DNA of 64,000 nt from Pseudomonas triticicola (GTDB lineage Bacteria; Pseudomonadota; Gammaproteobacteria; Pseudomonadales; Pseudomonadaceae). This document shows, one piece after another, positions 1-64,000 of the stretch. The stretch lies in NCBI RefSeq assembly GCF_019145375.1, contig NZ_JAHSTX010000001.1, positions 4,551,501 to 4,615,500 of the forward strand, read 5' to 3'. A program made the translations under genes and the position numbers. Numbering within the stretch: the first letter of the stretch is position 1; every line of letters starts with the position of its first letter. Below the pieces are notes generated by a model. That model was given only the letters and a program-made list of their open reading frames with translations, was not told the origin of the DNA and ran no database searches.

Positions 1-2
1 TC

Positions 3-821
3 GGCCTGTCGAGCCTGCAGTCGGACCTGCGCGAGCCGCTGGTGAAGATGTTCCAGGGCGTTTCGGAAAGCATGTTCAAAGTCACCCACATGATCATGAA
101 CTACGCCCCGATCGGCGTGTTCGCACTGATCGCGGTGACCGTGGCCAACTTCGGCTTCGCCTCGCTGCTGCCGCTGGCGAAACTGGTGATTCTGGTTTAC
201 GTCGCCATCGCCTTCTTCGCTTTCGTAGTACTGGGGCTGATCGCCAAGCTGTTCGGCTTCTCGGTGCTCAAGCTGATGCGCATCTTCAAGGATGAGCTGG
301 TGCTGGCCTACTCCACCGCTTCCTCGGAAACCGTGCTGCCACGTGTCATCGAGAAAATGGAAGCCTACGGCGCGCCGAAAGCCATCTGCAGCTTCGTGGT
401 ACCGACCGGTTACTCGTTCAACCTCGATGGCTCGACCCTGTACCAGTCGATCGCGGCGATCTTCATTGCCCAGCTGTATGGCATTGACCTGTCGATCAGC
501 CAGCAACTGCTGCTGGTGTTGACGCTGATGGTCACCTCCAAAGGTATCGCCGGCGTACCGGGCGTGTCTTTCGTGGTGCTGCTGGCCACTTTGGGCAGCG
601 TTGGCATCCCGCTGGAAGGCCTGGCGTTTATCGCCGGTGTCGACCGCATCATGGACATGGCGCGTACCGCACTGAACGTGATCGGTAACGCCCTGGCGGT
701 GCTGGTGATCGCGCGCTGGGAAGGCATGTACGACGACGCCAAGGGCGAGCGCTACTGGAACTCCCTGCCGCACTGGCGCAGCAAGGAAAAACTGCCGGCT
801 GGCGAAATTTCCAAGAACTGA
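3..821 (+). CDS. gltP: Glutamate/aspartate:proton symporter, C-terminal part (GltP type, DAACS family)
   Basis: The frame is open from the window edge, so this is the last 272 residues of a protein usually about 440 long; the N-terminal membrane segments lie outside. It is an inner-membrane secondary transporter of the dicarboxylate/amino acid:cation family, taking up acidic amino acids or C4-dicarboxylates. Family hallmarks are the SFNLDGSTLY segment in the substrate-binding region and the later MDMARTALNVIGN motif, whose Asp and Asn contact substrate or cation in relatives. GltP rather than DctA is a judgement from overall resemblance; the exact substrate is not certain. It is followed by a REP doublet and then a terminator-like hairpin. 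Confidence 0.85.
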   Translation, partial: GLSSLQSDLREPLVKMFQGVSESMFKVTHMIMNYAPIGVFALIAVTVANFGFASLLPLAKLVILVYVAIAFFAFVVLGLIAKLFGFSVLKLMRIFKDELVLAYSTASSETVLPRVIEKMEAYGAPKAICSFVVPTGYSFNLDGSTLYQSIAAIFIAQLYGIDLSISQQLLLVLTLMVTSKGIAGVPGVSFVVLLATLGSVGIPLEGLAFIAGVDRIMDMARTALNVIGNALAVLVIARWEGMYDDAKGERYWNSLPHWRSKEKLPAGEISKN

Positions 822-830
822 TACAAAACC

Positions 831-922
831 CTGTGGGAGCGAGCCTGCTCGCGAAGACGGTGTATCAATCTACAGAGATGTTGAATGTGCCGGCCTGTTC
901 GCGAGCAGGCTCGCTCCCACAG
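831..922. repeat. REP doublet (REPIN), copy 1
   Basis: Two inverted copies of the REP core (GTGGGAGCGAGCCTGCTCGC) bracket a variable centre. Each core is itself partly palindromic. The same core occurs at 2267-2355 and 10611-10702, the expected pattern of the dispersed extragenic palindromes of fluorescent pseudomonads. Non-coding. Confidence 0.9.
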
Positions 923-945
923 TGATTGATGCAAGCCCCACCAAC

Positions 946-976
946 AAACCCCGGAGCAATCCGGGGTTTGTCGTTT
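946..976 (+). terminator. Rho-independent terminator-like hairpin downstream of gltP
   Basis: A 9-bp perfect stem (AAACCCCGG / CCGGGGTTT) with loop AGCAAT is followed by a short T-containing tail. It lies after the REP doublet and ahead of the next gene, so it probably ends gltP transcription. Confidence 0.7.
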
Positions 977-1023
977 CTGGCGACCCCGCTATCATTCGCC
1001 GCATTCTTCGGGGGATTTGACTG

Positions 1024-2253
1024 ATGCTTAATGGCCTGTGGCTTGGCTTCTTCATCGTGGCAGCCGTGTCGGCGCTGGCGCAGTGGCTGATCGGCGGCAA
1101 CGCCGGGATCTTCGCGGCGATGGTGGAAAGCATTTTCGCCATGGCCAAGCTCTCGGTCGAAGTCATGGTGCTGCTGTTCGGCACCCTCACCCTGTGGCTG
1201 GGCTTTCTGCGCATCGCCGAGAAAGCCGGAATCGTCGAGTGGCTGGCCAAGGTGCTCGGCCCGCTGTTTCTGCGGCTGATGCCGGAAGTCCCGGCCGGCC
1301 ACCCTGCCCTCGGCCTGATCACGCTGAACTTCGCCGCCAACGGTCTGGGCCTGGACAACGCCGCCACGCCGATCGGCCTGAAAGCCATGAAAGCGTTGCA
1401 GGAGCTCAATCCCAGCGCCACCATCGCCAGCAACGCGCAGATTCTGTTTCTGGTGCTCAACGCCTCGTCGCTGACCCTGCTGCCCGTGACCATCTTCATG
1501 TACCGCGCCCAGCAAGGCGCGCCGGATCCGACGCTGGTGTTCCTGCCGATTCTGCTGGCGACCAGTTGCTCGACTATCGTCGGTTTTCTCTCCGTAGCTT
1601 TCATGCAACGCCTGCGCATCTGGGACCCGGTGGTCCTCGCCTATCTGCTGCCCGGCGCGCTGATCCTTGGCGGCTTCATGGCCCTGCTCGGCACGCTTTC
1701 CGCGACAGCACTGGCGGGATTGTCGTCGATCCTCGGCAATCTCACGCTGTTCGGCCTGATCATGCTGTTTCTGCTGATCGGCGCGCTGCGCAAGGTCAAG
1801 GTGTACGAGGCGTTTGTTGAAGGCGCGAAAGAGGGCTTCGATGTGGCGAAGAATCTCTTGCCGTATCTGGTCGCGATGCTGTGTGCGGTTGGCGTGTTGC
1901 GTGCCTCTGGTGCGCTGGATTTCGGCCTGGACGGCATTCGCCATCTGGTCGAATGGGCCGGTTGGGACACGCGCTTCGTCGATGCGCTGCCGACGGCGAT
2001 GGTCAAACCGTTCTCCGGCAGCGCCGCCCGGGCGATGCTGATCGAGACAATGCAGACTTCCGGCGTCGACAGCTTCCCGGCGCTGGTCGCGGCGACGGTG
2101 CAGGGCAGTACCGAAACCACGTTCTATGTGCTGGCGGTGTACTTCGGCGCGGTGGGCATTCAGCGCGCGCGGCACGCGGTGGGGTGTGCGTTGCTGGCCG
2201 AGTTCGCCGGAGTGGTGGGCGCTATCGGCGTCTGCTACTGGTTCTTCGGCTGA
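1024..2253 (+). CDS. SpmA/SpmB-fused nucleoside recognition (Gate) domain membrane protein
   Basis: A 409-residue polytopic inner-membrane protein. The first half carries the SpmA signature (LDNAATPIGLKAMKALQELN, about residues 116-135). The second half carries SpmB signatures (KPFSGSAARAM and STETTFYVLAVYFGAVGI), so the two proteins that are separate in spore formers are fused here. Gate-domain proteins are thought to move nucleosides or other small molecules, but the substrate is unknown and pseudomonads do not sporulate. The ATG follows GGGGGATTTGACTG. It converges with the lipoprotein gene of the Mla-like operon across a REP doublet. Confidence 0.8.
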   Translation: MLNGLWLGFFIVAAVSALAQWLIGGNAGIFAAMVESIFAMAKLSVEVMVLLFGTLTLWLGFLRIAEKAGIVEWLAKVLGPLFLRLMPEVPAGHPALGLITLNFAANGLGLDNAATPIGLKAMKALQELNPSATIASNAQILFLVLNASSLTLLPVTIFMYRAQQGAPDPTLVFLPILLATSCSTIVGFLSVAFMQRLRIWDPVVLAYLLPGALILGGFMALLGTLSATALAGLSSILGNLTLFGLIMLFLLIGALRKVKVYEAFVEGAKEGFDVAKNLLPYLVAMLCAVGVLRASGALDFGLDGIRHLVEWAGWDTRFVDALPTAMVKPFSGSAARAMLIETMQTSGVDSFPALVAATVQGSTETTFYVLAVYFGAVGIQRARHAVGCALLAEFAGVVGAIGVCYWFFG

Positions 2254-2266
2254 GCAAAATTACCAT

Positions 2267-2355
2267 GTGGGAGCGAGCCTGCTCGCGAAGACGGAGTGTC
2301 AGTCAATGCTTAAGTGACTGATACACCGCTTTCGCGAGCAGGCTCGCTCCCACAG
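2267..2355. repeat. REP doublet (REPIN), copy 2
   Basis: Inverted REP cores flank a centre that is itself an inverted repeat (GTGTCAGTCA ... TGACTGATACAC). It sits between two convergent genes, where it could act as a transcript-end structure. Confidence 0.9.
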
Positions 2356-2368
2356 GAGTTGTGGTGTG

Positions 2369-2995
2369 TCAGCGCGGTTGCGGGGCGAGTTTCTGGCCTT
2401 GCTCCACGGCCCAGGCCACAACCTTGGCCGTGAGGCGATCACTGGCCTGGCCAAACCCGGCGACCACCGCTGGCACCTGCACATCATTCAACGACTGGCG
2501 CTCTTCAAAACGGCGGCTGGCGAGGATGCGCTGGTCGTAACCACGCACCAGCAACGCATCGACCCGCACCACGACGCCGGCCTGGGTGCCCTGATATTCG
2601 GTCTGAAACGCCTGCAAACTGCCGCCCAGTTCCAGATCCGCCTGGAAGTTGCTGTCGTCGGTGCTCAGCAACGTCACTCTGCCGTCACGCTGGAATCCAT
2701 CGAGTAGGCGATTGCGCACCAGTACCGGCGCCGGATCGCTCCAGCGCGAGCCTTTGTAGCTGCTGATCACATCGCCCTGCGGGATCACGGCAATGCTCGG
2801 CCGGTTCAGTGCTTCGCTGGCCTGCAATTTATTCAAGCGCAGCGACCACGACTGCGTCGCCGCCGGGCTGGTGGAGGCGAGCGCCGGTGCAGCGGGCAGG
2901 CGGTAGACGTCCGAGGGTTCCGACTTGGGCAAGATCGAGCACGCGCCGATCAGGGTCAGGCCAGCGCCGAGCAGGGCGATTCGAGTCAACTTCAT
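2369..2995 (-). CDS. ABC-type transport auxiliary lipoprotein (PqiC-like), Mla-like system
   Basis: A 208-residue lipoprotein: an N-terminal signal ends in the lipobox LIGAC with Cys19, followed by Ser, which favours the outer membrane. The rest resembles the PqiC/auxiliary lipoprotein family (DVYRLPAAP after the lipid anchor), which links MCE lipid carriers to the outer membrane. Its ATG overlaps the stop of the upstream MCE gene by 4 bases, so it is the last gene of a four-gene operon (permease, ATPase, MCE, lipoprotein) for phospholipid traffic between inner and outer membranes. The direction of transport cannot be read from sequence. Confidence 0.8.
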   Translation of the reverse strand: MKLTRIALLGAGLTLIGACSILPKSEPSDVYRLPAAPALASTSPAATQSWSLRLNKLQASEALNRPSIAVIPQGDVISSYKGSRWSDPAPVLVRNRLLDGFQRDGRVTLLSTDDSNFQADLELGGSLQAFQTEYQGTQAGVVVRVDALLVRGYDQRILASRRFEERQSLNDVQVPAVVAGFGQASDRLTAKVVAWAVEQGQKLAPQPR

Positions 2996-3930
2996 GGGGT
3001 GAATTCCTTGTTCTTGTCGCTGCCCAGCAGGTAGCCGCTGGGGTTGGCCTCGAGGCGTTGGGAAATGGCGCGCAGCGAGGTCAGCGTCTCGCGCAGTTCG
3101 CGAATCGCCGGAGCCAGGCCGTTGAGGCCCTGCATGCCGTTATCCAGCGAATTCTGGTTTTTGCTGAGCAAGCCGTTGATGGTCACGCTGCTTTGCTCCA
3201 GCGACTTCATCGCCTGCTCGGCGCTGCCCAGGGCCTGTTTGCCCTGATCGTTGAGCAGGCCGTTGGCGTTGCGCATCAGCAGTGAGGTCTGCTCGAGCAT
3301 GCTGCCGGCCTGTTTGCCGACGGTCGCCAGTTGCTGCATGGCTTGTTTGATGTCGCCGCGCTGGTCGTTGATGGTGCCCGTGGTTTGTTCCAGATGGGCG
3401 AGGGTGTTGCTCACGCGCTCGACGTTTTCCGCAGAGAACATGTGGTTGGCGTTTTGCAGCAGGGCGCTGATGCCGGTCATCAAGTCGCTGCTGTCGTTGA
3501 GCAGACGTGAGATAGGCGAGGGCGAGGCGACCAGCGTCGGCAGCTTGCCGTCATGCCCGCGCAGTTTCGGGCTTTCGGGTGTGCCGCCGCTGAGCTGGAT
3601 GATCGAGGTGCCGGTGATGCCGGTCAGCGCCAGTTTGGCCTGGGTGTCTTCCTTGACCGGCGTGTCGCCCGCCAGACGAATCCGCGCCAGCACCCGGCGC
3701 GGGTCCTGCGGGTCGAGGCGCAGGCTGACCACGTCACCGACCTTGATCCCGCTGTACTGCACCGAACTGCCCTTGGACAGACCGCTGACCGCCTCGTTGA
3801 ACACCACTTCGTAATCCTTGAACTCGGTGTCGACGCTGGATTTGGCCAGAAACAGGCCGAAGAGCAGGGCGCCGGCCACGACGATCACCGTGAACAGGCC
3901 GATCAACACATGATGGGCTCGGGTTTCCAT
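2992..3930 (-). CDS. MlaD/MCE-family lipid-binding periplasmic protein
   Basis: A 312-residue protein with one N-terminal transmembrane anchor (about residues 9-29) followed by an MCE domain (about 35-120) and a long helical tail with many Gln and Leu. The MCE domain binds phospholipid in the periplasm. The frame is open further upstream, but that extension overlaps the ATPase gene and reads as Arg-rich noise; the ATG at 3930 lies 1 base after the ATPase stop and gives the expected METRAHHVLIGLFTV start. The tail is longer than in canonical MlaD (about 180 residues), closer to MCE proteins that form a helical conduit. Confidence 0.85.
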   Translation of the reverse strand: METRAHHVLIGLFTVIVVAGALLFGLFLAKSSVDTEFKDYEVVFNEAVSGLSKGSSVQYSGIKVGDVVSLRLDPQDPRRVLARIRLAGDTPVKEDTQAKLALTGITGTSIIQLSGGTPESPKLRGHDGKLPTLVASPSPISRLLNDSSDLMTGISALLQNANHMFSAENVERVSNTLAHLEQTTGTINDQRGDIKQAMQQLATVGKQAGSMLEQTSLLMRNANGLLNDQGKQALGSAEQAMKSLEQSSVTINGLLSKNQNSLDNGMQGLNGLAPAIRELRETLTSLRAISQRLEANPSGYLLGSDKNKEFTP

Positions 3931-3931
3931 A

Positions 3932-4735
3932 TCAGACCTCGTTGAGCAGTTTGGCGGCGTCCAGCGCCGAGCGGCCGCGCGGGCCGTGGAAGTATTCGTG
4001 AATCCACGCGTCGGCGGTTTCCGAGACGTCGTCGATAGGGCCGGCAACCAGCACTTTCTTCTGCGCCAGCACCGCCACGCGGTCGGTGATGGTGTACAGC
4101 GTGTCGAGGTCGTGGGTGACCAGAAACACACTCAGACCCAACGCGTCACGCAGGGTCAGGATCAATTGATCGAACTGCGCCGCGCCAATCGGATCGAGGC
4201 CGGCAGTGGGTTCGTCGAGAAACAGAATGTCCGGATCCAGCGCCAGAGCCCGCGCCAGCGCCGCGCGCTTGATCATGCCGCCGGACAGCGACGCCGGGTA
4301 TTTGTCCGCCGCCGACAACGGCAGCCCGGCCAACGCCAGCTTCACCGCCGCCAGGTGCTCGGCGTCGTGACGGCTGAGGCCGGCGTGTTCGATAAGGGGC
4401 AGGGCGACGTTCTCGGTCACGGTCAGCGAGGAAAACAGCGCGCCTTTCTGAAACAACACACCGAAGCGCCTTTCGATCAGCGAGCGTTCATGCTCGGGCA
4501 GATTCGGCAGGTTCTGGCCGAAGACCTTGACCATGCCTTCGCTGGGCCGATTCAGCCCGACGATGCTGCGCAGCAGCACCGATTTACCGGTACCGGAGCC
4601 ACCCACCACGGCGAGGATTTCGCCCTTGTACACGTCCAGATCAAGGTTCTCGTGCACGCTCTGCGGGCCGAAGCGATTGCACAGGCCACGGACTTCGATC
4701 ACCGCCTCCGAGGGCGCGCGGGGTAGACGACTCAC
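3932..4735 (-). CDS. ABC transporter ATPase, MlaF-like
   Basis: A 267-residue ATPase with Walker A GGSGTGKS, signature LSGGMIKRAALARAL (the M-I-K-R variant is typical of MlaF rather than LSGGQ) and Walker B ILFLDEPTAGLDP. A downstream His in VTHD completes the switch. It powers the MlaE-like permease encoded just upstream. Translation begins at a GTG that overlaps the permease stop by 4 bases, which indicates translational coupling. Upstream in-frame alternatives are blocked by that overlap. Confidence 0.9.
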   Translation of the reverse strand: MSRLPRAPSEAVIEVRGLCNRFGPQSVHENLDLDVYKGEILAVVGGSGTGKSVLLRSIVGLNRPSEGMVKVFGQNLPNLPEHERSLIERRFGVLFQKGALFSSLTVTENVALPLIEHAGLSRHDAEHLAAVKLALAGLPLSAADKYPASLSGGMIKRAALARALALDPDILFLDEPTAGLDPIGAAQFDQLILTLRDALGLSVFLVTHDLDTLYTITDRVAVLAQKKVLVAGPIDDVSETADAWIHEYFHGPRGRSALDAAKLLNEV

Positions 4736-5880
4736 CAGCCCATCTCCATGAAAAACAGCGCAGCCACCGCATCAAGCACGATCACCACAAAAATCGACTG
4801 GACCACGCTGGAGGTGGTGTGCGCGCCGACTGACTCGGCGCTGCCGCTGACCTTGAAGCCTTCCAGGCAACCGATCGCCGCGATCAGGAAAGCGAAGATT
4901 GGCGCCTTCACCAAGCCGACCAGAAAATGCTGAATGCCGATGTCCGATTGCAGCAGCGAGAGGAACATCGCCGGCGAGATGTCCAGCGACACCGCGCAGA
5001 CCACACCGCCGCCGACAATCCCCGAAAGCATCGCCAGAAACGTCAGCATCGGCAGCGCCACCAGCAGCGCCAGCACGCGCGGCACCACCAGCAATTCGAT
5101 CGGGTCGAGACCGAGAGTACGGATCGCGTCGATTTCTTCGTTGGCCTTCATCGAGCCGATCTGTGCGGTAAAAGCACTGGCGGTGCGCCCGGCCATCAGG
5201 ATCGCCGTGAGCAGCACGCCGAATTCGCGCAGGAACGAGAAGCCGACCAGGTCCACGGTAAAAATCGTCGCGCCGAAACTGGCCAGCACTGTGGCGCCGA
5301 GAAACGCCACCACCGCGCCGACCAGAAACGTCAGCAGGGCCACGATCGGCGCGGCGTCGAGGCCGGTCTGCTCGATGTGCGCGATCATCGGCGTGATGCG
5401 CCAGCGCTTGGGCCGAAACAGACCACGGGCGATGACTTCGAGAATCAGGCCGACGAAGCCGAGCAGTTGCAGCGTGTCGGTCCAGACCTTGTCCACCGCG
5501 CGGCCAATGCGCGTCAGCAGTTGCACGCTGACGCTGATTTCCGGCTCCTTGATCGGTACGCAGAAATCACTCAGCGAGCAGTACACGGTTTGCAGCAAGG
5601 CGCGGTCGGCAGTTGAAAGGGTGCAATCGGGGTGTTCGGCGGTTTTGCCCAAGCGCTCGGAACCGAGCAGCTCGACCAGCAACGAGGCGCCGGCGGTGTC
5701 GAGGGCACCGAGGCCGTTCAGATCGATGGAAGTGTTGGCGTCATACTGGCCGCGGAGCTTTTCGCTCAGGTGCTTGAGCGCGGTGTAGTGGGCGAGCGTC
5801 CAGTCGCCGCTGACCCGCAGGCGGGCAGGGCTGAACGCGGTGTCCAGGTGGGCACTGCCGGGGGTTGGGCTGCTGGTCAT
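4732..5880 (-). CDS. ABC transporter permease, MlaE family with N-terminal STAS-like domain
   Basis: A 382-residue protein. Residues about 15-115 form a STAS-like domain (LNGLGALDTAGASLLVEL). About 125-382 is the MlaE/YrbE permease with the EFGVLLTAILMAGRTASAF and EEIDAIRTLGLDP regions. In the classical Mla system the STAS protein (MlaB) is a separate gene; here it is fused to the permease. First gene of the operon; the ATG has GGAGCTT just upstream. The canonical Mla (Ttg2) operon is normally elsewhere in Pseudomonas genomes, so this is probably a second, paralogous lipid transporter. Confidence 0.88.
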   Translation of the reverse strand: MTSSPTPGSAHLDTAFSPARLRVSGDWTLAHYTALKHLSEKLRGQYDANTSIDLNGLGALDTAGASLLVELLGSERLGKTAEHPDCTLSTADRALLQTVYCSLSDFCVPIKEPEISVSVQLLTRIGRAVDKVWTDTLQLLGFVGLILEVIARGLFRPKRWRITPMIAHIEQTGLDAAPIVALLTFLVGAVVAFLGATVLASFGATIFTVDLVGFSFLREFGVLLTAILMAGRTASAFTAQIGSMKANEEIDAIRTLGLDPIELLVVPRVLALLVALPMLTFLAMLSGIVGGGVVCAVSLDISPAMFLSLLQSDIGIQHFLVGLVKAPIFAFLIAAIGCLEGFKVSGSAESVGAHTTSSVVQSIFVVIVLDAVAALFFMEMGW

Positions 5881-5934
5881 AAGCTCCGTGCTTGTACGGC
5901 CGTTACGAGATCCTACGTAATAGCACGAACCGGA

Positions 5935-6963
5935 TTACTTTTCTTTGGCCGGTGTGCTGTCGGTGATTGCGAAACGCAGCACGCCGATCAACTGCCCGTC
6001 CTCGGTCAACACCCGCACCTGCCATTTGCCCGCCGGGTTGCCGGGGAAGTTCTGCTTGTGCGTCCACGCCCGGTAGCCTTCCTTGCGCCCGCCATGGATG
6101 TCGAGGGCGATGCGGTCGACCTCTTTGCCGTTGAAGGTCCACACGTGATAAATCCGCTCGTCGAGACCGCGCGGCGCGTTGATCGCAGTGTAGGCGTAGA
6201 GCCCGCCGCTGCGGATCTGCTCGGCGCTGACGGTATCGAGGCTGGCGCCGGGGGTGCGATCCTGCAACTGCGTGCTGATCGCTACGTCGGTCATCCACAG
6301 CGTTGCCGGCGGCACCCACGAACGCAGCGCCCAACCGACGCCGCCGATGCCGACTGTGATGAACAGAATCGCCAGGGCATTGCGCACCGTGCGGATCGGG
6401 AAGATCGACGCCAGGCTCGGGAACGACAGCAGCACGGCAATCCCCAGCGCCCATTTGAAACTCTGCGCGGTGGTCAGGTGCATGATCACTGGCAGCGCGG
6501 TGAGCAGGGCGGCGAACAGGGTCAGGGTGTGCAGCGCGAGAAACGCCCAGCGCCGTGGCGCCAGCCATTTGTAGTACAGCGGATCGACGATAGAGATCAG
6601 TGCAGCAACGCTGAGCAACCCCGTGAAGACAAATTGGCCGCTGTTCCACGTGGTGGTGATGAAGAAGAATGGCAGAACGAAAAACAGGCTTTCCTGATGG
6701 ATCATCTGCGTCGCGTAGCGCAGCAGCGGCTGGGGAATTTCGCGCTTGAAAATCCGTGTAAACAGCCCGGTCAGGGTGTTCTCTAGCATCAGCCAGATCC
6801 AGCTGAGCAGCATGATCACCGTGATCCAGCTGGCCAGCCCCTGTTGGCGATCGACGAGGATGAAACTGCCGACCCCGGAAATGAAACCACCCGCCGCGAT
6901 CAACCCGGGGTAGCGCTTCATCAGCTCGAGAAGGCGCTGGATAAGGAGGGTCAGTTTTGGCAT
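5935..6963 (-). CDS. DUF5924-like membrane protein with C-terminal DUF2914-like domain
   Basis: A 342-residue protein with about eight hydrophobic segments in residues 15-240, then a soluble tail. The tail (about 245-335, with VDRIALDIHGGRKEGYRAWT and GKWQVRVLTEDGQ) resembles DUF2914, a small beta-rich domain seen at the ends of membrane or regulatory proteins. The function is unknown. It reads in the same direction as the Mla-like operon and ends about 55 bases from that operon's first ATG, so the two could be co-transcribed. The ribosome site is weak. Confidence 0.65.
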   Translation of the reverse strand: MPKLTLLIQRLLELMKRYPGLIAAGGFISGVGSFILVDRQQGLASWITVIMLLSWIWLMLENTLTGLFTRIFKREIPQPLLRYATQMIHQESLFFVLPFFFITTTWNSGQFVFTGLLSVAALISIVDPLYYKWLAPRRWAFLALHTLTLFAALLTALPVIMHLTTAQSFKWALGIAVLLSFPSLASIFPIRTVRNALAILFITVGIGGVGWALRSWVPPATLWMTDVAISTQLQDRTPGASLDTVSAEQIRSGGLYAYTAINAPRGLDERIYHVWTFNGKEVDRIALDIHGGRKEGYRAWTHKQNFPGNPAGKWQVRVLTEDGQLIGVLRFAITDSTPAKEK

Positions 6964-7020
6964 TTTGGCGGTTCACGACGATATGGGGAAAATCCCGGAA
7001 AGGTTAACGCCGCATGCCCC

Positions 7021-7157
7021 CTGTGGCGAGGGGATTTATCCCCCGATCGGCGGCGCAGCCGTCGTAGATCCTGCGAGCGAATTTTGTCTGGATCTACCGA
7101 GTTGCTCTTATTGGGGCTGCTGCGCAGCCCATCGGGGATAAATCCCCTCGCCACAAG
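7021..7157. repeat. Long imperfect inverted repeat (non-REP family)
   Basis: Inverted arms of about 28 bases (CTGTGGCGAGGGGATTTATC and its complement near 7130-7157) enclose a GC-rich centre containing a second nested pair. It resembles another family of dispersed Pseudomonas repeats, different from the REP core above. It lies between two genes on the minus strand and may serve as a transcript-end hairpin. Confidence 0.8.
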
Positions 7158-7175
7158 TGCTCACTCACCACAGGA

Positions 7176-8570
7176 TTAATGGCTTCCAGCAATTTTGTGG
7201 CGGCGATGCAGGCGCCAGCCGATCACGATCAGCAGCAACAACCCGATTCCACCAGCGACCAGCCACAACACCTGATCATCACTGATCAAAGGCTTCTCGA
7301 TCCGGATATACCCCGGCTGCAGCAACAGCTCGCGCATCGCCTTGTTCGCCGCTTCCAGCGTCACCCCATGCAGCTCCCGCGCGGGATTGGCAAAGCGGCC
7401 ATCCTGATAGTCGGCCAGCGCGCTCCAGTAATAGTCCGCCAGCGCGCTGTTGCCCTGCACGGCCCAGGCTTGGTGAGCAATGGCGGCTTGTTTGATGCGG
7501 GCGAAAGTGCTCGGGTCGAGGCCGTTTTTCAGCAGGTCGGCCTTGAGGTCTTCCAGCACTTGAATGGCTTCGTCGACGTCATCGCGATCCAGGTCCGCGT
7601 TGAGGCTCATGAAGCCGACACCGCCGAACACTTCGCGCTCGGCCCAGGGCCCGTACGACAAGCCATGGTTGAGACGAATCTGCCGGTACAGCGCCCAGTC
7701 GAGGTAATCCTTGAGAATGTCGAACGTCTGATCGTACTGATCGTCGAGCACCGGTTCCGGCACCAGCCAGTGCAGCTTGGCGCTGTCGCCAATGAAGCCA
7801 CGGGTGAGGGTGCGCTCATGGGCGGCGCTGGTGCGGATGTCCGGCAGCGCCCGGTGTTCGGTGGGCTCGACCGGCTCCAGCTCGCCCCAGGTACGCTCGA
7901 GATAGGCCGGCAGCAGTTTGTCGAGTTCGCCGACGACGATCAGGGTCATGTTGTTCGGCGCGTACCAGGCCTTGCGCACCTTCTCCAATTGCTCTTGGGT
8001 CAGATGGCCGACTTCGGCACGCTGCGGGCATTTCAGTCCCAGCTCGACAGCCAGTTGATTGCTCGCGGTATGACCGAGGTCCTGACGGTCGAGGAAACGT
8101 TGCAGCCTGGTGTAATGCCCGCCGTCCTCACGCTCGACCACTCGTTTCGCCGCGTTGATTGCGTTGTCGTCGATGCGTGTCTGGGTCAGCAGCGCGAGCA
8201 GCAGGTCGAGCACCTTGCGCTGGTTTTTCGCCGGGGCCTCGATGACGAACGTGGTGTCGGCGTTGCTGGTGAACGCATTCCAGTCCCCGCCCAGCGCCTG
8301 CATGCGTTCTTCCAGACCGCCTTCGCCGGTGGCGTCGATACCGCTGAACAGCAGGTGTTCGAGCAAATGCGGCAGCTCTTTTTCGTCGCAGTCGAAGTCA
8401 TCGAGGCCAACGCCGACCACCAGCCGGATCGCCACATGCCCGCGTTCGGTACCGGGCTTGAGCATCAGTTGCAAACCGTTGGGCAGCGCATAGCCTTCGA
8501 CCTGAAAGCGATCCAGGGCAAAGGCGGGCAGGGAACCGAGCAACAGACAGGCGAACAACAGGCAACGCAT
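7176..8570 (-). CDS. M16-family zinc peptidase, membrane-anchored
   Basis: A 464-residue secreted protein: signal peptide (residues 1-18), M16 peptidase domain with the inverted zinc motif HLLEH (His68, Glu71, His72) and a distal Glu near 145, a second M16-like lobe, and a C-terminal transmembrane helix (about 435-455) ending in a basic tail RLHRRHK. This implies an inner-membrane-tethered, periplasmic protease. All three metal ligands look present, so it is probably active, unlike the inactive partner subunits of this family. GGAAG precedes the ATG. The substrate is unknown. Confidence 0.8.
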   Translation of the reverse strand: MRCLLFACLLLGSLPAFALDRFQVEGYALPNGLQLMLKPGTERGHVAIRLVVGVGLDDFDCDEKELPHLLEHLLFSGIDATGEGGLEERMQALGGDWNAFTSNADTTFVIEAPAKNQRKVLDLLLALLTQTRIDDNAINAAKRVVEREDGGHYTRLQRFLDRQDLGHTASNQLAVELGLKCPQRAEVGHLTQEQLEKVRKAWYAPNNMTLIVVGELDKLLPAYLERTWGELEPVEPTEHRALPDIRTSAAHERTLTRGFIGDSAKLHWLVPEPVLDDQYDQTFDILKDYLDWALYRQIRLNHGLSYGPWAEREVFGGVGFMSLNADLDRDDVDEAIQVLEDLKADLLKNGLDPSTFARIKQAAIAHQAWAVQGNSALADYYWSALADYQDGRFANPARELHGVTLEAANKAMRELLLQPGYIRIEKPLISDDQVLWLVAGGIGLLLLIVIGWRLHRRHKIAGSH

Positions 8571-8620
8571 AACAGGCTTCCATACGGCTGATTTGGAGAT
8601 CCGTGTCGTCAGTCAGGGCC

Positions 8621-8696
8621 CCATCGCTGGCAAGCCCGCTCCCACAAGGATCTGCGGCGCTCACAAACCCTGTGGGAGCTGGCTTGCCAGCGATGG
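8621..8696. repeat. Inverted repeat, REP-like family 2
   Basis: Arms CCATCGCTGGCAAGCC and GGCTTGCCAGCGATGG surround short inner arms (GCTCCCACA / TGTGGGAGC). It is related to, but distinct from, the REP core at 831. It lies between the M16 peptidase and the Na/Pi transporter. Confidence 0.85.
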
Positions 8697-8745
8697 CGGT
8701 CTCAAGGCTGAACCACTGTAACTGACTGGCCCCAGCCCCAGACGT

Positions 8746-10404
8746 TCAAGGCGAATGCGTAATGTCGGCCATGTCATCCACCGCCAGCGCGCCGGTGTCC
8801 GCCGTTTCCAGCACGACATAGGCGCTGCTGCAGAACAGCGAATTGAGCCGTTTCATGTCGGCGATCAATTCCAGATGCAGCGAGCTGGTCTCCAGACTCT
8901 GCACGATCTTGCGCTGCAAACGGCTGACATGTGCGTGGGCCAGACGCCGTTCCTGGGCGCGAAAGCGGCGTTTCTCGCGCAGCAACTGCCTCGCGCTTTC
9001 GCGGTCGCCGCTGAGAAACACCGACAGACCCAGGCGCAGGTTGGCGATCAGTTGCTGTTGCAGCCCGGCAAGATCTTCCAGGCCTTCTTCGGAAAACGAA
9101 CGGCGCTGCGAAGTCTTCTGCTGCTGGATCTTGCGCAGCATGCGCTCGATCAGGTCGGCGGCGAGTTTCAGGTTGATCGCCAGTTCGATGATCTCGGCCC
9201 AGCGCCGACTGTCGTGCTCGCCGAGATCCTCGCGGGGCATCTGCGCCAGATACAGCTTGATCGCGCTGTACAGGGCCTCGACGTCATCGGTCAGGCGGCG
9301 CATTTCCTGAGTGACGGCAGTCTGCTTGCCGCGCAGCACATCAAGGGAGGCATCGAGCATGTTGTCGAGCAGATCGCCCATGCGCAGGGTTTCCCGCGCG
9401 GCGTTGGCCAGCGCCAGGCTCGGCGTGACCAGCGCGGTCGGGTCGAGATGGCGCGGTTTGGCGGCGCCGTTGACCTCCGGCCGCTCCGGCAACAGCCAAG
9501 CACAGAGCCGCGCCATCGGCCCGACGCTGGGCAGCAGGATCAGGCAGCGCGCGGTGTTGTAGAGCAGGTGGAAGCCGATGACCATTTCCTGCGGGCTGAA
9601 ATCAAGGCTGTCGATCCAGTGCACCAGCGGGTCGAGCACCGGGATGATCAGCAGCAAACCGATCAATTTGTACAACAGACTGCCCAGCGCAACCTGGCGG
9701 CCGGCGGCGTTCTGCATGGTGGTGCTCATGAAGGCAAGGATGCCGCTGCCGATGTTGGCGCCGATCACCAGACCGATCGCCACCGGCAGGCTGATCACCG
9801 CAGCCCCGGCCAGCGTGGCGGTGAGCAGCACGGCGGCGAGGCTGGAGTAGGAAATCATTGCAAACAGGGCGCCGACCAGGGCATCGAGGAGGATGTCGCC
9901 GGTCAGCGAGGCGAAAATCACTTTCACCCCTTGCGCGTGAGTGATCGGCGCAGCGGCCTCGACGATCAATTGCAGGGCGAGAATGATCAGCCCCAGCCCG
10001 ATCGACACCCGCCCCATCTGCCCGAGCCGTGTCTGTTTGCGCGACAAAAAGAAAATCACCCCGAGGAAAATCAGCAGCGGCGACAGCCACGACAGATCGA
10101 GGGTCAGCACCCGCGCCATCAGTGCGGTGCCGACATCGGCGCCCAGCATGGTCGCCAGCGCCGGCGTCAGCGCCATCAGGCCCTGACCGACAAACGAAGT
10201 GACCAGCATCGCCGTGGCGTTGCTGCTCTGCACCATCGCCGTGACGAGAATACCGGCGATGAATGCCAGCCATTTCTTCGACATGTTCTGGCCGATGACA
10301 TGTCGCAGATTGGTGCCATAAACCCGCAGGATGCCGGTTCGGACGATGTGCGTGCCCCAGATCAACAGGGCGACGGCGGACAACAGATTGAGCAGGGTGA
10401 GCAT
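8746..10404 (-). CDS. Sodium/phosphate cotransporter family protein with PhoU-like C-terminus
   Basis: A 552-residue protein. The N-terminal 300 residues hold two inverted Na/Pi-cotransport repeats (QSSNAT in the first, YSSLAAVLLTATLAG in the second) and about nine membrane helices. The C-terminal 200 residues form a helical PhoU-like domain. It probably moves phosphate with sodium at the inner membrane. The frame is open to 10452, but the ATG at 10404 is preceded by AGGGGGT at good spacing and begins the first membrane helix, so it was chosen. No convincing Pho box was seen upstream. Confidence 0.85.
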   Translation of the reverse strand: MLTLLNLLSAVALLIWGTHIVRTGILRVYGTNLRHVIGQNMSKKWLAFIAGILVTAMVQSSNATAMLVTSFVGQGLMALTPALATMLGADVGTALMARVLTLDLSWLSPLLIFLGVIFFLSRKQTRLGQMGRVSIGLGLIILALQLIVEAAAPITHAQGVKVIFASLTGDILLDALVGALFAMISYSSLAAVLLTATLAGAAVISLPVAIGLVIGANIGSGILAFMSTTMQNAAGRQVALGSLLYKLIGLLLIIPVLDPLVHWIDSLDFSPQEMVIGFHLLYNTARCLILLPSVGPMARLCAWLLPERPEVNGAAKPRHLDPTALVTPSLALANAARETLRMGDLLDNMLDASLDVLRGKQTAVTQEMRRLTDDVEALYSAIKLYLAQMPREDLGEHDSRRWAEIIELAINLKLAADLIERMLRKIQQQKTSQRRSFSEEGLEDLAGLQQQLIANLRLGLSVFLSGDRESARQLLREKRRFRAQERRLAHAHVSRLQRKIVQSLETSSLHLELIADMKRLNSLFCSSAYVVLETADTGALAVDDMADITHSP

Positions 10405-10730
10405 GCAGACCCCCTGTAGTAGCAGCGCCCCAGAGGGGCAAGTGGACGGCACCGCGCGGTTTCTACGTTCTTGATACTTAAGCTGTAGTCGGCGAACGGT
10501 CTCGGCGCCAGCATTGCACAGCTAAAGCGTGGATTGAAACAAAAGTGTCATGAGAACAGGTGCATCCACCCACCGAATCCGACACGTTTCCCCTCTGCTG
10601 CCCAAAACAACTGTGGGAGCGAGCCTGCTCGCGAAAGCGGTGGGCCAGCCAACATTGTTGTCGACTGGCGCTCCGTCTTCGCGAGCAGGCTCGCTCCCAC
10701 AGGGGGTATCGCTTGCGATGGACTACCGGG
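10405..10730. other. Intergenic region between the Na/Pi transporter and TerC
   Basis: About 326 bases without a gene. It holds the leader of the Na/Pi transporter, a REP doublet at 10611-10702, and the short 3' flank of terC. No other structure was recognised. Confidence 0.6.
10611..10702. repeat. REP doublet (REPIN), copy 3
   Basis: Inverted REP cores identical in the first 20 bases to those at 831 and 2267, with a different, partly palindromic centre (GCCAGCC ... GACTGGC). Confidence 0.9.
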
Positions 10731-11498
10731 TTACTGCCCCGGCACATCCTTGCGCAGTTTCACCGGATCCTGCTGCTGTCTCTTCTTGGCCATCGCGCCG
10801 CGCAGTTTGATGTTGATAGCCTCAACCGCCAGCGAGAACGCCATGGCGAAGTAGACGTAGCCTTTTGGCACGTGCACGTCGAACGATTCGGCGATCAGCA
10901 CGGTACCGACCACCAGCAGGAAGGACAGCGCGAGCATTTTCAGCGACGGGTGCTTGTCGATGAATTCGCTGATCTTGCCCGACGCCAGCATCATCACCAG
11001 CACTGCCACGACGATCGCCGCGACCATGACCGGAACGTGGGAGACCATGCCGACGGCAGTGATCACCGAGTCCAGCGAGAAGACGATATCGATGATCGCG
11101 ATCTGGATGATGGTGTAGAGGAAATTGCCGCCCTTGCCCGACGGCGCGTCGTCGCTTTCGTCTTCGCCTTCCAGCGCGTGGTACATCTCCTGCGAGCTTT
11201 TCCACAGCAGGAACAGGCCACCGAAGAACAGGATCAGGTCGCGACCGGAGATGCCCTGGCCGAACACTTCGAAAAGATCGGCAGTGAGGCGCATGACCCA
11301 GGTGATCGACAGCAGCAACAGGATCCGGGTGATCATGGCCAGGCCAAGACCGAAGATCCGCGTGCGCTGCTGCATGTGTTTCGGCATGCGGCTGACCAGG
11401 ATCGAAATCATGATGATGTTATCGATACCGAGGACGATTTCCAGGGCGGTCAGGGTAAAGAAGGCAACCCAGATTTCGGGGTTGGTCAGCCAATCCAT
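10731..11498 (-). CDS. TerC-family integral membrane protein
   Basis: A 255-residue protein of about seven membrane helices with the TerC hallmark ALEIVLGIDNII near the N-terminus and a second acidic membrane motif FSLDSVITAVG. Members act in manganese export or metal insertion into exported proteins; the metal here is not known. An in-frame TTG at 11546 would add 16 residues, but the ATG at 11498 has CAAAGGAATACAC upstream and starts right at the first helix, so it is preferred. It is separated from the upstream citrate carrier by a terminator. Confidence 0.85.
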   Translation of the reverse strand: MDWLTNPEIWVAFFTLTALEIVLGIDNIIMISILVSRMPKHMQQRTRIFGLGLAMITRILLLLSITWVMRLTADLFEVFGQGISGRDLILFFGGLFLLWKSSQEMYHALEGEDESDDAPSGKGGNFLYTIIQIAIIDIVFSLDSVITAVGMVSHVPVMVAAIVVAVLVMMLASGKISEFIDKHPSLKMLALSFLLVVGTVLIAESFDVHVPKGYVYFAMAFSLAVEAINIKLRGAMAKKRQQQDPVKLRKDVPGQ

Positions 11499-11525
11499 GT
11501 GTATTCCTTTGAGCAATTGTTGAAC

Positions 11526-11563
11526 CGAAAAAGGTCCGGGCTTCAAACCGCGAAGCCGGACCC
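11526..11563 (-). terminator. Rho-independent terminator of the citrate carrier gene
   Basis: Read on the minus strand, an 11-bp GC-rich stem (GGTCCGGCTTC pairing with GAAGCCCGGACC, one bulged base) is followed by five T. It begins about 20 bases after the CitMHS stop. Confidence 0.85.
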
Positions 11564-11582
11564 GTAACGGTGAGTCTTGGGC

Positions 11583-12890
11583 TTATAGAGTGCTGAACAT
11601 CGGGAAAGTCCCCAACAGCAGTGCAGCAATCAGAATGCAGATGCACACCAGGATCGCCCATTTCAGGGTGAAACGCTGGTGATCACCGAAATCGATGCCG
11701 GCCAGCGCCACCAACAGATAGGTCGACGGCACCAACGGGCTCAGCAAGTGGACGGGCTGGCCGACGATCGAGGCACGGGCCATTTCCACCGCAGTGATCC
11801 CATAGTGGCTGGCCGCTTCGGTCAGCACCGGCAATACACCGTAATAGAACGCGTCGTTGGACATGAAGAAAGTGAACGGCATGCTCACCAGCGCCGTGAT
11901 CACCGCCAGGTACGGGCCGAGGAAATCCGGAATCACCGCCAACAGGCTCTTCGACATCGCATCGACCATGCCGGTGCCCGACAGGATACCGGTGAAGATA
12001 CCCGCCGCAAAGATCAGCCCGACCACTGCCAGCACGCTGCCGGAATGCGCGGCGACACGATCTTTCTGCATTTGCAGGCATGGGTAGTTGACGATCATGG
12101 CGATACTGAACGCCACCATGAACAGCACCGGCAGCGGCAACAGGCCGCCGATCAGCGTGCACATCAGGCCGAAAGTCAGTGCGGCGTTGAACCAGATCAG
12201 CTTCGGACGGCGTGCGTCGGGGAATTGCGAGACGCTGATTTCGCTGTGATCGATCTCGTCGCCGACCAAGTGCAGTTCACCGAGGCGGGCGCGTTCACGC
12301 TTGCCGTAGAAGTAGGCAATCACCAGGATCGCCAAGACACCGGCGGCCATGGCCGGGATCATCGGTACGAAAATGTCCGACGGGTCGACATGCAGGGCAC
12401 TCGCCGCGCGGGCGGTCGGGCCGCCCCATGGGGTCATGTTCATCACGCCACCGGCGAGGATGATCAGACCGGCCATGATCCGCGGGCTCATGCCGATGCG
12501 GCTGTACAGCGGCAGCATCGCGGCCACACAGATCATGTAAGTGGTCGCGCCGTCACCATCGAGGGAAACGACGAGCGCCAGAACGGCGGTACCGACCGAA
12601 ACTTTCAACGGGTCGCCCTTGACCAGTTTGAGGATCTTGCGCACGGCCGGGTCGAACAGGCCGGAGTCGATCATCAGGGCGAAATACAGAATGGCGAACA
12701 TCAACATCACGCCGGTCGGCGCCAGTTTGGTGATGCCTTCAAGCATCATCGGGCCGATCTTCGGCGCGAAACCACCGAACAGGGCGAACAGGATCGGGAT
12801 GATGATCAGGGCGATCAGCGCGGACAGGCGCTTGGTCATGATCAGGAACATGAACGTGATGACCATGGCGAAGCCAAGGAAAGTCAGCAT
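11583..12890 (-). CDS. CitMHS-family citrate:metal/proton symporter
   Basis: A 435-residue, about 12-helix transporter, the usual CitM/CitH length. Family features are the N-terminal LGFAMVITFMFLIMTKRLSA, the conserved SLDGDGATTYMICVAAMLPLY and the NMTPWGGPTARAASAL loops. Such proteins import citrate, often as a metal-citrate complex. GGAG lies 6-9 bases before the ATG. It is monocistronic, with its own terminator. A possible Crc-type A-rich motif lies about 150 bases upstream (see findings). Confidence 0.88.
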   Translation of the reverse strand: MLTFLGFAMVITFMFLIMTKRLSALIALIIIPILFALFGGFAPKIGPMMLEGITKLAPTGVMLMFAILYFALMIDSGLFDPAVRKILKLVKGDPLKVSVGTAVLALVVSLDGDGATTYMICVAAMLPLYSRIGMSPRIMAGLIILAGGVMNMTPWGGPTARAASALHVDPSDIFVPMIPAMAAGVLAILVIAYFYGKRERARLGELHLVGDEIDHSEISVSQFPDARRPKLIWFNAALTFGLMCTLIGGLLPLPVLFMVAFSIAMIVNYPCLQMQKDRVAAHSGSVLAVVGLIFAAGIFTGILSGTGMVDAMSKSLLAVIPDFLGPYLAVITALVSMPFTFFMSNDAFYYGVLPVLTEAASHYGITAVEMARASIVGQPVHLLSPLVPSTYLLVALAGIDFGDHQRFTLKWAILVCICILIAALLLGTFPMFSTL

Positions 12891-13293
12891 GGGAATACTC
12901 CAGGCGTAGCGCGGCTAATGGAATGAGCGGATCGGGCGGGATCAGCGCAGAACGGCAGGCGCGAGGCGTACGGACGGAGTGACCAGCAGGAAAGGGGAGA
13001 AACGGCGGGTTGCAGAAGACATCAGAATCACCATTGTTGTTGTTAATTGGGCCGGGCCTGCGGAAAAAACACAGGGCTTGGGCCAACCGGTCTGTTGCCG
13101 GGAGTGGGGCGATCCTAATCGGGGAAGCTTTCAGCTACCTTTCGGGCGCGAAAGCGATGAATGAATGGTCAACCGGCGGTCGGATGCAACGACAGCCAAT
13201 GAATACGGGGTTGGTAGCGATGCGGATAAACGGACAGTCAGCGCTGGCTGGCAGTCTGGACACATCCGCTATCAGTCCAGCGCAAGTAACTGG
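12891..13293. other. Intergenic region upstream of the citrate carrier
   Basis: About 400 bases without a convincing gene, containing the leader and promoter of the citrate carrier on the minus strand. Visible features are an AACAACAACAA run (minus strand, around 13034-13046) and a 30-codon reading frame at 12942-13034 (minus) that lacks a ribosome site. Nothing else was recognised. Confidence 0.5.
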
Positions 13294-13620
13294 TTAAAAA
13301 ATCGACAGATCCAGCGGTCGCACCGCGCCCATCCAGATCGCGTGTTCGGTGTGGTCGCGCAAGTCATCGCCCGTCTCCGGATGCAGGAACACCACCAGGC
13401 CTTTGCGGTTGAGCGCCAGCCATGGCAGCACCTCGCCAATCAGCTCGGGACCGAAAGCCAGTTGGCAGCTCCAGTCGGGATGGGGCCCCACCGGGCGTTC
13501 GTGCACGCGGCCCATTTTCAGCGCAAACAACTGCGCGGCCTGTTCGCACAAGGCCCGCGCCTGGTCGATGGTTTGCGCGTCGAAATAGACATGGGCGTGA
13601 TAGCCCTTGATCCCTTGCAT
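13294..13620 (-). CDS. DOPA 4,5-dioxygenase family protein
   Basis: A 108-residue protein with the family's His-rich pattern: GYHAHVYFD at the N-terminus, HPDWSCQLAF in the middle and VFLHPETGDDLRDHTEHAIW near the end; these His residues are candidates for an iron site. The length matches the family. The frame extends to 13668, but the ATG at 13620 has GAGAGACGAC upstream. Fungal members cleave DOPA; the bacterial role is not established. It is divergent from the oxidoreductase gene at 13702. Confidence 0.75.
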   Translation of the reverse strand: MQGIKGYHAHVYFDAQTIDQARALCEQAAQLFALKMGRVHERPVGPHPDWSCQLAFGPELIGEVLPWLALNRKGLVVFLHPETGDDLRDHTEHAIWMGAVRPLDLSIF

Positions 13621-13701
13621 CGTGTCGTCTCTCAATCGGTTCGAACCCTTGGCTGTTTCCACCGTCACAGGTCATATAGGACAACTATAAGGAAAACAGC
13701 C

Positions 13702-14367
13702 ATGAAAAATGCCGAGACCCCAGTGGTCAAAGTGGTGCTTTATGGTGCCATGGCCAGCCTGGGCGGTGCATTGATGGCTGAATTGCTGCGTCGCCAACAT
13801 GAAGTCATCGCCATTCTCGACGATCTCACCGCACTCGCGCCGCGTCCGGGGTTGCGCACCAAGACCGGCGATCTGTTCGATGCCGAGCGGGTCAATCAGA
13901 GCGTCGCCGGCAGTTCAGCGGTGATCTGCCTGCTGGACGCTCCGGGGTTGCCGTTCAGCAGCGACCACGTTGAGCGCTCGGTGACGCTGGGGCCGGTGGA
14001 ACAAGTGCTGGCAGTCGACGCGCTGGTCGAAGGTTTGCAACTGGCCAGCGTGCCGCGCCTGTTTCTGGTCTGCAACTTCGGTGTGCTCGACGAGCCTGAC
14101 AATGACGAGCGTCTGCAACGTCACGCTGCCGAAGAAATCCTCGAGGCGGTACAAAGCAGCTCACTGCGCTGGACCTTGGTCAATGCGCCGCATGGCGTGG
14201 CCGGGTTGACCATCGAGCACTTCAGTCAGGTCGGCGGCAATCTCGAACCGGGACTGGCCGAACCGCTGGAGCGATTGAACCGCGTGGCGGTGGGCATCGC
14301 CGATGAGCTGCGGTTGAATCTGCATGTGGGGCAGCATGTGAATTTTGTGGCGGCTTCTGATTCGTAA
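13702..14367 (+). CDS. NAD(P)-binding Rossmann-fold (NmrA/SDR-like) oxidoreductase
   Basis: A 221-residue protein starting with a beta strand and a Gly-rich loop (VVLYGAMASLGGALMAELL), then the acidic end of a second strand, as in NAD(P)-binding atypical short-chain proteins. No Tyr-x-x-x-Lys catalytic pair is clear, so it may be a redox sensor or isomerase-like protein rather than a classical dehydrogenase. The ATG is preceded by AAGGAAAACAGCC. The open frame further upstream to 13165 crosses the divergent gene and is not coding. Substrate unknown. Confidence 0.65.
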   Translation: MKNAETPVVKVVLYGAMASLGGALMAELLRRQHEVIAILDDLTALAPRPGLRTKTGDLFDAERVNQSVAGSSAVICLLDAPGLPFSSDHVERSVTLGPVEQVLAVDALVEGLQLASVPRLFLVCNFGVLDEPDNDERLQRHAAEEILEAVQSSSLRWTLVNAPHGVAGLTIEHFSQVGGNLEPGLAEPLERLNRVAVGIADELRLNLHVGQHVNFVAASDS

Positions 14368-14412
14368 AAGATCGTCCGAAGGCTCGGGCCGCGATCGACG
14401 ACCTTTTGCTCT

Positions 14413-15363
14413 TCACACCGCAATCGAGGGCAGGGCCAGACCGTTAAGCGATTCGGCACTGCTCGCCTGTTCCGCCATTAACCAATCAACAAATTCCTGA
14501 ATCAACGCACCCCGACGTTTGCGCTGCGGCAACACCACGTAATACCCCAGCCGCGACAGCGTGGTTTGCGCCAGCGGCCGGCACAGCAAACCCTGCACCA
14601 GCAAGTTATCCACAAGGTGCCGCCATCCGATCGCCACGCCTTGTCCGCCAATCGCCGCTTGAATCAGCAAGGTGTAATTATCAAAGCGCAATTGCCCCGG
14701 CGCTGGCGGTGTAGTCAGGCCCAACTGACGAAACAAGCCACTCCAGTCGAACCAGTTGCTGCTGTTTTCCCCACGCAGATGCAACAGCGGAAATTCCAGC
14801 AGTGCCTGCGCGGGCAACGGCAATGAACGCTCCTTGAGCAGCAGCGGACTGCACACTGGGAACACCTCTTCGCTGAACAGCCAGTGGCTCTCGCCCTGCT
14901 TGAATCGACCATCGCCAAACAGGATCGCCACGTCGATGTCGGTGCGCAGCATGTTGTGGTTGCGCTCGCTGGTGACCAGGCTGACATCGATATGCGGATT
15001 GGCCTCATGGAAGCGATGCAGGCGCGGCATCAGCCAATAAGCGGCGAAAGCGAAATCCGTGGCCACTTGCAGCACTTCATGTTGCTGCTGAGTGCTGATT
15101 GCGCTCAATCCTGCGTCGATATTCTGCAAACCGAGGGTAACTTGCTCGAACAGCAGGGCGCCAACCTCTGTCAACTCGATACCCCGGTAAATCCGATCGA
15201 ACAGCCGCGTACCGAGCTGCTCTTCCAGACGTTTCATTTGCTGGCTGATCGCCGGCTGCGTGGTGCCAAGCTCCACCGCAGCAGCGGTAAAACTGCGATG
15301 GCGGGCCGCCGCTTCAAAAGCGCGCAGCAGATCGAGGGAGAGGTCACCGAGGGCGTCATACAT
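14413..15363 (-). CDS. LysR-type regulator, probably of choline-O-sulfate use
   Basis: A 316-residue LysR protein: winged helix-turn-helix in residues about 8-67 (FTAAAVELGTTQPAISQQMKRL), then an effector-binding domain. It is divergent from betC with about 110 bases between the ATGs, the classic layout for a LysR gene and its target, and pseudomonads commonly carry this regulator beside betC. The effector is inferred to be choline-O-sulfate or choline. The stop is 45 bases from the end of the convergent oxidoreductase gene. Confidence 0.82.
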   Translation of the reverse strand: MYDALGDLSLDLLRAFEAAARHRSFTAAAVELGTTQPAISQQMKRLEEQLGTRLFDRIYRGIELTEVGALLFEQVTLGLQNIDAGLSAISTQQQHEVLQVATDFAFAAYWLMPRLHRFHEANPHIDVSLVTSERNHNMLRTDIDVAILFGDGRFKQGESHWLFSEEVFPVCSPLLLKERSLPLPAQALLEFPLLHLRGENSSNWFDWSGLFRQLGLTTPPAPGQLRFDNYTLLIQAAIGGQGVAIGWRHLVDNLLVQGLLCRPLAQTTLSRLGYYVVLPQRKRRGALIQEFVDWLMAEQASSAESLNGLALPSIAV

Positions 15364-15477
15364 AAGGTGTACTTATCCTAGTCATTGTCCGGCGCGGGCT
15401 TTACCGGAACAGGCATGGAATCCATGCTCAATCGCAGCACTCTCGCATAAATATTCAACATGGAATGCCGCGATCAC

Positions 15478-16992
15478 ATGAAGCGCAAGAACATTCTTTT
15501 CATCATGGCCGATCAAATGGCCGCGCCAATGTTGCCGTTCTACGGCCCATCGCCGATCAAACTGCCGAATCTGTCCCTCCTCGCCGCCCAGGGCGTGGTG
15601 TTCGATGCTGCTTACTGCAACAGCCCGCTGTGCGCGCCGTCGCGCTTCACCCTGGTCAGTGGCCAGTTGCCGAGCAAGATCGGCGCCTACGACAACGCCG
15701 CTGATTTCCCCGCCGACATTCCGACTTACGCGCATTACCTACGGCGTCTCGGCTACCGCACCGCGCTGTCGGGCAAGATGCATTTCTGCGGGCCGGACCA
15801 GTTGCACGGTTATGAAGAACGCCTGACCAGCGACATCTACCCGGCCGATTACGGTTGGGCGGTGAACTGGGACGAGCCGGACGTACGGCCGAGCTGGTAT
15901 CACAATATGTCTTCGGTGCTGCAAGCCGGGCCGTGCGTACGCACCAATCAGCTGGATTTCGACGAAGAGGTGGTGTTCAAGGCGCAGCAATATCTGTTCG
16001 ATCACATCCGCGAGGACGGCGACCAGCCATTCTGCCTGACTGTGTCGATGACCCACCCGCACGATCCGTACACGATTCCCAAGGCTTTCTGGGATCTGTA
16101 TGACGATGCTGATATTCCCATGCCTACAGCCTTGAACCAGGACGAACTCGATCCGCACTCGCAACGTCTGCTCAAGGTTTACGACCTGTGGGACAAGCCG
16201 CTGCCTGTGGATAAAATCCGCGATGCCCGTCGCGCCTATTTCGGCGCTTGCAGCTATATCGACGCCAATGTCGGCAAACTGCTGCAAACCCTTGAAGAAA
16301 CCGGGCTGATCGACAACACCGTCATCGTCTTCTCCGGTGACCATGGCGACATGCTCGGCGAGAAGGGCCTCTGGTACAAAATGCACTGGTTCGAGATGGC
16401 CGCGCGAGTGCCGCTGCTGATCAGCGCACCGGGACAATTCGAGGCGGGCCGGGTCAGCGCCGCAGTTTCCACCGCAGACTTGCTGCCGACGTTCGTGGAT
16501 CTGGCCGGTGGCACGCTTGAGCCGGGCTTGCCACTGGACGGCCGTTCCTTGCTGCCGCACCTGCAAGGGCAGGGCGGGCATGACGAGGTGTTCGGCGAAT
16601 ACATGGCCGAAGGCACTGTCAGCCCGCTGATGATGATTCGCCGCGGCGCCTACAAATTTATCTACAGCGAAAGCGACCCGTGCCTACTCTTCGATGTGGA
16701 TAACGATCCGCGCGAAGAAGAGGAACTGAGCCAATCGCCGCAACATCGTCAGCTGTTCGACGATTTTCTCGCTGAAGCGCGGGCCAAGTGGGACATTCCG
16801 GCGATCCACCGGGACGTACTGGCCAGCCAGCGCCGACGCCGTTTCGTCGCCGATGCGTTAACCATCGGCAAGCTGAAGAGCTGGGACCACCAGCCGCTGG
16901 TCGATGCCAGTCAGCAGTACATGCGCAACCACATCGACCTTGATGATCTGGAGCGCAAGGCCCGTTATCCACAACCCTGCCAAAACCAATAA
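15478..16992 (+). CDS. betC: Choline-sulfatase
   Basis: A 504-residue type I sulfatase that hydrolyses choline-O-sulfate to choline and sulfate in the cytoplasm; no signal peptide is seen. The CxPxR motif (CAPSR, Cys52) is the site converted to formylglycine. ADQ at 11-13 and FSGDHGDMLGE supply metal ligands. An ATG 18 bases upstream would add six residues; neither start has a strong ribosome site, and 15478 gives the usual MKRKNILFIMADQ start. It is followed 16 bases later by choX, forming a transcriptional unit. Two perfect DnaA 9-mers lie inside (16695, 16965). Confidence 0.93.
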   Translation: MKRKNILFIMADQMAAPMLPFYGPSPIKLPNLSLLAAQGVVFDAAYCNSPLCAPSRFTLVSGQLPSKIGAYDNAADFPADIPTYAHYLRRLGYRTALSGKMHFCGPDQLHGYEERLTSDIYPADYGWAVNWDEPDVRPSWYHNMSSVLQAGPCVRTNQLDFDEEVVFKAQQYLFDHIREDGDQPFCLTVSMTHPHDPYTIPKAFWDLYDDADIPMPTALNQDELDPHSQRLLKVYDLWDKPLPVDKIRDARRAYFGACSYIDANVGKLLQTLEETGLIDNTVIVFSGDHGDMLGEKGLWYKMHWFEMAARVPLLISAPGQFEAGRVSAAVSTADLLPTFVDLAGGTLEPGLPLDGRSLLPHLQGQGGHDEVFGEYMAEGTVSPLMMIRRGAYKFIYSESDPCLLFDVDNDPREEEELSQSPQHRQLFDDFLAEARAKWDIPAIHRDVLASQRRRRFVADALTIGKLKSWDHQPLVDASQQYMRNHIDLDDLERKARYPQPCQNQ

Positions 16993-17008
16993 CGTTAAGG
17001 GGAAGTCC

Positions 17009-17929
17009 ATGCGCAAGTTATCCACAGCTGTCACCGTTGGCCTGATCGCATTGAGCAGCACCTCGGCCTTCGCCGAGCAAAGTTGCGAAACCGTGAAGAT
17101 GGCCGATCCGGGCTGGAGCGACATCGCCGCAACCAATGCCATCACCGGATTTCTGCTGGACGGCATGGGCTACAAGGCCAAGGTCGACACCCTCGCGGTG
17201 CCGATCACCTTCGGCGGCTTGAAGGATGGCCAGGTGGACGTGTTCCTCGGCAACTGGATGCCGGCGCAGCAGGGCTTCTATGACAAGTTCGTCGCCACCG
17301 GTGATGTGACGCAATTGGCCAAAAACCTCGAAGGCACCGAATTCACCCTCGCCGTCCCCGACTATGTCTGGGAGGCGGGTGTGCATGATTTTGCCGACCT
17401 GAACAAATTCGCCGACAAGTTCGACAAGAAGATCTACGGCATCGGATCAGGCGCGCCAGCGAACATTTCGTTGCAGGAGATCATCAAGAAGAATGACTTC
17501 AACATGGGCCAGTGGAAGCTGATCGAGTCCAGCGAACAGGCGATGCTCGCCGAAGTGTCGCGGGCGGTGAAGAAACAGAAATTCGTCACCTTCCTCGGCT
17601 GGACGCCACACCCGATGAACGTGCAGCTGAAAATGCGCTATCTGAAGGGCGGCGAAAAATACTTCGGCGACACTGGCAACGTCTTCACCCTGACCCGTAA
17701 GGGCTACGCCGAGGCCTGCCCGAATGTAGGCAAGTTGCTGACCAATCTTGCGTTTACCCAGGACATGGAGAACAGCATCATGGCCGAGGTGGTGAACAAG
17801 AAGATCAGCAATGCCGAAGCGGCGAAGGCGTGGATCAAGGCGAATCCGGCGGTGCTGGACAAGTGGCTGGATGGGGTGAAGACCGTGGATGGCAAGGATG
17901 CGTTGGTGGCGGTGAAAGCCAAACTTTGA
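17009..17929 (+). CDS. choX: Choline ABC transporter substrate-binding protein
   Basis: A 306-residue periplasmic protein with a signal peptide cleaved after AFA (residue 22), then an OpuAC-type glycine betaine/choline-binding domain with several Trp residues (PGWSDIAATN, NWMPAQQ, LGWTPHPMN) of the kind that cage quaternary amines. A strong AAGGGGAAG lies before the ATG. With betC it forms a scavenging unit for choline-O-sulfate/choline; the ATPase and permease genes are not adjacent and must be elsewhere. A perfect DnaA 9-mer overlaps the signal-peptide codons (17018). Confidence 0.9.
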   Translation: MRKLSTAVTVGLIALSSTSAFAEQSCETVKMADPGWSDIAATNAITGFLLDGMGYKAKVDTLAVPITFGGLKDGQVDVFLGNWMPAQQGFYDKFVATGDVTQLAKNLEGTEFTLAVPDYVWEAGVHDFADLNKFADKFDKKIYGIGSGAPANISLQEIIKKNDFNMGQWKLIESSEQAMLAEVSRAVKKQKFVTFLGWTPHPMNVQLKMRYLKGGEKYFGDTGNVFTLTRKGYAEACPNVGKLLTNLAFTQDMENSIMAEVVNKKISNAEAAKAWIKANPAVLDKWLDGVKTVDGKDALVAVKAKL

Positions 17930-17969
17930 TCTCAGGGTTGCTGGAATAGCGTTCGGCTGGAGATTTTTG

Positions 17970-18157
17970 CCCCCTCACCCCAGCCCTCTCCCCCAAGGGG
18001 GCGAGGGGGAAAGGGAGCCGATCGCTGTTGGATCAAGACTTGCGTTCAACGCCGAAATCGCAGGTCGGTGAATCTTCAACAAACAGCTCGGTCAGTCCCC
18101 TCTCCCTCAGGGAGAGGGCCAGGCGGGCGGCGTTCCGATGAGGGCCCTTTCTCTGAC
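17970..18157. repeat. GC-rich tandem of inverted repeats
   Basis: Two related hairpin-forming blocks in the choX-SulP gap: CCCTCTCCCCCAAGGGGGCG then GAGGGGGAAAGGG, and about 100 bases on CCCCTCTCCCTCAGGGAGAG. This type of CTCTCCC/GGGAGAG repeat is common between genes in Pseudomonas and Xanthomonas. It probably also ends choX transcription. Confidence 0.75.
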
Positions 18158-18197
18158 ACCCTGATAACCTTGAACAAAACCCCAACCGCGAGGACCC

Positions 18198-19766
18198 ATG
18201 GCCTTACCCAGCCGCCATTCACTGTTTCCTTTCCTGAACTGGTTGCCACGGCAAACCCGTGCCAGCGTCGGGCGGGACCTGATCGTCGGCCTCAGCGGTG
18301 CAATTCTCGCCTTGCCCCAGTCGATTGCCTACGCACTGATTGCCGGGCTGCCACCGGAATACGGACTCTATGCGGCGATCATCCCGGTATTGATCGCGTG
18401 CCTGTGGGGTTCGTCATGGCATCTGATCTGCGGCCCGACGGCGGCGATTTCCATCGTGCTGTACGCCAGCGTCAGCCCGCTCGCGGTGCCGGCTTCCGAG
18501 GATTACATCACTCTGATCCTGCTGCTGACGTTTCTCGCCGGGATTTTCCAGTGGTTGCTCGGTTTGCTGCGCTTCGGCGCACTGGTGAATTTCGTTTCGC
18601 ATTCGGTAGTGCTCGGCTTCACCCTCGGTGCCGCCGTGGTGATCGCCATCGGGCAATTGCCCAATCTGCTCGGGCTGGAGTTGCCGGCCAACACCACGGC
18701 GCTCGCCAGCCTGATGGACCTGCTGCGACATCTGGTGGCTGTGGATAAGCCTTCGCTGATGCTCGGCGTCGCCACAGTGATCGTCGGCGTGGCCCTGAAA
18801 AAACTTCTGCCGCGCTGGCCGACGCTGTTGATCACGCTGGTGCTGGCCAGCCTGCTGGTGTGGATCTGGCCGGCGATGTTCGGCCATGTGCATCTGGTCA
18901 GCGCTTTCGTCGGGCGCTTGCCGCCGCTAAGCGCCTTGCCGCTGGATCTGGAGTTGATCCTGCGCCTGCTGCCAAGCGCGGTGGCGGTGGGCATGCTCGG
19001 GCTGGTCACCAGTCTCTCGATCGCCCGTTCGATATCGGCGCGCTCGCAACAGTTGCTCGACGCCAATCAGGAAGTTCGCGCACAGGGTCTGTCGAATATC
19101 GTCGGTGCGTTCTTTTCCGGGTCGCTGTCCGCCGGATCGTTTACCCGCTCGGGATTGAGTTATGAAGCGGGTGCCTGCTCGCCACTGGCCGGAGTGTTCT
19201 CGGCAATCTGGGTGGCGCTGTTCGCGGTGTTCGGCGCGGGGCTGATCGCGCATATTCCGATCCCGGCCATGGCCGGCAGCATCCTGTTGATTGCCTGGGG
19301 TCTGGTCGATCACCGGGGCATTCGCGCTTTGCTGCGAGTCAGCCGCGCCGAGTTCGTGGTGATGGCCCTGACCTGCCTTGCGACTCTGCTGCTGGAATTG
19401 CAGACGGCGATCTACGCCGGGGTGCTGGCGTCGCTGTTTTTCTACCTCAAGCGCACCTCGCAACCACGGGTGCAGCATTGGCGCGACGGTGACGACGATG
19501 TGCTGCGTGTGGGCGGTTCGATCTTTTTCGGCGCCAGCCATTACCTGCAAGTGCGCCTGCAACGCCTGCATGGCGCGCGGGTGGTGATCGAGGCGCAGCA
19601 GATCAACTTCATCGATTATTCAGGGGTAGAGATGCTGCATCAGGAAGCGCGACGGCTGCTGGGGCAGGGTCGCAGCCTGACCTTGCGCCGGGCGCGGCCG
19701 CCAGTGGTGGAGGAACTGAGGAAGCTGGAGGGGGCGGAGAAGTGCCCGATCAGGTTTGAGGATTGA
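18198..19766 (+). CDS. SulP-family anion transporter with STAS domain
   Basis: A 522-residue protein: a SLC26/SulP membrane domain (about residues 20-410; LPQSIAYALIAGLPPEYGLYA near the start, SGSLSAGSFTRSGL in the middle) followed by a C-terminal STAS domain (about 430-520; INFIDYSGVEMLHQEARRLL). It transports an inorganic anion such as sulfate or bicarbonate. Lying after a choline-sulfatase locus, which releases sulfate, it could move that sulfate, but the large repeat-filled gap argues for a separate transcript. GAGGACCC precedes the ATG. Confidence 0.88.
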   Translation: MALPSRHSLFPFLNWLPRQTRASVGRDLIVGLSGAILALPQSIAYALIAGLPPEYGLYAAIIPVLIACLWGSSWHLICGPTAAISIVLYASVSPLAVPASEDYITLILLLTFLAGIFQWLLGLLRFGALVNFVSHSVVLGFTLGAAVVIAIGQLPNLLGLELPANTTALASLMDLLRHLVAVDKPSLMLGVATVIVGVALKKLLPRWPTLLITLVLASLLVWIWPAMFGHVHLVSAFVGRLPPLSALPLDLELILRLLPSAVAVGMLGLVTSLSIARSISARSQQLLDANQEVRAQGLSNIVGAFFSGSLSAGSFTRSGLSYEAGACSPLAGVFSAIWVALFAVFGAGLIAHIPIPAMAGSILLIAWGLVDHRGIRALLRVSRAEFVVMALTCLATLLLELQTAIYAGVLASLFFYLKRTSQPRVQHWRDGDDDVLRVGGSIFFGASHYLQVRLQRLHGARVVIEAQQINFIDYSGVEMLHQEARRLLGQGRSLTLRRARPPVVEELRKLEGAEKCPIRFED

Positions 19767-19785
19767 GCTGATATTGGTGGTGATG

Positions 19786-19840
19786 CGATTCGCGAACAGT
19801 CTCGCTCCCACATTGATCGTATTTCAATGTGGGAGCAAAG
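19786..19840. repeat. Degenerate REP-like hairpin
   Basis: A half REP (TCGCTCCCACATTG) faces an inverted GTGGGAGCAAAGC across a short AT-rich centre, with CAATGTGGGAGC / GCTCCCACATTG as arms. It lies between the convergent SulP and aroE genes and probably ends both transcripts. Confidence 0.75.
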
Positions 19841-19841
19841 C

Positions 19842-20663
19842 TTAAAGGGCTAGCTGGCGGCGCAGCTCGGCGAGTACCGGCGCGGTATCCGGGCGTACGC
19901 CGCGCCACAGCAGGAACGCCTCGGCCGCCTGTTCGGCGAGCATGCCCAGACCGTCCATCGCCAGCGCCGCGCCGTGCTCAGTGGCCCAGCGGCAGAACGC
20001 GGTCGGTTCCTTGCCGTACATCATGTCGTAGCACAGGGTCTGGCCCGGCTCGATCAGGCTTGGCGCAATCGGCGGCACGTCACCGGTCAGGCTCGCGGAG
20101 GTGGCGTTGATGATCACGTCCACCGGCTCGCGCAGCCAGTCGAAACCACTGGCCGACACCGGCCCCAGATCGCCGAACAATTCCGCCAGCAGCTCAGCCT
20201 TGTCCACCGTGCGATTGGCGATGATCACCGAGGCCGGTTTCTCCGCCAGCAACGGCTCCAGCGCACCGCGCACTGCGCCGCCGGCGCCGAGCAAAAGGAT
20301 GCGCTTGCCGGTCAGGCTGAACCCGGCATTCACCGTCAGATCGCGGACCAGGCCTGCGCCATCGGTGTTGTCGCCGAGCAGTGAACCGTCGTCCAGTTTG
20401 CTCAAGGTGTTCACCGCACCGGCGCGCTGCGCGCGGGCGGTCAGGCTGTTGGCCAGACGGTAGGCGTCTTCCTTGAACGGCACTGTCACGTTGGCGCCGC
20501 GGCCTTCGCGAAAGAACGCCGTGGCGCAGCCGGCAAAATCATCCAGCGGCGCGAGCAGCGTAGTGTAATCAAGACGCTGGCCGGTCTGTTCGGCGAACAA
20601 CTGGTGAATCATCGGCGACTTGCTGTGGCCAATCGGATTACCGAAAACAACGTAACGATCCAT
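19842..20663 (-). CDS. aroE: Shikimate dehydrogenase
   Basis: A 273-residue enzyme that reduces 3-dehydroshikimate to shikimate with NADPH in aromatic amino acid synthesis. Seen: [13 protein letters not shown] (substrate site), NVTVPFKE with the catalytic Lys, GDNTDGAG with the catalytic Asp, [10 protein letters not shown] (cofactor loop) and NRT, which favours NADPH. A GTG immediately upstream could add one residue; GAGGAC is better spaced for the ATG. It follows hemF by 9 bases, so the two form an operon. Confidence 0.95.
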
Positions 20664-20672
20664 CACCCGTCC

Positions 20673-21687
<1,015 letters not shown>

Positions 21688-21737
21688 GCAGGAGAGTTGG
21701 ATAGAGGGCTTAGCAACGACCCAAGGAGAGCAGGCAG

Positions 21738-22715
21738 ATGGCAAAGCGTATCCAGTTCCGCGCCCACGGCGGTCCCGAAGTGCTCGAATATGTTGACTAC
21801 GAACCCGCTGCGCCCGGGCCGAATCAGGTGCGCGTGGCCAACCAGGCGATCGGCCTGAACTTCATCGACACCTATTACCGCAGCGGCCTCTATGCGCCAC
21901 CCGCGTTGCCGTCCGGCCTGGGTTCGGAAGGCGCCGGCACGGTCGAAGCGGTGGGCAGCGAAGTCACCCGGTTCAAGGTCGGCGATCGCGTGGCATACGG
22001 CAGCGGCCCGCTCGGCGCCTACAGCCAGCTGCATGTGCTGCCGCAGGACAATCTGGTGCACCTGCCCGATGAAATCAGTTTCGAAACCGCCGCCGGGGTC
22101 ATGCTCAAGGGCCTGACCGTGCAATACCTGCTGCGCCAGACCTACCAACTGCAGGGCGGCGAAACCATTCTGTTCCATGCCGCAGCCGGTGGCGTCGGCT
22201 CGCTGGCCTGCCAATGGGCCAAAGCGCTGGGCGTGAAGCTGATCGGCACCGTCAGCTCGAAGGAGAAAGCCGAGCTGGCGAAAGCCAACGGCGCCTGGGC
22301 GACCATTGACTACAGCCATGAAAACGTTGCCGAGCGCGTGATGGCACTGACTGACGGCAAGAAAGTCCCGGTGGTGTATGACGGCGTCGGCAAGGACACT
22401 TGGCTCACGTCTCTGGACAGCGTGGCACCACGTGGCCTGGTGGTGAGTTTCGGCAATGCTTCGGGCGCAGTCGACGGCGTCAATCTGGGCATTCTCGCCG
22501 CAAAGGGTTCGCTCTACGTCACCCGGCCTACGCTGGCGACCTACGCCAACAACGCCGAGAACCTGCAACGCATGGCCGACGAGCTGTTCGAGATGATCAT
22601 CAGCGGCAAACTGAAGGTCGACATCAGCCAGCGCCATGCATTGGCGGATGCGGCGAAAGCACAAACCGAACTGTCGGCACGGCGCACGACCGGTTCCACC
22701 ATTCTGCTGCCATAA
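21738..22715 (+). CDS. qor: NADPH:quinone reductase, zinc-independent MDR family
   Basis: A 325-residue medium-chain reductase that reduces quinones with NADPH. It has the quinone reductase nucleotide loop AAAGGVGSLACQWAKALG and the GLNFIDTYYRSGLY segment of Qor, and lacks the zinc ligands of alcohol dehydrogenases. GGAGAG lies about 10 bases before the ATG. It is divergent from hemF, as in P. aeruginosa, where qor, hemF and aroE are also neighbours. Confidence 0.93.
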   Translation: MAKRIQFRAHGGPEVLEYVDYEPAAPGPNQVRVANQAIGLNFIDTYYRSGLYAPPALPSGLGSEGAGTVEAVGSEVTRFKVGDRVAYGSGPLGAYSQLHVLPQDNLVHLPDEISFETAAGVMLKGLTVQYLLRQTYQLQGGETILFHAAAGGVGSLACQWAKALGVKLIGTVSSKEKAELAKANGAWATIDYSHENVAERVMALTDGKKVPVVYDGVGKDTWLTSLDSVAPRGLVVSFGNASGAVDGVNLGILAAKGSLYVTRPTLATYANNAENLQRMADELFEMIISGKLKVDISQRHALADAAKAQTELSARRTTGSTILLP

Positions 22716-22726
22716 CGCCTCAAGTT

Positions 22727-22764
22727 GATACTCGGCGAACTCGTCCATGAGTTCGCCGAGTATC
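22727..22764. terminator. Perfect 16-bp palindrome between qor and the acyltransferase gene
   Basis: GATACTCGGCGAACTC and its exact complement are separated by the 6-base loop GTCCAT, about 10 bases after the qor stop. There is no T-run on either strand, so it is not a textbook terminator, but its place between convergent genes suggests a transcript-end hairpin. It does not match the REP families in this window. Confidence 0.55.
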
Positions 22765-22894
22765 TTGCAGCTATATCAAGTACATCTTGCGGTGAAGTTT
22801 CTTCGCCGCTGGTCTACGACCGGCAAACTTCCTGCGCAACTTCTTCGACTCGTATACAAGCCATTTCTCTGCCCACTCTTCAATCACTGGCGGA

Positions 22895-23563
22895 TCAATA
22901 CTGACGGTTAAAAACATCACGATACTCCGGCTGATGCGCGTTCATGTTCACAGGCTGATCCAGGGCCATCAGGATTTGCCGCCATTCGGCAGACAACAGC
23001 CAATAATCGCCACGGGCACGTTGCTCGATATGCATTGCCTGTGAAGCGATCGGTGTCAGGCCGAAACGCTGATACAGTTGCCGCTGTGGCGATCTGCACA
23101 AGGCCGTCACACCCTGATATCCGCGATCAATCGCCCATTCCGCAGCGGTAGCAAGCAGACCATTGACCGACACCGGCCGGTGCTGCTGGGAATGGGTGAT
23201 CAGACGGCTGAACTCGACATGGCGCGCCAATGCCACAGTGGGAGACACATGATGCTGGGCGAGTGAGGCCCATTCGAAGGGCGCCGGGGTTGCCCGCAGC
23301 ACCGCAATGAGTTGGTCACGCTGGTAGAGCAAAAAGTGCGTACTGCGTGAGGTAATCGCCAATCGGGTCTCCAGTGCACGGGCTCTGGAGGTGAGCATGT
23401 AATGCTGCAATCGCAGGCGAAACTGCCGATTGATGAAGCGTTCAAATTCCCCGGCATCCGACCCCGCCTCAAGAATGGCCACACGATACTCGGCCTGTTG
23501 ATTCTTGAGTGTTTCCTGAAAGCCCTGCAGATAATCCTTGAGGTGTAAATCCGTAATATCCAT
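22895..23563 (-). CDS. FeeM/LuxI-like GNAT N-acyltransferase, orphan
   Basis: A 222-residue protein not obviously part of the conserved block. It looks like an acyl-ACP-dependent N-acyl amino acid or acyl-homoserine-lactone-type synthase: an N-terminal helical Arg-rich segment (FINRQFRLRLQHYML), a beta strand HFLLYQRDQLIAVLRATP, a VEFSRLI segment like the ExSR of LuxI/FeeM, and a GNAT-like C-terminal half (LLATAAEWAIDRGYQGVTAL, LYQRFGLTP). No LuxR-type gene is adjacent. The frame extends to 23608, but GGAGAAG before the ATG at 23563 decides the start. Product unknown. Confidence 0.6.
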   Translation of the reverse strand: MDITDLHLKDYLQGFQETLKNQQAEYRVAILEAGSDAGEFERFINRQFRLRLQHYMLTSRARALETRLAITSRSTHFLLYQRDQLIAVLRATPAPFEWASLAQHHVSPTVALARHVEFSRLITHSQQHRPVSVNGLLATAAEWAIDRGYQGVTALCRSPQRQLYQRFGLTPIASQAMHIEQRARGDYWLLSAEWRQILMALDQPVNMNAHQPEYRDVFNRQY

Positions 23564-23823
23564 TACTTCTCCGCAGCCATTAACATTTCGAAGTTGCTTC
23601 AAGCACACTGAAGAATGGTTGCTTTTGAAAATCTCGCCACTACACGCGTTCTGATAATCACGTGGGAAAACTTACAGATATTTCAGACTCAAAGATTCGT
23701 CTGACGCATGAAAGAACAATGGCAACGGCCAAGTTTTAACAAATGCGGGAATAAACTGCGGGCATGCACAGAACTCCTCGTCGATGGCGCCGAGGAGTCC
23801 GCAAAAAAATAAAAAGAATGGCG

Positions 23824-24381
23824 TCAGTCAGGACGAACGACGTTACCGGTGGCGAGGTCGCGGATCACGCTGGGATTCTTGCGCCCGCCAAGGCTGCCGC
23901 CCAGCACGAGATCGACCTGACCACGGAAATACTGCTCGATGCGCAAACGCGTGCGCGCCGGCGGTCGCCCCTGGGGGTTGGCCGATGTGGAAATCAATGG
24001 CCCGACCAGCGAGCACAGGTCGCGCACCTGCGGGTGATCGCTGACCCGCAGCGCCACGGTGTCATGCACGCCTGTGACCCATTCCGGCAACAGGTTCTGG
24101 TGCGGCACCAGCCAGGTGTTCGGACCCGGCCAGGTACTGGCCATGCGGTCGATCCAGTCCTGCGGGAAGTCCTCGAACAGGAAATCGAACTGGCGGATGT
24201 TGTCGGCGACCAGGATCAGCCCTTTGCTCACCGAGCGATTCTTGATCGCCAGCAAGCGGTCCACCGCGTCTTCATTCCACGGGTCGCAACCCAGCCCCCA
24301 GACGGCTTCGGTTGGATAGGCAATCACCGCGCCGGCGCGAACTTCACGCGCGGCTTGTTGCACACGCCAACTGTTGACCAT
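23824..24381 (-). CDS. tsaC: Threonylcarbamoyl-AMP synthase
   Basis: A 185-residue YrdC/Sua5-family enzyme (short TsaC form) that makes threonylcarbamoyl-AMP from Thr, bicarbonate and ATP for the t6A modification at position 37 of ANN-decoding tRNAs. Signatures are the N-terminal [14 protein letters not shown] with [14 protein letters not shown], and later STSANPQG. An extra five codons upstream are possible; the ATG at 24381 gives the normal [10 protein letters not shown] start. It lies 55 bases downstream of dprA in the same direction, an arrangement typical of this locus. Confidence 0.93.
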
Positions 24382-24436
24382 GAAAAAACTCTCCACAAAC
24401 AGGTTTCGCGCAGTTTACCGATCTTCCTCGTAAAAC

Positions 24437-25534
24437 CTAGCTCGACCGCGCCAGCCAGCGACCGTTTTCGCATACCGCACGGCCTTCGATTTCCAGCTCG
24501 GTCAACGTTGCCAGCACTTTCGGCAACGCCCAGCCACAACTCGCGGCCAAGGCCTCGCTGGTGTGCGGCGCCGCGTGCAGCAGCGCCAGCAACGGGTGTT
24601 CGGCCTTCGCCGCCGCCGTGGATAACAGTGGCTGCTGCCAGCCGCGCAGCGCTTCGAGGATATGTTCGATAGTCTCCACCAACACCGCCCCGTCGCGAAT
24701 CAACTGGTGACAACCGCGCGCGCCGGGGTGATGGATCGAGCCCGGAATGGCATAAACCTCGCGGCCCTGTTCGGCTGCCAGCCGCGCGGTGATCAACGAA
24801 CCGCTGGCAACGCTGGCCTCGACCACCAGCACGCCGAGGGACAACCCGCTGATGATGCGGTTGCGCCGGGGGAAGTTGCTCGGGCTCGGCCCGGCGTCCA
24901 GCGGAAACTCGGAAAGCACCGCGCTGCCCGAGGCAATCATCGCCTCGGCCAGGCGTTTATTGCGTTGTGGATAAAAATTTTCCAGCCCCGTGCCGAGCAC
25001 ACCCACGGTCAAGCCGCCAACATCGAGAGCAGCCTGGTGGGCAGCGGCATCGATGCCCAGCGCCAGACCACTGTTGATGACAAAACCGGCCCCGGCCAGA
25101 CTGCGGGAAAACGCCGCCGCCGTGTCCATACCCGGACGCGAAGCGCGGCGGCTGCCAACCATTGCCAATTGCGGTTTTTCCAGAATCGACGGATCGCCCG
25201 CGACGAATAACAGCGGCGGCGGATCGGCAATTTGTGCCAGCAACGCTGGATAATCCGCTTGATCCCACATCAGCAAATGTTGATCGGGACGCTCTAGCCA
25301 GCGCATTGCGTGGCTGGCGCCGTCGCGCACCGTCGGACAACGCCGTGCCTCGGCACACGCCGCCGGCAACCCCAGCGAGCGCCAGGCACTGGCCGGCGCA
25401 CTGATGGCTTTCGATGCCGAGCCGAAGGCTTCGAGCAGTTTGGCAAAACGCTTGGGGCCGATATCCGGCATGCGGTGCAGACGCAGACGCGCCTCCAGTT
25501 CCGCCGGGGAAATGGCCGTACTGACAGACAACAT
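24437..25534 (-). CDS. dprA: DNA-processing protein DprA (Smf)
   Basis: A 365-residue protein that loads RecA on incoming single-stranded DNA in transformation. It has an N-terminal helical (SAM-like) region, a Rossmann-like core (VGSRRASRPGMDTAA, SGLALGIDAAAHQAAL, SEFPLDAGPSPSNFPRRNRI) and a C-terminal winged-helix domain (about 295-360). AAGGATGATCC precedes the ATG. It sits between the LysM gene and tsaC, all on the minus strand. A perfect DnaA 9-mer lies inside at 24966. Confidence 0.95.
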   Translation of the reverse strand: MLSVSTAISPAELEARLRLHRMPDIGPKRFAKLLEAFGSASKAISAPASAWRSLGLPAACAEARRCPTVRDGASHAMRWLERPDQHLLMWDQADYPALLAQIADPPPLLFVAGDPSILEKPQLAMVGSRRASRPGMDTAAAFSRSLAGAGFVINSGLALGIDAAAHQAALDVGGLTVGVLGTGLENFYPQRNKRLAEAMIASGSAVLSEFPLDAGPSPSNFPRRNRIISGLSLGVLVVEASVASGSLITARLAAEQGREVYAIPGSIHHPGARGCHQLIRDGAVLVETIEHILEALRGWQQPLLSTAAAKAEHPLLALLHAAPHTSEALAASCGWALPKVLATLTELEIEGRAVCENGRWLARSS

Positions 25535-25618
25535 GAATGGATCATCCTTGATCGTTCGATGCTCCGAACCATTCGGAACAAGCTGTGGATAACTCTGTTG
25601 GTAACTTGTTAAGCAAGC

Positions 25619-26644
25619 TTACGGATTTCGCACCTTGTCGAGCACCGCCAGCGAGCGAGACGCGTTGAGCACCAAGCCGTAACTGAGCTTGTCGTAGGTG
25701 CGGAACACCATCAGCAGGCCGGCACGTTCGTCGGGAATCTTCAGCGGCTGGCCGGTGATCCGGTCACGCACGGTTTCGCCGGTTTTCATCACCGCAAGTA
25801 CGTTCCCCTCGGCCAGACCGTCGCGTTTGCCCTTGTTCAGGGTGACCACATCCATCACACCGATCTGCGTTACGCCGCGCGGCACGTCGATGATCACGCC
25901 GTCGATGGAACGCTTCGGCGCGCTGGGCATGAACGTCGAATTGATCGAACGTTCTTCACCGCCGAACAACCGGTCACCGAGCCGTACCTCCTGAGTGGTG
26001 CGCTGCAGGGCCAGGGTGGCGACGTCGCCCTCGGTGGCAACAATCTCGCCGCCGCCGATATCGTCGGCGTTGATGCCGAGAAACTCCTTGGTCTGCGGGT
26101 CGGTGTAGACCTTGCCCTGGCGGAAGATGCCGTAGACCGGTTGCTCCGGATCGAAATGGCCGCGGGCGAAAATGCGATCACCGGTACCGCTGAGCACCCG
26201 TTCGGCATCGCCGGCGACGATGTACGGCGCCTTGTCGAAGTCTTCGGCCTTGTCGACGATGCGGTTGCTCAGCAGAAAGCTGTTGATCGATTTCAGCGGA
26301 ATGCTCGGAATCGCCTCGGCCACCGGGCTGGTGCGAATTCGTGGCGAAAGTTTGATGGTGCCGCGCGACTCGCCACGCTGGACGGTCAGTTGCGGCTGGC
26401 CGTTGACGTAGCTGAGGGTCAGCGTGTCGCCGGGATAGATCAGGTTGGGGTTTTCGATATGCGGGTTGGCCCGCCACAGTTGTGGCCACTGCCAGGGCTC
26501 GCGCAGGTATTTGCCGGAGATATCCCAGAGCGTGTCCCCGGAAACCACCGTGTATTGCTGTGGAAAACCATCCCTGAGTTGCACTTGCCCTTGCGCGGCG
26601 CCGGCCGAAGCCAGAAGCAGCAGGGCGAGTAGTGTTTTCCTCAT
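25619..26644 (-). CDS. LysM-domain secreted protein
   Basis: A 341-residue exported protein with a signal peptide (about residues 1-19, ending AAQG) and one LysM domain directly after it (about 29-80: YTVVSGDTLWDISGKYL to LIYPGDTLTL), which binds peptidoglycan. The remaining 250 residues are a conserved Pseudomonas domain of unknown role, rich in beta segments. Its place next to dprA and divergent from def matches P. aeruginosa. A DnaA 9-mer (25584) and a small hairpin lie in the 84-base gap to dprA. Confidence 0.85.
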   Translation of the reverse strand: MRKTLLALLLLASAGAAQGQVQLRDGFPQQYTVVSGDTLWDISGKYLREPWQWPQLWRANPHIENPNLIYPGDTLTLSYVNGQPQLTVQRGESRGTIKLSPRIRTSPVAEAIPSIPLKSINSFLLSNRIVDKAEDFDKAPYIVAGDAERVLSGTGDRIFARGHFDPEQPVYGIFRQGKVYTDPQTKEFLGINADDIGGGEIVATEGDVATLALQRTTQEVRLGDRLFGGEERSINSTFMPSAPKRSIDGVIIDVPRGVTQIGVMDVVTLNKGKRDGLAEGNVLAVMKTGETVRDRITGQPLKIPDERAGLLMVFRTYDKLSYGLVLNASRSLAVLDKVRNP

Positions 26645-26803
26645 GCAGTGAATCCCTTTATCATGTGCATTCGCGTGAATCGTCAGAGCCCCCGTGGCTC
26701 GCTTCTGTTTTTCAGAAGCTACGCTTCACAACGGTAGCCTGCATCTTCGGACCCGCCAGGCCATCGACCCGACTTTACTCAACGTGTGCAGTAATCGAAG
26801 CCT

Positions 26804-27310
26804 ATGGCCATTTTAAACATCCTCGAATTTCCGGACCCGCGTCTGCGCACTATCGCCAAACCAGTGGCTGTAGTGGACGACGAAGTGCGTCAGTTGGTCG
26901 ACGACATGTTTGAAACAATGTATGAAGCGCCGGGCATCGGCCTCGCCGCGACCCAGGTCAACGTGCACAAACGTATCGTCGTGATGGACCTGTCCGAAGA
27001 CCGTACCGAGCCACGGGTGTTCATCAACCCCGAGTTCGAACCGCTGACCGACGAGATGGACCAGTACCAGGAAGGCTGCCTCTCGGTACCGGGCTTCTAC
27101 GAAAACGTCGACCGCCCGCAGAAGGTCAAAATCAAGGCGCTGGACCGCGACGGCAAGCCTTATGAGCTGATCGCCGAAGGTCTGCTCGCGGTGTGCATCC
27201 AGCACGAATGCGACCACCTCAACGGCAAATTGTTCGTCGATTACCTGTCCACGCTCAAACGCGACCGGATCAAGAAGAAGCTGGAAAAGCTGCACCGCCA
27301 GAACGCTTGA
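26804..27310 (+). CDS. def: Peptide deformylase
   Basis: A 168-residue enzyme that removes the formyl group from nascent proteins. All three active-site motifs are present: GIGLAATQ (44-51), EGCLSVPG with metal ligand Cys92, and HECDH with His134, Glu135 and His138. It is the first gene of def-fmt-rsmB-trkA and is divergent from the LysM gene. A terminator hairpin sits between def and fmt, so downstream genes may depend on read-through or a second promoter. Confidence 0.98.
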
Positions 27311-27321
27311 TGCCCCTCTTC

Positions 27322-27353
27322 AAAGGCTTGCTGCGGCAAGCCTTTTTCTTTTT
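27322..27353 (+). terminator. Terminator-like hairpin between def and fmt
   Basis: Stem AAAGGCTTG / CAAGCCTTT (9 bp, perfect) with loop CTGCGG, followed by TTCTTTTT. It begins 12 bases after the def stop and ends 15 bases before the fmt ATG, inside what is usually drawn as one operon. Confidence 0.85.
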
Positions 27354-27367
27354 ATGAGACGCCTTTC

Positions 27368-28327
27368 ATGACTGAGCCACTGCGCATTGTTTTTGCCGGT
27401 ACCCCGGAATTCGCCGCCGAACACCTCAAGGCCCTGCTGAGCAGCCCGTACGAGATCGTCGCGGTCTACACCCAGCCGGATCGCCCGGCCGGCCGTGGGC
27501 AAAAACTGATGCCGAGCCCGGTCAAACAACTGGCCCTGGAAAATAATATCCAGGTATTGCAGCCGCCGACCTTGCGCAATGCCGACGCTCAGGCGGAGCT
27601 GGCCGCGCTGAAGCCGGATTTGATGGTGGTGGTCGCCTACGGTTTGATCCTGCCGCAAGCGGTGCTGGATATTCCGCGTCTGGGTTGCATCAACAGCCAT
27701 GCATCGCTGCTGCCACGCTGGCGCGGTGCGGCGCCGATCCAGCGCGCGGTCGAACACGGCGATGCCGAAAGCGGTGTGACCGTGATGCGCATGGAAGCCG
27801 GCCTCGACACCGGGCCGATGCTGCTCAAAGTCGTCACCCCGATCAGCGCTGAAGACACTGGCGGCACCCTGCATGATCGCCTCGCCGAGATGGGTCCGCC
27901 CGCTGTGGTGCAGGCGATTGCCGGTCTGGCTGCCGGCACCCTGCAAGGTGAGGTGCAGAATGACGAACTCGCCACCTACGCACACAAACTGAACAAAGAC
28001 GAAGCACGCATCGACTGGAGCCGTCCGGCGGTGGAGCTGGAACGTCTGGTCCGCGCCTTCAACCCATGGCCCATTACCCACAGCACGCTCAATGGCGAAG
28101 CGTTGAAAGTGCTGGCCGCGACCGTGGCCGAAGGCACTGGCGCTCCGGGTGAAATCCTCAGCGCCAGCAAGGACGGCCTGATTGTCGCCTGCGGTGCACA
28201 AGCGCTGTGCCTGACCCGCCTGCAATTGCCCGGCGGCAAGGCGCTGAACTTCAGCGACCTGTTCAACAGCCGCCGCGAGAAATTCGCCGTCGGCAGCATG
28301 CTCAGCGCTGCGGTGGAAGCGCAATGA
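27368..28327 (+). CDS. fmt: Methionyl-tRNA formyltransferase
   Basis: A 319-residue enzyme that formylates initiator Met-tRNA using 10-formyltetrahydrofolate. The N-terminal formyltransferase domain (about 5-185) has Asn109 and His111 in [19 protein letters not shown]. The C-terminal OB-like domain binds tRNA. It is functionally paired with def upstream. The stop overlaps the rsmB ATG by 4 bases. Confidence 0.98.
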
Positions 28328-29634
28328 ATCCGCGTCTGGCCGCCGCCAAGGCCCTCGCTGCCGTACTCAGCGGCAAGGCTTCGCTGAACAGCTCCCTGCC
28401 GACGCAACTGGACAAGGTCGAGGATCGCGATCGCGGTTTCACTCAGGACCTGGCCTTCGGCACCGCACGCTGGCAGCCACGCCTGGCGGCATTGGCGGAA
28501 AAACTGCTGCAGAAACCGTTTAAATCCGCCGACGCTGATGTCGAGGCGTTGCTGCTGGTTGGTCTGTATCAACTGCTCTACACCCGCGTACCGGCCCATG
28601 CCGCGATCGGCGAAACCGTCGGCTGCGCAGACAAGCTGAAAAAGCCTTGGGCCAAAGGTCTGCTCAACGCCGTGCTGCGCAATGCCCAGCGCGAAAGCGA
28701 GACGATCTTCGCCGAACTGGAACGCGACCCGGTGGTGCGCACGGCTCACCCGCGCTGGCTGCAAAAATCCCTGAAGGCATTTTGGCCCGAGCAGTGGGAA
28801 GCCATCTGCGCAGCGAATAACGCGCATCCGCCGATGATCCTGCGGGTCAACCGTCGCCATCACAGTCGCGATGCTTATCTCGCGCTGCTGGGCGAAGCCG
28901 GGATCGCCGCGACGCCGTGCGTTTACAGCCGCGACGGCATCGTCCTCGAAGCCGCTGCCGACGTGCGCAGCCTGCCGGGTTTCGCCGAAGGCTGGATCAG
29001 CGTGCAGGACGAAGCCGCGCAACTGGCTGCCGACCTGCTTGATCTGGCGCCGGGGCAGCGGGTGCTCGACGCCTGCTGCGCCCCCGGCGGCAAGACCTGC
29101 CACATCCTCGAAGCCGAGCCGGCGCTGGCCGGCGTGGTGGCGGTGGATCTGGAAGCCAAGCGTCTGGTGCGGGTGAAGGAAAACCTCGAGCGCCTCGGCC
29201 TCGACGCTGAACTGATCGCTGCCGACGGTCGCGATATCGACAAATGGTGGGACGGCAAACCGTTCCAGCGCATCCTCCTCGATGCGCCATGCTCGGCCAC
29301 CGGCGTGATCCGCCGCCATCCGGACATCAAGCTGACCCGCCAGCCCGACGACATCGTCGCGCTCGCGCAACTGCAAGGCGAACTGCTTGATGCGATGTGG
29401 AAAGCCCTCGAGGTCGGCGGCATCCTGCTCTACGCCACCTGCTCGACGCTGCCGACCGAGAACACCGAAGTCATCGCTGCGTTTCTCGAACGCACGCCCG
29501 GCGCGCGGGAACTCGATCTGGCCACCGCGGCCGGCATCAAGCAGCCCCATGGTCGCCAGTTGCTGGCCCAGCAGGGCGGGCATGACGGCTTCTACTACGC
29601 CAAGCTGATCAAGATCGCCGCCGCGCGCGGCTAA
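28324..29634 (+). CDS. rsmB: 16S rRNA (cytosine-967-C5)-methyltransferase
   Basis: A 436-residue protein: N-terminal NusB-like RNA-binding domain (about 5-140) and C-terminal SAM methyltransferase domain (about 235-430). Motifs are [15 protein letters not shown] (SAM loop), [17 protein letters not shown] and YATCST, which supply the two conserved Cys residues of this family. The frame is open to 28207, but the ATG overlapping the fmt stop (ATGA) is the coupled start. Confidence 0.96.
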
Positions 29635-29655
29635 ACGGATTCATGGAGTGACTGG

Positions 29656-31032
29656 ATGAAAATCATCATCCTCGGTGCGGGACAGGTCGGCGGTTCGCTG
29701 GCCGAACATCTGGCCAGCGAGGCCAACGACATCACTGTGGTCGACACCGATGGCGAGCGCCTGCGCGACCTCGGCGACCGCCTCGACATCCGCACCGTGC
29801 AGGGCCGGGGCTCGCTGCCGTCGGTGCTGCGTCAGGCCGGTGCCGACGACGCCGACATGCTGGTCGCCGTGACCAACAGCGACGAAACCAACATGGTCGC
29901 CTGCCAGGTCGCCCACACGCTGTTCCACACGCCGACCAAAATCGCCCGGGTGCGCGAAGCGTCGTACCTCAATCGCGAGGAACAGCTGTTCCAGAACGAA
30001 GCGATTCCGGTCGACGTGCTGATCAGTCCCGAGCAGGTCGTGACCAATTACATCAAGCGCCTGATCCAGCACCCCGGCGCGTTGCAGGTGATCGACTTCG
30101 CCGAAGGCGCGGCGCAACTGGTAGCGGTGCGCGCCTACTACGGCGGGCCGCTGGTGGGCCAGCAACTGCGCCAGTTGCGCGAGCACATGCCGAACGTCGA
30201 AACCCGCGTGGCGGCGATCTTCCGCCGTGACCGGCCGATCCTGCCCCAGGGCGACACGGTGATCGAGGCCGATGACGAGGTGTTTTTCATCGCCGCTCGC
30301 GAGGACATTCGCGCGGTGATGAGCGAAATGCGCCGCCTCGACGAAACCTACAAACGCATTGTCATCGCCGGCGGCGGGCAGATCGGCGAGCGTCTGGCCG
30401 AGGCCATCGAAAGCCGTTATCAGGTGAAGATCATCGAGATGAGCCCGGCGCGTTGCCGCTACCTCTCCGACACCCTCGACAGCACCGTAGTGTTGCAGGG
30501 CAGCGCCTCGGACCGCGATCTGCTGCTGGAAGAGAACATCGCCGACGCCGATATCTTCCTCGCCCTGACCAACGATGACGAAGCCAACATCATGTCGTCG
30601 CTGCTGGCCAAACGGCTGGGGGCGAAGAAGGTCATGACGATCATCAACAACCCGGCCTACGTCGATCTGATCCAGGGCGGCGACATCGATATCGCCATCA
30701 GCCCGCAACTGGCGACCATCGGCACCTTGCTCGCCCATGTGCGCCGCGGCGATATCGTCAGCGTGCACTCACTGCGGCGCGGCGCGGCGGAAGCGATCGA
30801 GGCGATTGCCCACGGTGATGCGAAATCGAGCAAGGTCATCGGCAAGCCGATCGAGAAGATCGGCCTGCCGCCCGGCACCACCATCGGCGCGGTGATCCGC
30901 AACGAGAAAGTGATCATCGCCCACGACGACACGGTGATCGAAGCGGGCGACCACGTGATTCTGTTCCTTGTGGATAAAAAGCATATTCGCGATGTGGAGA
31001 AGCTGTTCCATGTGGGGTTGAGCTTTTTCTGA
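29656..31032 (+). CDS. trkA: Trk potassium system NAD-binding subunit
   Basis: A 458-residue peripheral membrane protein that gates the TrkH/TrkG potassium channel. It is a duplicated RCK: two Rossmann units each start with a Gly-rich loop ([16 protein letters not shown] at the N-terminus and [18 protein letters not shown] near residue 236), each followed by a TrkA-C domain. It is 21 bases after rsmB, in the order also seen in P. aeruginosa. The channel subunit is not in this window. Confidence 0.97.
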
Positions 31033-31036
31033 GGTT

Positions 31037-31143
31037 GATCGTTCCCACGCTCCGCGTGGGAACGCAGCCCGGGACGCTCTGCGTCCCATAAGCGGACGCA
31101 AAGCGTCCATTGAGGCATTCCCACGCAGAGCGTGGGAACGATC
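31037..31143. repeat. Nested inverted repeats between trkA and the TPR gene
   Basis: Outer arms GATCGTTCCCACGCTC and its near complement near 31128-31143 enclose a second hairpin (GGACGCTCTGCGTCC) and a third (GGACGCAAAGCGTCC). This GTTCCCACGC-type repeat is another dispersed Pseudomonas family. It is the last repeat of this kind in the window; none was found in the remaining 33 kb. Confidence 0.85.
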
Positions 31144-31164
31144 ACTCAAACGAGGTTGAATAAA

Positions 31165-31479
31165 ATGCTCGAATCCCTGGAAAAAATGCTCGCCAAGGGT
31201 GTGGATAACGCTCTGTTGCGCTTCGGTCTGGGCAAGGGTTATCTGGACTTGGGTGAAAACGCCAAGGCTGCCGAGCATTTTCAGCGTTGTGTCGCTTTCG
31301 ATCCGAAATACTCGGCAGCGTGGAAACTGCTGGGCAAGGCGCAGCTGGCGCTAGGCGATCACGCCGCTGCGCGTCAGGCCTGGGAACAAGGCCTGGAAGC
31401 GGCCCGCGCCCACGGTGACAAACAGGCCGAAAAGGAGATGACGGTGTTCCTGAAGAAGCTCGAGCGGCAGGCGTCTTGA
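31165..31479 (+). CDS. Small tetratricopeptide-repeat protein
   Basis: A 104-residue protein of about two TPR units (LLRFGLGKGYLDLGENAKAAEHF and AAWKLLGKAQLALGDHAAARQAW) plus capping helices. There is no signal peptide, so it is probably a cytoplasmic scaffold. The ATG has GAGG about 10 bases upstream; a longer frame from 31132 lacks one and starts inside the repeat. Partner unknown. A conserved neighbour of trkA and lpxL in pseudomonads. Confidence 0.8.
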   Translation: MLESLEKMLAKGVDNALLRFGLGKGYLDLGENAKAAEHFQRCVAFDPKYSAAWKLLGKAQLALGDHAAARQAWEQGLEAARAHGDKQAEKEMTVFLKKLERQAS

Positions 31480-31536
31480 GCTATCGATAGCGCAAGGCGA
31501 GGCCGTCTGCACTGACCGTCCCCCAAGCGATGTTGT

Positions 31537-32424
31537 TCAGTACCAGCGCGCCTCGCCCGGCGGACGCTTCTTGAAGCGTTTCATGCTCCACATGTACTGG
31601 CTCGGATACGCCGCGACGTAACGCTCGACCACTTTGCTCATCGCCGCGCAGGACTCGGCGGTATCGGTGCTGTACATGGCTTCTGGCGCGGCTTCGAGGA
31701 TCACTTTGTAGCCCGAGCCGTCAGGCAGGCGCAGGGCATGCAGGAACACACCGACCGCTTTGCCGCCGGCCAGCATGTTCGGCACGAATTTGCTGGTCAG
31801 TGCCTGAGTGGCAAAGAACGGCACGAAAATCCCGGCGGATTCGGCCGGTTCCGGGTCGGCGGGGATGCCCACGGCACCGCCCTTGCGCACTTCCTTGATG
31901 ACGCTGAGAATGCCTTCCTTGGTCGACGCCGCGACCTTGTTGCCCAGCTGCACACGCTGTTTGCGCAGCAATTCATCCACTGCCTTGAGCTTCGGCGGAC
32001 GGTAGAAAATGATCGGTTTGCACTGGCTGCAATAGAAGTGGTTGAGCACTTCCCAGTTGCCGAGGTGGCTGGTGATGCCGACCACGCCTTTGCCCGAGGC
32101 CAGCGCGTCTTTCAACACATCGAGGCCTTCGACTTCGCGAACCAGATCGATCGAGCGCTGCGCCGGCCAGATCCACGCGCAGGCGCTTTCGGTCAGCGAC
32201 TTGCCGATGTCTTTCAGACTCTGCCCGACCAGACGCTCACGTTCGGCCGCATCCATCTGGGGAAAACACTTGGCGAGGTTGATCCGCACCACGTCGCGGG
32301 AACGGTTTGGGGTTTTCCACATGATCCAGCCGATCGCCGAACCCACGGCCTGCACGGCCCGCCATGGCAGCAGGGCAAACAGCCGCAGAGCGCCTACCAG
32401 CAAGGCGCCTTTAAACTTTTCCAC
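31537..32424 (-). CDS. Lipid A biosynthesis lauroyl acyltransferase (LpxL/HtrB family)
   Basis: A 295-residue inner-membrane enzyme with one N-terminal membrane helix that transfers a secondary acyl chain to Kdo-lipid A or its precursor. The catalytic HxxxxE motif appears as HLGNWE, and conserved blocks include KPIIFYRPPK and the FFATQALTSKFVP region. It is the counterpart of PA0011 in P. aeruginosa. It follows tag by 41 bases in the same direction. Acyl length and target position cannot be assigned from sequence. Confidence 0.9.
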   Translation of the reverse strand: MEKFKGALLVGALRLFALLPWRAVQAVGSAIGWIMWKTPNRSRDVVRINLAKCFPQMDAAERERLVGQSLKDIGKSLTESACAWIWPAQRSIDLVREVEGLDVLKDALASGKGVVGITSHLGNWEVLNHFYCSQCKPIIFYRPPKLKAVDELLRKQRVQLGNKVAASTKEGILSVIKEVRKGGAVGIPADPEPAESAGIFVPFFATQALTSKFVPNMLAGGKAVGVFLHALRLPDGSGYKVILEAAPEAMYSTDTAESCAAMSKVVERYVAAYPSQYMWSMKRFKKRPPGEARWY

Positions 32425-32465
32425 AGGTCACTCCTGATCTTTGTGCTGTGCGCGAGCCGGGCATT

Positions 32466-33023
32466 CTAACCGGCGTTGGCGAGCTGCGCGTAGCGGTCGC
32501 AATCCTGGGTGTGGTCCATGACCATGCCCGAGGCCTGCATCAGCGCGTAGCAAATGGTCGGACCGACGAAGGTGAAGCCGGCTTTCTTTAGCGCCTTGCT
32601 CATCGCCAGCGCTTCGGGGGTGATCGCCGGAACTTCGCTGCGATCCTTGAAATGATTGATGATCGGTTGCTCGCCAACAAACGACCATAGAAATGCCACC
32701 GGATCCTCCAGCGCCAGCCACGCCTGGGCGTTGCGCCGGGCGGCGTTGAGTTTCAGGCGATTGCGGATGATGCCCGGGTCGAGCATGAGTTCGTCGATTT
32801 CGGCATCGCTCATCTGCGCCACGCGCTGCACGTCAAAGCCGAACAGCACCTCGCGATAGCGCTCACGTTTGCGCAACACGGTGATCCACGACAGTCCGGC
32901 CTGGAACCCTTCGAGCAAAAGCAACTCGAACAAACCCTGCGCATCGCGCAGCGGCGTGCCCCACTCCTGATCGTGATAAGCCATGTACAGCGGATCTTCG
33001 GTACACCAAAAGCAGCGTGGCAT
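32466..33023 (-). CDS. tag: DNA-3-methyladenine glycosylase I
   Basis: A 185-residue base-excision enzyme that removes 3-methyladenine. The zinc ligands Cys4, His17, His171 and Cys175 ([19 protein letters not shown]) and the catalytic-site Glu38 in [12 protein letters not shown] are present. The open frame continues upstream through glyQ in antisense; the ATG at 33023 is the only sensible start. It is divergent from glyQ. Confidence 0.96.
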
Positions 33024-33104
33024 AAGGCTCCAGGGGGCGTGCGCAGCAACGAATCGGGTATACTCCCGCTCTTTAAATCGCAGCCCAAGAAACAGGTGAA
33101 TTTC

Positions 33105-34058
33105 GTGAGCCAGCCTACGCCAGCCGTGCGTACCTTCCAAGACTTGATCCTCGCGCTCCAGCAATACTGGGCCGAGCAAGGTTGTGTGGTACTTCAGCCC
33201 TACGATATGGAAGTAGGCGCCGGCACTTTCCACACCGCGACCTTCCTGCGCGCCATCGGCCCGGAAACCTGGAACGCCGCGTACGTTCAGCCAAGCCGCC
33301 GTCCGACTGACGGCCGTTACGGCGAAAACCCGAACCGTCTGCAGCACTACTATCAGTTCCAGGTAGTCCTGAAGCCGAACCCGGACAACTTCCAGGAGCT
33401 GTACCTGGGCTCGCTCAAGCATGTCGGCCTCGACCCGCTGGTGCACGACATCCGCTTCGTCGAAGACAACTGGGAATCGCCGACCCTCGGCGCCTGGGGT
33501 CTGGGCTGGGAAGTCTGGCTCAACGGCATGGAAGTCACCCAGTTCACCTACTTCCAGCAAGCGGGCGGCATCGAGTGCTACCCGGTGACCGGCGAGATCA
33601 CCTACGGTCTCGAGCGTCTGGCGATGTACCTGCAAGGCGTCGATTCGGTCTACGACCTGGTCTGGGCTGACGGCCCGTTCGGCAAAGTCACCTACGGCGA
33701 TGTGTTCCACCAGAACGAAGTGGAGCAGTCCACCTACAACTTCGAACACGCCAACGTCGACAAACTGTTCGAGCTGTTCGACTTCTATGAAAGCGAAGCC
33801 AAGCGCCTGATCGAACTCGACCAGCCGCTGCCGTTGCCAAGCTACGAAATGGTGCTGAAGGCGTCGCACACCTTCAACCTGCTGGATGCGCGCCGGGCGA
33901 TCTCGGTGACCGCGCGTCAGCAATACATTCTGCGCGTACGCACCCTGGCGCGTTCCGTTGCGCAAGCCTACCTGCTGGCACGCGCCAAGCTGGGCTTCCC
34001 GATGGCGACCCCGGACCTGCGTGACGAAGTACTGGCCAAGCTGGAGGCTGCACAATGA
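33105..34058 (+). CDS. glyQ: Glycyl-tRNA synthetase alpha subunit
   Basis: The 317-residue catalytic alpha chain of the tetrameric (alpha2beta2) bacterial GlyRS. Class II core: [32 protein letters not shown] and [28 protein letters not shown]. The start is a GTG at 33105 with AGGTGAA about 6 bases upstream; upstream in-frame codons are not conserved. A -10-like TATACT at 33059 may be its promoter. It overlaps glyS by 4 bases. Confidence 0.97.
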
Positions 34059-36109
34059 GTGCGCAAGATTTTCTGGTTGAACTGGGCACCGAAGAACTGC
34101 CACCCAAAGCCCTGAACACTTTGGCTGACGCGTTCCTCGCCGGTATCGACAAGGGCCTGCAAGCCGCCGGCCTGAACTACGAAAGCAAAACCGTGTATGC
34201 CGCGCCGCGTCGTCTGGCTGTGCTGATCACAGCGCTGGCCACTCAGCAGCCGGATCGCAGCATCAACCTCGATGGCCCGCCACGTCAGGCCGCGTTCGAC
34301 GCTGACGGCAATCCGACTCAGGCCGCCCTCGGTTTCGCCAAGAAGTGCGGCGTCGAGCTGAGCGAAATCGACCAGAGCGGTCCGAAACTGCGCTACAGCC
34401 AGAACATCGCCGGCAAGCCGACTGCGAGCCTGCTGCCGACCATCGTCGAAGATTCGCTGAACGACCTGCCGATTCCGAAACGCATGCGTTGGGGTGCGCG
34501 CAAGGAAGAATTCGTGCGTCCGACCCAGTGGCTGGTGATGCTGCTCGGTGATCAGGTCATCGACTGCACGATCCTCGCGCAGAAGGCTGGCCGTGAATCC
34601 CGTGGTCACCGTTTCCACCATCCGCAAGCCGTACGCATCGGTTCGCCGTCGAGCTACCTCGCCGACCTGCGTGCCGCTTACGTATTGGCCGATGCCAACG
34701 AGCGTCGCGAGATCATCAGCAAGCGCACCGAAGAGTTGGCTACCCGTCAGGAAGGCACGGCGATCGTACCGCCGGCGCTGCTCGACGAAGTGACCGCGCT
34801 GGTCGAATGGCCGGTGCCGCTGGTGTGCTCGTTCGAGGAACGCTTCCTCGACGTGCCGCAGGAAGCGCTGATCACCACCATGCAGGACAACCAGAAGTAC
34901 TTCTGCCTGCTGGATGCCGACGGCAAGTTGCTGCCACGTTTCATTACCGTGGCCAACATCGAAAGCAAAGACCCGCAGCAGATCATCGCCGGTAACGAGA
35001 AAGTGGTGCGCCCACGCCTGACCGACGCCGAGTTCTTCTTCAAGCAGGACAAGAAGCAGAAACTCGAAGACTTCAACCTGCGCCTGCAGAACGTGGTATT
35101 CCAGGAAAAACTCGGCAGCGTCTACGACAAGGCCGAGCGCGTATCGAAACTGGCCGCGTACATCGCCGCACGCATCGGCGGCAACGCCTCGTGGGCTGCC
35201 CGTGCGGGCCTGCTGTCGAAGTGCGACCTGGCCACCGAAATGGTTGGCGAGTTCCCGGAGATGCAAGGCGTCGCCGGTTACTACTACGCCCTCAATGACG
35301 GCGAGCCGCAGGACGTCGCGCTGGCCTTGAACGAGCAGTACATGCCACGCGGTGCCGGTGCTGAATTGCCGGCGACCCTGACCGGTGCAGCCGTGGCGAT
35401 CGCCGACAAGCTCGACACTCTGGTCGGCATCTTCGGTATCGGCATGCTGCCAACCGGCAGCAAAGACCCGTATGCCTTGCGCCGTGCGGCGCTGGGTGTG
35501 CTGCGTATCCTGATCGAGAAACAACTGGATCTGGACCTGAACGACGCCGTGGCTTTCGCGGTGAATGCATTCGGCGGCAAGGTCAAGGCTGCCGGCCTCA
35601 ACGAAGCCGTGCTGGAATTCATCTTCGACCGTCTGCGTGCGCGTTATGAAGACGAAGGCGTCGACGTCGCCACTTACCTGTCGGTACGGGCGCTGAAGCC
35701 GGGTTCGGCGCTGGACTTCGACCAGCGTGTGCAGGCTGTGCAGGCCTTCCGCAAACTGCCGGAAGCGGCAGCACTGGCGGCGGTGAACAAGCGTGTGTCG
35801 AACCTGTTGAGCAAAGTCGAAGGCTCGGTACCGACCGTGGTCGAGGCCAAGTATTTCGACAACGCCAACGAGTTCTCGCTGTATTCGGCAATCCAGCAAG
35901 CGGATCAAGCGGTGCAGCCAATGGCCGCGGCGCGTCAGTACAACGAATCGCTGGCACGCCTGGCGGCACTGCGCGAGCCGGTCGACGCGTTCTTCGACGC
36001 GGTGATGGTCAATGCCGACGATGCCAATGTGCGGGCCAACCGTTATGCGCTGCTGGCGCGTCTGCGTGGCTTGTTCCTCGGTGTTGCCGACATTTCGCTG
36101 CTGGGTTGA
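34055..36109 (+). CDS. glyS: Glycyl-tRNA synthetase beta subunit
   Basis: The 684-residue beta chain, which binds tRNA and has a C-terminal DALR-like anticodon-binding region. It starts [20 protein letters not shown] as in other proteobacteria. Translation is coupled to glyQ through ATGA overlap, which helps keep subunits equimolar. gmhB follows 10 bases after the stop. Confidence 0.97.
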
Positions 36110-36119
36110 GGGATTGCTG

Positions 36120-36653
36120 TTGAAACTGCTGATTCTCGATCGTGACGGCGTGATCAATTACGACTCCGATGCCTACATCAAGTCGGTGGAGGAGTGGATT
36201 CCGCTGCCCGGCTCGATCGAAGCGATCGCGCAGTTGAGCAAGGCCGGCTGGACGGTGGCGGTGGCCACCAACCAGTCGGGCATTGCTCGCGGCTACTACG
36301 ACCTCGCCACCCTCGAGGCCATGCACGCGCGCCTGCGCGAGCTCGTCGCGGAGCAGGGCGGCGAAGTCGGTTTGATCGTGTATTGCCCGCATGGCCCGGA
36401 CGAAGGCTGCGATTGCCGCAAACCGAAACCGGGAATGCTGAAAACCATTGCCGAGCATTACACGGTGCCGTTGACCAACGTCTGGTTCGTCGGCGACAGC
36501 CTTGGTGACCTGGAGGCCGCCAAAGCCGTCGATTCACAGCCAGTTTTGGTGAAGACCGGGAAAGGCGAAAAGACTCAGGGCAAAACCCTGCCGGTTGGCA
36601 CTCTGATTTTTGACGATCTGGCGGCGATTGCCGCAGAACTTATCCACAACTAG
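36120..36653 (+). CDS. gmhB: D-glycero-beta-D-manno-heptose 1,7-bisphosphate 7-phosphatase
   Basis: A 177-residue HAD-family phosphatase of the ADP-heptose pathway for LPS inner core. LDRDGVIN has the nucleophile Asp7 and acid Asp9. A zinc-binding loop CPHGPDEGCDCRKPKPGM distinguishes GmhB from other HAD enzymes, and FVGDSLGDLEAA supplies the magnesium site. The start is TTG with GAGGGA upstream; no ATG gives the right length. A perfect DnaA 9-mer spans the last codons (36640). Confidence 0.93.
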   Translation: MKLLILDRDGVINYDSDAYIKSVEEWIPLPGSIEAIAQLSKAGWTVAVATNQSGIARGYYDLATLEAMHARLRELVAEQGGEVGLIVYCPHGPDEGCDCRKPKPGMLKTIAEHYTVPLTNVWFVGDSLGDLEAAKAVDSQPVLVKTGKGEKTQGKTLPVGTLIFDDLAAIAAELIHN

Positions 36654-36736
36654 AGTACTTCTGAATTTCCTGGCCAGGGATTGCTCGGGAGTGCGCTTGA
36701 ACAGTCGGGCATTGCCCCGTAACGGTAACCGTCGCC

Positions 36737-37516
36737 ATGTCGATACTGCGGGCCTTCAGAATCTTTCTTTTCTACCTGCTGCTGGGCACAACAGCGTTGC
36801 TGTGGTGCAGCCTGAGCTTTTTCATCGCGCCGTTTCTGTCCTTCAAGGCGCGCTATCGTTTCATCAACGTTTACTGGTGCCGTTGCGCCCTGTGGCTGAC
36901 CAAGGTTTTCCTCGGCATCCGCTACGAAATCAAGGGCGCGGAAAACGTGCCGGACCGGCCCTGCGTGATTCAATCGAACCACCAGAGCACATGGGAGACG
37001 TTCTTTCTCTCCGCTTATTTCTCGCCATTGAGCCAAGTGCTCAAGCGCGAATTACTTTACGTGCCGTTCTTCGGCTGGGCCATGGCCATGCTGCGCCCGA
37101 TCGCCATCGATCGCGACAACCCGAAAGCCGCGCTCAAACAGGTCGCGGCCAAAGGGGACGAGCTGCTCAAGGACAACGTCTGGGTGCTGATCTTTCCAGA
37201 AGGGACACGAGTCCCGTACGGCACCGTTGGGAAGTTCTCCCGCAGTGGCAGCGCATTGGCTGTGAATGCGGCGCTTCCGGTGCTGCCGATTGCACACAAT
37301 GCCGGCAAATTCTGGCCAAAAATCGGCTGGGGCAAACAGGCCGGAGTGATCACCGTGGTCATCGGCGAACCGATGTATGCCGAAGGCAGTGGGCCGCGCG
37401 CCATCGCTGATCTGAATGACCGTGTGCAGGCGTGGAACGAGCAGACCCAGCGGGAAATGGGTTCGCTGCCACCGGCGCCACAGGCACCGGCCGCGAGTGA
37501 CCAAATGGCTGTCTGA
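36737..37516 (+). CDS. hdtS: 1-acyl-sn-glycerol-3-phosphate acyltransferase, HdtS/LptA type
   Basis: A 259-residue membrane-associated PlsC-family acyltransferase with an N-terminal membrane helix, the HxxxxE block NHQSTWE (His82, Glu87) and FPEGTR. It acylates lysophosphatidic acid. The orthologue in P. fluorescens F113 was named hdtS for a reported acyl-homoserine-lactone activity and lies in the same glyS-gmhB context; P. aeruginosa calls it lptA (PA0005). The phospholipid role is secure by family; the signalling role is not visible from sequence. It ends at a shared terminator. Confidence 0.9.
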   Translation: MSILRAFRIFLFYLLLGTTALLWCSLSFFIAPFLSFKARYRFINVYWCRCALWLTKVFLGIRYEIKGAENVPDRPCVIQSNHQSTWETFFLSAYFSPLSQVLKRELLYVPFFGWAMAMLRPIAIDRDNPKAALKQVAAKGDELLKDNVWVLIFPEGTRVPYGTVGKFSRSGSALAVNAALPVLPIAHNAGKFWPKIGWGKQAGVITVVIGEPMYAEGSGPRAIADLNDRVQAWNEQTQREMGSLPPAPQAPAASDQMAV

Positions 37517-37643
37517 ATTTTGTGGATAACCTGTGTACGCTTTCCCTTCAAAAGACCGTAATCGTTCTCTAACTTGTTGATTAACATGGATATTTCTAAA
37601 TAGCTAAATTGAACAAAATCCGTGCATAAGTTTTATCGGATGT

Positions 37644-37674
37644 AAAAAAACCGGCTGTTATAGCCGGTTTTTTT
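37644..37674. terminator. Bidirectional terminator between hdtS and the sensor kinase
   Basis: AAAAAAACCGGCT, loop GTTAT, AGCCGGTTTTTTT: a perfect 13-bp hairpin with U-runs on both strands, between convergent genes. Confidence 0.95.
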
Positions 37675-37681
37675 GTGCCGT

Positions 37682-39217
37682 TCATTCAGCAATCAGCGGT
37701 AACTCGATGCGGAATGTGGTTCCCGCATTGACCACGCTGTGACATTCGATCGTACCGCCATGATGATCGATAACGGCTTTTACCATCGACAGACCCAAAC
37801 CCACGCCGTCGATACCTTGGGCCGAGGAGAAACGCCGATACTGGCTGAACAGGTCAGGCAATTCATCGGCGGCAATGCCCTTGCCCTGATCGGACAATTC
37901 GCAGCGCAGCCACTGCCCATCACAGCTGACCGTCAGTTGCACCGTGCTGTCTGCCGGGCTGTACTTGATCGCGTTTTCCAGCAGGTTGAACAGGGCGCGC
38001 GTCAGCAATCCCTGATCGGCCAGAATCAGCCGCTCCTGACATTCCTCATCAACTTCGTTGAGTAGCTCGATACGTTTCTGCTGCGCGATGGGCAGGGCCT
38101 GATCGAGGACGTCCAATACCAGCATCGCGAACAATGTCGGGCGGAACTGATAGGTCTCGGACTCAGCCCGCGCCAACAAGACGAAACCATCGGTCAGATC
38201 CAGCGCGCGGCGCACCTGACGCTCAATCTGCTCGAACAGCGGCGCATCAGCACCCTCTCGATGACGATGTACATCCAGCAGGGCGAGGATCGCCGAATGC
38301 GGCGCGCGCAAGTCATGGGAAAGAAAACGCAGCAGGACGCCGCGCTGCTCCTCGGCCGCACGCTCGGCACTCAAATCCGTCAGGCTAAGCAGCCAACCGA
38401 TCGGTGTATCGCCATCGACCGGCAGCAGCGCCGCTCTTTCCAGGCGCAGACTGCGTTCCTTGTGATCGCGAAATTCCAGCAACGGCAGGGTGGCCAGCGT
38501 CGGTCGCGGCGCTGTGGATAATTCCGGATAGCCGAGCCGCGCGAGTTGCTCGAGTACGTCATCGCCCACCAACGGATCTTCGAACAGTTCGCGCGCCTTG
38601 CGATTGCCCAGCAGAATCTTGCCCTGCGGATCACTGATCAGCGTCGCCACCGGCAGGTATTCCAGGCCATCGGCAATGAACCGCCGGGTGTCGCGGGTAC
38701 GGCTCATGGCTTGTTCGAGCGCCATGATCTGGCCCTGCAAACGGTCGGCACCGGTGAAGCGGGTCCGGCGTCGCTCCGGGAAAACTTTCGGCTCGCTGTC
38801 CAGACGTGCCAGCTCCCAGCCGAAGTAGGTCAGCACCACGCTCAGGCGTCGCCAGTTCCAGATCAGGTAACCGAACAACACGCCCAGGGCTGCTGGCGTT
38901 GGCGACCACCAGTAGCGGACTTCGGCCAGCAGGGCGCTGGCTATCAGCGCACAGGCCATGCCGATCAAAGTGACCCACAGCGCCCAACGCGGCCGCCACA
39001 GCAATAATCCCAGCACACCGGCGACCATCGCCACGGACAAAAGCGCGCCGGGCGCTGGTGACGGATTGTGCAGATTGATCTGGGCGCGATAAGACAACAA
39101 GGCAGTCAGCGGCAACAGCACTAGACTTATCCACAACCACTCGCGCACCAGCCGCCGGAACAGACGCTGCACCTGGCTCGGCTCACGACTTTCACGTCGA
39201 CGTTGAGTGTTATGCAT
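37682..39217 (-). CDS. Membrane sensor histidine kinase
   Basis: A 511-residue kinase. It has four likely membrane helices in residues 28-122, a PAS-like region (about 185-275: LPVATLISDPQGKILLGNRKARELF), a HisKA box FLSHDLRAPHSAIL with phosphoacceptor His301, and a HATPase domain (LLENAIKYSP, DQGKGIAADE, GVGLGLSMV). The periplasmic loops are tiny, so the signal is probably sensed in the membrane or by the PAS domain. The membrane part looks like the tail of CHASE2-type kinases, without the CHASE2 domain. The likely partner regulator is transcribed divergently from 39382. Signal unknown. Confidence 0.85.
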   Translation of the reverse strand: MHNTQRRRESREPSQVQRLFRRLVREWLWISLVLLPLTALLSYRAQINLHNPSPAPGALLSVAMVAGVLGLLLWRPRWALWVTLIGMACALIASALLAEVRYWWSPTPAALGVLFGYLIWNWRRLSVVLTYFGWELARLDSEPKVFPERRRTRFTGADRLQGQIMALEQAMSRTRDTRRFIADGLEYLPVATLISDPQGKILLGNRKARELFEDPLVGDDVLEQLARLGYPELSTAPRPTLATLPLLEFRDHKERSLRLERAALLPVDGDTPIGWLLSLTDLSAERAAEEQRGVLLRFLSHDLRAPHSAILALLDVHRHREGADAPLFEQIERQVRRALDLTDGFVLLARAESETYQFRPTLFAMLVLDVLDQALPIAQQKRIELLNEVDEECQERLILADQGLLTRALFNLLENAIKYSPADSTVQLTVSCDGQWLRCELSDQGKGIAADELPDLFSQYRRFSSAQGIDGVGLGLSMVKAVIDHHGGTIECHSVVNAGTTFRIELPLIAE

Positions 39218-39381
39218 GAGGCACAGGGCAGGGCAGTGGGAATGGTTTCATAGGTCTCAGGTCTGAGGCGTAGACCCGAAGAATCATAGCGGACGTCGAC
39301 ATCCGGCGGGCTGCTTCTTTCATCGCGGCCGGGGAGTCGTTATTGTCGACATCCCAGCCCCAGCGACAAGGAACACCGCCG

Positions 39382-40101
39382 ATGCGCGTTGCCATTCTGG
39401 ACGACGAACCCGCCGAACTGCGCCGGGTCGAGCAAACCCTGGAGCAGATGGCCGAAGCTGGCGAACAGCCGTGGTCACTGCACAGCTTCGAGCGCGGCGA
39501 AGACTTGTTGCGCCAGTTGCGCCGGGAGACTTTTGACCTGCTGATCCTCGATTGGCAACTGCCGGACCTCACAGGCCTGGCACTCCTGCGCTGGACCCGC
39601 GAACACATGGACGCGCCACCCGCTGCAATTATGCTCACCAGCCGCGACGGCGAGAGCGATATCGTTCAAGCCTTGAATGCCGGCGCCGATGACTATGTCA
39701 GCAAGCCGTTTCGCCCGAATGAGTTGAAGGCGCGGGTGGCAGCGGTATTGCGAAGGCATAGCCAGCCGCGCAGCGCGGCGGGTGAAGTGCAGACGTTCCA
39801 CGATCTGACTTTCGACGATGCGGAACTGACCGTCACCCGTGAAGGCAAACCGATCCTCATGACCGAACGCGAATACCGCTTGGCGCGGTGTCTGTTCAGT
39901 AACCTGGGCCGGCCGCTGTCACGAGACTATCTGTACGAGCGCTTCTGGCCGAACGAGGAGACAACGTCCTCGCGGCCGCTGGATACGCACATCTACCGGC
40001 TGCGCAACAAGCTCGGGCTAACGGCAGATCGGGGTTGGCAGTTGCTGACGATCTATGGGTATGGATATCGGTTAGAGAGTGTGGCGACTGGGAATGAGTG
40101 A
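39382..40101 (+). CDS. OmpR-family response regulator
   Basis: A 239-residue regulator with a receiver domain (residues 1-122; phosphoacceptor Asp in LLILDWQLP, DDE near the N-terminus, Lys in YVSKPF) and a winged-helix DNA-binding domain (about 135-235; RPLDTHIYRLRNKLGL). The frame is open to 39343, but AAGGAACACCGCCG before the ATG at 39382 decides the start. It is divergent from the histidine kinase gene with 164 bases between them, so the pair may autoregulate from that gap. A glycosyltransferase gene follows after 46 bases. Confidence 0.88.
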   Translation: MRVAILDDEPAELRRVEQTLEQMAEAGEQPWSLHSFERGEDLLRQLRRETFDLLILDWQLPDLTGLALLRWTREHMDAPPAAIMLTSRDGESDIVQALNAGADDYVSKPFRPNELKARVAAVLRRHSQPRSAAGEVQTFHDLTFDDAELTVTREGKPILMTEREYRLARCLFSNLGRPLSRDYLYERFWPNEETTSSRPLDTHIYRLRNKLGLTADRGWQLLTIYGYGYRLESVATGNE

Positions 40102-40147
40102 GCCACAACGTCTGATAATTAATAAAAAATGAAAAGGTCTGAGGGAA

Positions 40148-41338
40148 TTGACTGGGTATCACGAACAAGCGAAAGCACCTGCCTCCATTGTGGTGTTCGA
40201 GGCCAGCGTTATCTCGGGTGACTGTGCCGAGGCCTTGCAGACCCTGGGTTTCAGCGTGATTACTCTGGCGCTGAATGAAGACAATGTCATGGGGTTGATG
40301 AGCGCACGGCCCGACTACGTGCTCACGATCAACTTCAATCAGTTCATCAGTGAAGTCTGCGAGCTGCTGAAAATCCCCTACCTCGCTTGGGTGATCGACA
40401 CCCCGTGTTACCCGATCTACGACAAGGCCATCAACCATTCGCACAGTTTTACCTTCATCTACGACGCGGCAGTGGCGCGGCGGTTGAGGCAGAGCGGGGT
40501 CCGTCAGGTCTACCATTTGCCGGTCGCGGCGAACCTGGAGCGCATCGGTCAGATCGATTTTCACAAGCAGGATTCACTAGCAGACACTGACATCAGTTTC
40601 GTTGCCAACCTGACCCGCACTGAATATCGAACCTCAATATTGCCGCACCTGTCGGTGCAGACTCGCGAAGGTTGCAGTCGACTGATCGACTCGCTGGATC
40701 GGCCCGACGGTTTCTTGAATTTGTCGGCGCAATTGGGTGGTGAGTTGATCAGCGCCATCAAGCAGGAGTCTGGCTACCTACTGGCGGGAGATCGATATCT
40801 TTCGGTAGCGGAAAAACTGGCTTACCTGCTCGGTCGCGAGCATTCATGGCAGGAGCGCATTGACGTTGTCCAGCGCCTGGAACAACGCTTCAGGGTTGCC
40901 GTGTATGGCAATAATGAGTGGCAAGCCCAGATAGGCAGCTATGTCGGTCATGCCAACCACTTCACTGAGATGCCGAGGATTTTCCAGCGCTCGAAAATCA
41001 ACCTCAACATCATTCGCTCGTTCGTCGAAACCGGCCTGCCGATGCGTGTTTTCGATGTGCTCAGCTGTGGCGGCTTTCTTGTCAGCAACGACAAGCACGA
41101 CCTGCACAAACTATTCAACGATGGCCAAGATCTGGTGATTTACCGCGACACCCAAGACTTGCTGGATATCTGCGCTTATTACCTGGAGCATGATGAAGAG
41201 CGCCGGGACATTGCGCAGCAGGGGCGGGTGACGCTGGCGCAAAATCATACCTTCATGCAGCGCATGACCGACATGTTGAGCACGGTGCAGAGTGAGCTGC
41301 GCGGAGAGCCAGGGGCGTTCAGCCGCTGGTATCGCTGA
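40148..41338 (+). CDS. CgeB-like glycosyltransferase
   Basis: A 396-residue protein with an N-terminal sensor-like Rossmann half (about 10-125, DUF3880-like: YVLTINFNQFISEVCELL) and a C-terminal group-1 glycosyltransferase half (about 235-380: INLNIIRSFVETGLPMRVFD, LSCGGFLVSNDKHDL), the pattern of CgeB/PF13524 proteins, often linked to surface or flagellin glycosylation. No ATG opens the frame; TTG at 40148 with AAAAGG about 10 bases upstream is the best start, CTG at 40139 is possible. Acceptor unknown. It lies where P. aeruginosa has nothing between gyrB and its hdtS counterpart. Confidence 0.7.
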   Translation: MTGYHEQAKAPASIVVFEASVISGDCAEALQTLGFSVITLALNEDNVMGLMSARPDYVLTINFNQFISEVCELLKIPYLAWVIDTPCYPIYDKAINHSHSFTFIYDAAVARRLRQSGVRQVYHLPVAANLERIGQIDFHKQDSLADTDISFVANLTRTEYRTSILPHLSVQTREGCSRLIDSLDRPDGFLNLSAQLGGELISAIKQESGYLLAGDRYLSVAEKLAYLLGREHSWQERIDVVQRLEQRFRVAVYGNNEWQAQIGSYVGHANHFTEMPRIFQRSKINLNIIRSFVETGLPMRVFDVLSCGGFLVSNDKHDLHKLFNDGQDLVIYRDTQDLLDICAYYLEHDEERRDIAQQGRVTLAQNHTFMQRMTDMLSTVQSELRGEPGAFSRWYR

Positions 41339-41357
41339 TCTCGTTTTTCCATCCATA

Positions 41358-41385
41358 AAAAACCCCGGCGCTGGCCGGGGTTTTT
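41358..41385. terminator. Bidirectional terminator between the glycosyltransferase and gyrB
   Basis: AAAAACCCCGGC / GCCGGGGTTTTT, 12-bp perfect stem, loop GCTG, with U-runs on both strands between convergent genes. Confidence 0.95.
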
Positions 41386-41407
41386 CATGCGCGGGTAACA
41401 ATCTGGA

Positions 41408-44934
<3,527 letters not shown>

Positions 44935-44948
44935 TCAGGATCAGCTGA

Positions 44949-46052
44949 TTACAGACGCATCGGCATGACAACGTAAGCCGAATCGTCATTGTCGGACTCT
45001 TGCACCAGCGCACTGCTGTTGGAGTCGGACAGGATCAGGCGAACCTGCTCGGTGGTCATCACGCCCAGCACGTCGAGCAGGTAGCTGACGTTGAAACCGA
45101 TCTCCAGCGAGCCGCCGTTGTACTCAACGCCCACTTCTTCTTCAGCTTCTTCCTGCTCCGGGTTGTTGGCCTGGATCTTCAACTGACCGCTGGCCAGCTG
45201 CAGACGGATACCGCGGTACTTCTCGTTGGACAGAATCGCCGTACGGCTGAAGGCTTCACGCAACGCCTGACGATCGCCGAGTACCAGTTTGTCGCCACCT
45301 TTGGGCAGTACGCGCTCGTAATCCGGGAATTTACCGTCGACCAGTTTCGAGGTGAAAGTGAACTCGCCGGTGGTGGCGCGGATATGGTGCTGGCCGAGGA
45401 CGATGCTGACATTGCCATCCGGCTCAGTGAGCAGACGCGCCAGTTCGAGGATACCTTTACGCGGCACGATCACCTGATGGCGATCCGGCTGACCGATATC
45501 GGCCTGCATCGAGCACATCGCCAGGCGATGGCCATCGGTGGCCACGGCGCGGATCACACCAGCGGAAACTTCCAGCAGCATGCCGTTGAGGTAGTAACGC
45601 ACGTCCTGCTGGGCCATGGCGAAGCTGGTGCGTTCGATCAAGCGACGCAGCTTGCTCTGCTCCAGGCTGCACGTCAGCGAGCCCGGGCCTTCTTCAACAG
45701 TCGGGAAGTCGTTGGCCGGCAGGGTCGACAGGGTGAAGCGGCTGCGGCCGGCCTTCACCACCAGTTTCTGCTCGTCGACCTTGATATCGATCAGCGCGTC
45801 GTTGGGCAGGCTTTTGCAGATGTCCATCAGCTTGCGCGCCGGCACGGTGATAGAGCCCGTTTCGGCCGGCTCTTCGAGTTGCACACGACCGACCAGCTCG
45901 ACTTCCAGGTCGGTACCGGTCAGAGACAGCTGCTGGCCTTCGACGACCAACAGCACGTTGGACAGTACCGGCAAGGTCTGTCGGCGCTCGACGACGCCTG
46001 CGACCAGTTGCAGGGGTTTCAACAGGGCTTCGCGTTGAATGGTGAAATGCAT
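44949..46052 (-). CDS. dnaN: DNA polymerase III beta clamp
   Basis: A 367-residue sliding clamp that encircles DNA and tethers polymerase III. It has three repeated clamp domains (about 1-120, 129-250, 252-367), begins MHFTIQREALLKPLQLVAGV and ends YVVMPMRL, the conserved C-terminus. Standard length. It lies between dnaA and recF, with 14 bases before recF. Confidence 0.99.
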   Translation of the reverse strand: MHFTIQREALLKPLQLVAGVVERRQTLPVLSNVLLVVEGQQLSLTGTDLEVELVGRVQLEEPAETGSITVPARKLMDICKSLPNDALIDIKVDEQKLVVKAGRSRFTLSTLPANDFPTVEEGPGSLTCSLEQSKLRRLIERTSFAMAQQDVRYYLNGMLLEVSAGVIRAVATDGHRLAMCSMQADIGQPDRHQVIVPRKGILELARLLTEPDGNVSIVLGQHHIRATTGEFTFTSKLVDGKFPDYERVLPKGGDKLVLGDRQALREAFSRTAILSNEKYRGIRLQLASGQLKIQANNPEQEEAEEEVGVEYNGGSLEIGFNVSYLLDVLGVMTTEQVRLILSDSNSSALVQESDNDDSAYVVMPMRL

Positions 46053-46091
46053 GGTCTAGTCCCTTGCCTTAATAAGCTGCGCTGGTGTTCA

Positions 46092-47615
46092 TCAAGTGGT
46101 CAGTGTACGCAGCAGGTTCTTGTAGTCCTCGCGGATGTCCGCGTCGGATTCCTTAAGTTCGTTGATCTTGCGGCAGGCGTGCAGCACGGTGGTGTGGTCG
46201 CGGCCGCCAAACACATCGCCGATTTCCGGCAGGCTGTGGTTGGTCAGTTCCTTGGACAACGCCATGGCCACCTGACGCGGACGAGCCACCGAGCGCGAAC
46301 GGCGCTTGGACAGCAGGTCGGAAATCTTGATCTTGTAATACTCGGCGACGGTGCGCTGAATGTTATCCACAGAGACCAGTTTGTCCTGCAACGCCAGCAA
46401 GTCTTTCAGGGATTCGCGGATCAGCTCGATGGTGATGTCGCGGCCCATGAAGTGCGAGTGGGCGATTACGCGTTTCAGCGCACCTTCCAGCTCACGGACG
46501 TTGGAGCGAATGCGCTGGGCAATGAAGAACGCGGCATCGTGAGGCAACTCGACTTTGGCCTGATCGGCCTTCTTCATCAGGATCGCCACGCGGGTTTCCA
46601 GTTCCGGCGGCTCGACGGCAACCGTCAGGCCCCAACCGAAGCGGGATTTGAGGCGTTCTTCAAGGCCTTCGATTTCTTTCGGGTAGCGGTCACTGGTGAG
46701 AATGACCTGCTGACCACCTTCAAGCAACGCGTTGAAGGTGTGGAAAAACTCTTCCTGGGAACGCTCCTTGCGAGCGAAGAACTGAATATCGTCGATCAGC
46801 AAGGCGTCCACCGACCGGTAGAAACGCTTGAATTCGTTGATGGCGTTCAGTTGCAACGCCTTGACCATGTCGGCCACAAAGCGCTCGGAATGCAGGTACA
46901 CGACCTTGGCATTCGGATTCTTCTTTAATAAATGGTTGCCCACCGCGTGCATCAAGTGGGTCTTACCCAGGCCGACGCCACCATAAAGGAAGAGCGGGTT
47001 GTAACCGTGCTTGGGATTGTCCGCCACCTGCCAGGCCGCCGCACGGGCGAGCTGGTTGGATTTACCTTCAACAAAATTCTCGAAGGTGAACGTGCGGTTC
47101 AGGTAACTGGTGTGCTTGAGCGCACCTTCTACCTGCACGGTGCGCTGCTCCGCGCGAACCGGGGCCTGCTGCGAAGCGGCGCCGGCCATCGGGTCGAAGC
47201 TGTCGCGGGAAGGTTCTTCGCTGACTTCAGCGGCCTTCTGTGTGAAACGTTTGGCCGGAGCAGGGGCTGGCGTCGGTGCCGGATTGCTCGCTGGCACATT
47301 ATTGGCCTGCGCCTGAGCAACCTGCGCGGCCGCCAGTGGCGCATTGGGTGCGGCACGAGGTGCCGAGCTGCGTTTGCTGCCTATTAACAAGGACAGCGCC
47401 GGCGTCGAGCCATTGCCGTGCTCATCCAGCAGTTCAAGGACGCGGCCCAGGTACTTTTCGTTGACCCAGTCCAACACGAAACGATTCGGTGCGTAAACGC
47501 GCAACTCGTCGCCTTCGGCTTCGACTTGTAGTGGACGGATCCAGGTGTTGAATTGTTGGGCAGGCAGCTCTTCGCGCAAAAGCTCCACGCACTGCTGCCA
47601 AAGTTCCACTGACAC
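46092..47615 (-). CDS. dnaA: Chromosomal replication initiator DnaA
   Basis: A 507-residue initiator: domain I (1-90), a Pro/Ala-rich linker (about 95-160), AAA+ domain III with Walker [10 protein letters not shown] and Walker [10 protein letters not shown], and domain IV with the DnaA-box helix ([24 protein letters not shown]). It starts with GTG preceded by AGGGGATATCC. It opens away from oriC; a perfect DnaA box at 47683 lies 68 bases upstream, consistent with autoregulation. It also contains a box in its own coding sequence (46363). Confidence 0.99.
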
Positions 47616-48080
47616 GGATATCCCCTAAGTTGAAAGCCGGTGAGGCAAAAACAAGCGGCCATTGTAGCGGCGAGCGATTCACTTATCCACATGCAGGTAG
47701 GTTCGTCACCATCATTTATCAACGCGTTAACGCATTAAAAGGCGACCAACGGCATGTGAATAAGCCCTGTGGATAAACGCCTCTGAGGGCACTGGACAAC
47801 TGGGGGCTAAACCCGATGGATAACCAGCCTGTGGATAACAGGCCATTCCACGCACAGCTTATCCGATAGCGCAGCACAGGCTGAACACGGTTTTCCACTG
47901 TAGTTGTCATTCTCTGTACACCCCGTGAAATAAGGCTTCATGGCAGTTATCCACAGAAGATGGCGTGTCTAGCTTTTACAAGCTTTACAGAAAAGCTTTA
48001 AATAATTCCCTTCTTTATTTCTATATCTGGCTGACAGGCGTTCAAGCTAAAAACCTGCCCGGATCTATTTATAGGGAAAC
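47616..48080. other. oriC: Replication origin oriC (dnaA-rpmH region)
   Basis: Non-coding DNA with four perfect DnaA boxes: TTATCCACA at 47683-47691 and 47947-47955, and its complement TGTGGATAA at 47768-47776 and 47830-47838. Near-matches occur at 47755 and 47859. An AT-rich tract at about 47965-48020 (AAATAATTCCCTTCTTTATT) is the probable unwinding element. The position between dnaA and rpmH is the known Pseudomonas origin. A diverged copy lies at 56300-56585. Confidence 0.95.
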
Positions 48081-48092
48081 GCTGGTTGGAAA

Positions 48093-48121
48093 TTGACCTG
48101 AAGGCTTGCTTTCTCTAGAAT
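48093..48121 (+). promoter_or_regulatory. Probable sigma70 promoter of rpmH-rnpA
   Basis: TTGACC (48093-48098), a 17-base spacer, and TAGAAT (48116-48121), 61 bases before the rpmH ATG. Confidence 0.75.
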
Positions 48122-48181
48122 CCCCGGTCTCTTAAAACGGGGGCCATTCCGGCCCGTTGTGGACGAACCAGGTAACACGAC

Positions 48182-48316
48182 ATGAAACGTACTTTCCAAC
48201 CAAGCACTATCAAACGCGCTCGTACCCACGGTTTCCGTGCTCGCATGGCTACCAAGAACGGCCGCGCAGTCCTGTCGCGTCGTCGCGCCAAAGGTCGTGC
48301 GCGTCTGGCAGTTTGA
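48182..48316 (+). CDS. rpmH: 50S ribosomal protein L34
   Basis: A 44-residue, strongly basic protein beginning [20 protein letters not shown] and ending [12 protein letters not shown], the whole L34 sequence. It is a structural component of the large subunit. The ATG follows CAGGTAACACG. It is the first gene to the right of oriC; rnpA starts 16 bases after its stop, the usual rpmH-rnpA pair in which L34 output and RNase P protein are co-transcribed. Confidence 0.98.
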
Positions 48317-48332
48317 TAATCCGGTACTGGAG

Positions 48333-48734
48333 GTGAGTCAGGACTTCAGTCGGGAAAAGCGTCTGCTTACCCCCCGGCATTTCAAGGCAGTCTTTGACTC
48401 CCCTACCGGCAAGGTTCCGGGGAAAAATCTCCTGCTCCTTGCACGCAACAACGATCTTGATCACCCCCGTCTCGGGCTGGTTATCGGGAAAAAGAGCGTA
48501 AAGCTCTCCGTTGAGCGCAATCGCCTCAAACGTCTGATGCGCGAATCGTTCCGTCTGCACCAGGATTCACTGGTCGGCTGGGACATCGTTATCGTCGCGC
48601 GCAAAGGTTTGGGTGATGTAGAAAACCCCGAATTGATTCAGCATTTCGGCAAACTCTGGAAGCGTCTGGCCCGTAACAAGCCCGTTCCGGCAGTCAAAAC
48701 CGAAACTGTAGGGGTAGACAGTACCGATGCGTAA
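48333..48734 (+). CDS. rnpA: Ribonuclease P protein component
   Basis: A 133-residue basic protein that supports the RNase P RNA in trimming tRNA 5' ends. The signature RNR motif is [13 protein letters not shown], and the N-terminal [17 protein letters not shown] is typical. The start is a GTG (VSQDF); relatives begin MVSQDF, so the reading is one residue short, with GGAG almost touching the start. The last 8 bases overlap yidD. Confidence 0.95.
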
Positions 48735-48972
48735 ACTGGCCCTCGTTCCGATCCAGTTTTATCGCTATGCCATTAGTCCTTTAATGGCCAGTCACTGTCG
48801 CTTCTACCCCAGCTGTTCCTGCTACGCGTATGAAGCCATTGAAAATCATGGCCTTCTGCGCGGTGGCTGGCTGACCTTTCGTCGTTTAGGTCGCTGTCAT
48901 CCGTGGAATCCCGGTGGTTATGACCCGGTTCCACCTGTCCCTACCTCCCGTTCTTCTTCGATGGCCGAGTAA
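48727..48972 (+). CDS. yidD: Membrane protein insertion efficiency factor
   Basis: An 81-residue protein with the conserved core [24 protein letters not shown] and [13 protein letters not shown]; the three Cys residues are typical. It is thought to sit at the inner face of the membrane and help insertion of YidC/Sec clients. Its start is inside rnpA and its stop is 2 bases before yidC, the standard translationally linked order. Confidence 0.95.
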
Positions 48973-48974
48973 TC

Positions 48975-50657
48975 ATGGATATCAAACGCACGATCCTGAT
49001 CGTCGCCCTGGCAATCGTGTCCTACGTCATGGTTCTTAAATGGAACCAGGATTATGGCCAGGCTGCCCTGCCGACTCAGAATGTTGCTTCCAGTACGACT
49101 ACATCCGGTTTGCCGGACACCGCCACTGGCACCAATGCTGCCGCCAGTGACGATATTCCGCGCGCCGCCAGCGATACCAGTGCACCTGCCGAAACGCCGG
49201 TCGCCGCCAGCAAGGATCTGATTCAGGTCAAGACCGATGTGCTCGATCTGGCGATCGATCCACAGGGTGGTGACGTTGCGCAACTGACTCTGCCTTTGTA
49301 TCCACGTCGTCAGGATCGTCCTGACGTTCCGTTCCAGCTGTTCGATAACGGCGGCGAACGTGTATATCTGGCGCAAAGCGGCCTGATCGGTACCAACGGC
49401 CCGGATGCTAACCCGGCCGGTCGTCCGGTTTATTCCTCGGAGAAGAAGGTTTACCAACTGGCTGACGGTCAGGATCAACTCGTCGTTGACCTGAAATTCA
49501 GCAAGGACGGCGTCAACTACATCAAGCGTTTCACCCTGAAACGTGGCCTGTACGACGTTGCTGTCTCCTACATTGTGGATAACCAGAGCGCTCAGCCCTG
49601 GAACGGCGCAATGTTTGCCCAGTTGAAGCGCGATGCCAGCGCTGATCCTTCGTCGACCACTGCTACTGGCACCGCGACTTACCTGGGCGCTGCCCTGTGG
49701 ACAAGTTCCGAGCCGTACAAAAAAGTGTCGATGAAGGACATGGACAAGGCGCAGCTCAAGGAAACCGTCACCGGTGGTTGGGTAGCCTGGCTGCAGCACT
49801 ACTTCGTGACCGCGTGGATTCCGGCCAAGGGCGAAAACAATATCGTCCAGACCCGTAAAGACAGCAAAGGCAACTACATCATCGGTTACACCGGTCCTAC
49901 TCTGACCGCTGCTCCAGGTGCGAAAGTTGAAACCAGCGCTGTGCTGTACGCCGGTCCGAAAAGCCAGGCTGTGCTGAAAGAGTTGTCCCCAGGTCTGGAA
50001 CTGACCGTCGATTACGGCATTCTGTGGTTCATTGCCCAGCCGATCTTCTGGCTGCTGCAACACATCCACGCCATTGTCGGTAACTGGGGCTGGTCGATCA
50101 TCTTCCTGACCATGCTGATCAAAGGGATTTTCTTCCCGCTGTCGGCCGCCAGCTACAAATCGATGGCGCGCATGCGTGCCGTGGCTCCGAAACTGGCTGC
50201 GCTGAAAGAGCAACATGGCGATGACCGGCAGAAAATGTCGCAAGCCATGATGGAGCTGTACAAGAAAGAGAAGATCAATCCACTGGGCGGCTGCTTGCCG
50301 ATCCTCGTGCAGATGCCGGTCTTCCTGTCGCTGTACTGGGTTCTGCTGGAAAGCGTGGAAATGCGTCAGGCGCCGTTCATGCTGTGGATCACTGACCTGT
50401 CGATCAAGGATCCGTTCTTCATTCTGCCGATCATCATGGGCGCAACCATGTTCATCCAGCAGCAGCTGAACCCGACGCCTCCGGATCCGATGCAGGCGAA
50501 GGTCATGAAAATGATGCCAATCATCTTCACCTTCTTCTTCCTGTGGTTCCCTGCTGGTCTGGTGCTGTACTGGGTTGTGAACAACTGCCTGTCGATTGCC
50601 CAACAGTGGTACATCACGCGTAAGATCGAAGCGGCGACGAAAAAAGCCGAGGCGTAA
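48975..50657 (+). CDS. yidC: Membrane protein insertase
   Basis: A 560-residue inner-membrane insertase. It has an N-terminal membrane segment (about 7-23), a Ser/Thr/Ala-rich linker, a large periplasmic beta domain (about 60-340) and five core helices near the C-terminus with the hydrophilic groove Arg in the SAASYKSMARMRAV region and GGCLPILVQMPVFLSLYWVL. It inserts subunits such as AtpE (encoded in this window) into the membrane. A terminator follows. Confidence 0.98.
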   Translation: MDIKRTILIVALAIVSYVMVLKWNQDYGQAALPTQNVASSTTTSGLPDTATGTNAAASDDIPRAASDTSAPAETPVAASKDLIQVKTDVLDLAIDPQGGDVAQLTLPLYPRRQDRPDVPFQLFDNGGERVYLAQSGLIGTNGPDANPAGRPVYSSEKKVYQLADGQDQLVVDLKFSKDGVNYIKRFTLKRGLYDVAVSYIVDNQSAQPWNGAMFAQLKRDASADPSSTTATGTATYLGAALWTSSEPYKKVSMKDMDKAQLKETVTGGWVAWLQHYFVTAWIPAKGENNIVQTRKDSKGNYIIGYTGPTLTAAPGAKVETSAVLYAGPKSQAVLKELSPGLELTVDYGILWFIAQPIFWLLQHIHAIVGNWGWSIIFLTMLIKGIFFPLSAASYKSMARMRAVAPKLAALKEQHGDDRQKMSQAMMELYKKEKINPLGGCLPILVQMPVFLSLYWVLLESVEMRQAPFMLWITDLSIKDPFFILPIIMGATMFIQQQLNPTPPDPMQAKVMKMMPIIFTFFFLWFPAGLVLYWVVNNCLSIAQQWYITRKIEAATKKAEA

Positions 50658-50680
50658 CTTGCACTGTGGATAACACCACT

Positions 50681-50707
50681 CAAAACGCCCCCTAGTGGGG
50701 CGTTTTG
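50681..50707. terminator. Terminator after yidC
   Basis: CAAAACGCCCC, loop CTAGT, GGGGCGTTTTG: an 11-bp perfect hairpin with short T-runs on both sides, 24 bases after the yidC stop. A perfect DnaA 9-mer (50665) lies in the short gap before it. Confidence 0.85.
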
Positions 50708-50738
50708 CTATCTGCCACTTTTGTCTGGATGCCGCTTT

Positions 50739-52106
50739 ATGAGCACACCCCGTGAAACCATCGCTGCTGTCGCCACTGCTCAAGGGCGCGGCGGTGTGGG
50801 CATCGTCCGTATTTCCGGGCCGTTGGCCAGCATGGCGGCAAAAGCCATCAGCGGCCGAGAACTGAAACCGCGTTACGCCCATTACGGGCCGTTTTTCAGT
50901 GACGACCGGCAAGTGCTGGATGAAGGTCTGGCTTTGTATTTCCCGGGGCCGAACTCGTTCACCGGCGAAGACGTGCTGGAACTCCAAGGTCACGGCGGCC
51001 CGATCGTGCTGGACATGTTGCTCAAGCGCTGCCTGGAACTGGGTTGTCGTCTGGCTCGTCCGGGGGAATTCAGCGAGCGCGCCTTCCTCAATGACAAACT
51101 CGATCTGGCCCAGGCCGAGGCAATTGCTGATTTGATCGAAGCCAGTTCTGCCCAGGCTGCGCGCAATGCACTGCGTTCATTACAGGGTGCGTTTTCCCAG
51201 CGTGTGCATAACCTGACCGAGCAACTGATCGGCCTGCGTATCTACGTCGAAGCCGCCATCGACTTCCCGGAAGAGGAAATCGACTTTCTTGCCGACGGCC
51301 ATGTATTGAGCATGCTCGACAAAGTACGCGATGAGTTATCCACAGTGCTGCGCGAAGCAGGGCAGGGCGCGTTATTGCGCGATGGCATGACAGTCGTCAT
51401 CGCTGGGCGGCCGAATGCCGGTAAATCCAGCCTGTTGAATGCATTGGCCGGTCGCGAGGCTGCCATCGTCACCGAGATTGCCGGCACCACGCGGGATATC
51501 CTGCGCGAACATATCCACATCGACGGCATGCCATTGCACGTTGTCGATACCGCAGGACTGCGGGATACGGACGATCATGTGGAAAAGATTGGTGTGGAAC
51601 GGGCCTTGAAAGCCATTGGTGAAGCGGATCGGGTTTTACTGGTGGTCGATGCGACCGCACCAGAGGCACTGGATCCTTTTGCCTTGTGGCCAGAATTTCT
51701 CGAGTCTCGACCGGACCCGGCGAAAGTCACCCTGATCCGGAACAAAGCCGATCTGACCGGTGAAGCGGTTTCTCTGGAAACCAGTGACGACGGCCACGTG
51801 ACCATCAGTCTCAGCGCCAAGTCCGCCGAAGGCCTCGATCTGCTGCGTGATCACCTCAAGGCGTGCATGGGTTACGAGCAGACTTCGGAAAGCAGCTTCA
51901 GCGCACGTCGCCGGCATCTGGAAGCACTGCGTCACGCCAGCGCGGCACTGGAACATGGCCGCGCGCAACTGACCCTGGCCGGGGCAGGCGAATTGCTCGC
52001 CGAAGATCTGCGCCAGGCTCAGCATTCCCTGGGTGAAATCACCGGGGCGTTCAGCTCTGATGATTTGCTCGGAAGGATTTTCTCCAGCTTCTGCATCGGC
52101 AAATAA
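50739..52106 (+). CDS. mnmE: tRNA modification GTPase MnmE
   Basis: A 455-residue GTPase that, with MnmG, adds the cmnm5 group to wobble U34 of several tRNAs. It has an N-terminal folate-binding domain (about 1-118), a helical domain, an inserted G domain ([23 protein letters not shown]) and the conserved C-terminal CIGK with the Cys needed for activity. The ATG at 50739 gives [19 protein letters not shown]; the frame open to 50721 is not conserved. Its partner mnmG is separated from it by an iron-uptake insert. Confidence 0.98.
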
Positions 52107-52109
52107 AAG

Positions 52110-52146
52110 AAGGGGCTGTGGATAATTCATCCGCAGCCCCTTTTTT
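52110..52146. terminator. Terminator between mnmE and the TonB receptor gene
   Basis: A 14-bp stem (AAGGGGCTGTGGAT / ATCCGCAGCCCCTT, one G-U pair) with loop AATTC, followed by TTTT on the plus strand and preceded by an A-run that gives U on the minus strand. It carries a perfect DnaA 9-mer (52117-52125). Confidence 0.9.
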
Positions 52147-52148
52147 GT

Positions 52149-54584
52149 TCACCAGTTATAGGACACCGTACCGAGCAAAGTACGATCCTCGCCCCAGTAA
52201 CAGCGGCCTGCGTCGTTGCATCCCGACACATATTCCTTGTCGAACAGGTTCTTCGCATTCAGATCGACACTCCAGTGTGTATCGATCTGATATCCAACAG
52301 CCGCGTCGACCAATGTCACGTCGCCAGCATCCAGTTTTCCGTAGAGAGAAGGCGAAGTATAGGCAAACGCACTGTCGAAATAACGCACGCCCCCCGCCAC
52401 ATACATGCCTTTCAAATCACCGTCGAGGAAGCGATATTTCGCCCAGGCCGACGCTTGATTACGCGGCACGCCGGTCATTTGATGGCCCTTGACCAGCGAT
52501 GTCGCTGCATCCTTGGTGATCTTTGCATCGGTGTAGGTATAAGCCGCCGTGACATTGAGGTTCTGCGTCAGGTTACTGTTGAGTTCCAGCTCTACCCCTT
52601 TGGCGCGGCTTTCACCCACTTGGCGATAGGTCGAAGTCGTTGCATCGAAATAGGTGTCGTCCTTCTTGCGCAGGTCATACACCGAAGCGGTGAAAGCGGT
52701 GTCCCAGCCAATCGGTTCGTACTTCAAACCCACTTCGTACTGGCTGCTGGTGATCGGATCAAGCGGCGCTCCGGCGTTGGAAATCTGCTGCACCGGCACG
52801 AACGCCGTGGAGTAGCTGACATACGGCGTCATGCCGTTGTCAAACTGATACATCACGCCGCCCTGATAGGTGAACTTCTTGTCCTCGGAGCTGATGTTGC
52901 TGCCTCGGGCCACCTTATCGCGGAAGTCACTGTCGACCCAGTCCTGGCGCCCGCCGAGCAGGAACAGCCAGTGGTCGTACTTGCTCTGAATCTGTGCATA
53001 AACGCCCTTCATCTGCTGCTCGAGCAAAGTGTTCTGCACGGCAATCGGCGTGGTCGGATCGCGCAGGTAAACCGGGTTGTAGATGTCGATCGGCCCGACA
53101 ATGCCGGCATTCCAGTCCTGGTTGAACGAGGTGCGATCGTAGCTGGCGCCAAACAGCACGGTGTTTTCCAGATCCCCCGCCTGGAATTTGCCTTCCAGCT
53201 GGTTATCCAGCGAATACACCATGGATTTGTTGAAGCGATCATAGGCGGTCATGTTCAACCGCGTGCCGAAGCCGGCGTTGTTCAGATTGCCCGGCCAGGT
53301 TTCGTGGCGGGTGATGCGCGACTGCATGTAGCGCGAGTTCTGGCGGAACTGCCAGTCATCGTTGAACGAGTGGCTGAACTCGTAACCGGTGCTCCAGGTT
53401 TCCCGTTCGAAGGTATTCCAGTCCGGGTCGCCGAGCATGGTGTCTTTGGACAATTTCCCGTTGGGATTGCTCAGCAACGTGCCGGCGGCCGGCAGGCCAA
53501 GCTCCATGTTGGTGTGATCTTTCTGGTAGTTGGCCAGCAGCGTCAGCGTATTGAAATCGTCGAAATTCAGGGTCAGCGAAGGGGCGATATAAATCCGGTC
53601 GTCAGGCACGTGCTCGGTCTGGGTATCGGATTTGCGCCCCAGCATCACCACGCGTCCGAGAACGTTGCCGCTGTCATTGAGCGGGCCGGAGACATCCACG
53701 CCGATTTGCCGGCGATTGTTCGAGCCATAACCCAATTGCACTTCACCTTGCGGCGCGACAGTCGGGCGTTTGCTGACCAGATTGACCAGACCGCCTGGCG
53801 CATTTTCGCCATACAGCAGCGAAGACGGGCCACGGAACACCTCGACCCGCTCAAGTCCGTACGGCTCGGTGCTGGTGTCATAGCGATTGCCCTGCACGCG
53901 CAGTCCATCGCGCAGCAAACCGTAGCCGTAATCGGTGGCGTTGAAACCACGGATGTAAAACAAGTCTCCCGCCAGACTGTCACCGGCGGCGAACGGCGGG
54001 GCGAAGATTCCCGGTACGTAGCCGAGGACGTCGGTGAGTGTCTGGGATTTCTGATCCTTGATCCGCTGCCCGGTCACCACTGACACCGAACGCGGTGTTT
54101 CCGACAGCGGCGTACTGGTTTTCGTACCGATCCGGCTGTTTTGCGCCTTGTAGCCGACGTCGGCGGCGTAATCGAGATTCATTGGATTGCCCAACTGCGC
54201 ATTGATGTTGGTCGGCGCCAGTTCCAGGGAGTCACCGTTGGGCACGTTCTGCAGAATGAAACTGCCGGGTGCTTGTGGCACTGCCTGTAAACCCGAGCCT
54301 TGCAGCAGTTGAGCGAAACCTTGTTCGACGCTGAAGTCGCCGTTCAGCCCGGCACTGCGCAAGCGGCTGGTCTGCTGCGGCGAGAACGACAGAATTACAT
54401 TGGCGGCAGCGGCGAACTGGCTCAAGGCACTATCCAGCGGGCCGGCGGCAATGGCGTAGCGCTGGGATGCCGACGCCGCGAAAGTGCTGTTGCTGATCAC
54501 CAGACAGGACGCAGCGCTGGCCATCAATAAGCTGTAAGCAATGCAGTGGGGAGAAAAGCGCTGACGGAAGGTGGGAAGACGCAT
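52149..54584 (-). CDS. TonB-dependent siderophore receptor with signalling (STN) domain
   Basis: An 811-residue outer-membrane receptor: signal peptide (about 1-36, ending TFAASA), an STN signalling domain (about 50-110: AAGPLDSALSQFAAAANVIL), a plug (about 145-270: SVSVVTGQRIKDQKSQTLTDVL, EVFRGPSSLLYGENAPGGLVN) and a 22-strand barrel ending in aromatic Trp (TLLGTVSYNW). The STN domain shows it signals to the neighbouring FecR/FecI pair. The ligand is probably a hydroxamate-type siderophore by resemblance to FhuE/FiuA/FoxA proteins, but is not determined. Confidence 0.9.
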   Translation of the reverse strand: MRLPTFRQRFSPHCIAYSLLMASAASCLVISNSTFAASASQRYAIAAGPLDSALSQFAAAANVILSFSPQQTSRLRSAGLNGDFSVEQGFAQLLQGSGLQAVPQAPGSFILQNVPNGDSLELAPTNINAQLGNPMNLDYAADVGYKAQNSRIGTKTSTPLSETPRSVSVVTGQRIKDQKSQTLTDVLGYVPGIFAPPFAAGDSLAGDLFYIRGFNATDYGYGLLRDGLRVQGNRYDTSTEPYGLERVEVFRGPSSLLYGENAPGGLVNLVSKRPTVAPQGEVQLGYGSNNRRQIGVDVSGPLNDSGNVLGRVVMLGRKSDTQTEHVPDDRIYIAPSLTLNFDDFNTLTLLANYQKDHTNMELGLPAAGTLLSNPNGKLSKDTMLGDPDWNTFERETWSTGYEFSHSFNDDWQFRQNSRYMQSRITRHETWPGNLNNAGFGTRLNMTAYDRFNKSMVYSLDNQLEGKFQAGDLENTVLFGASYDRTSFNQDWNAGIVGPIDIYNPVYLRDPTTPIAVQNTLLEQQMKGVYAQIQSKYDHWLFLLGGRQDWVDSDFRDKVARGSNISSEDKKFTYQGGVMYQFDNGMTPYVSYSTAFVPVQQISNAGAPLDPITSSQYEVGLKYEPIGWDTAFTASVYDLRKKDDTYFDATTSTYRQVGESRAKGVELELNSNLTQNLNVTAAYTYTDAKITKDAATSLVKGHQMTGVPRNQASAWAKYRFLDGDLKGMYVAGGVRYFDSAFAYTSPSLYGKLDAGDVTLVDAAVGYQIDTHWSVDLNAKNLFDKEYVSGCNDAGRCYWGEDRTLLGTVSYNW

Positions 54585-54701
54585 GTGTGGATTAGCCCTG
54601 AAGGTGGCGAAGAGCCGCGTTGATCGCGATTACCTGTAGGGCCGGGTCAGGGCGAAAAAAGATAGCCCTGTTTGCGATTATTTTTCCCAGGCGTTTTTTG
54701 A

Positions 54702-55649
54702 TCAAACGCTGTGGCTGATCGAGACCCAGTAACGACTGAAATAGCGGACGTTGATCGGCAACGAAGCCTTGAGATTGGCCAGCACTGCGTCGGTGGAATC
54801 GAGCCGGAAAGTCCCGGAGACCCGCAGATCCCGAGCGCGGCGATCACAGTGCAATACACCGCTGCGATAGCGCCCCAACTCTGCGATGACATCGCCCAGA
54901 CGCGCGTCGAGAACGATCAACTGACCGTTGATCCAGGCCACTTCTGATGCCTGGAAGGGCCTGAGGCCGATGTGCCGACTGTCGAAATCCGCGCCTTCGC
55001 CTGCGTTCAGGATGAGCGCAGCAGTGGATGCCTGCGCAGGTTGAACGCTGACTCGATCCTCCATCACGCCGACCCGGGTTGAGTTCGGCATCTGATGCAC
55101 CGAGAACCGGGTGCCCAATGCTTGAATCCGCCCGTCACGGGTTTGCACATAGAACGGCCGCTGATCGCCAAGCTTGCCGGTTTGGACAAGGATTTCACCG
55201 GCGCGCAGTTGGATCAGGCGTTGCGCTGCGTCGAAAGAGACATCAATGGCCGAGTCAGTGTTGAGCTGGATCCGGCTGCCATCGGCCAGGCTGATGGTGC
55301 GACGCTGACCTACAGCGGTTTTATAGTCGGCCCAGACGTTGCCGAGGGAGGTGTGTCGTTGAACGTTCCAGCCAACGAAACCTGTTCCCGCTGCAAGCAG
55401 CAGCAGTTTGAGTACCTGGCGTCTTTGTTGGCCGCTATTGAGCGCACGTCGTTTCAGATCCTGCGGCAGCGTACCGAGGTGGCGCTGTAATTGTTCCATC
55501 TGGTTCCACGCCGCCAGATGCGCCGGATCGCTGTCTATCCACAACTGCCAGGCTTTTTGTTCGGCAGGGCTCGGTGGCTGGGATTGAAACTGGACATACC
55601 AGCTGGCGGCAGTTTCGAACACCTGACGATCTGCAGCGGCGGCCATCAT
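54702..55649 (-). CDS. FecR-like anti-sigma regulator
   Basis: A 315-residue membrane-spanning regulator: an N-terminal cytoplasmic DUF4880-type segment with conserved Trp residues (AASWYVQFQ, AWQLWIDSDPAHLAAWNQM), one membrane helix (about 80-95) and a periplasmic FecR domain (LADGSRIQLNTDSAIDV, IQALGTRFSV). It relays ligand binding by the STN receptor to the sigma factor. A start at 55673 is possible; ATG at 55649 overlaps the sigma stop (ATGA) and is the coupled start. It lies 117 bases before the receptor gene. Confidence 0.88.
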   Translation of the reverse strand: MMAAAADRQVFETAASWYVQFQSQPPSPAEQKAWQLWIDSDPAHLAAWNQMEQLQRHLGTLPQDLKRRALNSGQQRRQVLKLLLLAAGTGFVGWNVQRHTSLGNVWADYKTAVGQRRTISLADGSRIQLNTDSAIDVSFDAAQRLIQLRAGEILVQTGKLGDQRPFYVQTRDGRIQALGTRFSVHQMPNSTRVGVMEDRVSVQPAQASTAALILNAGEGADFDSRHIGLRPFQASEVAWINGQLIVLDARLGDVIAELGRYRSGVLHCDRRARDLRVSGTFRLDSTDAVLANLKASLPINVRYFSRYWVSISHSV

Positions 55650-56152
55650 GGTTGCGCCATGATGAGGGCGCATTCAGTCAGGGCGCGGATCATGTGTTTT
55701 TTTACTGTGGTCAGCGAGACCCTCAATTGCAGGGCGATCTGTTGATATGTCAGTCCGTCGACTTGCGACAGCATGAAAATCTGCCGTGTTCGCGTGCCCA
55801 GGCCGGTCAATGCTTTATCCACAGCAACCAGGGTTTCAATGATCAGCGCTCTGTCTTCTTCGCTGACGATCGTCGCTTCCGGCCGAGCTGCGAGGGCCTG
55901 CAGATAAGCGCTTTCAATGGCCCTGCGTCTATAACGATCAATGACCAGCCCGCGTGCAATGGTCGTCAGGTAATCCCTCGGCTCACGAATATGAGCTGCA
56001 TTGCGCGCGGCCAGAACTCGCAAAAACGTGTCATGCGCCACATCGGCTGCATCGCAGGCGTTGTGCAGTCTGCCCTTGAGCCAACCATATAGCCACGAAT
56101 GATGTTGCTCGTAGATTCGCTCGATCGCAGCGGTGTGGGCGGGTAGGGACAT
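55646..56152 (-). CDS. FecI-like ECF sigma factor
   Basis: A 168-residue iron-starvation sigma factor with region 2 (about 10-75: WLYGWLKGRLHNACDAADVAHDTFLRVLA) and region 4 (about 105-160: LTYQQIALQLRVSLTTVKKHMIRAL). It would direct transcription of the downstream receptor gene once freed by FecR. First gene of the cassette; a Fur-box-like sequence lies just upstream (56169-56189), as expected for iron repression. Confidence 0.92.
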   Translation of the reverse strand: MSLPAHTAAIERIYEQHHSWLYGWLKGRLHNACDAADVAHDTFLRVLAARNAAHIREPRDYLTTIARGLVIDRYRRRAIESAYLQALAARPEATIVSEEDRALIIETLVAVDKALTGLGTRTRQIFMLSQVDGLTYQQIALQLRVSLTTVKKHMIRALTECALIMAQP

Positions 56153-56168
56153 GGGAAAACTGACGAGT

Positions 56169-56189
56169 TAATGATAATGGCTATTATTA
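56169..56189. promoter_or_regulatory. Candidate Fur box upstream of the FecI-like gene
   Basis: The stretch ATGATAATGGCTATTATTA resembles the Fur palindrome (GATAATGATAATCATTATC), with inverted TGATAAT/TATTATT arms. It lies 17-37 bases upstream of the fecI-like ATG. Inferred iron repression. Confidence 0.65.
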
Positions 56190-56644
56190 GCCTCTGTTAC
56201 GTCCTCTCACAATAGCCTTTTCATTTTCCTGCCCTTGGCTTGCCAAGCGTCACCGATCCTTCGCTGGCGCCTTTTTTACGTCCGGAAAAAGCCTTGTTGG
56301 CGATTTTCTGTGGATTAAGCCCTGTGAATAACTGCCACTGAGGGCAGTTGATAAAGGGGGTTGAAAACTGGATATAACCCACGCTGTGGATAACCATCCG
56401 ATTAATCCACAGGCTTAAACCGTTTATCCAATGGCCTCACTGCCACATGAGCACAGAGTTTTGAACCTCTGTACACATTGAAAAATAAGGCTTGTGGCGA
56501 TCTATCCACAGAAAGGCGGTCCAGTAAGAATAAACATAAAAACAAAGGTTTTATAAATTTCTCTCTTTTTTATTCTTTTAACCTCGAGTTCTCCACAGCT
56601 GGTTAAATTTTGTGCAAAGGGTTCTTTAGAAAGGGCGAAGTCCC

Positions 56645-56675
56645 TATACTTGCCGACCAGGTCCAGAAACCTGGT
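56645..56675 (+). promoter_or_regulatory. Candidate mnmG promoter -10 and leader hairpin
   Basis: TATACT at 56645-56650 has a weak TTCTTT 17 bases upstream (56622). A 7-bp hairpin follows (ACCAGGT / ACCTGGT, 56656-56675). Confidence 0.45.
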
Positions 56676-56721
56676 TTCAATATTTCCTGAATGACCTACT
56701 TATTAAGCAGGCACGAGGTGC

Positions 56722-58623
56722 GTGGTGGATTTCCCTTCCCGTTTTGAAGTGATCGTCATCGGCGGCGGTCATGCCGGTACCGAGGCAGCACTGGCGTCAG
56801 CACGCATGGGGGCAAAAACCCTGCTACTGACGCATAACGTGGAAACCCTCGGTGCCATGAGTTGCAACCCGGCCATCGGTGGCATCGGCAAAAGCCATCT
56901 GGTCAAGGAAATCGATGCCCTCGGCGGCGCGATGGCCATGGCTACCGACAAGGGCGGCATCCAGTTTCGCGTGTTGAACAGCCGCAAAGGCCCGGCCGTA
57001 CGGGCGACCCGTGCGCAAGCCGACCGGATTCTCTACAAGGCAGCTGTTCGCGAAATTCTCGAAAACCAGCCGAACCTGTGGATATTTCAACAGGCTGCTG
57101 ACGACCTGATCGTTGAGCAGGAGCAAGTCCGTGGTGTGGTTACACAGATGGGTCTGCGTTTCTTAGCCGATTCCGTGGTGTTGACCACTGGTACATTCCT
57201 CGGCGGACTTATCCACATCGGTTTGCAGAATTTCTCCGGCGGTCGCGCCGGTGATCCACCGTCGATTGCTCTGGCCCACCGTCTGCGTGAGTTGCCACTG
57301 CGTGTCGGTCGCCTGAAAACCGGCACACCGCCGCGTATCGACGGCAAGTCTGTGGATTTCTCGGTGATGACCGAGCAACCGGGTGACACACCTATCCCGG
57401 TGATGTCGTTCATGGGCAACAAGGAACAGCACCCCCGTCAGGTCAGTTGCTGGATCACCCATACCAATGCCCGCACCCACGAAATCATCGCGGCGAACCT
57501 CGATCGTTCGCCGATGTACTCCGCTGCCGGGGAGATCGAGGGCGTCGGCCCGCGCTATTGCCCGTCGATCGAAGACAAGATTCATCGCTTTGCCGACAAG
57601 GAAAGCCATCAGGTGTTCATCGAACCGGAAGGTCTGACCACCCATGAGCTGTACCCGAACGGGATATCCACAAGCCTGCCGTTCGACGTGCAATTGCAGA
57701 TCGTGCAATCGATCCGCGGTATGGAAAACGCGCACATTGTGCGTCCGGGTTATGCGATCGAGTACGACTACTTCGATCCGCGCGACCTGAAGTACAGCCT
57801 GGAAACCAAAGTCATCGGTGGTCTGTTCTTCGCCGGGCAGATCAACGGCACCACCGGTTACGAAGAAGCTGGCGCTCAAGGTCTGCTCGCCGGGGCCAAC
57901 GCTGCACTGCGTGCCAAGGGCAAAGAAGCCTGGTGCCCGCGCCGCGATGAAGCGTACATCGGCGTTCTGGTCGACGACCTGATCACCCTCGGTACCCAAG
58001 AGCCGTACCGCATGTTCACGTCGCGAGCCGAGTACCGCCTGATTCTGCGCGAAGACAACGCCGACCTGCGTCTGACCGAAAAAGGCCGAGAGCTGGGTCT
58101 GGTCGATGACGCGCGCTGGGCGGCCTTCTGCAAGAAGCGCGAAAGCATCGAACTGGAAGAGCAGCGTCTGAAAAGCACCTGGGTACGGCCGAACACCCCG
58201 CAGGGTGATGCGATTGCCGAGAAATTCGGCACGCCGCTGACCCACGAATACAATTTGCTCAACCTGTTGAGCCGTCCGGAGATCGATTACGCCGGTCTGG
58301 TCGAAGTGACCGGGCAGGGCGCCGAAGATCCACAGGTCGCCGAGCAGGTCGAGATCAAGACCAAATACGCCGGTTACATCGACCGCCAACAGGACGAAAT
58401 CGCCCGTCTGCGCGCTAGCGAAGACACCAAATTGCCTGTGGATATCGATTACACCAACATCTCCGGTCTGTCCAAGGAGATTCAGAGCAAGCTCGGCGCC
58501 ACACGCCCCGAGACTCTGGGCCAGGCTTCGCGGATCCCGGGCGTGACCCCGGCAGCGATTTCGCTGTTGATGATTCATTTGAAAAAACGCGGCGCGGGCC
58601 GTCAGTTGGAGCAAAGCGCTTGA
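56722..58623 (+). CDS. mnmG: tRNA uridine-5-carboxymethylaminomethyl modification enzyme MnmG
   Basis: A 633-residue FAD enzyme (GidA) that works with MnmE on U34 of tRNAs. It has the FAD loop [19 protein letters not shown], the [17 protein letters not shown] region and the family signature [15 protein letters not shown]. The start is the first of two tandem GTG codons, after GAGGTGC; the second would shorten it by one residue. It lies directly right of the second origin-like region. rsmG overlaps its stop. Confidence 0.98.
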
Positions 58624-59264
58624 GTGCCAAGGTCACTTCGCAACACGCCGGAGAGTTATCCACAGGAGCCCGCGAGCTCGGCATCGATCTCACAGAAACC
58701 CAGCACGAATTGTTGTTGGGTTATCTGGCCCTGTTGATCAAATGGAACCAGGCCTACAACCTGACCGCCGTGCGAGATCCGGACGAAATGGTTTCGCGGC
58801 ACTTGCTCGATAGTCTCAGCGTGATGTCGTTTATCGAAAACGGTCGCTGGCTCGACGTTGGCAGTGGCGGTGGCATGCCTGGTATTCCGCTGGCAATCCT
58901 GTATCCGGACTCGCAAGTGACCTGTCTGGACAGCAACGGCAAGAAAACCCGCTTCCTGACTCAGGTCAAACTGGAGCTGAAGCTGGATAACCTGCAAGTT
59001 ATCCACAGTCGCGTCGAAGCGTTCCAGCCTGCGCAGCCGTTCAACGGGATCATTTCCCGGGCATTCAGCAGCATGGAAAACTTCACCAACTGGACTCGCC
59101 ACCTCGGCGATGCCGACACACGCTGGCTGGCAATGAAGGGCGTTCATCCGGCCGATGAGCTGGTAGCATTGCCGGCAGATTTCAAACTCGATAGCGAACA
59201 CGCCCTGGCCGTCCCCGGTTGCCAAGGCCAACGCCATCTGCTGATACTGCGCCGCACGGCATGA
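58620..59264 (+). CDS. rsmG: 16S rRNA (guanine-527-N7)-methyltransferase
   Basis: A 214-residue GidB methyltransferase with SAM motif [18 protein letters not shown] and the following acidic [12 protein letters not shown]. The start is TTG, overlapping the mnmG stop (TTGA), the usual coupled arrangement. Loss of this gene gives low-level streptomycin resistance in many bacteria. Two perfect DnaA 9-mers occur inside (58656, 58999). Confidence 0.95.
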
Positions 59265-59282
59265 TTGGGAACACAAGCAAGA

Positions 59283-60080
59283 ATGGCTAAGGTATTCGCG
59301 ATAGCGAACCAGAAGGGTGGTGTGGGCAAAACCACCACCTGCATCAACCTCGCAGCATCCCTGGTCGCGACCAAGCGCCGGGTGCTGTTGATCGATCTCG
59401 ATCCACAGGGCAACGCCACCATGGGTAGCGGTGTGGATAAACATGGTCTGGAAAACTCGGTCTACGATCTGCTGATCGGTGAATGCGACCTGGGCCAGGC
59501 CATGCACTTCTCCGAGCACGGCGGTTATCAACTGCTGCCGGCCAACCGTGATCTGACCGCAGCAGAAGTGGTGCTGCTGGAAATGCAGATGAAGGAAAGC
59601 CGTCTGCGCAGCGCGCTGGCGCCGATCCGTGACAACTACGATTACATTCTGATCGACTGCCCACCGTCGCTGTCGATGCTCACGCTCAACGCACTGGTCG
59701 CCGCTGACGGGGTGATTATCCCCATGCAGTGCGAATACTTTGCGCTGGAAGGTTTGAGCGACCTTGTGGATAACATCAAGCGCATCGCTGAACTGCTCAA
59801 TCCGAACCTGAAAGTCGAAGGCCTGCTGCGCACCATGTACGACCCGCGCCTGAGCCTGATGAACGATGTTTCGGCGCAGCTCAAGGAACACTTCGGCGAT
59901 CAGCTGTACGACACGGTGATCCCGCGCAACATTCGCCTGGCCGAAGCACCGAGCTACGGCATGCCGGCGCTGGCTTACGACAAGCAATCGCGTGGCGCGC
60001 TGGCCTATCTGGCTCTGGCAGGCGAGATGGTTCGTCGTCAGCGCAAAAATTCACGCATTGCTGCTGCTCAGCCAACTTAA
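59283..60080 (+). CDS. parA: Chromosome partitioning ATPase ParA (Soj)
   Basis: A 265-residue ATPase with the deviant Walker A KGGVGKTTTCINLA and Walker B-like IDCPPSLS. It forms the gradient that moves ParB-parS complexes and hence origins to the cell poles. The ATG follows 18 bases after the rsmG stop; the upstream extension is not conserved. Two perfect DnaA 9-mers lie inside (59432, 59765). Confidence 0.98.
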   Translation: MAKVFAIANQKGGVGKTTTCINLAASLVATKRRVLLIDLDPQGNATMGSGVDKHGLENSVYDLLIGECDLGQAMHFSEHGGYQLLPANRDLTAAEVVLLEMQMKESRLRSALAPIRDNYDYILIDCPPSLSMLTLNALVAADGVIIPMQCEYFALEGLSDLVDNIKRIAELLNPNLKVEGLLRTMYDPRLSLMNDVSAQLKEHFGDQLYDTVIPRNIRLAEAPSYGMPALAYDKQSRGALAYLALAGEMVRRQRKNSRIAAAQPT

Positions 60081-60089
60081 GGAATCCCC

Positions 60090-60962
60090 ATGGCCGTCAA
60101 GAAACGAGGTCTCGGACGTGGACTGGATGCACTGCTGAGTGGTCCGACGGTCAGCGCGCTGGAAGAACAAGCCGCGCAGGCTGACACCCGCGAACTGCAA
60201 CACCTGCCGCTGGACCTGCTGCAGCGCGGCAAATACCAGCCGCGCCGCGACATGGACCCGCAGGCCCTGGAAGAACTGGCGCAGTCGATCAAGGCCCAGG
60301 GCGTGATGCAGCCGATCGTGGTACGCCCGGTCGGCGGCGGTCGCTTCGAGATCATTGCCGGTGAACGCCGCTGGCGCGCGAGTCAGCAGGCCGGGCAGGA
60401 AACCATTCCGGCGATGGTCCGCGATGTGCCGGATGAAACCGCCATTGCGATTGCGCTGATCGAGAACATCCAGCGTGAAGACCTCAACCCGATCGAAGAA
60501 GCCGTCGCCTTGCAGCGCTTGCAGCAGGAATTCCAGCTGACTCAGCAGCAGGTTGCCGAGGCTGTGGGTAAGTCGCGGGTGACTGTGGCTAACCTGTTGC
60601 GACTTATTGCACTGCCTGAAGTGATCAAGACCATGCTGTCGCACGGTGACCTGGAAATGGGGCACGCACGTGCCTTGCTCGGTCTGCCGGACAATCAGCA
60701 GGTCGAAGGGGCGCGACATGTTGTCGCACGAGGGCTGACTGTGCGCCAAACCGAGGCACTGGTTCGCCAGTGGTTGAGTGGCAAACCGGAGCCTGTGGAA
60801 GCTGCAAAACCCGACCCGGACATCGCTCGCCTCGAGCAGCGTCTGGCCGAGCGCCTAGGCTCTGCGGTGCAGATTCGCCATGGCAAGAAGGGCAAAGGCC
60901 AATTGGTGATTGGTTATAACTCGCTCGACGAGCTTCAAGGTGTGCTCGCACACATCCGCTGA
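60090..60962 (+). CDS. parB: Chromosome partitioning protein ParB (Spo0J)
   Basis: A 290-residue CTP-dependent DNA clamp that loads at parS. It has an N-terminal CTP-binding domain (about 35-125: QPRRDMDPQAL, GERRWRASQQAG), a helix-turn-helix (about 150-180: TQQQVAEAVGKSRVTVANLLRL) and a C-terminal dimer domain. Its target parS is in recF in this window. It lies 9 bases after parA. Confidence 0.98.
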   Translation: MAVKKRGLGRGLDALLSGPTVSALEEQAAQADTRELQHLPLDLLQRGKYQPRRDMDPQALEELAQSIKAQGVMQPIVVRPVGGGRFEIIAGERRWRASQQAGQETIPAMVRDVPDETAIAIALIENIQREDLNPIEEAVALQRLQQEFQLTQQQVAEAVGKSRVTVANLLRLIALPEVIKTMLSHGDLEMGHARALLGLPDNQQVEGARHVVARGLTVRQTEALVRQWLSGKPEPVEAAKPDPDIARLEQRLAERLGSAVQIRHGKKGKGQLVIGYNSLDELQGVLAHIR

Positions 60963-61007
60963 AACATTTCCTCATGTAGCGCGCAGTCGGAAATCACTAC
61001 CTGACAG

Positions 61008-61036
61008 TTGAATAGGGGCAGAACCGCCCCTATACT
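61008..61036 (+). promoter_or_regulatory. Sigma70-type promoter of the atp operon
   Basis: TTGAAT (61008-61013), exactly 17 bases, then TATACT (61031-61036). The spacer and -10 form a perfect 8-bp dyad (ATAGGGGC / GCCCCTAT, loop AGAACC, 61012-61033), so DNA or RNA structure may affect its use. Confidence 0.75.
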
Positions 61037-61110
61037 CTGCGCGCATTTTGTCGGCACAAATTATGCCAAGTTATTGAATTTCGGCAGCCGACCATTGGAG
61101 AGCAACTGTG

Positions 61111-62404
<1,294 letters not shown>

Positions 62405-62429
62405 GACCAGTCTCGACTAGTCTGATGTT

Positions 62430-62449
62430 CCTCCCGGTCAAACGGGAGG
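62430..62449 (+). promoter_or_regulatory. Hairpin in the atpB-atpE spacer
   Basis: CCTCCCG, loop GTCAAA, CGGGAGG. It lies in the 5' leader of atpE, which is translated at higher rate than its neighbours in known atp operons; this could be a processing or stability element. No T-run, so not a clear terminator. Confidence 0.4.
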
Positions 62450-62522
62450 GAGCTCCTTGCGGGGCAGCTGAAACGATTTGTTTTACCGCTTTAATCTAAA
62501 AAACCTAAACCATACGACGTAA

Positions 62523-62795
<273 letters not shown>

Positions 62796-62853
62796 TTACT
62801 CGGATCTTCCGGGTAATTTGGTGTGATGGACAACGTAACTGCGAGGTGTTGGC

Positions 62854-63324
62854 GTGAACATTAATGCGACCCTGATTGGCCAGTCCGTTGCGTTCCTGAT
62901 TTTTGTACTGTTTTGCATGAAGTATGTATGGCCTCCGGTCATCGCTGCTCTGCACGAACGTCAAAAGAAGATCGCTGATGGTCTGGACGCTGCCAGCCGT
63001 GCAGCTCGCGACCTGGAGTTGGCCCAAGAGAAAGCGGGTCAGCAACTGCGCGAAGCGAAAGCTCAGGCAGCTGAAATCATCGAGCAAGCCAAGAAACGCG
63101 GTAACCAGATTGTCGAAGAGGCTGTTGAAAAAGCCCGTATCGACGCTGACCGTGTGAAGGTTCAGGCTCAAGCCGAGATCGAACAGGAACTGAACAGCGT
63201 CAAAGACAAGCTGCGTGCCCAAGTGGGCTTGCTGGCTGTTGGCGGCGCCGAGAAGATCCTGGGTGCCACAATCGATCAAAACGCGCACGCAGAGCTGGTT
63301 AACCAACTGGCTGCTGAAATCTAA
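62854..63324 (+). CDS. atpF: ATP synthase F0 subunit b
   Basis: A 156-residue peripheral stalk: an N-terminal membrane helix (about 8-26) then a long heptad-rich helix. The start is GTG with GAGG upstream (translated [17 protein letters not shown]). It dimerises and binds delta and alpha subunits. Confidence 0.97.
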
Positions 63325-63336
63325 GCGAGGGCGATC

Positions 63337-63873
63337 ATGGCAGAACTGACCACGTTGGCCCGACCTTACGCTAAGGCGGCCTTCGAGCACGCTCAGGCCC
63401 ACCAGCAACTGGCCAATTGGTCAGCCATGCTCGGCCTGGCAGCAGCGGTGTCGCAAGACGACACCCTGCAGCGCGTGCTCAAGGCCCCGCGACTGACGAG
63501 CGCAGAAAAGGCCGCCACGTTCATTGACGTGTGCGGCGACAAGTTTGATGAAAAGGCACGCAATTTCATCAACGTCGTTGCCGAAAACGACCGTCTCCTG
63601 CTTCTGCCGGAGATCGCCGCTCTGTTCGACCTGTACAAGGCCGAACAAGAGAAATCGGTAGACGTTGAAGTGACCAGTGCATTTGCATTGAACCAAGAAC
63701 AGCAAGACAAACTCGCCAAGGTTCTCAGTGCACGACTCAACCGGGAAGTGCGCCTGCAAGTTGCGGAGGACGCTGCCTTGATTGGTGGTGTCGTGATCCG
63801 CGCCGGCGACCTGGTTATCGATGGCTCGATTCGCGGCAAAATCGCGAAACTTGCCGAAGCATTGAAATCTTGA
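63337..63873 (+). CDS. atpH: ATP synthase F1 subunit delta
   Basis: The 178-residue OSCP/delta subunit that links the stalk to F1. It has the N-terminal helical domain [13 protein letters not shown] and the conserved C-terminal [20 protein letters not shown]. It follows atpF by 12 bases, with atpA next, the standard order. Confidence 0.98.
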
Positions 63874-63894
63874 GTTTGAAGGGGCAGCAGAGCA

Positions 63895-64000
63895 ATGCAG
63901 CAACTCAATCCTTCCGAAATAAGTGAAATTATCAAGGGCCGCATCGACAAGCTCGATGTGACCTCCCAAGCCCGTAACGAAGGCACTGTCGTCAGCGTAT
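63895..64000 (+). CDS. atpA: ATP synthase F1 subunit alpha (N-terminal fragment)
   Basis: The first 35 residues ([20 protein letters not shown] then [15 protein letters not shown]) of the alpha subunit. AAGGGGCAGCAG precedes the ATG. The rest lies beyond the window. Confidence 0.97.

Follow-up and report, generated by a model that had tools for sequence, protein, structure and literature searches.

A second oriC module upstream of mnmG in Pseudomonas, paralogous to the module beside dnaA

The region upstream of mnmG (gidA) in Pseudomonas is likely to be a second complete chromosomal origin module, which would be competent for initiation and would probably serve as a minor or back-up origin; that it fires is judged from its sequence. 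This mnmG-side module, here termed ori2, and the oriC module between dnaA and rpmH, here termed ori1, are diverged copies of each other. The sequence-only reading that preceded this analysis had described the DNA upstream of mnmG as a diverged duplicate of oriC in fixed register. This observation was confirmed overall. Of the interpretation given to it, the common ancestry and the shared orientation stood, whereas the direction of copying and the decay of the mnmG copy did not.

Two related modules in the Pseudomonas origin region

The window, i.e., the whole stretch of DNA that was analysed, comprises 64,000 bp of contig 1 of a P. triticicola genome of 5.8 Mb in 5 contigs. Its genes gyrB-recF-dnaN-dnaA run leftward and are followed by the rightward rpmH-rnpA-yidC-mnmE, an inserted cassette and mnmG-rsmG-parA-parB, which makes it the Pseudomonas origin region; some of these names were assigned by gene order. 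MnmG of the window shares 99% identity with MnmG of a Pseudomonas sputi locus. Inside recF, positions 43868-43883 match a parS consensus perfectly. The closest parS sites of P. aeruginosa lie in recF, according to the available part of PMC3909081. The features used in the following are:

46092..47615, minus strand: dnaA
47683..48028, plus strand: ori1, the dnaA-side oriC module between dnaA and rpmH, delimited by boxes, paralogy and profile match
47683, 47768, 47830 and 47947: perfect DnaA boxes of ori1
47755: near DnaA box of ori1
47969..48028, no strand: unwinding element of ori1, ranking second among the least stable separate segments of the window
48182..48316, plus strand: rpmH, first gene of the rpmH-rnpA-yidC-mnmE block that separates ori1 and ori2
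52149..56152, minus strand: genes for a TonB-dependent receptor, FecR and an ECF sigma factor, inserted between mnmE and mnmG
56302..56600, plus strand: ori2, the mnmG-side oriC module, a DnaA-box cluster followed by an unwinding element, delimited by paralogy, conservation and profile match
56309..56317, minus strand: near DnaA box TGTGGATTA, one mismatch
56323..56331, minus strand: near DnaA box TGTGAATAA, one mismatch, counterpart of the perfect box at 47768
56385..56393, minus strand: perfect DnaA box, counterpart of the box at 47830
56403..56411, plus strand: near DnaA box TAATCCACA, one mismatch
56502..56510, plus strand: R1-like DnaA box CTATCCACA, adjoining the unwinding element
56523..56582, no strand: AT-rich unwinding element of ori2, with the lowest stability of any 60 bp in the window
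56589..56597, plus strand: near DnaA box TTCTCCACA, one mismatch
56600..56721, plus strand: mnmG leader, delimited by conservation, with CCCTATACT, read by eye as a promoter -10 element
56722..58623, plus strand: mnmG (gidA), which served as query for collecting loci

Both box clusters end in an R1-like TATCCACAGAA box, behind which an AT-rich stretch follows. By nearest-neighbour duplex stability the segment 56523-56582 ranks first of 63941, and among separate 60-bp segments of the window (more than 300 bp apart) the two unwinding elements have the lowest stability, that of ori2 coming first. In ori2, six boxes with at most one mismatch lie within 300 bp, the densest such stretch of the window, compared with five on the dnaA side. 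Only the box at 56385 is perfect on the mnmG side, as the sequence-only reading had noted, compared with four on the dnaA side. Together with its flanks the box at 56502 forms the genus motif TCTATCCACAGAA, which is given in Table 1 of PMC7174414. TAAGAATAAACATAA, noticed by eye after this R1-like box, may represent DnaA trios. A promoter scan listed no promoter in 56600..56721. As a whole, ori2 combines a DnaA-box cluster, an unwinding element beside an R1-type box, homology to the annotated oriC of E. coli, and the seat and polarity of the latter.

The fixed register of the two regions held at every anchor with coordinates: seven of seven pairs lie exactly 8555 bases apart, and the eighth anchor, the start of the AT-rich tract, came without coordinates. 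Without gaps, the stretch 47754-48020 is 53.6% identical to the stretch 8555 bases further on; all other offsets above 300 bases average 24.6% (sd 2.6), and the best of them reaches 36.3%. The gapped local alignment of the two regions reached a score of 77, compared with a maximum of 29 in 2000 dinucleotide shuffles. However, the term near-gapless, which had been used for this paralogy, was too strong. The register breaks mid-way, where identity at the fixed offset drops to 9, 3 and 5 of 20 across the blocks of 47840-47899, and the best alignment requires compensating indels before the register resumes. A search of the own genome with the dnaA-side module returned the module itself and the mnmG region, the latter split into two pieces (E 4e-7 and E 0.03); the 14 remaining matches were short, with E 0.39 or worse. 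Common ancestry of the two copies, both facing the same way, is thus supported well beyond chance by the alignment and by the profile matches described below. No Rfam family was found in a scan of 47000-58000, and a plasmid collection queried with 56300-56720 gave no match.

The cassette of sigma factor, FecR and TonB-dependent receptor genes widens the spacing of ori1 and ori2 and belongs to neither module; its receptor had no match in the loci L001-L004. Across the order, dnaA to the left and mnmG to the right of a spacer that varies in length is a recurring arrangement, and the distance between dnaA and mnmG reaches up to 50 kb. The rpmH-rnpA-yidC-mnmE block has the reverse orientation between dnaA and mnmG in three loci (L023, L031 and L184), where rpmH and mnmG diverge from a single intergenic region.

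Kinship with E. coli oriC and conservation in Pseudomonadaceae

An unguided profile was built from eight mnmG leaders, which were aligned without any Pseudomonas sequence, so that circularity was avoided. The eight loci are all those of the Alteromonadales or Vibrionales among 80 named ones. In E. coli K-12 this profile matched the stretch that contains the annotated oriC (E 5.5e-35), and three more matches in that locus were weak (E 0.0095 to 0.28). Its matches in the window were 47752-47971 (E 2.9e-10) and 56366-56557 (E 7.7e-10), with no other up to E 0.5, and on shuffles the profile reached at most 0.6 bits. A second alignment method gave E values of 2.1e-9 for ori1 and 2.8e-8 for ori2, with one weak extra match at 25561 (E 0.087). 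Since both regions of the window are matched by the same unguided profile, they are homologues of E. coli oriC. In the dnaA-rpmH stretch of E. coli K-12 no profile gave a match better than E 0.27.

Profiles of the two Pseudomonadaceae modules were also run on mnmG leaders from outside the family, covering loci with a leader of more than 300 bp. More than 15 bits were reached in 20 of 98 leaders by the ori1 profile and in 23 of 98 by the ori2 profile, among them leaders of Shewanella, Pseudidiomarina and Colwellia, and 0 of 980 shuffles reached 5 bits. Applied directly to E. coli, the Pseudomonadaceae profiles scored at most 8.3 bits. The copy closer to the E. coli-type profile is the one at mnmG in 57 or 49 of 73 family genomes, depending on which of two alignments is used; in the window itself the two copies were much alike, the dnaA copy scoring 33.8 and 31.2 bits compared with 32.4 and 27.5 bits for the mnmG copy. 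A count of 69 of 73 in favour of the mnmG copy was set aside as biased, as that profile had been aligned to a Pseudomonas model. Because the mnmG copy has the seat and the polarity of E. coli oriC, its earlier description as a duplicate of oriC has to be corrected: the kinship holds, a direction of copying is not established. In a tree with outgroups, calculated for the older seat, the deep branches were unsupported. E. coli shares the mnmG seat with its relatives, but origins on the dnaA side are common among bacteria at large.

The mnmG-anchored loci of 22 named Pseudomonas or relatives and of 60 other genomes of the family, together with the window, provided 83 mnmG leaders. For ori1, 73 of the 83 loci offered a dnaA-side stretch of more than 400 bp, and where dnaA is not adjacent the 600 bp upstream of rpmH were used instead. 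With a threshold of more than 15 bits for a profile aligned to a Pseudomonas model, applied to both seats, the module is present at mnmG in 79 of 83 loci and at dnaA in all 73 usable ones. No mnmG module above 15 bits was detected in L138, L139 and L148, all of genus code g13, and in L142, so that it is dispensable there.

Along the mnmG leaders, 20-bp blocks show a conservation of 0.31-0.37 upstream of ori2 and of 0.42-0.69 within it, with an abrupt upstream edge near 56302, and over the unwinding element (56522-56581) the identity within the family is 0.54-0.65. Constraint was compared in 19 genomes of or near the genus of the window (171 pairs; one genome is titled Paucimonas). The mean identity was 0.773 for the ori2 core and 0.758 for ori1, compared with 0.575 for the four-fold sites of yidC, mnmE and dnaN; ori2 exceeded the four-fold sites in 171 of 171 pairs and ori1 in 170. 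As its identity exceeds that of four-fold sites, plain decay of ori2 is opposed, and by this measure of sequence identity ori2 is kept by purifying selection and is well preserved, not a decaying remnant. The asymmetric box loss, from which decay had been read, does not carry that meaning, since the mnmG copy is constrained like the dnaA copy and contains the segment with the lowest stability in the window.

A quick tree calculated for 42 genomes (84 rows) separates the copies mainly according to place, with six label changes compared with 28.3 after shuffling, and the copies of the window each group with the copies of the same place from other genomes. As the copies group mainly by place and not by genome, the duplication predates the genus.

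GC skew and the two seats

Within the family the skew does not single out one of the copies: raw GC skew, calculated for 21 named Pseudomonas loci and for the long-spacer family genomes G052 and G056, does not discriminate the firing copy, and GC skew at the four-fold sites of yidC, mnmE, mnmG, dnaA and dnaN is too weak near the origin to decide. In two g13 genomes (G012 and G029) the raw skew puts the origin at dnaA.

The order-wide comparison covered 20 genomes with spacers of 13-50 kb, in each of which three stretches were compared for skew: the one to the left of dnaA, the spacer, and the one to the right of mnmG. The first ten genomes were picked before any skew was calculated and the second ten afterwards, the latter partly repeating the families f23, f33, f34, f25 and f40. 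Raw skew was negative left of dnaA and positive right of mnmG in 20 of 20 genomes. A negative spacer, which places the origin at mnmG, was found in eight genomes (G281, G210, G179, G235, G258, G280, G169 and G230) and a positive spacer, which places it at dnaA, in the other 12; both arrangements are present in the family f34. When the coding strand was fitted and bootstrapped, six of the 20 genomes were decisive, with the origin at mnmG in G281, G280, G169 and G230 and at dnaA in G236 and G285, and all six agree with the unguided profile. Against raw skew, the unguided profile scored higher at the indicated seat in 19 of 20 genomes, with a tie in G239, and in five of these agreements the better score was below 10 bits. 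The two Pseudomonadaceae profiles gave 19 agreements and one tie each, and a fourth profile (guided, from six sequences) agreed in 17 genomes, tied in one and disagreed in two (G236 and G012). As the genomes are not phylogenetically independent and half of them were chosen after the first half, no probability is attached to this agreement. More than half of the spacer codes rightward in six of the eight mnmG-type genomes, and less than half only in two of f23; gene orientation in the spacer is thus a weak guide to the seat of the origin.

Spacers of 4-11 kb were noisier, and 12 of 16 loci with more than 15 bits at one seat agreed with the skew. The exceptions were L069 and L079, with the module at mnmG and a slightly positive skew, and L070 and L174, with the module at dnaA and a negative skew. 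This count leaves out L038, L025 and L170, which stay below 15 bits at both seats; the first two agree with the skew and the third does not. Outside the family the module was found at both seats in G280 (with the ori2 profile) and in G153. The latter contradicts the rule by which the copy with the better score is the active one: there the ori2 profile favours mnmG and the spacer skew is positive. Box counts alone mislead as well: G236 has eight near-boxes at mnmG, yet neither a strong module score nor a skew switch there.

A tentative explanation, on which we would not yet rely, is that a single oriC module has alternated between the dnaA and mnmG seats in gammaproteobacteria by copying and loss, and that Pseudomonadaceae have stayed in a two-copy state in which both copies may fire or substitute for each other.

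Possible roles of ori2 and comparison with known systems

Two findings are already in print, namely the existence of two origins in P. aeruginosa and the listing of gammaproteobacterial chromosomes with two oriC. According to the available part of PMC4403523, which cites Jiang et al. 2006, P. aeruginosa has two autonomously replicating origins, only one of which is essential in typical laboratory conditions. The mention of two origin-like regions in pseudomonads that accompanied the sequence-only reading is thereby borne out for this species, with the qualification that the locus may not be the mnmG site. PMC3642087 cites Jiang 2006 as well, and the available parts of this paper and of PMC3596284, PMC6053426 and PMC5835720 describe no second origin. 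In the ground-truth set of gammaBOriS (PMC7174414) 105 of 460 gammaproteobacterial chromosomes have two oriC; the part of the paper at hand states neither the position of the second copies nor their homology. In the open-access literature, as far as its accessible text goes, we found no paper that places a second Pseudomonas origin at mnmG or aligns both copies, and none that shows constraint on the mnmG copy or ties the seat to skew across the order. The genus motif TCTATCCACAGAA is found in the mnmG copy of 26 of 43 Pseudomonas loci compared with the dnaA copy of 1 of 41, and within the window at 56501-56513 only. The gammaBOriS motif of Halomonadaceae, ACAGAACTTC, was seen in mnmG leaders of f33 (L161 and L180) and f7 (L163) in a scan that covered the mnmG leaders of these three genomes.

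As a working origin, ori2 would be bound by DnaA at its box cluster, and DnaA would spread from the R1-like box to the unwinding element, which it would open. Transcription of mnmG, which reads away from the module, would add negative supercoils and could aid the opening, as was proposed for E. coli gidA (PMC6606810). According to the available part of the same paper, blocked gidA transcription had no effect on replication of the E. coli chromosome in exponential growth. In Pseudomonas ori2 would then probably act as a minor or back-up origin, and its boxes would also hold DnaA.

Holding DnaA could also be its sole task. It is possible, although we consider it doubtful, that ori2 no longer initiates and is kept as a DnaA-titrating site or as a timer of mnmG transcription, in the manner of datA or of a DnaA-regulated promoter. 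The dominance of one-mismatch variants over the single perfect box would suit such a role. The box load of the surroundings would suit it too: 30 perfect DnaA boxes TTATCCACA lie in the 64-kb window, compared with a shuffle mean of 0.12, and of the 130 in the genome (18 for a reversed control) 23% fall into the window, which makes up 1.1% of the genome. This fits titration near the origin as in E. coli, where, according to the available part of PMC12371093, a DnaA-box-dense region lies near the origin. That only one origin of P. aeruginosa is essential (in the part of PMC4403523 cited above) points the same way. However, a site for titration or an operator can do without an unwinding element, whereas ori2 retains a conserved one, which is the least stable segment of the window. 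In addition, eight other genomes have this module in this seat at the point where the raw skew switches. Loci of the datA/DARS type have DnaA boxes without an unwinding element, and the presence of this element separates ori2 from them.

It is improbable that ori1, ori2 and the genes in between form a single bipartite origin of the kind known from B. subtilis or H. pylori, in which DnaA bound to both clusters would cooperate by looping. Most family loci do have both clusters, in the same orientation, but each cluster has an unwinding element of its own. In the family loci that have boxes at both seats the clusters are about 4 kb to about 25 kb apart, and ori2 is missing from four loci of the family. 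Known bipartite origins consist of two box clusters with one shared unwinding element, in contrast to the separate element found beside each cluster here.

Recent gene conversion, as opposed to old descent with selection, is an equally poor explanation for the similarity of ori1 and ori2 in the genome of the window. The identity of the copies is somewhat higher within genomes (0.502) than between genomes (0.480), and the dnaA copy of the window is the fifth best of 73 for its own mnmG copy. In the opposite direction, though, the mnmG copy is no better than 13th of 73 when ranked against its own dnaA copy, and in the tree both sit among same-place copies of other genomes. Elsewhere in the family conversion may have occurred. 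In L135 (genome G018, genus code g18) dnaA is about 23 kb away from rpmH and the module remains upstream of rpmH; its rpmH-side and mnmG copies pair with 98% SH-aLRT, which suggests conversion or re-copying.

That ori2 is a functionless relic in decay, left behind when the origin moved to dnaA, is very hard to believe: the module is indeed missing from three g13 loci and L142 and has one perfect box compared with four in the dnaA copy, but its constraint equals or exceeds that of the dnaA copy, it is present in 79 of 83 family loci and its conservation edge at about 56302 is sharp, a conservation that largely refutes this reading.

With ori2 as a probable second origin, an old question can be taken up again, namely why the origin of E. 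coli is located beside gidA/mnmG and that of pseudomonads beside dnaA. The two seats are now linked by sequence homology, and in one family most loci have both filled, while in many relatives the module is confined to a single seat. Homology together with double occupancy makes the relocation of an origin testable in laboratory Pseudomonas. The machine-learned Pseudomonas oriC motif occurs mainly in the mnmG copy, and the two places may therefore be confounded in origin databases and in peak-to-trough growth estimates.

Among known systems, the oriC between dnaA and rpmH is a close relative of ori2 in the same chromosome. Yee and Smith are said to have located the Pseudomonas oriC there in 1990, for P. 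putida and P. aeruginosa. The two modules are paralogous, with the same box order, the same orientation and an unwinding element of their own; the dnaA-side one differs by its four perfect boxes, compared with one in ori2, and is on family average further from the E. coli-type profile. The two origins of P. aeruginosa (PMC4403523, in its available part) likewise amount to two modules per chromosome, the second of which may or may not be the mnmG site. Like ori2, the oriC of E. coli K-12 (NC_000913.3, 3925744-3925975) adjoins mnmG, and its unwinding element faces mnmG. One origin is annotated in the fetched stretch of the E. coli K-12 record, whereas Pseudomonas has a second module beside dnaA.
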